Below, in pieces: positions 1 to 33,995 of a stretch of 33,995 nt of DNA. Positions within the stretch are counted from its first letter, which is position 1. Each line of letters opens with the position of its first letter. Made by a program: the position numbers and the translations under genes. Below the pieces are notes generated by a model. The model was not told where the DNA came from and ran no database searches. It saw only the letters and a list, made by a program, of their open reading frames with translations. The stretch comes from Gammaproteobacteria bacterium (GTDB lineage Bacteria; Pseudomonadota; Gammaproteobacteria; Pseudomonadales; IMCC2047), in assembly GCA_021773395.1 (NCBI GenBank), contig JAJFKB010000006.1, positions 1 to 33,995 of the forward strand, given 5' to 3'.

Positions 1-342
1 GCGGACGCGCCGCTGGACAACCCGTCCATGGGCGTGGCGACCGATCATGTTCGACGGATGCAGGCCTGGGGCGACGAGATCGTCGCGCGCTCTGGTGGGA
101 CTGCCTCCCGTGTGGAGGCATACCTGCAGGGCGGACAGGTATATGTGAGCTCTACAATAGCGCTCGACGTCCCATTGACGGTCCCAGCGGGCGCGACCAT
201 CGGAGGGTCACCCTTCGGGACCCCGTGGGGCGGTCGACTCTCGGGGTGGGTGACACTGGGAGGCTCGACCCAACTGACAACTCGGACATTAGGACAGGCA
301 CCGGATATTAGATTGGACATTAGGGCAGGCACTAAAAATTGA
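1..342 (+). CDS. 3' end of unidentified reading frame, left-truncated
   Basis: A reading frame is open from base 1 to a TGA at 340-342, giving about 113 residues; the gene would begin outside the window. I do not recognise the product. The first 70 residues look like real protein, with a charged helix-like stretch followed by Val/Thr/Gly-rich segments such as ALDVPLTVPAGATIGG, suggestive of beta structure in an exported or phage-type protein. The last 30 or so residues are encoded by a direct repeat at 284-332, so the natural C-terminus may have been lost and replaced. Base composition is clearly more GC-rich than at 340-900. It may be a pseudogene fragment next to transposase debris. Confidence 0.35.
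   Translation, partial: ADAPLDNPSMGVATDHVRRMQAWGDEIVARSGGTASRVEAYLQGGQVYVSSTIALDVPLTVPAGATIGGSPFGTPWGGRLSGWVTLGGSTQLTTRTLGQAPDIRLDIRAGTKN
284..332. repeat. Two-copy 18-bp direct repeat
   Basis: GGACATTAGGACAGGCAC at 284-301 recurs at 315-332 with a single A-to-G change, period 31. A degenerate third piece, GGATATTAGATT, lies between them at 303-314. The repeat lies directly upstream of the Y1 transposase remnant. Short direct repeats of this kind are common next to REP-associated transposases, so I infer it belongs to that element's flank. Confidence 0.6.
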
Positions 343-399
343 TAACCCGGACTCTGCTGGTTAATATATTCCGAATTCAACGGTTAAAAGGAAATAACC

Positions 400-600
400 A
401 TAACTCGCCCAAGGAAGGAGCTGGTGTCCGTCGAGGACACACCTTACTATCACGTCGTTTCCCGTTGTGTGCGGCGCTCCTTTCTTTGCGGTGTCGATCA
501 CGCTAGCAACAGAAGGAAGCCTTGCAAGCTGGCATTCAGCCGCATGCGCTGTCGCTGGAACGTGCAGTACTCTTTAGTGGCAACAGCTATGGCAACCTGA
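400..600 (+). pseudogene. IS200/REP-associated (Y1) transposase, N-terminal remnant
   Basis: Translated from ATA at 400, the frame reads TRPRKELVSVEDTPYYHVV and then SRCVRRSFLCGVDHAS. This matches from memory the conserved N-terminus of Y1/HUH transposases of the RAYT type (PRK..V....PYYHV.SRCVRR.FLCG.D). An ideal ribosome site, AAAAGGA at 386-392, lies 7 bases before the ATA, so the original ATG has most likely mutated to ATA. Similarity ends near residue 37. The frame then runs through unrelated sequence to TGA at 598-600, so the HUH motif and the catalytic tyrosine are absent. Another frame stays open to about 633 but I cannot assign it. The element is dead. Confidence 0.75.
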
Positions 601-935
601 TCAAATACGTTGCTAGGGAGATACCATTTACTTAAACGGTATCTATGGAGATTTCGGCTTCGATAAAACAAATGCTAGAATGATGCCTGAACCCATTCTT
701 ATAACAAGCGAGTGTCCCCAGAATAGCGCTTTTCTGAGTATGTCTTTACTTACTGATTAAGGCTTTTTCAGGATCGACTAATTATTATTTTTTTATAGCA
801 GAAAATAAAATTGGATTGAAACATCCGCCCAAATACACCACGGGTTTATCTATGCGCAGGCGCCAAGTACAATGAGACTAATAGTCTTTGAAGCAGCTTG
901 GCTATATGCGGATAATAATAAGGAAAAAACCGTGC
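601..935. other. Gene-poor AT-rich gap with one imperfect hairpin
   Basis: There is no credible gene here. AGATACC at 619-625 and GGTATCT at 638-644 form a 7-bp stem that extends inward as TTT/AAA past an A/C mismatch, leaving a 4-base loop. It lies just after the transposase remnant and could be an old element end or an attenuator-like fold. The rest is AT-rich and holds only very short open frames. No convincing -35/-10 pair was seen for the gene that starts at 936. Confidence 0.4.
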
Positions 936-3008
936 ATGGAACAACTAAACCTTTCCGGAAAATATACACCGATAGAGCTTGCAATTCATAGTGTTCGTTA
1001 TTTGCCGCTTCGCCAAATAGTGGAAAACAGGCGCGTATTGGATATCGCCTGCGGAGAGGGGGTGGGTGCAACCTTAATGAATCGCTGGGGAGCGGCTGAA
1101 ATTATCGGAGTCGATCTGTCTGATGCCGCCATCAGCGCATGCCGAAGTTACAATAAACACGCTGACAATATGCGGTTTATTCAAGCAGATGCCTGTGAAT
1201 TTCTGGAAACCACCGACCTGGAATTTGACATTATAGTCAGTGTGGAAACGATCGAGCACCTGATCGAGCCGGAGCGGTTTCTGCAATTGCTGAAGCGGCA
1301 TCAGGAAAAGGGCGCTGATATCATGATTAGCTGCCCCAATGACCACTTCTACTATGGGCATGGGCGAACCCTGAATCCATTTCATATGCACGCCTATTCC
1401 TTCCACAATTTTCGGTCAATGGCCGAGAACTATCTGGGCACCGCGGACTGGTATCTCGGAGGACCTAGCACTGGTTTTACTCTTTTCCCTTACGACATGG
1501 CCGGGCCGGTACCTCAAGACTATATTCAGGCGATGCAGCAAAGTGCGGATGGATATGGCGAACTGATTCCACCAAGTCACACTCCCACCGAGCAGCCATC
1601 ACCATCAACAGCCTTGTTCTATTCTGGCATCTGGAGTCGATCCAAAACCCTGCAGACTTATTCTGTGGGTTTTCCTGCCTCTTCAAACTATCGATTGCCA
1701 ATTTTTCGTAGCGTTTCACCCGATATTGGAATGGGACAGGTTCGCAGTCTCGCCTTTGTGATTGATGCTCATGACTGGGCGTTTGACAATATCGTCAAGA
1801 ATATCTCGCCGTATCTTGACGGCAAATACAATGTCAGCTGCTTCTACATCCAGGATTATGAAGATGGAATGGAGCTGGTTGCTGACCTGTTTCTACGCAA
1901 CAGCTTCGACAATATACATTTTATGTGGAGAGAGTTTTGGACCAATGTGCTGAAACACGAACACGCGCTGGTTCGGCTCATGAGTGCACATAATCTCAGT
2001 CCCAATGAATTGGCTGAAAAATTGGCACACCCGGCTATCTCTATGACGGTATATGACCACCTTTATCTAACCGAGGAAGAAATTGCCGAGCGGCAGAAGA
2101 GCCATGGTTTTTTTGACGCCTATTCAACATCTTCAAGAAAACTTTTTAAGATTTATAAGAAACATTTTCCTTATCCACCGGCGGCAGAGACCCCGGATGG
2201 AGTCAATACTGCATTCTTCGTACAAAGCGAACGAAAGCGCTCACCAGACGATGATCTATTTCGGATTGGCTGGGTTGGAAATTCACAATGGGGCAACAAA
2301 TCCAGCTTAGGAGATGATCCCAAGGGTCTGCACTCAATTCTGGTACCTGTTGTCGAACGGTTGGCCGCCGAGGGATATCCGGTAGTTATGGATATAGCCG
2401 ACCGCAATGTGCGTCATCGGAGCAAAGCAGAGATGGTGGAGTATTACCGCGATATTAATGTCGTAGTATGCGCCTCAAGCCATGAGGGCACGCCCAATCC
2501 GATTCTCGAGGCGATGGCTTGCGGTCGGGCTTGGGTTAGCACCAATGTCGGGATCGTTTCCGAGGTTTGTGGTCCATTGCAGCGGCAGTATATCCTCAGG
2601 GATCGCGATATAGATCAAATGTATAACAAGCTCAAGCACCTGATCAAAAACCGCAGTCAGTTGCACGAGATAGAGGCGGAGAACCTGTCCGCGATACAGC
2701 GCTGGACTTGGGCGTCGAAGATTCCCTGTTGGACAAATTTATTCGCCTCCGCTGAGAAGGCCCATGAAGACTATGGCCAAAATTTCAGGGCTCGGGTTCT
2801 TGAAGAGCGGTTGCACAAAGCCTTGAGTGACCAAGGCATGCAGCAGCTTGAAAAGCACAGCAAAGAACTTGAGAAGAAGCTGGAAAGAGTTCTAATGTAT
2901 CATTCTTTGTTCGAACCAAAAATATGTCCGGGCGTCATAAATATATGGACTTCATGTCAAATAGTGTCGACAAATTCGTTCACGTTATTTGCTGCTTGTA
3001 CAACTTAA
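936..3008 (+). CDS. SAM methyltransferase - GT4-like glycosyltransferase fusion
   Basis: This is a two-domain enzyme of about 690 residues, probably acting on a cell-surface glycan. The N-terminal 200 residues are a class I methyltransferase: motif I VLDIACGEGVGA, acidic motif VDLS, then FDIIVSVETIEHL. The middle region resembles the acceptor half of a GT-B glycosyltransferase. The donor half begins near FRIGWVGNSQWGNKS and carries the E-x7-E signature in SSHEGTPNPILEAMACG. The ATG at 936 was chosen because AAGGA lies 11 bases upstream and the methyltransferase fold starts soon after; ATG at 906 is an alternative. After a charged helix (KELEKKLERVL) the last 25 or so residues look random and run toward transposon debris, so the original C-terminus may be lost. 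Substrate unknown. Confidence 0.8.
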   Translation: MEQLNLSGKYTPIELAIHSVRYLPLRQIVENRRVLDIACGEGVGATLMNRWGAAEIIGVDLSDAAISACRSYNKHADNMRFIQADACEFLETTDLEFDIIVSVETIEHLIEPERFLQLLKRHQEKGADIMISCPNDHFYYGHGRTLNPFHMHAYSFHNFRSMAENYLGTADWYLGGPSTGFTLFPYDMAGPVPQDYIQAMQQSADGYGELIPPSHTPTEQPSPSTALFYSGIWSRSKTLQTYSVGFPASSNYRLPIFRSVSPDIGMGQVRSLAFVIDAHDWAFDNIVKNISPYLDGKYNVSCFYIQDYEDGMELVADLFLRNSFDNIHFMWREFWTNVLKHEHALVRLMSAHNLSPNELAEKLAHPAISMTVYDHLYLTEEEIAERQKSHGFFDAYSTSSRKLFKIYKKHFPYPPAAETPDGVNTAFFVQSERKRSPDDDLFRIGWVGNSQWGNKSSLGDDPKGLHSILVPVVERLAAEGYPVVMDIADRNVRHRSKAEMVEYYRDINVVVCASSHEGTPNPILEAMACGRAWVSTNVGIVSEVCGPLQRQYILRDRDIDQMYNKLKHLIKNRSQLHEIEAENLSAIQRWTWASKIPCWTNLFASAEKAHEDYGQNFRARVLEERLHKALSDQGMQQLEKHSKELEKKLERVLMYHSLFEPKICPGVINIWTSCQIVSTNSFTLFAACTT

Positions 3009-3017
3009 AAAGAAAAC

Positions 3018-3041
3018 AAAAGGGTCAGACTCGATTGATTT
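3018..3041. repeat. Transposase-associated GGGTCAGACTCGATTGATT motif
   Basis: The stretch around GGGTCAGACTCGATTGATT resembles a short sequence I recall beside Y1/REP-associated transposases in many proteobacteria, usually as GGGGTCAGACTCGATTGATT or its complement. It stands between the glycosyltransferase stop and the IS3 remnant. With the Y1 fragment at 400-600 it suggests that the same class of element once bracketed the methyltransferase-glycosyltransferase gene. The match is from memory only. Confidence 0.4.
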
Positions 3042-3059
3042 GTTCCCTCAAATTAGCGG

Positions 3060-3183
3060 ATGTTTTATAACAGTCAGCGGCTGCATTCAACATTGGACAT
3101 TGGATTACATCAGTCCCAATGACTTGTGGCGGAACGAAAAAAAGCGGCTTAACTGGATTGCCACAAATTACTTGACCATTCCA
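3060..3183 (+). pseudogene. IS3-family OrfB transposase C-terminal remnant with right end
   Basis: One frame reads MFYNSQRLHSTLD (3060-3098). A second, offset by one, reads DYISPNDLWRNEKKRLN from 3103. Joined, they give FYN-QR-HSTLDYISPNDL, the hallmark C-terminus of IS3-family OrfB (DDE) transposases. The break is explained exactly by a tandem duplication of ACATTGG (3090-3096 and 3097-3103). Removing one copy restores the frame. The sequence after the coding remnant ends in TTGACCATTCCA near 3183, the likely right inverted repeat. The DDE catalytic core and the left end are not in the window. Confidence 0.75.
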
Positions 3184-3248
3184 GGAAGGTGTCAGTAAAA
3201 TCCAATAACAAAAAAAGGTCCGTCCATGAAGGCGGGGAGGGGAGCATC

Positions 3249-4070
3249 ATGGTCGATTCGCATAACCGGTTACTCGGCAGGCTCGTTGTTACTTTCTGGT
3301 TGGTGATGGCCGGCGTGTCCGGTGTGCACGCGGCAACGCTGGTACATCAGTATGATTTTACCGGGGACCTCACCGATTCCCTCGGCAACGGAGATCCCCT
3401 GACGGAATTCAATACCAATAGTAGTGGCTTCGGTGCCGATGGCTGGAGCTGGACGGCATCGAGCAATCCAGGCGGTGGTCTGGTGCTGGTGGCCAGCCTG
3501 GCAGACCCAGCCAACTACTCGCTCGGATTCCGCATCAGCTACCAGCAGGTCAGCCCAAGCTGGAGAAAAATCGTCTCTTTCAAGGGTACCGGGGACGATA
3601 ATGGGCTCTACTATTACAACGCGAACCTGCAGTATTACCCGTTCGGGGCCAATATCGCGATTACTTTCTCCACGAATACCTTCTACGATTTCATCTTTTC
3701 CCGCAGTTCAGCCTCCGGCGGCACCATGATGGTCTACGTGGTGGAACAGGACGGGACTCTGACCAAGGTCTACGAAGAGGCTGACGCGGGTGGTGCCTCC
3801 ATTCCCGTCTCGCTTGGAGGGGGAGAGTACGAATTCCGCCTGTTCATGGATGATACCACCACCGACGGTGAATGGACTTCCGGCGGTACTGTGAAAACCG
3901 TCAGGGTATGGGATGGTCCTCTGGCGGAAGAGGAAGTCGGCGGCGCGCTGGAACCCGAACCATCAGCGGCCACCCCGGTTCCTGGTCTGTCAAATTACGG
4001 TCTGCTCCTGCTCTCGCTTCTGCTGGGCCTCGCTGCCTTGGCAGGGACCCGTCTGCGAAGCCGGGCGTGA
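3249..4070 (+). CDS. Exported LamG-like protein with IPTL/VPxLS-type C-terminal sorting tail
   Basis: The product is a secreted protein of 273 residues. A signal peptide (RLLGRLVVTFWLVMAGVSG, cut after VHA) is followed by a beta-rich domain of about 200 residues starting HQYDFTGDLTDSLGNGDPL and ending TVRVWDGPLAEEEV, the typical close of a LamG/concanavalin-like fold. An acidic Pro-rich linker leads to VPGLSNYGLLLLSLLLGLA, then a short Arg-rich end (RLRSRA). This is the layout of IPTL-CTERM/PEP-CTERM-like sorting signals: a short motif, one membrane helix and basic residues. ATG 3249 is preceded by a strong GGGGAGGGG site; the longer frame upstream lies in IS debris. The gene is noticeably GC-rich, consistent with transfer. 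The ligand and the sorting enzyme are unknown. Confidence 0.75.
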   Translation: MVDSHNRLLGRLVVTFWLVMAGVSGVHAATLVHQYDFTGDLTDSLGNGDPLTEFNTNSSGFGADGWSWTASSNPGGGLVLVASLADPANYSLGFRISYQQVSPSWRKIVSFKGTGDDNGLYYYNANLQYYPFGANIAITFSTNTFYDFIFSRSSASGGTMMVYVVEQDGTLTKVYEEADAGGASIPVSLGGGEYEFRLFMDDTTTDGEWTSGGTVKTVRVWDGPLAEEEVGGALEPEPSAATPVPGLSNYGLLLLSLLLGLAALAGTRLRSRA

Positions 4071-4085
4071 TCCGGAGCTTTATGC

Positions 4086-4105
4086 CAGGAGTGGGTTGAC
4101 TCCTG
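4086..4105 (+). terminator. Hairpin after LamG-like gene
   Basis: CAGGAGT (4086-4092) and ACTCCTG (4099-4105) pair perfectly over 7 bp around a 6-base loop, 15 bases after the stop. There is no T-run, so it is at best a weak or factor-dependent terminator. The remaining 200 bases up to the end of ntrC hold no gene that I can support. Confidence 0.4.
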
Positions 4106-4309
4106 ACGTCCGCGATCAATCCGACCGGGGGATTTGTGGCGGCTTATTCCGATCATCCCTTCGACCCATAACCCCACCAAATGTGGTGAAAATGACAAAG
4201 GCAGCTGATGCTTCATAAGGGCTGTATTGGGCAGTGTTAAAAAATACGGGGATGTGCGATTGGCGCTGGTTTGGATCACAAAATTGCGTCTAAACGTATT
4301 GGCCAGCTA

Positions 4310-5704
4310 TCAAATCCCCAATTCCTTCATCTTGCGTGTTAGCGTGTTGCGCCCCCAGCCCAGTAGTAATGAGGCATCGCGCTTTCTCCCGGAAGTCTGC
4401 TTGAGTGCCGCTTCAATCATGATGCGTTCAAATTTAGGGACTGCGTCGCGTAGAATTGCCGATTGGTTGGCGCTGAGGTTGCGTTCTGCCCATTGTTGTA
4501 GCGCCGTCTCCCAGTTGTCATAGACCCCCTCGGAGCTAACGGGTTGCTGCAGAAGTTCTGGTGGCAGATCAGCAATGTGAATTTCCCGTCCGCTAGCCAT
4601 CACCGTGAGCCAGTGGCAGGTGTTCTCCAGTTGCCGGACGTTGCCCGGCCAATCCAGCAGACTGAGATAGTTTTCAGTATCCGGTTTTAGTGATTTTGGT
4701 TCGACACTCAGATCTTGCGCGGATTTAAGGAGGAAATGCTTTGCCAGTTTGGCGATATCTTCGCGTCGCTCGCTCAGCTTGGGTAGATGAATTCTAATAA
4801 CGTTCAGGCGGTGGAATAGATCCTCGCGAAATCGTCCGGACTGCACCCTTTGCTCTAGATCCTGATGCGTGGCAGCGATTATTCGCACATCTACTTTTAC
4901 TGGGGTATGGCCACCAACCCGATAAAATTCACCATCCGCTAATACGCGCAATAACCTGGTTTGGGTGTCTGCGGGCATATCGCCAATTTCATCAAGGAAC
5001 AGCGTGCCGCCATCGGCCTGCTCAAAACGCCCTTTGCGTTGATTTGTGGCACCGGTAAATGCCCCTTTTTCGTGACCAAACAGTTCTGACTCAATCAGAT
5101 CCTTGGGAATGGCTGCCATATTGAGTGCAATAAATGGCTGGCCTGCTCTTGGACTGTGCTGATGCAGTGCCGCGGCGACCAGTTCTTTTCCAGTACCGGA
5201 TGCACCGTTTATTAGCACGGTGACGTTGGAGTGTGAAAGCCTGCCTATCGCGCGAAATACCTCTTGCATGGCGGGCGCTTCGCCAATAATTTCACTGCTT
5301 GAACTTGACATGGTTGGCGGTGCAAGATTTAGTTTTTCCTGAGCGTGCGCGATCGCTCTTTGCACCACATTGGTTGCTTCGTCGATATCAAAGGGTTTGG
5401 GCAGGTACTCGAAAGCACCCCCCTGGTATGAGGCGACGGCGCTGTCCAGGTCTGAATGGGCGGTCATGATAATCACAGGTATGTCAGGGTATTGACCGTG
5501 AATCTGGCTTAGAAGGTCGAGGCCCTGAATGCCTGGCATGCGGATATCACAGATCATCGCGTCCGGCTGGGTTATTTGCAGTTGACTCAGAACCGAGTCG
5601 CCATTTTCAAAACTTTCAGTGTTGATGTCCGTTTGCGCCAGGGCCTTCTCTAAAACCCAGCGTATTGAGCTGTCGTCGTCAACGATCCAAACCTGGTTGG
5701 TCAT
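4310..5704 (-). CDS. ntrC: Nitrogen regulation response regulator NtrC (sigma-54 activator)
   Basis: The product is the DNA-binding response regulator of the NtrB/NtrC pair, which activates sigma-54 promoters of nitrogen genes when phosphorylated. The receiver domain covers residues 1-120, with acidic pocket DDD at 9-11 and phosphoacceptor D53 in MICDIRMPG. The central AAA+ domain (about 140-370) has Walker A GASGTGKE, the sigma-54 loop GAFTGA and Walker [12 protein letters not shown]. The C-terminus is a Fis-type helix-turn-helix ([20 protein letters not shown]). At 464 residues it is of normal length. Its ATG overlaps the ntrB TGA (ATGA, 5701-5704), so the two are co-translated. Walker A has Ala where the usual sequence is GESGTGKE. 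Confidence 0.97.
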
Positions 5705-6774
5705 GTTTCGATATCCGTTTCAAGGGGAATAAAAATGGTGAAGCAGGTTGCGCCGGGTTCGCTCTGATACTGGATCAACCCCTGGTGCTGGTTAATGATA
5801 TGTTGAGCAATGGTAAGCCCTAGCCCACTACCGCTCGCGCTACCGCTGATCATCGGGTAAAAGATGGTATCCTTGAGTTCGTCAGCAATCCCCGGCCCGT
5901 TATCCAATATATCGATGCGGCAGACCATGCGGTGTCTTATGTTGGCCAGTGTAATCTGTCGAGCGGTTCGGGAGCTGATGCGGATAACTCCCTTCAGGCC
6001 GTTGTCCGCTTCGTTGATGGCCTGCATTGCATTTTTTAAGATATTTAGTAGAGCTTGAATCAGTTGCTCTTTGTTACCTGGAATATCCGGGATGCTAGGG
6101 TCATAGTCGCGAACGATTTCAATACGACCGTTGCATTCCTGCTCTACCAGCTGGGTGACGTGTTCAAGTACTTCGTGGATGTTCAGTGAAACAAAGGCTA
6201 ACTGCCGGTTGGGGCCAAGCATTTGGTCAACCAGGTTACGCAATCGATCGGCTTCGGCGATAATGATATCGGTATAGTCCTGCTGCTGCTCATTATCTAA
6301 TTCTCTGGCCAGTAGCTGGGCGGCTCCGCGGATACCGCCCAGAGGGTTTTTTATCTCATGGGCCAGTCCTTTAATGAGTAGCCGTGATGCCTCCTGTTGG
6401 CCTAACAGGCTCTCTTCACGAGAAATTTTTAGCCAGCGATCACGCGGAAATATCTCAATGATCAGGTAGCATGTGCCATCCATGAAAGGCGTGACTGTGT
6501 AGTCGACGATCAGGTTGTCATTATTGTGGAGTAGCAGTTGTGTTTCGCGTTTTGTATAGGATTGTCCAGACTCAGTGGCGGCCTTGAGTTCCTCCAGAGA
6601 TGAATCGGTTTCGTTAAATAATTGGTTTAGGTGATGCCCACGGGTTCTGGTGCCACTGGTCGCCAGTAATACCTCTGCGGCACTATTCATGTAATTCACC
6701 TGTAAATCCCGGGTCAGTAAAATGACCGCAGTGGTTTGGTTATCCAGGAGTTTTTGATAAAGCGAGTTGCTCAT
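5701..6774 (-). CDS. ntrB: Nitrogen regulation sensor histidine kinase NtrB
   Basis: The product is a soluble histidine kinase/phosphatase that controls NtrC, normally governed by PII (GlnB). The N-terminal PAS domain begins LLDNQTTAVILLTRDLQVNY. The H-box is GLAHEIKNPLGGIRGAAQLL, with His as the phosphorylation site. The C-terminal ATPase has the N-box (ALLNILKNAMQAI), G1 (DNGPGI) and G2 (SGSGLGLTIAQ) motifs. I start at ATG 6774 (MSNSLYQKLL), which aligns with the start of Pseudomonas-type NtrB; an open frame continues to 6843 without family support. It forms an operon with ntrC. An NtrC-like palindrome lies about 285 bases upstream. Confidence 0.95.
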   Translation of the reverse strand: MSNSLYQKLLDNQTTAVILLTRDLQVNYMNSAAEVLLATSGTRTRGHHLNQLFNETDSSLEELKAATESGQSYTKRETQLLLHNNDNLIVDYTVTPFMDGTCYLIIEIFPRDRWLKISREESLLGQQEASRLLIKGLAHEIKNPLGGIRGAAQLLARELDNEQQQDYTDIIIAEADRLRNLVDQMLGPNRQLAFVSLNIHEVLEHVTQLVEQECNGRIEIVRDYDPSIPDIPGNKEQLIQALLNILKNAMQAINEADNGLKGVIRISSRTARQITLANIRHRMVCRIDILDNGPGIADELKDTIFYPMISGSASGSGLGLTIAQHIINQHQGLIQYQSEPGATCFTIFIPLETDIET

Positions 6775-7164
6775 AATTAGGGCGCTATCATATCGCTTGG
6801 CCTGTAAAGCCTCATGGTTAGATATACAAAGAAGAGGATGCAATAAACAAACCAGAATTACACGGGCAGTTATTGCCTATTCCTGCGAATTTTTAAATAC
6901 CTTCGTTTCTGGATTTTTATTATCTAACTAATTGAAAATCAATACGTTTTTAACCAGTTGTTGCAGCTAAAGCAAACTACGAATACCCTGGCTTACAGGG
7001 CGACCGGTTGTCCTGAGCGCTGAGAATACACTTAGGATAGGTATGGAGGCATTAATAGTGCACCAATATAGTGCGAACATCAAAAGATTTTGTTATTGCC
7101 GGAGCGGCTCCAGGCGTTTTCTGTCAATTCGGTCAGTTTCTGAGCAAATGCTGTTCTTTATGAG
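6775..7164. other. ntrB upstream region
   Basis: This 390-base stretch has no gene. It contains the NtrC-like site at 7059-7075 and a 13-bp palindrome, ATTGAAAATCAAT (6931-6943). A GC-rich hairpin with GGAG/CTCC arms lies at 7098-7115 and is followed on the plus strand by GTTTT. I found no clear sigma-54 GG-N10-GC element for ntrB, so the site may repress or modulate a sigma-70 promoter. Confidence 0.5.
7059..7075. promoter_or_regulatory. NtrC-like binding site upstream of ntrB
   Basis: TGCACCAATATAGTGCG fits the NtrC consensus TGCACC-N5-GGTGCA, with a GCAC-N7-GTGC core and mismatches only at the inner and outer right-hand positions. It is centred about 290 bases upstream of the ntrB start. 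Autoregulation of ntrBC through such a site is known in enteric bacteria (glnL promoter). Confidence 0.6.
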
Positions 7165-7737
7165 TTAGGGGGCTTTAGATCTGTTATTCAAGATCGAAGT
7201 TTTGTGGATATGCACGCTAACGGGTGCACTTGTGATCAGGATAGTTCCTTTTTCATCGAGTATTTGCACCTGATACCGGTGAGTACCTCTTGCGACATCA
7301 AACAGCCTGATCGCGAGGCTGCGAGAGGGATCTTTGAGTGGAGTCCCGTTATCAGTAAATTGTATTTTGTGCTGTTCCTGTAGAGCGGGAACCAGTTGAG
7401 CCGCTACGCTGAGATTAGAAATGTTTCGCAGCGTGGTATCGTGCTCCGGCGTTGTGATCTGTAATAGTTCATACTTGAATTTACTTTCTTTGCTGGTAGT
7501 TGTTGATGTGACTGGCTTGAGTTTTACCGGTGGAATAACGTTTGTGGGTTCGACCTCGACCTTTTTCGCATCAGGTGAAGGGTGGTCTGAAAAAATGACA
7601 TTGCCATCCCCATCAACTGCGCGGTAAACGTCAGCAACTGCGGTAGTTGATGCCAGGACCATCGATAAAACAAAAATTAGTGTATGCCGTATGGCAATCA
7701 TAGCTGTCTTGTTTTGGAGTCGAATTATCGTAACCAT
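7165..7737 (-). CDS. DUF4124-type exported protein
   Basis: This is a small exported protein of about 190 residues and unknown role. It has a signal peptide (IRHTLIFVLSMVLASTTAVA) followed at once by ADVYRAVDGDGNVIFSDHPS, the start of a DUF4124 domain (Y...D..G...FSD.P). A linker with Pro, Val and Thr follows, then a C-terminal beta-rich part resembling an Ig-like fold (RYQVQILDEKGTILITSAPV). ATG 7737 is preceded by AAAGGA; ATG 7701 would give a shorter signal peptide. Proteins of this family often sit between glnA and ntrB in Pseudomonas-like genomes. The glnA terminator ends only 28 bases upstream, so expression may depend on read-through. Confidence 0.75.
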   Translation of the reverse strand: MVTIIRLQNKTAMIAIRHTLIFVLSMVLASTTAVADVYRAVDGDGNVIFSDHPSPDAKKVEVEPTNVIPPVKLKPVTSTTTSKESKFKYELLQITTPEHDTTLRNISNLSVAAQLVPALQEQHKIQFTDNGTPLKDPSRSLAIRLFDVARGTHRYQVQILDEKGTILITSAPVSVHIHKTSILNNRSKAP

Positions 7738-7764
7738 AGTAACGCAATCCTTTTTGTGCAAGTT

Positions 7765-7800
7765 AAAAAAAGCCCCGCTTCCAGTGGAAGCAGGGCTTTT
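7765..7800 (-). terminator. Intrinsic terminator of glnA
   Basis: Read on the minus strand, AGCCCTGCTTCC pairs with GGAAGCGGGGCT (12 bp with one G-T pair, 3-base loop ACT), followed by a run of at least six T. It lies 50 bases after the glnA stop and is a textbook intrinsic terminator. The other strand has only a TTTT after the stem. Confidence 0.93.
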
Positions 7801-7815
7801 GACAGCAAATAGACT

Positions 7816-7829
7816 GATTTGATCAAATC
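7816..7829. promoter_or_regulatory. 14-bp perfect palindrome in glnA 3' region
   Basis: GATTTGATCAAATC is perfectly self-complementary and lies between the glnA stop (7851) and its terminator. Its arms resemble FNR/CRP half sites but the spacing is wrong for FNR. It could be an operator for the downstream DUF4124 gene or chance. Confidence 0.3.
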
Positions 7830-7850
7830 TATTGTGATCGACTTGCGGCC

Positions 7851-9257
7851 TTACAGACTGTAGTACATATCAAACTCAACCGGGTGAGTGGTCATGTTTA
7901 ACTGTTCGACCTCGGCAGCTTTCAGATTAATGAAACCGTCGATCATGTCATCAGTAAATACGCCGCCACTAGTTAGGAAGGCGCGATCCTGATCCAAAGC
8001 TTCCAGTGCCTGGCTAAGTGAGGATGCAACAGTCGGAATGTCGGCAGCCTCTTCCGCGGGCAGATCGTACAGGTCTTTGTCCATAGCGTCGCCAGGATGT
8101 ATCTTATTCTGAATACCGTCGAGGCCAGCCATCAGCATTGCTGAAAATGCCAGGTAAGGGTTGGCTGTAGGGTCAGGGAAACGTACTTCAACGCGGCGTG
8201 CTTTCGGGCTGCTCACGTGGGGGATACGAATCGAAGCCGAGCGGTTGCGAGCTGAATAAGCCAGCATTACTGGCGCTTCGAAGCCCGGAACCAGACGTTT
8301 GTATGAGTTGGTGGAGGCGTTAGTAAAGGCATTCAGTGCGCGTGCGTGCTTAATGATACCGCCGATGTAGTAGAGGGCGTCGTCAGAAAGACCTGCATAG
8401 CCGTCTCCAGCAAACGTGTTTTCCCCGTCTTTGCCGATAGACTGATGCACGTGCATGCCGCTACCGTTGTCACCTACCAGCGGTTTGGGCATAAAGGTGG
8501 CTGTCTTACCATAGGCGTGTGCAACATTCTGGACGCAGTATTTTAATATCTGAACTTCGTCAGCCTTGCGCACCAGTGTGCTGAATCGAGTGCCAATTTC
8601 ACACTGTCCGGCGGTACCCACTTCGTGGTGATGTACTTCAACGTCAACGCCCATTTGTTCCATAGCGCTACACATGGCTGCACGCAGGTCATGCAGAGAA
8701 TCGACGGGAGGCACGGGAAAGTAACCGCCCTTGATGCCAGGTCGATGGCCCATGTTGCCACCTTCAATTTCGGAAGAGGAAGACCAGGCTGCTTCTTCAG
8801 AATTAACGCTATATCCTGCACCATGAATGCCCGAATGCCATTTTACATCGTCGAATACGAAAAATTCGGGTTCTGGTCCGAAGAAGGCGATGTCGCCAAT
8901 GCCGGTAGATTTCAGGTACTCTTCAGCACGAATAGCAACCGAACGAGGATCACGCTCGTAGCCCTGCATGGTTGTCGGCTCAATGATGTTACAACGCAGG
9001 TTGAGCGTTACTTCTTCGGTAAAAGGGTCGAGAACGGCGCTGCTATCGTCAGGCATCAGGATCATGTCAGATTCGTTAATACCTTTCCAGCCAGCTATAG
9101 ATGAGCCGTCGAACATTTTGCCTATCTCAAAAAATTCGCTATCGATTTCAGAGATGGGCATAGAGAGGTGCTGCTCTTTCCCGCGCGTATCAGTAAAGCG
9201 CAGATCTACCCACTTTACGTCATTTTCTTCAATCATTTTGAGAGTGTTTTCTGACAT
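7851..9257 (-). CDS. glnA: Glutamine synthetase type I (GlnA)
   Basis: The enzyme makes glutamine from glutamate, ammonia and ATP, and works as a cytoplasmic dodecamer. The 468 residues are the usual length of adenylylated GSI-beta. Visible signatures are [13 protein letters not shown] near the N-terminus, the ATP-binding region [16 protein letters not shown], and the glutamate-binding segment [11 protein letters not shown]. The Tyr in [10 protein letters not shown] corresponds to the adenylylation site, so activity is probably also controlled by GlnE. A GGAG site lies before ATG 9257. The sigma-54 promoter at 9372-9387 and NtrC sites beyond it show nitrogen control; ntrBC lie downstream. Confidence 0.98.
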
Positions 9258-9371
9258 CGTTTATGTCTCCGTTAATGTAGTCATTCGATTGAGTTTATAA
9301 AACCCTTGGGTTGCGTAGCGCGTCACAGAGCTGCGACTAACCAAGGCCTAAATATCAAGTGCCAAATTTTC

Positions 9372-9387
9372 TGCAAATTATATGCCA
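9372..9387 (-). promoter_or_regulatory. Sigma-54 promoter of glnA
   Basis: On the minus strand the sequence is TGGCATATAATTTGCA. It has the invariant GG and GC separated by exactly 10 bases, and 11 of the bases fit TGGCACG-N4-TTGCA. It lies about 115 bases upstream of the glnA start, and NtrC sites are correctly placed further upstream. It corresponds to glnAp2 of enteric bacteria. Confidence 0.88.
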
Positions 9388-9449
9388 TCCTTATCCGGGT
9401 GTAACCTATTGATTTTGCGCAGCAAAAAAAGATAAACATCCTGCTTGTT

Positions 9450-9466
9450 TGCACCAAAAAAGACCA
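9450..9466. promoter_or_regulatory. Weak NtrC half-palindrome upstream of glnA
   Basis: TGCACCAAAAAAGACCA keeps the left NtrC arm (TGCACC) but has a poor right arm. Its centre is about 30 bases (three helical turns) from the strong site at 9480-9496, the spacing expected for cooperative NtrC binding. Confidence 0.5.
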
Positions 9467-9479
9467 TTTGAATTATTTG

Positions 9480-9496
9480 CGCACCTTTATGGTGCA
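9480..9496. promoter_or_regulatory. Strong NtrC binding site upstream of glnA
   Basis: CGCACCTTTATGGTGCA contains the perfect inverted repeat GCACC-N5-GGTGC, nearly identical to the NtrC consensus. It is about 110 bases upstream of the sigma-54 promoter, a normal enhancer distance. The TAA stop of the TusA-like gene (9487-9489) lies inside its centre. Confidence 0.85.
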
Positions 9497-9744
9497 ATTT
9501 GCCCTACTTTGATTATTATCTTAATTAACCGATCCTCTTGCTGGGTGTCTACGACATGATGCCCATTGATGCGGCACCACGTAGGGATATCCTGTAACGT
9601 TCCCGGATCGGTGCAGAGTACCTCCAGTAAATCACCTTTGTTGAGTGTTTTGATTTTGTCCTGCGTCCTGATTACCGGGATTGGACAAAGCAGGCGCTGT
9701 GCATTAAGTTGATGTACCTGCTGCTTCTGGCTGGGGCTATTCAT
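9487..9744 (-). CDS. TusA-family sulfur carrier
   Basis: This small cytoplasmic protein of 85 residues has the TusA fold (DUF/SirA family). The motif CPIPVIRTQDKI places the sulfur-carrying Cys at position 20, as in TusA (Cys19 in E. coli). The rest follows the family pattern: a GDLLEVLCTDPGT strand-loop, then D-IP-WC...GH. Cys44 and Cys57 are extra. Its ATG overlaps the TGA of the PP-loop gene (ATGA, 9741-9744), so the two are translationally coupled and the partner is the likely recipient or donor of persulfide sulfur. I do not call it tusA itself, because the context is not the enteric one. Confidence 0.85.
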   Translation of the reverse strand: MNSPSQKQQVHQLNAQRLLCPIPVIRTQDKIKTLNKGDLLEVLCTDPGTLQDIPTWCRINGHHVVDTQQEDRLIKIIIKVGQIAP

Positions 9745-10802
9745 ATAAACCAGGCTTTTGGGATGTCATCAGCAAGCAGTGGTGCTATCTGTAGCAGCCT
9801 AACTTCGCCATCCATTTTATCTATTTGTACTTCAACCGTATCCTCAGCTCGTCCCTGGCTGTAACGAGCAACAATGCGCGCGGCAAGGGCAAGATCTTCA
9901 TCATTAGGCGTGCCGTCCACTAGCGCCAGTGGCCCAGGGTGGCTGAGTATGCGAATGTTGGTGAACTCTTTGCGATAGCCCTCAAGGAAATTGTTTTCGC
10001 CTTCTTCGCGACTAACCATTATCTTGAATCGTTCGTTAGGGCGAATATGTCGGCCGATTTTTAACAGCAGGATATCGTCCAGCTCATAGCGGCGTTCGCC
10101 TCTTGCCTGCCACAGATCGGCTAATTTTCGAGAGTAACTCTCGTCGGTTAGAAAGCAGCAACCACCTGCCGGTTGAGCAAAATCATCAAAACCAAGCTGG
10201 TGGGCCAATTCGATTTGCGGTTTACGGTTTCGGCCGTGAAAATCATAGAGCCGCTCACGGTCCACCCAGCCTTCTCTTTCGGGCAAAGTGGGGGGTAGGT
10301 TTTTGGCACAGAGTGGCCGCAACAGTCGATCTTCGGCCCCGGATTCTTTGGCAATAATAGGCATGGTGTCAGCGCGCTGTGATTTGGGGCGCTGCCCTAC
10401 CACTTCGCCAGTGATAATAAAGTCAAAATCGTTTTCTTCCATCCAGGCCCAGGCTTGCGCCTGGTTAACCATAAATATCTTGCAATCCAGGCAAGGATTC
10501 AGATTTTGCCCATAACCATGTTTTGGGTTGATCACGATATCTTTGTACTGTTCAGAGATATCGATTATATGCAGCTTGATGCCCAGCTGTTCAGCCGTCC
10601 ATAGTGCGTTGTTACGTTTTTCTTTCCTTTTGTCCTTTTTTCGAATTGCGTGAGTATGCCCCTCAACACAGAAGCCAGTATAGAAATTGATACCTTCGAC
10701 ATGTACGCCCTGATCCTTTATGACCTTGGCTGCGAGCATTGAATCGAGGCCGCCGGAGATGAGCGCTACGGCTTTGCGCTGTTCTATTTGACTTGATGGC
10801 AT
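9741..10802 (-). CDS. PP-loop ATPase, thiouridylase-like (uncharacterised sulfur transferase)
   Basis: The product is a 353-residue adenylating enzyme of the N-type PP-loop class. The loop is ALISGGLDSM (residues 14-22), near the N-terminus as in MnmA, ThiI and TtcA. Further conserved blocks are NPCLDCKIFM (Cys104 and Cys107), TGEVVGQRPKSQ (131-142), and GWVDRERLYDFHGRNRKPQ followed by PAGGCCFLTD (Cys215-216). The pattern matches a poorly studied bacterial family often labelled tRNA thiolation enzyme or tRNA methyltransferase by similarity. The four cysteines could bind an Fe-S cluster or relay sulfur. The overlapping TusA-like gene supports sulfur transfer; the substrate (a tRNA base or other) is unknown. 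ATG 10802 precedes the family's usual start; GTG 10877 is a possible longer start. Confidence 0.75.
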   Translation of the reverse strand: MPSSQIEQRKAVALISGGLDSMLAAKVIKDQGVHVEGINFYTGFCVEGHTHAIRKKDKRKEKRNNALWTAEQLGIKLHIIDISEQYKDIVINPKHGYGQNLNPCLDCKIFMVNQAQAWAWMEENDFDFIITGEVVGQRPKSQRADTMPIIAKESGAEDRLLRPLCAKNLPPTLPEREGWVDRERLYDFHGRNRKPQIELAHQLGFDDFAQPAGGCCFLTDESYSRKLADLWQARGERRYELDDILLLKIGRHIRPNERFKIMVSREEGENNFLEGYRKEFTNIRILSHPGPLALVDGTPNDEDLALAARIVARYSQGRAEDTVEVQIDKMDGEVRLLQIAPLLADDIPKAWFI

Positions 10803-10912
10803 GGCTTTTTTTGGGTTGTGACCTGGCAAACGGCTGAAAGGGTTGCAGATTATACCTGCATCGCAAAGGGATTTCACCTGCTCTGAATGTGTCCATTGCG
10901 TAAGAAATTAGG

Positions 10913-10941
10913 TGTTAAGGCAGGCGATACGGGTATATAAT
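10913..10941 (+). promoter_or_regulatory. Sigma-70 promoter of typA
   Basis: A perfect -10 box TATAAT (10936-10941) with a weak -35 (TGTTAA, 10913-10918) at 17-base spacing. Transcription would start near 10948, about 25 bases before the GTG start of typA. Confidence 0.6.
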
Positions 10942-10972
10942 CCGCGCCTCGCAAAATAAACTGGATTGAACA

Positions 10973-12790
10973 GTGATCGAAAAGCTTAGGAATATCGCTA
11001 TCATAGCGCACGTTGACCACGGAAAAACCACCCTGGTTGATAAACTGCTGCAGCAGTCAGGAACCCTTGACCGCAAAGACCAGGGTGCCGAGCGCATCAT
11101 GGATTCCAATGATCAGGAAAGAGAGCGCGGCATCACGATTCTGGCAAAGAATACGGCGATCGAGTGGGGCGGGTTTCATATCAATATTGTGGATACACCC
11201 GGACACGCCGATTTCGGTGGTGAAGTCGAGCGTGTTTTATCGATGGTCGATTCTGTCTTATTGTTGGTGGATGCGGTGGATGGGCCGATGCCGCAGACCC
11301 GTTTTGTTACTCAGAAGGCGTTTGATAGTGGTTTGAACCCGATTCTTGTGGTGAACAAGGTAGATCGTCCTGGCGCTCGCCCTGACTGGGTAGTTGATCA
11401 GGTCTTTGATCTATTTGACCGATTGGGGGCCAATGATGAACAGCTGGATTTCCCTATCATCTATGCGTCTGCGTTAAATGGAGTTGCGGGTTCTGAGGCA
11501 GATCAGCTGGCCGAGGATATGCAGCCACTGTTTGAAATGATTGTGGATCGTGTGCCTTCTCCAAAAGTAGATGCCGAAGGGCCTCTGCAGATGCAAATCA
11601 GTGCCCTGGATTATAACAGTTATGTTGGGGTCATCGGGGTTGGCCGAATTACCCGTGGCAAAATAGCGCCAAATGAGCCTGTGGTGATCGTGAATGCACA
11701 GGGCGATAAAAGAAAAGGTCGCGTGTTGCAGGTGATGGGACATTTGGGACTCGATAGAGTCGACGTAGCTCAGGCTGAAGCTGGCGATATCGTTTGTATA
11801 ACGGGTATCGATGGGCTCCAAATTTCAGATACACTCTGTGATCCGAGTCATCCGGAGGCGATGCCACCATTGACCGTCGACGAGCCGACGGTCAGTATGA
11901 CTTTTCAGGTGAACGATTCACCATTCTCGGGTCAGGATGGTAAATACGTCACCTCACGAAATATCAGAGATCGTCTGGAACAAGAATTAATTCATAATGT
12001 GGCGCTGCGTGTGAAGCAGGGGGACAGCCCTGATAAATTCAAGGTTTCAGGGCGTGGTGAACTGCATCTTTCGGTATTGATCGAAACCATGCGTCGTGAA
12101 GGTTATGAATTGGGGGTTTCACGACCTGAAGTGATCCAGAAGGAAGTGGACGGAGAAATTCACGAACCCTTTGAGCAAGTGGTTATAGATATTGAAGACA
12201 AACACCAGGGCGCCATCATGGAAGAGTTGGGCCTGCGCAAAGCAGAGTTGACCAATATGGAACCGGACGGCAAGGGGCGCGTAAAACTGGAGTTTGTTGT
12301 GCCTTCCCGTGGTTTAATTGGTTTTCGGTCGCAGTTTTTAACCATGACTTCTGGTTCTGGCATCATGACTAGTATCTTTGATCATTACGGCCCTGTGAAG
12401 CTGGGTGAGGTGGTGTACCGTCAAAATGGTGTGTTGGTTTCGATGGTGAAAGGTAAAACACTTGGTTACTCGCTGTTTAATCTGCAGGAGCGTGGACGTC
12501 TGTTTGTCGGGCACGGTATTGATGTGTATGAGGGACAAATCGTCGGTCTGCATTCACGGGGCAACGATTTGACGGTTAACCCAACCAAAGCCAAGCAGTT
12601 GACCAATGTTCGAGCTTCCGGTACGGATGAGAACATTGTTCTTACTCCACCCGTTCGACATACGCTGGAGCAGGCTCTGGAATTTATCGAGGATGATGAG
12701 TTGGTTGAGGTGACTCCTAACAACATCAGGTTACGTAAAAAACTGTTGCTCGAGCATGAGCGCAAGAAAGCATCCCGTGGAGTAAGCTAA
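10973..12790 (+). CDS. typA: Translational GTPase TypA/BipA
   Basis: This is a ribosome-associated GTPase that helps 50S assembly and stress adaptation. At 605 residues it is of full length. The G domain shows G1 [11 protein letters not shown], the G2 region with [10 protein letters not shown]3 [16 protein letters not shown] and G4 [11 protein letters not shown]-like domains follow, and the BipA-specific C-terminal part includes [20 protein letters not shown] and [13 protein letters not shown]. Translation begins at GTG 10973 ([16 protein letters not shown]), matching the family start. The gene is transcribed alone from the promoter just upstream and converges with aceK. Confidence 0.97.
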
Positions 12791-12804
12791 AATAGCACCG
12801 ATTT

Positions 12805-12835
12805 AGGGAATCGATGACTTAGTCATGGGTTCCCT
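12805..12835. terminator. Hairpin between convergent typA and aceK
   Basis: AGGGAATC (12805-12812) pairs with GGTTCCCT (12828-12835). After one G/G mismatch, ATGAC (12814-12818) pairs with GTCAT (12822-12826) around a TTA loop. The long stem in a 60-base convergent gap suggests a bidirectional terminator, although neither side has a clean T-run. Confidence 0.55.
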
Positions 12836-12850
12836 GGCTCTCCATTATAT

Positions 12851-14605
12851 TTATTTGTTTATTTCGGCTTGCCAGGTGAAGCGTCGCTTCGCTGAGTAAG
12901 GAAGCACATCCATCACTTTGCCTTCAAGCAGCCCCTGTTGCAGTCCTTTCCAATAATCGGCATCAAAAATTTCCCGGTGGTTCTCATCAAAAATTTTGCG
13001 TACCAGAGGGTTGGCTAGAAGAAAGGTACGGAACTCTTCCGGAAATACGTCATTTGGGCTAACCGAGTACCAGGGTTCTGCCGCCATTTCCTGCTCTGGG
13101 GTGCGCGGCTCCGGGATTTTTCGGAAGTTGCATTCGGTGAGCGGGCAGATCTCGTCGTAATCATAAAAGACGACTCGATTATGCCGGGTAACGCCGAAAT
13201 TTTTAAACAGCATGTCGCCCGGGAAGATGTTGGCCGCCGCCAGTTCCTTGATGGCATTGCCGTAGCCATCAATAGCGACCTTGGCTTCTTTTTCTGTGGC
13301 ATTATCCAGATAAATGTTAAGCGGCGTCATACGGCGCTCAACATAGAGATGCCTGATGAGTATTTTGTCGCCGCGGATCTCTACAGTCGATGGTGCGACT
13401 TTCAATAGTTCGTCGATTAACTCCTGAGAAAAACGATCCTTGGGAAAAAGAGCGTTGCTGAATTCCTGTGTGTCCGCCATGCGTCCCGCCCTTTCATGAC
13501 GCGAAACCAGCATGTACTTATCCTTAACGGTTTGCTTGGTCATCTCTTTTGGTGGAGTAAAACGGTCTTTGATGATTTTGAATACCCGCTCATAGGAGGG
13601 CAGGGTAAAAACGCTCATAACCATCCCCTTGATGCCGGGCGCGACGATAAATTTGTCGTCGGTTTTTTTCAGGTGATTGAGAAATTCCCTATTAAACTCG
13701 GTTTTACTGTGACGGTTAAAGCCGATCGAGTTATAGAGTTCTGAATAGGGCTTCCAGGGCATAAGGTCTTTCAGGAAACGCACAATTTCTGAGGGTACCG
13801 GGGCGTCCACCTTAAAGTATGCTCGAGTGAAACTGAAGATAATGCTCAACTCGTCGGGATCAAAAATAAGAGTGTCTACATAGAGCTTTCTCTGTTCATT
13901 TTGCAGCACCGGTAATACAAAAGGCACGGAAAGTTCTTCGCTGATCACCTTCCCGATCAGGTAGGCAGCCTTGCTTCGGTAAAAAACCGATTTGTGAATA
14001 ATGGTATAGGCGTCCTTGTTGCGAATAATATCTGCCGGTAGTTCTTTTAAAATGACATTGCGCATATTCTCTATGTCACGCTCGACATTTTCATAGGGCA
14101 ATCCAAGATCAAAATCATGAATAATGCTGGCTAGCAAGTCGCGAAGGTTACCTTTTGAGTGGTAGTAATTGAAAATATTGGTGTCCAGGCCAATCGTTCT
14201 GGAGAACTGATCCTCAGAAGGGAATACAAAAAGATATTTATTGGAAATGTGTTCATGATCGAAGAATTTACAGTAAATGGAATTAAAGAATGTCTCGGCA
14301 ATTTCAAAATTTGTTAAATCTTGAATTAATACCGAGTACTCCAGCTTGGCATCGGCCCAGATAGGTGGCTCCATTACATGCTCATGTGCGACTGCGAGAA
14401 CCTGCTCTTTAACCGCGAGAATTTTATCCAGATACATGTTGATGCGGTCTTTAGATGCCTGCTGGCAAGATTTCCAGTCGGCATCCATAAAGCGCTGCCT
14501 CGCACCCAGTGTATATCGTTCGAATTCTGTAAAATAATTGTGGAATCCGTCGAGAATGATTTGAGCAATTTCTTTGGCGAGCGTGGGAGAGCTTTTTTCA
14601 GTCAT
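12851..14605 (-). CDS. aceK: Isocitrate dehydrogenase kinase/phosphatase AceK
   Basis: This bifunctional enzyme phosphorylates and dephosphorylates isocitrate dehydrogenase, setting carbon flow between the TCA cycle and the glyoxylate bypass. The 584 residues match the family (about 580). An N-terminal regulatory domain is followed by a kinase-like domain, with the ATP region IVAPGIKGMVMSVFTLPSYE and the catalytic segment GDMLFKNFGVTRHNRVVFYD then YDEICPLTECNFR. ATG 14605 (MTEKSSPTLAKEIAQ) has AAGG 10 bases upstream; an upstream TTG (14629) is less likely. It stands apart from aceA and aceB, which are not in the window. Confidence 0.96.
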   Translation of the reverse strand: MTEKSSPTLAKEIAQIILDGFHNYFTEFERYTLGARQRFMDADWKSCQQASKDRINMYLDKILAVKEQVLAVAHEHVMEPPIWADAKLEYSVLIQDLTNFEIAETFFNSIYCKFFDHEHISNKYLFVFPSEDQFSRTIGLDTNIFNYYHSKGNLRDLLASIIHDFDLGLPYENVERDIENMRNVILKELPADIIRNKDAYTIIHKSVFYRSKAAYLIGKVISEELSVPFVLPVLQNEQRKLYVDTLIFDPDELSIIFSFTRAYFKVDAPVPSEIVRFLKDLMPWKPYSELYNSIGFNRHSKTEFNREFLNHLKKTDDKFIVAPGIKGMVMSVFTLPSYERVFKIIKDRFTPPKEMTKQTVKDKYMLVSRHERAGRMADTQEFSNALFPKDRFSQELIDELLKVAPSTVEIRGDKILIRHLYVERRMTPLNIYLDNATEKEAKVAIDGYGNAIKELAAANIFPGDMLFKNFGVTRHNRVVFYDYDEICPLTECNFRKIPEPRTPEQEMAAEPWYSVSPNDVFPEEFRTFLLANPLVRKIFDENHREIFDADYWKGLQQGLLEGKVMDVLPYSAKRRFTWQAEINK

Positions 14606-14791
14606 GCTTGGTAAACCTTGGTTAATCAATTCTTCCAGCGATATGAGCCCGGATTGTAGCCTACCCGTTGCGCTGCGAACAGTTCATCAAGGCATGATGA
14701 TATGATTTTGAGGGGCAAGGTGTTATTCCATACGTTTTGGGATAAGCTTTAGTGGCTTGGATATATTGATGCAGATAATGGGGGATTGATA
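14606..14791. promoter_or_regulatory. Divergent aceK-pip intergenic region
   Basis: This 186-base region between divergent genes must hold both promoters. TTATTCC (14723-14729) and GGGATAA (14739-14745) form an inverted repeat with one G-T pair and a 9-base spacer, a possible operator. No strong -35/-10 pairs were recognised. Confidence 0.35.
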
Positions 14792-15760
14792 ATGCTGATG
14801 CTCTACCCGGAAGTGAAACCCTATAATAAATTTCGGTTAAAAGTGAGCGATCTGCATGAGATTTATGTGGAGGAATGTGGCAATCAGGAGGGTATACCCG
14901 CCGTTGTGGTGCATGGTGGACCGGGTGCCGGTTGTGATGCAAATATGCGACGTTTTTTTGATACGACACATTATCGTATCATTTTGTTTGATCAAAGAGG
15001 TGCTGGGCGTTCATCACCGCATGCCGAGCTTGAGCAAAATACTACGTCTGAGCTGATTGCGGATATGGAGGCAATTCGAACCCGATTGGGTATAGAGCGC
15101 TGGGTGTTGTTTGGTGGATCCTGGGGTTCCACGCTCAGTCTGGCTTATGCTCAGACGTATCCGGGTAACGTGCTGGGGCTGATTCTGAGAGGCATTTTTC
15201 TGTGCCGGGATCAGGATTTACGCTGGTTTTATCAGGATGGTGCCAGCCACATCTTTCCGGACTATTGGGAGGATTTTCAGCGTCTGATTCCACTGCACGA
15301 ACGGGATAATTACATAGCTGCTTATCACCGAAGATTGGTAGGTGCTGATGATGTCTTGCGGATGGCTGCGGCCAAGGCGTGGGCGGTTTGGGAAGCACGT
15401 TGCGCTACTTTGCGACCCAATCACGATGTAGTAGAACATTTTGCTGAGCCGCATGTGGCCATGTCCCTGGCGCGTATTGAAGCGCATTATTTTATGAATC
15501 AAATTTTTATGGAACCGAATCAGCTACTGCGAGATGCCGGGAAATTGGCCGGGCTGCCTGGTGTGATCGTACATGGGCGCTATGATATGGTTTGCCCGTT
15601 AGACAATGCGGTAGACTTGCACCGTGCCTGGCTCGATTCTCATTTGGAAATCGTGCGAGATGCAGGGCATTCGGCGTTAGAGCCAGGTATTGTAGATGGG
15701 CTGATTCGTGCGACGCGCGATATGGCGAATCGCTTTCAGCATTTGATTGGTGATCTTTAG
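14792..15760 (+). CDS. pip: Proline iminopeptidase
   Basis: This is a cytoplasmic alpha/beta-hydrolase (peptidase family S33) that removes N-terminal proline from peptides. The oxyanion region is [11 protein letters not shown], followed by the FDQRGAGRS signature. The nucleophile Ser lies in the elbow [14 protein letters not shown]. The catalytic Asp is in the segment GRYDMVCP and the His in DAGHSALEP. The product is about 322 residues, normal for the family. ATG 14792 has GGGGA 6 bases upstream; ATG 14798 is a close alternative. The stop is one base before the dtd start, so the two form an operon. Confidence 0.93.
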
Positions 15761-15761
15761 C

Positions 15762-16199
15762 GTGCGGGCGTTGATTCAAAGAGTGGGTTCTGCGCATGTT
15801 CAGGTAGAGAGTAGGGTTACCGGATCTATTGGTCATGGGTTGCTGGTATTTTTGGGCGTGCAAAAAGGTGATGATAGGCAGTCTGCAGATCGATTGCTGG
15901 AAAAGGTGCTTTGTTACCGCGTTTTTTCTGATGCTGATGGAAAGATGAATTTAAACGTGCAACAGGTAGCAGGTGGGCTGCTTATTGTTTCGCAATTTAC
16001 CCTGGCAGCGGAAACAAAAAAAGGCTTGCGTCCGGGTTTTTCCCTAGCAGCGGAACCGGCAGAAGCACAAGAACTGTATGACTATTTTGTTACACAATCT
16101 CAATCCTGTTATGCACAGGTGGCGACGGGCGAATTCGCTGCTGATATGCAGGTTCATCTAGTCAATGATGGGCCGGTGACTTTTTTGCTGGAGGTCTAG
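15762..16199 (+). CDS. dtd: D-aminoacyl-tRNA deacylase
   Basis: The enzyme hydrolyses D-amino acids (and glycine) mischarged on tRNA. It has 145 residues with the family motifs [17 protein letters not shown] and C-terminal [11 protein letters not shown] (the Gly-cisPro region). The GTG at 15762 gives [13 protein letters not shown], aligning with the canonical MIALIQRV start; a longer frame from 15747 overlaps pip and lacks family support. Its TAG overlaps the tatC stop on the other strand (CTAG, 16196-16199). Confidence 0.95.
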
Positions 16200-16990
16200 G
16201 GGCCCCTGAATTGATCTTCACTCGCCCCATCTTCATTTGCTTTCTTGCGCCCTTGCGCCAGGCGGGCGAAGATGATGCCCGTTTCAAATAACAACCACAT
16301 GGGCAGAGCCAGCAACGTTTGGGAGATGATGTCTGGCGGTGTCAGCAGCATACCGAATACGAAGCATCCGACCAGAATATAGGGACGTTTACCGGTAAGA
16401 CTCGATATGGATACAGCCCCCGACATGATGAGTAGGAAGGTGGCGATGGGGATTTCGAAAGCGATACCGAAAGCGAAAAACAACTTAAGCACGAAGTCCA
16501 GATACTTATTGATATCGGTCATAATGCTCACGCCTTCCGGACCAGCACTGGTGAAAAATCCGAATACCAGAGGAAATACAACGTAATAGGCGAAGGCAAT
16601 GCCGATATAAAAGAGCATCACGCTGGAAAATAGCAGTGGGAAAGCGATGCGTTTTTCATGGCTGTACATGCCGGGTGCGATAAAGCTCCATGCCTGGTGC
16701 AGGATATAGGGGATTGCGAGAAAGACGGACAGCACCAGCGTTAATTTAAAAGGTGTAAAAAAGGGCGATGCCACTTCGGTGGCGATCATCGTCGCGCCTT
16801 CAGGCAGCAGTGCCCGGAGTGGCTCCGAGACAAACGCATAAATATCATTGGCAAAATAGAATGAGCCAAGAAACAGGAGCAATATCGCAATAACCGAATT
16901 GAGAATGCGTGTTCTTAATTCGATAAGGTGAGCGACCAGAGGTAGCTTCTCGTCCTCCTGCTCTTGATCGGAGTTATTATAGTCATTCAT
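16196..16990 (-). CDS. tatC: Sec-independent translocase subunit TatC
   Basis: This is the inner-membrane receptor for twin-arginine signal peptides and acts with TatA and TatB. It has 264 residues and six predicted membrane helices. The N-terminal signature [18 protein letters not shown] is present, as is the segment [20 protein letters not shown]. It overlaps tatB by 8 bases. Its TAG meets the dtd TAG in a shared CTAG. The Rieske, hydrogenase or molybdo-enzyme cargo implied by this system may include a molybdenum partner of the PadD-like anchor at the window end (inference). Confidence 0.97.
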
Positions 16991-17342
16991 TGCTGTGATC
17001 AGGCGCGTTGTTAGTCTTCAGTGGTGTTTGTTCTGGGCCTGGTGCTTTTTTGTTGTCCGGCAGGACCTTGCCTGTGTCAGAAATATTGATATCCAGCGAG
17101 TTATGCAATTGTTGCTGGGTTTCTTTCAGCTGCGCCATGATCTCTTCGTTGCGCAGATCCTGACGTATTTCATCGGCACCGATTTCCTGCTCCAGATCTT
17201 TGCGGAACTGAGAATAGGTGCGCCGTGCTCGCCCCAGCCAGAGCGCCAGTGTGCGAATGGTCTCAGGAAGACGGTTGGGTCCGATAACGATCAAGCTAAC
17301 CAGCGCGATCAGCAAAATTTCGGCGAAGCCGATGTCAAACAT
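16983..17342 (-). CDS. tatB: Sec-independent translocase subunit TatB
   Basis: This is a single-span Tat component that forms the receptor complex with TatC. It starts MFDIGFAEILLIALVSLIVI with the GPNRLPE turn typical of TatB, then an amphipathic helix and a polar, Gln-rich tail. The length is 119 residues. The ATG lies 9 bases downstream of the tatA stop, and its 3' end overlaps tatC. Confidence 0.96.
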   Translation of the reverse strand: MFDIGFAEILLIALVSLIVIGPNRLPETIRTLALWLGRARRTYSQFRKDLEQEIGADEIRQDLRNEEIMAQLKETQQQLHNSLDINISDTGKVLPDNKKAPGPEQTPLKTNNAPDHSNE

Positions 17343-17351
17343 GGGGAGGCT

Positions 17352-17609
17352 CTACTTTTTCGAATCCTTTTGTTTGGTCTTTTCAGCTTTACCTTCGATA
17401 ATATCGTTATCCTGCTCTTCGAGCTGTGCTGGATCCGCTTTATCCTGGTCGCTGGTATCCTGGTCGTTGGTATCCATGGCTTTGCGAAAACCCTTCACAG
17501 CATTTCCCAGATCACTGCCAAAATTACGCAAACGCTTTGTACCGAAAAGTAAAATCACGATCGCCAACACAATTAATAATTGCCAAATGCTAATGCCACC
17601 TAAGCCCAT
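17352..17609 (-). CDS. tatA: Sec-independent translocase subunit TatA
   Basis: This is the pore-forming Tat component, 85 residues. It has a short N-terminus, one membrane helix ([15 protein letters not shown]), the hinge [14 protein letters not shown], an amphipathic helix and an acidic-basic tail. A GGAGG-like site precedes ATG 17609. It is the first gene of tatABC. Confidence 0.96.
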
Positions 17610-17687
17610 GCGTATCCTCCGGGGATTTATTCAGGTTATATGCAAACAAATAGTAACTTAGAAAGGGGTATATAAAAAGTGCTCAAT

Positions 17688-18014
17688 TCAGTTGCGAGAG
17701 GCCTTCTCCTCGAGTCCGGAGATGTTAAAACGACGCTGCAATTCTTCAAGAACGGCTTCTGGCGACTCGCCCAGATGACTGAGCATGACGAGTGTGTGAA
17801 ACCATAGGTCTGCTGTTTCGCTGATTACCGGGCCATTATCGCCGTTTTGTGCCGCATCCTTGGCGGCCAAAATGGTTTCAGTTGCTTCCTCACCGACTTT
17901 CTCAAGGATTTTGTTTAGACCTTTATGATGTAGGCTTGCAACGTAGGAGCTCTCTGGAGACTCCTGTTTGCGCTGTTCGATAATCTGAGCCAGTTCGGAC
18001 AAAAGGTTGTTCAT
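17688..18014 (-). CDS. hisE: Phosphoribosyl-ATP pyrophosphatase HisE
   Basis: The enzyme catalyses step 2 of histidine synthesis, PR-ATP to PR-AMP. It is an all-alpha MazG-like protein with the [16 protein letters not shown] and [13 protein letters not shown] metal-binding motifs. It has 108 residues from ATG 18014, which has AGAGG 8 bases upstream; the frame extends to 18092 inside hisI without support. It lies 10 bases after hisI and is separate from it, not fused as in enteric HisIE. Confidence 0.95.
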
Positions 18015-18024
18015 GGTCAGGCCT

Positions 18025-18420
18025 CTAACGATTGTAAATATCTTCCGGCTGCTTAAGCACCGGGTCGGCAGGCTGCCATTGCTGATCAGCAAAGCGCAGA
18101 TAGAAACAACTTTCTCTGCCAGTGTGACAGGCTATGCCTCCCAATTGTTCGACCTGCATTAATACTACGTCCTGGTCACAATCGATCCTGATATCATAAA
18201 GCTTTTGTACGTGACCCGACTCCTCGCCCTTACGCCATAATTTTTTCCGTGATCGGGACCAGTATATGGCGCGGCCTTCCTGAATGGTTTTCTCCAATGC
18301 TTCGCGATTCATCCAGGCCATCATTAGTACACGTCCTGATTTATGGTCCTGCGCAATTGCCGGGATTAAACCGTCTTCAGTCCACTTCAATTGTTCTATC
18401 CAGTTATCTGTCATAGTCAT
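18025..18420 (-). CDS. hisI: Phosphoribosyl-AMP cyclohydrolase HisI
   Basis: This zinc enzyme opens the purine ring of PR-AMP in histidine synthesis (step 3). Signatures are [10 protein letters not shown], the [18 protein letters not shown] block, the metal segment DIRIDCDQD and C-terminal [14 protein letters not shown]. It has 131 residues; ATG 18414 is an alternative start. The first ATG has no clear ribosome site. It lies 36 bases after ubiB and may be in the same operon. Confidence 0.95.
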
Positions 18421-18456
18421 ATGTTCGTATTTGTAAATTCCCTGGTATTATACTTC

Positions 18457-20097
18457 TTACGTGCCTTTGCCCACTAATAAATATAGGCCTGCGAGACCTG
18501 CAATCCAGCTCACAGGAGGTATTTGGTAAAGCTGTTCGTGTCCGGTGGTTGCGGTAATTGTCGCCAGAGCAATTGCTGCAATGCCCCACCATGCTCTTTT
18601 TTGTCTACGGCGGCCCTGTTCAATTTCTGCGGTGAGTAGCTTTAAGGTTTGCCGTTGCTGATCATTATTATCCTTAAAGCGTTTAATCTGTTGCACTACA
18701 TCCAGAACCAACTGTGGCATTTCAGCGGTCTGCTCCAGCCAGTCCGGACCTTGTTCTCGCATCGCTTTGAGCAATCCGGGAGGGCCGGTGCGTTCCTTCA
18801 TCCAATCTTCGAGAAAGGGTTTGGCGGTAAACCAGAGATCCAGATCCGGGTAGATTTGTCGTCCCAATCCTTCGATATTGAGCAGGGTTTTCTGTAACAA
18901 AACCAATTGTGGTTGGACTTCCATATTGAACTGTCTAGCCGTCTGGAATAGTCTTAATAACACTTGTCCAAAAGAAATATCCTTGAGCGGCTTTTCAAAA
19001 ATGGGTTCACAGACGCTGCGAATAGATGTTTCAAATTCTGATAGCGGAGTATCTTCGGGTACCCAGCCCGATTCAATATGTAGCGCGGCAACCTGGCGAT
19101 AATCCCGTTTGAAAAACGCCAATAAAATACGTGCCAGGTAATTTTTATCTTCCTGTGTCAGACTGCCAACAATGCCACAATCAATGGCTATGTATTGAGG
19201 TTCTGCTGGATTCTTTGTCGAAACGAAAATATTGCCGGGATGCATGTCGGCATGAAAAAAACTGTCACGAAAAACCTGTGTAAAGAATATCTCTACGCCT
19301 CTTTCTGCCAGCTTTTTCATATCGGTATTCTGACGGTGCAAAGCGGCAATATCAGCTATGGGGATGCCGTGTATGCGCTCCATTACCAACACATTTTTGC
19401 GAGTGAAATCCCAGTATATCTGTGGGAGATAGATCAGGTCTGAATCCTGAAAGTTCCTTCTAAGCTGTGAGGTGTTACCTGCTTCAATCAGTAGATTAAG
19501 TTCGTTAAAAATCGTTCGCTCATAATCAGTGACTACTTCAACCGGACGCAGTCGGCGGCCGTCTTCAGAATACCTTTGTAGCAACTGGGCTAAGGTGAAT
19601 AGCAGGTTGAGGTCATCGCGAATAGTCTTATGTATTCCGGGGCGGATTACCTTGACGACTACCTCGTCACCCGCATGTAATTTTGCACAATGAACTTGAG
19701 CAACTGACGCGGATGCCAGTGGCTGGGTTTCAAACTCAGAGAAAAGCTCATTAACACTCTGTCCCAGGGCTTTTTCGATAATCGTCGTCGCCTGCTCTCC
19801 GGCAAAGGGTGGAACCTGGTCCTGCAGCCGTTTTAATTCATCAGCGATATCGTCGGGTAGCAGGTCGCGTCGTGTAGAGAGCATCTGCCCAAATTTAATA
19901 AATACCGGCCCTAGCTCTTCGAGTGCCAGGCGCAGACACTCTGCGCGAGACAGTTTTGAGGCGGGGAAAAGACGCCAGGGAGCAATAAGGAACAGCCAGC
20001 GTATTGGCGCTGGCAGTGGTGCCAGATCAAAATACACATCGAGTCTGTATTTGCTAAAAATAAAGGCGATTCTGATGAGCCTGAAAACCCGGGTCAC
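18457..20097 (-). CDS. ubiB: Ubiquinone biosynthesis kinase-like protein UbiB
   Basis: This atypical ABC1/ADCK-type ATPase is needed for ubiquinone synthesis. It has 546 residues. Visible are the KxGQ-region [16 protein letters not shown], the Ala-rich nucleotide loop [11 protein letters not shown], the lysine motif VVVKVIRPG, catalytic [11 protein letters not shown] and the metal motif AIDCGIVG. Two membrane helices close the protein. It starts at GTG 20097, overlapping the ubiJ TGA (GTGA), so translation is coupled. Confidence 0.96.
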
Positions 20098-20753
20098 GGT
20101 TGTGTTTCCTCTGTGCTATGAATCTTATTTGTTTGTTGAGTTAGCAAACCTAGTTTTTTGATACGTGCCGACATCCGATCGGCTGCCAAGGCTACGGTAT
20201 CAATGTCATTATAAAAGGCTTCGACCTCAAGCCTGGGTGGCATGGAACGTGCCTCTTCATGCAGGTACTCTTCGGTATTTTGCAGAAGACTGTTGACCGT
20301 CTGCTGGCCCCAGTTAAGCAGCGATCGAGTCTGCTGACCGATTTCGTGTGCGGCTACATCGCCAACCCACTGTGCCAGTTTATCTTCCCAGTCGATCTCC
20401 AGATTTGAGAGAATCGATTGTAACTGGCTGGCAGCTTGAGTGTCACCGCTGACTTTTAGTTTGCGATTGAATAGGGCGTCAGATTTGTTCGGTTCGATTA
20501 ACAGCTGCATAAGCGCGCTGCTATCCCCTTCAATCTGTGCGTCGGCCATTGACCCGGTATCGGGCTGGACGCCTATGCCGTCCCCTCTCAGCTGAATTAG
20601 CAGTGAAATTTGTGGTGCTGTACAGGTGATTTGAAAAGTTTTACCTTCTAATTCGCTCAGCCTGTTAAGTGTTGCGGGGTCCAGGCGCAAAGTACTGTTG
20701 AGTGCCGACTCTATGATTGCGAAAACGTTACTTTTTAGTTGTTGTTCAGACAT
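20094..20753 (-). CDS. ubiJ: Ubiquinone biosynthesis accessory factor UbiJ
   Basis: UbiJ is a lipid-binding SCP2-domain protein of the soluble Ubi complex. It has 219 residues. The N-terminal SCP2 part ([20 protein letters not shown]) is followed by a helical, charged C-terminus with probable coiled coil. Its place between ubiE and ubiB is the conserved order in gammaproteobacteria. The start is 13 bases after the ubiE stop. Confidence 0.93.
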
Positions 20754-20766
20754 TAGCTAAAGGGCG

Positions 20767-21516
20767 TCAGGGTTTAATGCCTTTGTGTATGGCAACAACG
20801 CCACCGGTCAGATTGTAGAATTCACACCGTTCCAGTCCGGTTTGCTCCATCATCCCTTTTAGCGTTTCCTGGTCTGGATGCATACGGATGGACTCTGCCA
20901 GATATCGGTAGCTATCTTTGTCGCCCGTGACCAGCTGTCCGATAGCCGGTAGCAGGGTAAATGAATATGCGTCGTAGATCTTGCTGAAAAGGGGGTTGTT
21001 TGGTTTGGAAAATTCTAGCACCAGCAGTCGTCCGCCTGGTTTTAGTACTCGAGTCAGTGAGCGTAGCGCGGCATCTTTGTCGGTAACATTACGCAAACCA
21101 AAGGCAATGGTAATACAGTCAAAACTGTTGTCAGCAAACGGCAGGCATTCAGCATTAGCCTGCACAAAGTCAATATTATTGCTGATGCCCTGGTCCAGTA
21201 AACGGTCGCGCCCGACAGAGAGCATTGAGCTATTTATATCCGAGAGAATAACCTGTCCCTGCTCGCCGACCAGCCGAGAAAAATGTCGAGTCAAATCTCC
21301 AGTGCCACCGGCGACATCCAGTACTTTGTTTCCGGTACGCACGCCGCTTAGCTCGATGGTGAACCTTTTCCAGACGCGATGGATGCCGAGTGACATCAGG
21401 TCATTCATAAAATCATACTTGTTTGCTACAGAGTGGAATACTTCTGCCACCTTGTTTGCTTTTTCCTCTACCGGGACATCCTGGTAGCCGAAATGCGTGG
21501 TGTCTTTATCGGCCAT
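20767..21516 (-). CDS. ubiE: Ubiquinone/menaquinone methyltransferase UbiE
   Basis: This is the SAM-dependent C-methyltransferase of ubiquinone (and menaquinone) synthesis. It has 249 residues. It shows the family signature [18 protein letters not shown], the SAM loop [30 protein letters not shown] and [18 protein letters not shown]-type motifs. It is the first gene of ubiE-ubiJ-ubiB. A 6-bp inverted repeat (GCGCTA-TTG-TAGCGC, 21543-21557) lies 27 bases upstream of its ATG. Confidence 0.97.
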
Positions 21517-21542
21517 ATTGCGTTCTAGCTCAATTAAAAGGA

Positions 21543-21557
21543 GCGCTATTGTAGCGC
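21543..21557. promoter_or_regulatory. Short hairpin in ubiE leader
   Basis: GCGCTA and TAGCGC form a perfect 6-bp stem with a TTG loop just upstream of the ubiE start. It may lie in the 5' leader or act as an operator. Confidence 0.3.
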
Positions 21558-21705
21558 AGTGCCAACCACATAACTATGGGCTGATTATAAAGCTTGTTCC
21601 AAGACGAATCATTTCTGAGTGAGGTGCATTATCTGTTTGAACTGAATTTTAATTATGAATGTATTTCAGGGCACGCACTCTGTGCTAATTGAGAAATGGT
21701 TTCGG

Positions 21706-21735
21706 TTGACAAATTGTCGTATAACCATACATTAT
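21706..21735 (+). promoter_or_regulatory. marR promoter with overlapping palindrome
   Basis: A perfect -35 TTGACA (21706-21711) is followed after 16 to 18 bases by TACATT/CATTAT as -10. The palindrome GACAAATTGTC (21708-21718) overlaps the -35 box. MarR-family proteins usually bind such inverted repeats, so this is a likely autoregulatory operator. Confidence 0.6.
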
Positions 21736-21827
21736 ACCTACCTGCTTTCGGCGGCTAAATTGAGGTTTGCTGGCGATTCGGGTGCAGGTTATAGTTTCGA
21801 TTAACCAATCTTTAAGGGCGGAAAAGG

Positions 21828-22301
21828 GTGAAGGCATCTTCAAAACAATCCAAAGATAGTGCGATAAATCTGGGGATTTTGGAAAATATCATTGGTTATC
21901 AATTGCGCAGAGCGCAGACCGCTTTGTTCCAGAATTTTGCCAGAAAGGTAGCGTCAAAAAATATAACGCCTGGTCAATTTGGTTTGTTAGTGAAGATTAA
22001 AAATAACCCTGGGATCAGTCAGACTGCCTTGGCCAGAGCGGATGGTATTGAACGATCTACGTTGGGGGAGATTATTGATCGATTTGAAGAGCGTCATCTG
22101 GTAGAGCGCCGCAAGCATGCGGTTGATAGAAGGGCCTACGCTTTGCATTTGACGGAAGAGGGTGTTGCCTTTCTTGATGAGGTCATCCCTCTGGTTTTTG
22201 AAAATGATGCCGAGATGCTGGAAAATTTTACAGCAGGTGAAGAGAAAGAACTGATAAGACTGCTTAAAATGCTGGCTGATCGGAGTGCCAGCGAGTCTTA
22301 A
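21828..22301 (+). CDS. MarR-family transcriptional regulator
   Basis: This is a dimeric winged-helix regulator of 157 residues. The DNA-binding core is NNPGISQTALARADGIERSTLGEIIDRFEERHLVERR, followed by the wing HAVDRRAYALHLTEEG, flanked by dimerisation helices. GTG 21828 is preceded by GGCGGAAAAGG. The ligand is unknown. It lies upstream of a hemerythrin-like gene and the rsx operon but 500 bases away, so control of those genes is only a guess. Confidence 0.88.
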   Translation: MKASSKQSKDSAINLGILENIIGYQLRRAQTALFQNFARKVASKNITPGQFGLLVKIKNNPGISQTALARADGIERSTLGEIIDRFEERHLVERRKHAVDRRAYALHLTEEGVAFLDEVIPLVFENDAEMLENFTAGEEKELIRLLKMLADRSASES

Positions 22302-22809
22302 TTGGGAGTTAAATAGGTGTGTATCAGATCGGCCGAAAAGTTTCTATCCTATCGGCCGTAGATATTTAACAGCCATGATATTTGCTTGAAAGCTGTTGTC
22401 CCATTGTAAGCTACGCTAAGTTGCCGTTGCGCTTAAGATTATCCGATTTCAGGAACACCTTTTTCCTTGTTCGAACGTGACGGTTTTACTCGAGCTGAAA
22501 AAACTACCTTAAAAGCGCATTAATTTCCCTATCCCTTCATGATGCGTCTAATCTAATATTAATGAGTTTCAAAGAGCTTCAAATCCGTGGTGTATTTTTT
22601 GGCGCGTGACGTTTCGTTGTGTGGCCATCATAGAGTCATACCGTAACGACGACGTTGAAGAAACCCTTACAATAAGGTATGCTTACATTAAATAGATACT
22701 ACAATTACGCTTTTTGATCATTCCTGTTTATGGGCAGATATAGCATTCAGCTCGTTGTGGGTAGTCGCCAGCAAGTCTTTTGACCGGGGCGGATAATTTT
22801 CAGAGAGTC
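22302..22809. other. Long intergenic region between marR and hemerythrin-like gene
   Basis: There is no supported gene in about 500 bases. ATCGGCCG occurs twice (22328-22335 and 22351-22358), starts 23 bases apart (about two helical turns), just after marR. The rest is AT-rich with stops in all frames. The size leaves room for a promoter region or a small RNA, but I could not identify either. Confidence 0.5.
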
Positions 22810-23277
22810 ATGCACGGGATGATGGAGTTCGACCTGATGACGGTGGATTATAGTTTTTTAAAAGTTGTTCATGAGCAGCAGTTGGAGATGATAGAGATTC
22901 TCGAGTTGTTTGAAGATGTCCTCCTGGATGCTAACTATCAAGATAAATGGCAAGCAGGAAATCAGGAAATCAGTAGCTTGTTCCGTAAGGTTGAGAATTT
23001 GATCGCCCGACATTTAGCCTTCGAAACGGACCACCTGTTGCCGCTGCTAGACAAGAGTGGTAGCGGTCTGGTGATGCAGCGATTGCTTAAACAGCGAGAA
23101 CTGATTTTAACCCATCTCGCCAAGATGACCTGTCTGATACGCGAGCTCCAGGTTAGCGATCTGGGTGTGTGTGTTTGGGATGATTTTGTTGATACTGCGC
23201 TCAGTCTGGTGCGCGCCACCTTTGCTCTGTTCCATTGGGAAGAGTTAGAATTTTTGCCCTGTTTCAGAAAGTGTTGA
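22810..23277 (+). CDS. Hemerythrin-like (HHE) protein
   Basis: This is an all-helical protein of 155 residues. His and Glu positions fit a hemerythrin four-helix bundle: VVHEQQLEM, ARHLAFETDHLLPLL, THLAKM and FHWEELEFLPCF. The last has H-x2-E but lacks the usual P-x-L ending. This suggests a di-iron or modified centre that could sense or carry O2 or NO, or hold iron. ATG 22810 was chosen; ATG 22819 is equally possible, and the frame opens at TTG 22780. It is upstream of rsxA with a 160-base gap. A second, more canonical hemerythrin follows the rsx genes. Confidence 0.6.
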   Translation: MHGMMEFDLMTVDYSFLKVVHEQQLEMIEILELFEDVLLDANYQDKWQAGNQEISSLFRKVENLIARHLAFETDHLLPLLDKSGSGLVMQRLLKQRELILTHLAKMTCLIRELQVSDLGVCVWDDFVDTALSLVRATFALFHWEELEFLPCFRKC

Positions 23278-23334
23278 TAGCGAATGGCCAGCTTGGGCTA
23301 TTTTGCGCAGCGTCAATTTAAAGATGAATTAATA

Positions 23335-23350
23335 TTGACTGGCATCCAGT
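23335..23350 (+). promoter_or_regulatory. Palindrome over -35-like box upstream of rsxA
   Basis: TTGACT (23335-23340) resembles a -35 box and overlaps the inverted repeat ACTGG-CAT-CCAGT (23338-23350). The surrounding sequence (ATATTGACT...AGTATTGTAT) loosely recalls an IscR type 1 site but the spacing is wrong. It is probably the control region of the rsx operon. Confidence 0.4.
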
Positions 23351-23439
23351 ATTGTATGATAGGCTATTAGTAAGTAACACTGACATTATGATACCAATAA
23401 TATTAGGAAATTATTCATTTCTCGAGAGGAATATGGCCG

Positions 23440-24015
23440 GTGTTTAGCGATGCAGCGCTGTTGCTTAGCGCGATCTTAGTGAATAATTTTGTCCTTTCAC
23501 AGTTTCTCGGATTGTGCCCTTTCATGGGGGTGTCAAATAAGGTAGAGACTGCGATTGGAATGGCGGCGGCGACCACATTTGTGTTGACGTTGGCTTCTGC
23601 CTGCGGCTATCTGGTATATCACCTGCTGCTTGTTCCCCTCGGCCTGGAGTACCTCAAAACTATTTTCTTCATCCTGATGATTGCCTCAGTTGTGCAATTG
23701 ACCAAGATGATTATCGAGAAGACCAGTCCCATTCTGTATCGGGTTCTCGGGGTGTTTTTACCCTTGATTACGAGCAATTGTGCTGTGCTTGGAGTGGTTT
23801 TGCAGAATACGGCGAAAGAGCACACCTTTCTTCAATCCCTGATTTGGGGGTTTGGTGGTGCGCTGGGCTTCTCACTGGTTTTGGTGTTGTTTTCTTCTAT
23901 GCGAGAACGTATTGCCGCCGCAGATGTTCCCGTTTCGCTTCAAGGGACGGCGATCGGTATGGTGACTGCCAGTCTGATCTCTTTAGCTTTTATGGGGTTC
24001 GCCGGGTTAGTCTAA
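23440..24015 (+). CDS. rsxA: Electron transport complex subunit RsxA/RnfA
   Basis: This is a membrane subunit of the Rnf/Rsx ion-pumping complex, 191 residues with six membrane helices. Typical motifs are [18 protein letters not shown] and [12 protein letters not shown]; the conserved Cys pair helps form the intramembrane Fe-S site with RsxE. It starts at GTG 23440 with GAGAGGA 9 bases upstream. It is the first gene of rsxABCDGE. Confidence 0.96.
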
Positions 24016-24041
24016 ACCTGGTGTAAATAGGGGCTTCCATT

Positions 24042-24632
24042 ATGTACGCACTTTTGATTTCCTATCCATTGTTGTCCGCCCTGGTTGCACTTGGCAGCCT
24101 GGCGTTATTGTTTGGTGGAGTGCTCGGTTTTGCTGCGGTACGTTTTCGCGTTGAGAGTAATCCTATTGTTAACCAGGTGGATGAGCTGTTGCCTCAAAGC
24201 CAATGTGGTCAATGTGGTTATCCCGGTTGTGTTAATTATGCAGAAGCGATCGTAAATAATGATGAGGCGATCAACAAATGCCCGCCGGGTGGTCAATCGA
24301 CGGTTAATGCAATAGCAGAACTATTGGGTGTTGAAGCACCGGCCTCGGACGAGGAAGGCACCGCTTCGGGTCCTGTTATTGCGTACATTGATGAAACAGA
24401 CTGTTATGGTTGCACAAAGTGTCTGCGCACCTGCCCGGTAGATGCCATCATCGGTGCAACCAAGCAGATGCATACGGTTATTGATACCGACTGTACCGGC
24501 TGTGGTCTATGTGTAGATACCTGTTCAACCAACTGTATTTCAATGTACCCGGTACCGGTGACTACCAAGAATTGGGTATGGGAATTACCGGAGTATCCGG
24601 TGGTCATGGCGCGTGCAGGTAAAAAAGTATGA
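24042..24632 (+). CDS. rsxB: Electron transport complex subunit RsxB/RnfB
   Basis: This polyferredoxin subunit passes electrons to RsxC/RsxD. The N-terminal helix is a membrane anchor. CGQCGYPGC and the downstream Cys form one 4Fe-4S site. Two ferredoxin motifs follow, CYGCTKCLRTCPVDA and CTGCGLCVDTCSTNC. It has 196 residues. Its TGA overlaps the rsxC ATG (ATGA, 24629-24632). Confidence 0.96.
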   Translation: MYALLISYPLLSALVALGSLALLFGGVLGFAAVRFRVESNPIVNQVDELLPQSQCGQCGYPGCVNYAEAIVNNDEAINKCPPGGQSTVNAIAELLGVEAPASDEEGTASGPVIAYIDETDCYGCTKCLRTCPVDAIIGATKQMHTVIDTDCTGCGLCVDTCSTNCISMYPVPVTTKNWVWELPEYPVVMARAGKKV

Positions 24633-26104
24633 TCAATTTATTTAAACGGTTACGGGGTGGAATTCATCCACCTGATCGTAAGCAGATGTCTGCCGAACAC
24701 CCAATTCGCCTGATGCCTTTTGCTGACCGGTTAGTATTGCCTCTATCTCAGCACATAGGTACCCCAGCACATACTGTAGTAAAGATTGGCGAAAAAGTAC
24801 TGGGTGGACAGTTATTGGCGGAGGCCGACGGGCATTTTAGTTTACCTGTGCATTCGCCTACCTCGGGCAAAGTGATTGGTTTTGAGGATCGTCGGGTACC
24901 GCATCCGTCAAACTTAATGGCACCCTGCATAATGCTTGAGGTCGATGGAGATCATCGCGCCGTTGAGCAACAGGGTTTCGATGATTTCGAACAGGTGCCA
25001 AAAGCAGAGCTCTTGGCAGCCATCAGATCCTGTGGTATTGCAGGAATGGGGGGGGCGGGATTTCCCACTGATGCGAAGCTGAAACCGAGAGCAGGGAGCG
25101 CGATTGAGACATTGATCATCAATGGCATGGAATGCGAGCCTTACATTACCGCTGACGATCGATTGATGCGCGAGCATGCAGATGATGTGGTTGCCGGAGC
25201 CAGAATTCTTGCTCATTTGCTGGATAACCCAGGACGCTGTTTGATTGCTGTTGAAGATAATAAACCGGAAGCGATCGCGCAGCTTCGCCAAGCGGCGTCG
25301 GGCTCTGAAGTTGAAGTGTTGGAGTTGCCGACCAAATATCCATCGGGTAGCGAAAAACAACTGATACAGTTGGTTACAGGACAAAAGCTTCCAACTGGGC
25401 GATTGCCTTCGGATATCGGCGTGATGGTGCAGAATATTACCACCACAGTTGGTGTGTTCCGAGCGATTAAGCACGGTAAGCCAATGGGGGCCAGAGTGAC
25501 CACCGTGACGGGTAAGGCCATCGCTAATCCAGGTAATTACAAGGTGTTGATGGGTACTCCTGTATCTCACGTGCTTAAGGAAACCGGCTATCAACCTGAG
25601 TTATCCTCACGCTTGATTATGGGAGGGCCGATGATGGGCTTTACCATTACGGATACTGAAATCCCTATTATCAAGACCAGTAATTGTGTGCTCGCGCCGA
25701 CACAGGATGAGTTTGGTGAAGTGGATACGCCGCAAGCCTGTATCCGGTGCGGACGCTGTGCGCAGGTTTGTCCCATGCAATTGTTACCGCAACAGCTTTA
25801 CTGGTACTCGCAAAGTAGAGATCAGGACAAATTACAGCGTTATAACCTGTTTGATTGTATTGAGTGTGGCAGTTGTGCCTATGTCTGCACCAGCAATATC
25901 CCGCTGGTACATTATTACCGAGCTGCGAAAGGGGATATTCGGAACCGGCAACAGCAGCAGCAAGCTGCAGCGGGAGCTAAAAAACGACATGAGAAACGTA
26001 TGGCTCGTATGGCGGCATTGAAGGCCGAGCGTGATGCCAAGCGCAAGCCTCGAAGAGAAAGTGCATCGCCCGATGCAGGCAAAACTGAAACCCTAGAGTC
26101 TTGA
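24629..26104 (+). CDS. rsxC: Electron transport complex subunit RsxC/RnfC
   Basis: This is the peripheral flavin/NADH-side subunit. It has 491 residues and is a short form lacking the long repetitive C-terminus of the E. coli protein; here it ends in a Lys/Arg/Ala-rich tail of about 50 residues with a run of five Gln. Visible are the Gly-rich GIAGMGGAGFPTDAKL loop, NGMECEPYITADDRLM, and two ferredoxin motifs (CIRCGRCAQVCPM and CIECGSCAYVCTS). It is translationally coupled to rsxB. Confidence 0.96.
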   Translation: MINLFKRLRGGIHPPDRKQMSAEHPIRLMPFADRLVLPLSQHIGTPAHTVVKIGEKVLGGQLLAEADGHFSLPVHSPTSGKVIGFEDRRVPHPSNLMAPCIMLEVDGDHRAVEQQGFDDFEQVPKAELLAAIRSCGIAGMGGAGFPTDAKLKPRAGSAIETLIINGMECEPYITADDRLMREHADDVVAGARILAHLLDNPGRCLIAVEDNKPEAIAQLRQAASGSEVEVLELPTKYPSGSEKQLIQLVTGQKLPTGRLPSDIGVMVQNITTTVGVFRAIKHGKPMGARVTTVTGKAIANPGNYKVLMGTPVSHVLKETGYQPELSSRLIMGGPMMGFTITDTEIPIIKTSNCVLAPTQDEFGEVDTPQACIRCGRCAQVCPMQLLPQQLYWYSQSRDQDKLQRYNLFDCIECGSCAYVCTSNIPLVHYYRAAKGDIRNRQQQQQAAAGAKKRHEKRMARMAALKAERDAKRKPRRESASPDAGKTETLES

Positions 26105-26117
26105 TCGAGAAGCTGCT

Positions 26118-27173
26118 ATGAGTTTAATGAATGTCAGTTCGCCGCACTTATCACAACCTGGCGATGCGGGATCAATGATGCGCTTAGTGCTATTCGCGAC
26201 CCTGCCGGGTCTTCTAGCGCTCACATACTGGTTTGGCTGGGGAAGTCTGATCAACGTTGTTTGGGCGGCGCTGCTGGCAATATTTTTTGAAGCTGTTTCG
26301 TTAGTTATACGCGGGCGTAAAATCACCTTTTATTTAAGAGACTATAGCGCCGTTTTAACAGGTGTTTTACTAGGATTAGCATTGCCGCCACTGGCGCCTT
26401 GGTGGGTAACTTTGGTTGGCGTTGGATTTGCCATTGTGATTGCCAAGCATTTTTTCGGTGGATTGGGACACAATCCTTTTAATCCCGCGATGGTCGGCTA
26501 TGTTGTGCTACTGATCTCCTTTCCCGTGGAGATGACCTCCTGGGTGGCGCCGCGGGATGTGATGGCAGGGCAGCAGGAGCTGCTAGGGTTTGGCACTACC
26601 ATGACACAAATATTTCCCTTTTTTGGGCAGCCGGTAGATGGTTATACCATGGCGACGGCTCTGGATCTCTATAAGCAGCATCCAGGTGAGATTGTTCAGC
26701 AGTCTGAACAGGTGCAGTTAGCTTTTGGCCTATGGGGAGCTAAAGGGTCCGAGTGGGTAAACTTGGGATATTTGGTTGGTGGATTATTTCTGGTTTACCG
26801 TCGAGTGTTTACCTGGCATGCGCCAGCTGGGATGCTGGGGGCAATTATTTTACTTTCGTTATTATGCAATGGACTGCTCGGTATGCAGGTAGCCGCTCCA
26901 CCGCTGTTGCATCTGTTTAGTGGTGCCACGATGTTAGGGGCCTTCTTCATTATTACCGACCCGGTGACTTCAGCGGTCAGCCTCAAGGGAAGACTGCTTT
27001 ATGGACTCGCCATTGGTAGTCTTGTCTTCGTGATACGCACGTGGGGCAACTATCCTGATGCTGTTGCTTTTTCTGTATTGTTAATGAATTTTGCGGTGCC
27101 TTTCCTCGATTACTATACGCAACCTCGGTCATTTGGAAAAGCGGCACTTTATGCCAAGCGGGATAAAGGGTAG
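26118..27173 (+). CDS. rsxD: Electron transport complex subunit RsxD/RnfD
   Basis: This membrane flavoprotein has 351 residues and about ten helices. The Thr in SGATMLGAFFIITDPVTSA is the site of covalent FMN attachment, as in NqrB. GHNPFNPAMVGYV is a second conserved stretch. It is tightly spaced with rsxC (13 bases) and rsxG (11 bases). Confidence 0.96.
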   Translation: MSLMNVSSPHLSQPGDAGSMMRLVLFATLPGLLALTYWFGWGSLINVVWAALLAIFFEAVSLVIRGRKITFYLRDYSAVLTGVLLGLALPPLAPWWVTLVGVGFAIVIAKHFFGGLGHNPFNPAMVGYVVLLISFPVEMTSWVAPRDVMAGQQELLGFGTTMTQIFPFFGQPVDGYTMATALDLYKQHPGEIVQQSEQVQLAFGLWGAKGSEWVNLGYLVGGLFLVYRRVFTWHAPAGMLGAIILLSLLCNGLLGMQVAAPPLLHLFSGATMLGAFFIITDPVTSAVSLKGRLLYGLAIGSLVFVIRTWGNYPDAVAFSVLLMNFAVPFLDYYTQPRSFGKAALYAKRDKG

Positions 27174-27184
27174 AGGCTTGAACT

Positions 27185-27868
27185 ATGACTAATATAGCGC
27201 GATCTATGGGAGGCTCTGCACTGGTGCTGGGGCTGTATGGGGTGATAGCAGCAGTGCTGACGGTTGGGATTTATATTTCTACCAAGGATACTATTGTTGA
27301 GCAGCAGCGCATGGCCAAAGCAAGAGCCCTGACACAAATTGTAGAGGAGGGGCAGTATAATAACCAGCTGCTGGATGATCAGTTGGTTCTGCATCAGGTT
27401 AATCTATTAGGCCCCGTCGATGAAGCTTTGGCCTACATTGCACGGCAAGGCCGCGAGGCAGTGGTGGTTATTTTACCGGTCACTGTAATTGATGGTTATG
27501 GCGGTGACATGAATATGATTGTTGGAGTGCGGGCGGACGGCAGCATATCCGGGGTGCGAGTTTTAAAGCACAACGAGACTCCCGGTTTGGGAGACAAAAT
27601 TGATATTCGAAAAAGCGACTGGATAGAAGCGTTTAGTGGGCGCTCGTTGGCGAATCCAAATATCGAACGGTGGACCGTCAAGAAAGACGGAGGTGTATTT
27701 GATCAATTTACCGGCGCCACCATTACGCCACGCGCTGTTGTGAAGGGCGTAGCAAGGGCTCTATCTTACTTTGAAGCTAATCGTCAGTATTTGCTTGCGG
27801 CCTTACCTGAACCGAAAGAAACACCGCCTGTTGAGCAACGTATAAAGGAGACTGTCCATGGCCAATGA
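27185..27868 (+). CDS. rsxG: Electron transport complex subunit RsxG/RnfG
   Basis: This subunit has an N-terminal membrane anchor and carries covalent FMN. It has 227 residues. The conserved Thr is in DQFTGATITPRAVVKGV, after the HNETPGLGDKI motif. Its end overlaps rsxE by 11 bases. Confidence 0.96.
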   Translation: MTNIARSMGGSALVLGLYGVIAAVLTVGIYISTKDTIVEQQRMAKARALTQIVEEGQYNNQLLDDQLVLHQVNLLGPVDEALAYIARQGREAVVVILPVTVIDGYGGDMNMIVGVRADGSISGVRVLKHNETPGLGDKIDIRKSDWIEAFSGRSLANPNIERWTVKKDGGVFDQFTGATITPRAVVKGVARALSYFEANRQYLLAALPEPKETPPVEQRIKETVHGQ

Positions 27869-28541
27869 AAACTATAAAGATATTGCGGCCAATGGATTAT
27901 GGAATAACAATCCGGTTCTGGTACAAGGTTTAGGCTTGTGCCCATTGCTTGCAGTCACAGGCTCAGTGGTCAATGCGATGGGATTGGGGTTGGCAACAAT
28001 CGCCGTGCTGACTGGAGCGAACGTTTCTATTTCACTGGCACGACATTATATTCCCGATGCAATACGCTTACCTATTTTTGTGATAATCATTGCTTCGTTT
28101 ACTACCTGTATCGAACTGTTGATGAACGCCTTTACCTTCGAACTATATGAAATACTGGGTCTCTTTATCCCTTTGATTGTGACCAATTGCGTTATCCTGG
28201 GGAGAGCGGATATTTGTGCCAGCAGGGTGGCTCTATTGCCAGCGGCATTTGATGGATTGATGATGGGGCTGGGTTTTACGCTAGTACTGTTGGTGCTAGG
28301 GGGAGTTAGAGAAATGCTCGGGGCAGGTACTCTGTTTGCCAATATGCATTTATTATTTGGCCCGATGGCAGAGAGTTGGACCTGGCATCTGGTCGATCAG
28401 TATAATGGTTTTCTGCTGGCGATATTGCCACCTGGAGCGTTTCTGGCAACCGGCTTGTTGATTGCGGGCAAGAATATTATTTCCAGGCGTTTGACCAAAC
28501 GTGCTTTGATTGCGCAAAAAGCGCCGGAATCAGCGGGGTAA
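27858..28541 (+). CDS. rsxE: Electron transport complex subunit RsxE/RnfE
   Basis: This is a membrane subunit paired with RsxA, 227 residues with six helices. NPVLVQGLGLCPLLAVT and IPLIVTNCVILGRAD carry the conserved Cys residues matching those of RsxA. ATG 27858 has AAGGAG upstream inside rsxG. The rnfH gene starts 6 bases after its stop. Confidence 0.96.
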   Translation: MANENYKDIAANGLWNNNPVLVQGLGLCPLLAVTGSVVNAMGLGLATIAVLTGANVSISLARHYIPDAIRLPIFVIIIASFTTCIELLMNAFTFELYEILGLFIPLIVTNCVILGRADICASRVALLPAAFDGLMMGLGFTLVLLVLGGVREMLGAGTLFANMHLLFGPMAESWTWHLVDQYNGFLLAILPPGAFLATGLLIAGKNIISRRLTKRALIAQKAPESAG

Positions 28542-28546
28542 GCGCC

Positions 28547-28810
28547 ATGAGTGAGTCAAGTAATCTAGCGATAGAAGTTGCCTACGCTGAGCCTGGAAAA
28601 CATGTCATTATCCCTGTGCAGGTACCTGAAGGCACCAGTGTTTGGGATGCAGTGAAACTATCTGGAATTCTTGAGAAAGTGCCGGGCATTGATTTACAGA
28701 CTCAGAGCATTGGTGTGTACGGAAAAATTGCCCGCAAGGCAAAGCAACAGATGGTAAAAGAGGGCGACAGAGTTGAGATCTATCGGCCCGTGAATTCGAC
28801 CGAATCTTAG
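28547..28810 (+). CDS. rnfH: RnfH-family ubiquitin-like protein
   Basis: This small beta-grasp (ThiS/MoaD-like) protein has 87 residues and the family ending VKEGDRVEIYRPV, but no C-terminal Gly-Gly. RnfH proteins are often linked with rnf operons, though their role is unclear. It is the last of the classic rsx genes in this cluster, 6 bases from rsxE. Confidence 0.9.
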   Translation: MSESSNLAIEVAYAEPGKHVIIPVQVPEGTSVWDAVKLSGILEKVPGIDLQTQSIGVYGKIARKAKQQMVKEGDRVEIYRPVNSTES

Positions 28811-28851
28811 GGGTGTATCGCAGCACTCATTGATATTTTCAGGAGATGTAT

Positions 28852-29289
28852 ATGACAACAATTAACGAATATATGACGCAGGATCATCGTCGTTGCGATG
28901 AGGTTTTTGCCAGTGCGGAAGCAGAGGTAGATCAGGGTAATTGGGAAGAAGCAACAAGAATTACCAAAGAGTTTTTGGATCACATGGAAGGCCATTTTAG
29001 AATGGAGGAACAGGTTTTATTTCCAGCACTGGAGAATAAAACGGGTATGACCATGGGGCCTACCCAGGTAATGCGACAGGAGCACGACCAGATGCGGGTG
29101 TTGTTTGACCAAATGCGTTATGCACTGGATTCGCAGGATGAAGATGAATTTTTAGGTGCTAGTGAAACGCTCTTGATCACTATGCAGCAACACAATATGA
29201 AAGAAGAGGGTATTGTGTATCCCATGAGCGATGAGCAGTTATCTGAAGAAAATGCACAAGTTCTGGATCAGATGAAGGGCGTTGTTTGA
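28852..29289 (+). CDS. Hemerythrin domain protein
   Basis: This is a canonical single-domain hemerythrin of 145 residues with a full set of di-iron ligands: QDHRRCDEVF, HMEGHFRMEEQVLFPAL, RQEHDQMR and QQHNMKEEGIVYPM. It can bind O2 or NO and may protect or sense. ATG 28852 was chosen because AGGAG lies 6 bases upstream; ATG 28846 lies only 1 base after that AGGAG. It follows rnfH by 41 bases and precedes the DUF2249 gene by 3 bases. Confidence 0.93.
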   Translation: MTTINEYMTQDHRRCDEVFASAEAEVDQGNWEEATRITKEFLDHMEGHFRMEEQVLFPALENKTGMTMGPTQVMRQEHDQMRVLFDQMRYALDSQDEDEFLGASETLLITMQQHNMKEEGIVYPMSDEQLSEENAQVLDQMKGVV

Positions 29290-29292
29290 CCG

Positions 29293-29580
29293 GTGAATAG
29301 CGAAACAGGCGAAGTATTTCTTGACCTCAGGGGATTGGAGCCTCCCGATCCCTTTGTTCGTTCGATCGAAGCGTTACAGCATTTACAGGCGGGGCAATAT
29401 CTTCATCTGATACATACACGGTTACCGGTGATGCTATTTCCGGAGCTTGAACCGCGTGGTTTTGTATCTGATTCCTGCCAGGATGTGCAGCAACTGTTTC
29501 ATATATTGGTCTGGCAGCAAACCGACAAGGCCGCCAGCATTAATGCAAAAAACCATCTCCAACTTCTAAAGAAAAGCTGA
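29293..29580 (+). CDS. DUF2249-family protein
   Basis: This is a small cytoplasmic protein of 95 residues with the DUF2249 pattern: DLRGLEPPDPFVRSIEALQ then HTRLPVMLFPELEPRGF. The fold resembles TusA/SirA but lacks the CPxP cysteine. In denitrifiers DUF2249 genes often accompany hemerythrins and NnrS-type proteins; the function is unknown. The start is GTG 29293, 3 bases after the hemerythrin stop. Its TGA overlaps the next ATG by one base. Confidence 0.82.
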   Translation: MNSETGEVFLDLRGLEPPDPFVRSIEALQHLQAGQYLHLIHTRLPVMLFPELEPRGFVSDSCQDVQQLFHILVWQQTDKAASINAKNHLQLLKKS

Positions 29581-30914
29581 TGAAGCTAGAAGGCCTTTCG
29601 TTACAGCAGGCACCACCGATTTCGGTGCCATTTCGCTTTTTTATTGCAGCGCCACTGTTTGGTATTTTTTCGGCTTTGTTGGTAGTTGGGCTGGGCGAGG
29701 AATCCCTGGTTTCTCGCTGGACACCGGGAACTCTGGCGATTACCCATGGATTGCTGCTGGGTTTTCTTACCAGCATTATGTTCGGTGCACAAATGCAGAT
29801 GTTACCGGTATTGGCAGGTGCCGTCGTTAAAAACCCGAAGCAGCTTAGCTGGATTATTCAGCTGGCATGGATAGCCGGTGTGCTGCTGTTACAGTTTGCT
29901 TTTATGCGCGGCGAAGCTTGGGCGTTTCAGCTAGCGGCAGTATTGCTGGCGGGTGCTGTTTTGGTATTTGCGGGTTCCTCAGGAGCAGCGTTATATCGCG
30001 CAACCTCCAATATTGCATCCGTACCAGGAATGAAATTTGCGTTAATAGCCTTGTTGGTAACTATTATCTGGGGGGTGGTCCTGGGCTTGGGGCATAGTGG
30101 TCAGTTGACACTACAGCGCCCAATTGGGACGAACCTGCATTTGATGTGGGGGCTTTTAGGTTGGGTCGGTCTACTCATTATCTCAGTAGCCTACCAAGTG
30201 GTGCCGCTATTCCAGATCACCGATGCTTATCCGAAAAAGATGACACGATTTTTTACGCCAGCAGTGTTTACACTTCTGGTGTTGAGAATGCTCGCTGTGC
30301 TGATACAGTCCCAGATAGAGGCCAATGGCCAGGCACTAACTTACGTACTCGTATTTATTGATCTATTGCTGTCAGCGGGGCTTATAGCCTTTTCCCTAAT
30401 TACATTGCAATTGCAAAAGCGTCGTTTACGCAAGGTCAAGGACAGTCATCAGAAATTCTGGAAAGTTGCCTGTTTTGGGTTGCTCACTTCTATTCTCTGC
30501 TGGTGGGTTGCGCGCTGGAGCGGCGATCCCTCATACACCGAGCTTGGCTTGTTCTTAAGTGTTACCCTGTTTATTGCCTGCTTTGTGATACCGGTTGTGA
30601 CAGGTATGCTCTATAAAATCGTCGCATTTTTAATCTGGTTTCATTTGCAAGGGATGAATACCGAACGCATGATGGCGGGGCAGCCAGCAATCAAGGTGCC
30701 GCATATGAAAGCGGTCATCTCTGAAAAACGTATCAAGAGTCAGCTAATGCTGCTGTATCTTGCTATTCTGGTGACGCCTTTTGTGGTTATCTGGCCGGCA
30801 TTGTCAAGCATACCCGCTGGAGTAGTCTGGATGGGGTATTTTTCTATGATGCTGTACAACCTCTGTTATGCCTACCTGGAATACAGGCAATATGCTGCGG
30901 GTAAAGCGGCGTAA
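29580..30914 (+). CDS. NnrS-like polytopic membrane protein
   Basis: This integral membrane protein has 444 residues and about 12 helices. Conserved segments are ITHGLLLGFLTSIMFGAQMQ, with MLPVLAG directly after it, and NLHLMWGLLGWVGLLIISVA followed by QVVPLF. The His residues in these helices are possible heme or metal ligands, as proposed for NnrS and heme-copper-like proteins. NnrS proteins protect against nitric oxide in denitrifiers, which fits the hemerythrin and DUF2249 neighbours. It overlaps the DUF2249 stop (TGATG). It might instead be a distinct family with the same architecture. Confidence 0.75.
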   Translation: MKLEGLSLQQAPPISVPFRFFIAAPLFGIFSALLVVGLGEESLVSRWTPGTLAITHGLLLGFLTSIMFGAQMQMLPVLAGAVVKNPKQLSWIIQLAWIAGVLLLQFAFMRGEAWAFQLAAVLLAGAVLVFAGSSGAALYRATSNIASVPGMKFALIALLVTIIWGVVLGLGHSGQLTLQRPIGTNLHLMWGLLGWVGLLIISVAYQVVPLFQITDAYPKKMTRFFTPAVFTLLVLRMLAVLIQSQIEANGQALTYVLVFIDLLLSAGLIAFSLITLQLQKRRLRKVKDSHQKFWKVACFGLLTSILCWWVARWSGDPSYTELGLFLSVTLFIACFVIPVVTGMLYKIVAFLIWFHLQGMNTERMMAGQPAIKVPHMKAVISEKRIKSQLMLLYLAILVTPFVVIWPALSSIPAGVVWMGYFSMMLYNLCYAYLEYRQYAAGKAA

Positions 30915-30958
30915 GACCTGGATATAAAGACCTAGGCCTCACTTTTTAATTGGCAGGC

Positions 30959-31861
30959 TTACAAATTTTGCATTCTGATGGGCTGCTCGGAAGTGACGAG
31001 TTTCTGTTGTAAGCGGTTCCAATCGTCATCGACATTCGCTTGCATTTGCTCGACCTGCTCCGGGCTGACATGTCGGTAACGGCGCTGTCCTTTTAAGTAT
31101 TCGGCGACGGTTGCAGTTTTGCTCGCATGATTGAGCCGATAACGATGTCCATCTTCAATCTCGTATAAAGGCCAAACTCCCGACTCTACAGCCAGACGAG
31201 CCAGGCGAATTCCCGCATCGTCCGACAGTCCCCATCCAGCGATACAGGGGATCAGTACGCTGATAAATTTAAAACCTCGAATCTCTTTGGCTTTGTTAAC
31301 CTTGGCAACCATATCGTTAATATTGCTGGGTGAGGTGGTGGCTACGTAAGGAATGTCGTGCGCTGCCAGAATTTCAATCATATTCTTTTTACGCGAAGAT
31401 TTGCCTTGCGGAGTGGAGCCGGTGACTGCCATTAATGGCGTTGATGAGCTTTTCTGGCCACCCGTATTCATATAGCCTTCATTATCGAAACAGATGTACA
31501 GCAAGTCTTCGTTGCGTTCGACCGCCGATGACAAGGCCTGGAAGCCAATATCATAGGTGCCGCCATCGCCCGCCAGACAAATGACTGTGGTGTCTTCTTT
31601 GCCTCGCGCATTAAGGGCTCTTTTTACACCACTTGCGGTAGCAGCTGTTGATTCCAGTGTGGTCTGACACACCGGTATGCCCATCGCGCTATGCGGATGC
31701 ATGCCGCATATGACCGCTCCGCAAGATGGGGGGACTACGGCAATAGCGTTGGAGCCGATGGTGTTGAGTATAACGCGTAATGCAAGTGCTTCACTGCATC
31801 CGGCGCAGGCAACGTGTCCTGAAGTGAAAAAACCGTCATCTTGATATTCAGGGAAACTCAT
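30959..31861 (-). CDS. 2-oxoacid:acceptor oxidoreductase beta subunit (TPP-binding)
   Basis: This is the catalytic thiamine-diphosphate subunit of a ferredoxin- or NAD-linked 2-oxoacid oxidoreductase. The N-terminal CAGC and later Cys (CGAVICG, LIPCIAGWG) may bind a 4Fe-4S cluster. The TPP motif is LAGDGGTYDIGFQALSSAVE through DNEGYMNTGGQKS. It has 300 residues from ATG 31861, supported by GGAGTG upstream and 4 bases from the alpha stop; the frame extends to 31903 inside alpha. It resembles PorB/VorB; the PadD-like neighbour suggests phenylglyoxylate as a possible substrate, but the known PadI is longer. Confidence 0.9.
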   Translation of the reverse strand: MSFPEYQDDGFFTSGHVACAGCSEALALRVILNTIGSNAIAVVPPSCGAVICGMHPHSAMGIPVCQTTLESTAATASGVKRALNARGKEDTTVICLAGDGGTYDIGFQALSSAVERNEDLLYICFDNEGYMNTGGQKSSSTPLMAVTGSTPQGKSSRKKNMIEILAAHDIPYVATTSPSNINDMVAKVNKAKEIRGFKFISVLIPCIAGWGLSDDAGIRLARLAVESGVWPLYEIEDGHRYRLNHASKTATVAEYLKGQRRYRHVSPEQVEQMQANVDDDWNRLQQKLVTSEQPIRMQNL

Positions 31862-31865
31862 AAAA

Positions 31866-33023
31866 TCACTCCGTCCAGACCGATTGTACGACTGGTTCTG
31901 CATTGGAATAGGCTGCGACCCACTCTTTAATTTTTTCCGGTGTTACGTTTAATCCGCTAACGCCTGTTAGCAAACCATGTAATTTGGGGGTGTTTTGCAT
32001 ACCAAATAGCGCTGCCTTTAACTCCTGGTGTAACACTCCTCCGAGCCCTGGAGAAAAATTCCTGTCCATGGATATGATACAGGGTATGTCTTCAAGCGCG
32101 TCACGGATTTGTTGGTAGGGGAACGGTCGGAACAAGCGTACTTTTAGTAATCCGACTGACACGCCCTGGTCACGCATTTCATCAATGGCCACTTTAACGG
32201 TACCACACATGCTACCCATGGTGACGATAACAACTTTGGTATCATCCATTCTGTAGCCTTCAATAATGCCGTAATCCCTGCCAGTGAGCTCCTTCCACTC
32301 CTTGTTCGCCTGCTCTGTAATTGCGTAGACTTGTTGCATAGCGTCGTCCATATTTCGGCGTGACTGGTAATGAGTATTCTGATCCAGCACATAGCCAAAA
32401 GATTCTACCTTTCCGGGATCCAGTAAATGTTTGGGGTTATAAGGGGGCAAAAATGAATCGACCGCTTCCTGGGACGGAACTTCAATGGGTTCCATCGCAT
32501 GAGACACATAAAAGGCTTCATGATTAACCATAGTTGGCAGACTGACCGATTCGGCAATTCGATAGGCCAGTATAGTGGTATCGATGGATTCTTGCGGGGA
32601 CTCACAATAGAGCTGAATCCATCCGGTATCACGTTGCGCAAGGCTATCGGTCTGATCCGGCCAAAATCCCCAGGGCGAGGCAACCGTTCGGTTGACATTA
32701 AACATTACGATTGGCGTACTGGCGCCAGCGGCCCAGTGAAGCAGTTCGTGCATTAACAGTAGCCCTTGGGAAGAGGTGGCTGTGAACACCCGGGCACCAG
32801 TGAGCGATGCGCTAATGCAGGCGGACATGGCAGAGTGTTCAGACTCTGGTGTCAACAGCTCCGCATCCAATTCTCCAGACGCTTGAAAATCCGTAATTTT
32901 TTCCAGGATAGGTGTTTGTGGTGTGATTGGATAAACCGGTATCACATCTGGACGTGCTAAACGGGCACCCCAGGCAACGGCATGATTACCGCTCAATAAC
33001 ATTCGATTACTTGGCTGCGTCAT
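31866..33023 (-). CDS. 2-oxoacid:acceptor oxidoreductase alpha subunit
   Basis: This 385-residue subunit has the N-terminal pattern GNHAVAWGARLARPDVIPVYPITPQTPILE and a C-terminal transketolase-like domain (GSMCGTVKVAIDEMRDQGVSVGLLKVRLFRPFP). It matches PorA/PadG-type subunits. No gamma or delta (ferredoxin-like) genes are adjacent in the window; they may be upstream of the window end or elsewhere. It is on the same strand as the PadD-like gene, 95 bases away, and 4 bases before the beta start. Confidence 0.9.
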   Translation of the reverse strand: MTQPSNRMLLSGNHAVAWGARLARPDVIPVYPITPQTPILEKITDFQASGELDAELLTPESEHSAMSACISASLTGARVFTATSSQGLLLMHELLHWAAGASTPIVMFNVNRTVASPWGFWPDQTDSLAQRDTGWIQLYCESPQESIDTTILAYRIAESVSLPTMVNHEAFYVSHAMEPIEVPSQEAVDSFLPPYNPKHLLDPGKVESFGYVLDQNTHYQSRRNMDDAMQQVYAITEQANKEWKELTGRDYGIIEGYRMDDTKVVIVTMGSMCGTVKVAIDEMRDQGVSVGLLKVRLFRPFPYQQIRDALEDIPCIISMDRNFSPGLGGVLHQELKAALFGMQNTPKLHGLLTGVSGLNVTPEKIKEWVAAYSNAEPVVQSVWTE

Positions 33024-33073
33024 TAATTTACATCCTGCTGCGCCAAACTGCGCTTAAACTCATAGGAACTATA

Positions 33074-33097
33074 ATGGCGAGATCTGATTCTCGCCAT
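33074..33097. promoter_or_regulatory. 9-bp inverted repeat between anchor and alpha-subunit genes
   Basis: ATGGCGAGA (33074-33082) and TCTCGCCAT (33089-33097) are perfectly complementary around a 6-base spacer. No T-run follows on the minus strand, so it is more likely an operator or an mRNA-processing hairpin than a terminator. Confidence 0.55.
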
Positions 33098-33118
33098 AGT
33101 ACTGATTTAATCTGGACA

Positions 33119-33995
33119 TTACCAACCCTGGTTGGCCCGCTGGCTATTGCCCTGACCTCGCACCGGTGTGCGTGGAATGGCAAATCCCCGCGTCTGTGCG
33201 GCTTTGGTAATGATCGCTGCCTTGGAGATCCAGCCCATGGCAGCGGCCAATAAACCAGCGGCCGGAATGACCAGAGACTTCAAGGCCGGTTGCCAGGTCG
33301 CCACTACCAATAATACGATTGGCAGCAAATGACCCACCAGCATTAACGGTCCCCGTAAACCCTGTATCACCGCCAGACTCGCCTGTGGTGCCTTGCTCTG
33401 CACCAACTGTTGGCTATAACGTATCCAGGTGAGCACACGCACCACCAGTAATAAAGCAAAACCCGCCATCATCCCGTCATTGACCAGCGCCGGTATACAC
33501 AGCGCCAGACCCAATCCTTCCACCAGTCCGGTACTCAGGATATAGGGCGTTAACGCCGGACTTGCCCACGAGGGAATCCCCTTCGCCGCCCGTAACATCT
33601 GTGCCTGACAGTATAAATATCCCGCCGCAATCACTCCGATAACACTGGTCACCAGCGCGCCCTGCGCAGCCGGCGGATAAAACAACACCAGCGCTCCCAG
33701 GGTAAATAACGGAATCGCCAGGATCCCTTCACGGGTCATCCAGGAGGTCTCAGGATGAAAAAACAGATTCATCGAACGCCATGGCCGACCAATCTCCAAC
33801 CACACCATCAATAGACCAAAGGCCACAAAGCCTAAACCCAGTACCAGACCGGTGGCATAAGGCGCGCCCGTCAATACCAGAATCGCCGTGGCGATCAGCA
33901 GACCGGTGCCCGTGCCGCCACCCATAAAGTTACAGGCCGCCCGTAAATCCCAGGAGGTTTGTAAGCGGGGCAAAGGACCCTTACCCTTAAACGGA
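33119..33995 (-). CDS. padD: NrfD/DmsC-like membrane anchor, PadD-like, 5' end outside window
   Basis: The product is an integral membrane subunit of a molybdopterin oxidoreductase, with about 8 helices. It opens LPRLQTSWDLRAACNFMGGG (motif W-x-x-RAACNF-x-GGG) and ends QTRGFAIPRTPVRGQG. I recall both patterns from PadD of phenylacetyl-CoA:acceptor oxidoreductase, which oxidises phenylacetyl-CoA to phenylglyoxylate. The frame has no stop up to base 33995 and continues as PFKGKGPL before TTG 33971-33973, so the true start is beyond the window. The catalytic (PadB-like) and Fe-S (PadC-like) genes would be expected just upstream. Base composition is richer in GC than the two following genes. A generic DmsC/NrfD anchor of another enzyme is the alternative. 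Confidence 0.65.
   Translation of the reverse strand, partial: PFKGKGPLPRLQTSWDLRAACNFMGGGTGTGLLIATAILVLTGAPYATGLVLGLGFVAFGLLMVWLEIGRPWRSMNLFFHPETSWMTREGILAIPLFTLGALVLFYPPAAQGALVTSVIGVIAAGYLYCQAQMLRAAKGIPSWASPALTPYILSTGLVEGLGLALCIPALVNDGMMAGFALLLVVRVLTWIRYSQQLVQSKAPQASLAVIQGLRGPLMLVGHLLPIVLLVVATWQPALKSLVIPAAGLLAAAMGWISKAAIITKAAQTRGFAIPRTPVRGQGNSQRANQGW

Follow-up and report, generated by a model that had tools for sequence, protein, structure and literature searches.

A second Rnf operon adjoining a conserved hemerythrin–DUF2249–membrane protein cassette in a gammaproteobacterium with nitrate reductase genes

What is the function of an Rnf operon that runs on, with hardly any spacing, into genes for a hemerythrin-like protein, a DUF2249 protein and a polytopic membrane protein? 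Such an arrangement is found on a contig of Gammaproteobacteria bacterium (GCA_021773395.1, JAJFKB010000006.1), of which positions 1 to 33,995 constitute the window analyzed here. Our analysis hints at a role of this Rnf run (Rnf2) in anaerobic metabolism, with the additional genes protecting it against nitric oxide (NO).

Gene content and lineage of the Rnf operon

Profile searches of the open reading frames gave the order Hr1, rnfABCDGE, rnfH, Hr2, DUF2249, and NnrSL (a membrane protein of 444 amino acids), all on the forward strand (Table 1). The recomputed gaps are 26 bases for rnfA–B, -4 for B–C, 13 for C–D, 11 for D–G, -11 for G–E, 5 for E–H, 41 for H–Hr2, 3 for Hr2–DUF2249, and -1 for DUF2249–NnrSL; none from rnfA to NnrSL exceeds 41 bases. 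This order, strand and spacing agree with the initial annotation. The names that it gave to the outer proteins held less well: the “NnrS-like” protein is missed by the NnrS profile PF05940, and Hr1, taken as hemerythrin-like, scores 23.9 bits against the Pfam hemerythrin cut-off of 25.3. Hr1 ends 162 bp before rnfA and is 47% identical to its copy in a sister species (locus L044); the full ligand set is absent from it, the third candidate ligand His not being common to both species. Downstream of the block, the porA-like subunit matches the PFOR alpha chain in the PDB (9bt4, 2e-91).

Table 1. Features of the Rnf2 block and its flanks, with positions in the window.
Feature	Position	Strand	Evidence and remarks
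MarR-family regulator	21828..22301	+	PF01047 52.5 bits; between ubiE and operon
Hr1, diverged hemerythrin-like	22780..23277	+	start probably ATG 22810; PF01814 below cut-off
Intergenic stretch, block conserved with sister species	23278..23439	.	two-sequence alignment
rnfA (second copy)	23440..24015	+	NF003481 285 bits (cut-off 240)
rnfB	24042..24632	+	NF003475 264 bits (203); cluster Cys motifs intact
rnfC	24629..26104	+	NF003454 682 bits (345); two CxxCxxCxxxC motifs
rnfD	26118..27173	+	TIGR01946 393.6 bits (207); SGAT flavin-attachment motif
rnfG	27185..27868	+	NF002519 218 bits (178); TGAT flavin-attachment motif
rnfE	27858..28541	+	NF009070 311 bits (184)
rnfH (Ub-RnfH)	28547..28810	+	PF03658 93 bits
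Hr2, hemerythrin-like, cassette gene 1	28852..29289	+	PF01814 87 bits; YtfE/RIC-like candidate ligand pattern
DUF2249 protein, cassette gene 2	29293..29580	+	PF10006 45 bits (29.5)
NnrSL, polytopic membrane protein, unnamed family, cassette gene 3	29580..30914	+	hydropathy; no family match
porB-like 2-oxoacid:ferredoxin oxidoreductase subunit, convergent	30959..31903	-	PF02775; NF008819 333 bits, below cut-off 405
porA-like subunit, convergent	31866..33023	-	PF01855; PorA_Arch 439 bits, below cut-off 550

Rnf2 is a complete second Rnf operon (rnfABCDGEH) of a separate lineage. Its six core subunits A, B, C, D, G, and E are encoded contiguously, together with RnfH, and the cofactor motifs are intact, including the Fe-S cysteines of B and C and the flavin-binding Thr of D and G. 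RnfA, B, C, G, and E exceed the NCBIfam rsx cut-offs; the RsxD score of 408.6 bits is below the NCBIfam cut-off of 415, and the subunit exceeds that of TIGR01946. A profile search revealed two rnfA genes over the cut-off in the genome, and the other Rnf copy lies elsewhere in an ordinary metG–rnf–nth setting. In the phylogenetic tree, Rnf2 stands apart from the family's own Rnf copy (AU p 0.0045) and groups with another lineage with support of 98/90, although the length of its branch (1.07) calls for caution. This tree led us to reject a recent duplication of the resident Rnf as its origin. Three loci in which rnfA and rnfB were not both complete had been removed beforehand, as had four duplicates, and the Rnf lying ~20 kb from nifH in the relative G049 was sufficiently distant to be used as the outgroup. 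From one list of matches, 42 of the 53 rows other than the genome's own were taken in and 11 weak or fragmentary ones left out; the weak matches G031, G579, and G482 were left out of another.

The order of the whole block, rnfH included, is kept in the only further species examined from the genus (L044 in genome G001), so that the junction of Rnf and cassette occurs in both genomes of the genus covered, even though NnrSL is 56% identical between the two species. The MarR-family protein, in the same place in L044, is 81% identical. In G002, a member of the same family, no MarR gene lies beside ubiE; a PHA_gran_rgn gene is found there instead (L255, a contig of 3,159 bases).

The cassette proteins and their neighbors

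Hr2 consists of 145 amino acids and, according to Pfam, of the hemerythrin domain only. H12, H48, E52, H78, H114, and E118 are kept in 123–124 of 124 homologues, and these candidate positions comprise the di-iron ligand set of RIC/YtfE proteins, with a presumed correspondence to the YtfE ligands. Hr2 matches YtfE at 1.6e-6, and it is no RIC/YtfE equivalog by profile score (38 bits vs 254), the N-terminal ScdA_N-type domain being absent. NnrSL has two invariant histidines, H56 and H187 (134 of 134 homologues). Searches of Pfam, NCBIfam and PHROGs gave no match for it, and a PDB search with its profile returned only weak ones, the best at E 9e-4, to M chains of photosynthetic reaction centres. 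The identification as NnrS was rejected: three PF05940 proteins are encoded elsewhere in the genome, and hhalign gave an E value of 0.023 but a probability of only 2%. By family searches, NnrSL belongs to an unnamed family, and “NnrS-like” denotes resemblance only.

The three genes form a cassette conserved across gamma- and betaproteobacteria. Among the 133 NnrSL loci other than the window's own, 126 have Hr2 no more than 2.5 kb away on the same strand, and 114 have both Hr2 and DUF2249 so placed. In two sets of stretches, 21 of 45 and 35 of 80 (56/125) carry markers of denitrification or anaerobic metabolism close to NnrSL, compared with 2 of 20 hand-picked control stretches (pooled Fisher p 0.003); the two sets share three loci, and the larger one includes the sister species. 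The remaining 69 of the 125 stretches hold none of these markers. One list of relatives comprised the best 80 of at least 536. A plasmid search with NnrSL gave only two records, both of C. necator H16; the pHG1 reference genes that we label ubiU, ubiV, and ubiT, on our own assumption, are annotated as U32 peptidases and an SCP2 protein.

The genes upstream of Hr2 differ from locus to locus. A bcr operon ends in the same cassette in L075, kor genes precede it in L213, and in L117 Hr2 and NnrSL follow phenylglyoxylate dehydrogenase genes. No Rnf was found near the cassette at the 129 other distinct loci outside the genus, within the stretches examined; a single RnfB-like tblastn match near NnrSL, in L209, turned out to come from a cytochrome b/Fe-S/FlpD protein. 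The gene order recurs beyond this strain, as the initial annotation had asked, within the genus alone. A limited literature search, mostly of titles, found none on an Rnf operon ending in Hr2–DUF2249–NnrSL.

Host metabolism and putative regulation

The genome encodes a nitrate reductase (narGH) and two NO-reductase-type enzymes, one belonging to a norCBQ-like cluster that also contains NorR, the other a further NorB-like protein. Had, oah, dch, and bcrCBAD, all over their cut-offs, form a benzoyl-CoA reductase cluster on another contig than Rnf2, and the kor alpha and beta genes inside it exceed the cut-offs for 2-oxoacid oxidoreductase subfamilies. A plasmid search with BcrC gave one distant record only. 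No nifH over the cut-off is present in this 98.9% complete genome (best profile match 41 bits vs 394), and support of nitrogenase by Rnf2, an early suggestion, is therefore very unlikely. The second copy, the existence of the cassette without Rnf and the benzoyl-CoA reductase all lay beyond that first view of the sequence.

The stretch between Hr1 and rnfA is likely the promoter region of the operon, and the MarR-family protein is a possible regulator. A weak hairpin with a short T run occupies positions 28811–28828 in the rnfH–Hr2 gap, which measures ~87 nt in the sister species compared with 41 here; the cassette may therefore have its own promoter. We rejected an FNR/DNR operator close to consensus upstream of the operon, where only sites with two mismatches are present (22559 and 23335); sites with one mismatch (23764 and 28173) both lie inside rnf genes. 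The number of FNR-type sites (29, with 22.5 expected) was reached in 9 of 100 shuffles and does not exceed chance, and a sigma-70 scan gave 14 sites with 14.9 expected. Rfam gave no match in the window.

Competing explanations and known systems

We give about even chances to an anaerobic, ferredoxin-linked second Rnf that is co-expressed with an NO-protection cassette. Rnf2 would be used in anoxic, nitrate-respiring growth, linking the NADH and low-potential ferredoxin pools, which it would share with the Kor, Por and benzoyl-CoA reductase of this genome. The probable role of Hr2 is to bind or reduce NO or, in the manner of YtfE, to repair Fe-S or di-iron centres; NO-sensitive Fe-S proteins made simultaneously would thereby be protected, as we propose. 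The link between Rnf2 and the cassette would consist in shared expression and protection, and not in electron flow from Rnf to Hr2; co-transcription, the direction of Rnf, the NO chemistry of the cassette and ferredoxin as the shared carrier are all predicted here. Against this reading we count that Kor, inside the bcr cluster, may supply benzoyl-CoA reductase with ferredoxin without Rnf2, that the junction is known in one genus only with bcr on another contig, that most NnrSL stretches are marker-free, that FNR-type sites are at chance level, and that the cassette possibly has its own promoter. In a wider claim, nitrate respirers would append the cassette, as a protection or repair module, to anaerobic systems of low potential (Rnf2 here, Bcr in L075, Kor in L213 and, for Hr2 and NnrSL, phenylglyoxylate dehydrogenase in L117), and Rnf2 would also be the ion-driven connection between NADH and the ferredoxin of a nitrate respirer's class I benzoyl-CoA reductase; this is unlikely to hold in full.

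Alternatively, an Rnf operon gained by horizontal transfer and the single cassette copy of the genome might have landed beside ubiE together or successively, as accidental neighbors sharing only their location or a general anaerobic promoter. The block indeed stands where G002 has its PHA_gran_rgn gene, the arrangement is confined to one genus, and the context upstream of Hr2 varies. However, the order has been kept across two species despite the divergence of NnrSL, the gaps are tight, and in L075 and L213 the cassette follows low-potential systems of other kinds; we consider such a coincidence possible but doubtful. A direct coupling, in which Rnf returns the di-iron centre of Hr2 to its reduced state or energizes NnrSL in an ion-driven defence against NO or O2, would fit the operon order and the E. 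coli Rsx, to which part of PMC12174285 ascribes the reduction of SoxR following superoxide or NO stress. Nevertheless, none of the 129 other distinct cassette loci has Rnf in the stretch examined, no separate ferredoxin gene is among the genes identified in the block, and this coupling seems quite improbable. The same precedent (PMC12174285, in part) and the MarR regulator upstream could suggest that Rnf2 resets a redox sensor, with the cassette as one target of that sensor; the genome already has the usual metG–rnf–nth copy, and we regard this role as very improbable. Of the initial proposal that Rnf is tied to NO or O2 protection under denitrifying conditions, the general connection is supported by the host nar and nor genes and the denitrification-type neighbors of the cassette; nothing points to electron transfer to a di-iron centre, and the nitrogenase part falls with nifH.

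The preferred reading, co-expression of an anaerobic Rnf2 with a protective cassette, provides a second Rnf with concrete partners in a setting other than nitrogen fixation. A recurrent cassette that has no name is also delineated, whose gene links to enzymes dependent on low-potential electrons can be tested, and the way in which nitrate respirers keep benzoyl-CoA reductase and Rnf working amid NO becomes open to direct study.

Compared with the gammaproteobacterial RnfABCDGE/RsxABCDGE, Rnf2 has the same six subunits plus RnfH and intact cofactor motifs, but is a second copy of separate lineage that lacks nth at its end and continues into Hr2–DUF2249–NnrSL. Hr2 resembles YtfE/NorA/DnrN (RIC) in its candidate H, HxxxE, H, HxxxE pattern and MGPxxVMxxEHD stretch, whereas its 145 amino acids comprise the hemerythrin domain alone. 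NnrSL shares with NnrS (PF05940) a polytopic membrane nature, invariant His and an occurrence in nitrate or NO reducers, although the family profile does not recognize it. In Dechloromonas aromatica, Aromatoleum aromaticum EbN1, and Azoarcus BH72, passages of PMC2907700 report two rnf clusters per genome, the role of one in D. aromatica being given there as unknown; the comparison with our genome concerns cluster number. Two clusters (Rnf1/Rnf2), one for a special low-potential task, are likewise described for Azotobacter vinelandii in part of PMC12174285, whereas here no nifH exceeds the cut-off and the candidate consumer is benzoyl-CoA reductase. The Thauera-type bcr operon, given as had-oah-dch-bcrCBAD-fdx in a section of PMC6449761, has the same genes in the same order in our genome; in L075 the cassette closes an operon of this type, whereas here it follows Rnf2 instead of bcr.

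Gene content and ancestry of the block

The genome contains two rnfA genes over the cut-off of the family search; a third, weaker match was taken as a candidate nqrE. One Rnf copy has the usual setting, between genes for methionyl-tRNA synthetase and an HhH-GPD (Nth-like) protein, and the other, Rnf2, lies in the window. In the tree of RnfA plus RnfB (33 rows), Rnf2 formed a 100/100 pair with its counterpart in a sister species of the same genus (G001), and this pair grouped with another lineage of the order (98/90), apart from the canonical clade of the family. Constraining Rnf2 to that clade was rejected (AU p 0.0045), while its exact sister lineage is uncertain because its branch is long. 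Among the RnfC matches listed from 391 genomes of the order, the only close one came from the sister species (83%), the next reaching at most 56%. The Fe-S and flavin motifs of the Rnf2 subunits are kept, and therefore the complex looks functional. In two other genera of the family (95 and 86% complete), one rnfA over the cut-off was found in each, and the last gene of the block was not found.

The ORF scan and family searches confirmed the genes, order and strand given in the initial annotation, with the exception of that last gene. Its designation as NnrS-like did not hold: PF05940 gives no match to the 444-aa membrane protein (NnrSL, of a family without a name), profile comparison with four NnrS proteins gave a probability of 2%, and the three PF05940 proteins of the genome are all on other contigs. 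Gaps of 41 bases or less from rnfA onward were reproduced on recomputation, provided that Hr2, the hemerythrin-like protein after rnfH, starts at ATG 28852, which has AGGAG directly 5' of it. The hemerythrin-like gene Hr1, 162 bp ahead of rnfA, is present, but is weaker than claimed, falling under the Pfam cut-off; the third His proposed as a ligand is not common to the window and the sister species.

The arrangement does recur outside the strain: G001 has ubiB-ubiJ-ubiE, MarR, Hr1, rnfABCDGEH, Hr2, DUF2249 and NnrSL in identical order (identities to the window: RnfA 92%, Hr2 79%, DUF2249 54%, NnrSL 56%). In G002, another genus of the family, a PHA_gran_rgn gene adjoins ubiE in place of the block (3,159-base contig L255), which fits insertion in the ancestor of the genus to which the window belongs.

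Locations of the features compared
Feature	Location	Content
Rnf2 block	window, 22810–30914 (+)	Hr1, rnfABCDGEH, Hr2, DUF2249, NnrSL
NrfD-like membrane protein, under Pfam cut-off	window, 33119–33973 (-)	upstream of porA/porB, contig end
Bcr (benzoyl-CoA reductase) cluster	L294:6181–19900 and L295:4–2246 (G000, the window genome, contig C26)	Thauera-type had-oah-dch-bcrCBAD, kor, 4-hydroxybenzoyl-CoA reductase
Marine bacterium B5-7 (NCBI Gammaproteobacteria)	L075:1–11356	one strand: had-oah-bcrCBAD-ferredoxin-two GNAT-type genes-SDR-Hr2-DUF2249-NnrSL
Same class	L213:9236–14561	one strand: kor alpha-kor beta-rubrerythrin-like-Hr2-DUF2249-NnrSL
Glaciimonas record	L117:422–11338	padE, G, H, I (phenylglyoxylate dehydrogenase) and two additional genes of TPP/POR type, then Hr2 and NnrSL

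Distribution and neighbors of the cassette

Of 391 genomes of the order, 15 carry NnrSL (two as marginal matches), as do 49 of 369 from the class; the named-genome sample comprises the best 80 of at least 536 loci. Excluding the window, Hr2 shares the strand of NnrSL and lies no more than 2.5 kb from it at 126 of 133 loci, and both Hr2 and DUF2249 are near it at 114. The candidate ligand positions of Hr2 are conserved in 123 or 124 of 124 sequences, and NnrSL keeps H56 and H187 in 134/134 and H355 in 123/134. Upstream of Hr2 the content varies: a same-strand ORF of at least 80 aa ends within 400 bp at 93 of the 126 loci, most of these matching none of the reference proteins.

Markers were counted by a single tblastn rule, with 20 control stretches selected for their position in 15 genomes that had also supplied NnrSL stretches. 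One or more denitrification or anaerobic markers occurred in 21/45 and 35/80 NnrSL stretches versus 2/20 controls (pooled Fisher p 0.003), and N-oxide genes alone in 12/45 and 23/80 versus 1/20 (pooled p 0.026); most NnrSL stretches were without an N-oxide marker by this rule, whose references excluded nirS and nirK. On C. necator plasmid pHG1, nar and nos genes enclose genes for a hemerythrin, NnrSL and a Crp/Fnr protein; hemerythrin and DUF2249 genes also form a pair of their own next to an Rrf2-family regulator, with a gene for nitric-oxide reductase about 7 kb away. At L102, L107 and L121 (~4.5–11.3 kb), a molybdopterin oxidoreductase (family-checked in L102), an Fe-S protein and an NrfD-like protein (~41% to that of the window) precede Hr2 and NnrSL; DUF2249 was not detected at these loci.

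At least three Rnf subunits were present in 1/80 and 0/45 NnrSL stretches and 0/20 controls, the single case belonging to the sister species (L068, which shares its contig with L044). Beyond the genus, the gene order failed to appear: Rnf was found at 0 of 129 further, distinct NnrSL loci from all sources, with at least 3 kb of the upstream side available at 105 of them (at least 7 kb at 92 loci, duplicates included). As far as this sample goes, the linkage therefore occurs in a single genus. Among 57 relatives, NnrSL is present in 10 (one weakly) and two rnfA genes over the cut-off in G000, G001, G048, G049 and G054, all five holding NnrSL, an overlap that was seen post hoc and ignores kinship. 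One Rnf of G054 (L050, contig C1) groups with the Rnf near nifH in G049; G054 is without nifH over the cut-off and has weak por-like matches ~6 kb from this Rnf.

Host metabolism and predicted role of Rnf2

The proposed support of nitrogenase finds no basis in this genome, which has no nifH over the cut-off. It encodes NarG (2375 bits) with a NarH-like gene, NorR with a norC-, norB-, norQ-like run, and a second NorB-like protein of 787 aa. Because Por genes adjoin the operon, benzoyl-CoA reductase families were searched, and subunit C scored 655 bits against a cut-off of 421. At the Bcr cluster, had, oah, dch and bcrCBAD are all over the cut-off, kor alpha and beta exceed their subfamily cut-offs, and the 4-hydroxybenzoyl-CoA reductase is over its cut-offs except in the gamma subunit (254.3 versus 257.8); a ferredoxin-like reading frame and an SDR are also present. 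Elsewhere in the genome (L151, contig C10), genes for a benzoate-CoA ligase (TIGR02262, 637 bits) and a PF05940 NnrS protein are ~1 kb apart.

The association of Rnf2 with the cassette (Hr2-DUF2249-NnrSL) might be accidental. When the Bcr and Kor proteins of the genome were compared with 133 NnrSL stretches and 20 controls, bcr genes occurred in two of the 133, the only control match being a 35% oah relative. At L075 the spacing ahead of Hr2 is ~187 bp; at L213, bcrC, oah and had lie on the strand opposite to the kor-cassette run; at L117 the pad genes are all over the cut-off, their product is NAD-linked by family name, and DUF2249 was not found. Because of these parallels, co-expression with low-potential anaerobic systems is more likely than accident; their number is small, however, and the idea, which came from the window genome, preceded their discovery. 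Against a shared operon counts the rnfH-Hr2 gap, which contains a weak hairpin in the window and measures ~87 nt in the sister species; that no site stands out in the regulator-site scan of the window also counts against the best reading. As for Rnf2 itself, the Kor of the bcr cluster may be enough for ferredoxin, and the connection between Rnf2 and bcr is one of genome content only.

Overall, Rnf2 most likely serves electron exchange between NADH and ferredoxin in nitrate-respiring growth. It would either refill ferredoxin, the electron donor of benzoyl-CoA reductase according to PMC6449761, or drain a surplus from the 2-oxoacid:ferredoxin oxidoreductases Kor/Por. The cassette, predicted to be expressed from the Rnf2 operon, would curb the harm that NO does to these Fe-S enzymes; the proposal does not require Rnf to reduce Hr2 directly, and no result indicates that it does. 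NorA, a YtfE-like relative from R. solanacearum, reportedly contributes to the upkeep of Fe-S proteins in denitrification (PMC9045102). DUF2249 genes are reportedly induced in haloarchaea that denitrify, and two Thermus DUF2249 proteins have been proposed to act as nitrate sensors (PMC11218638).
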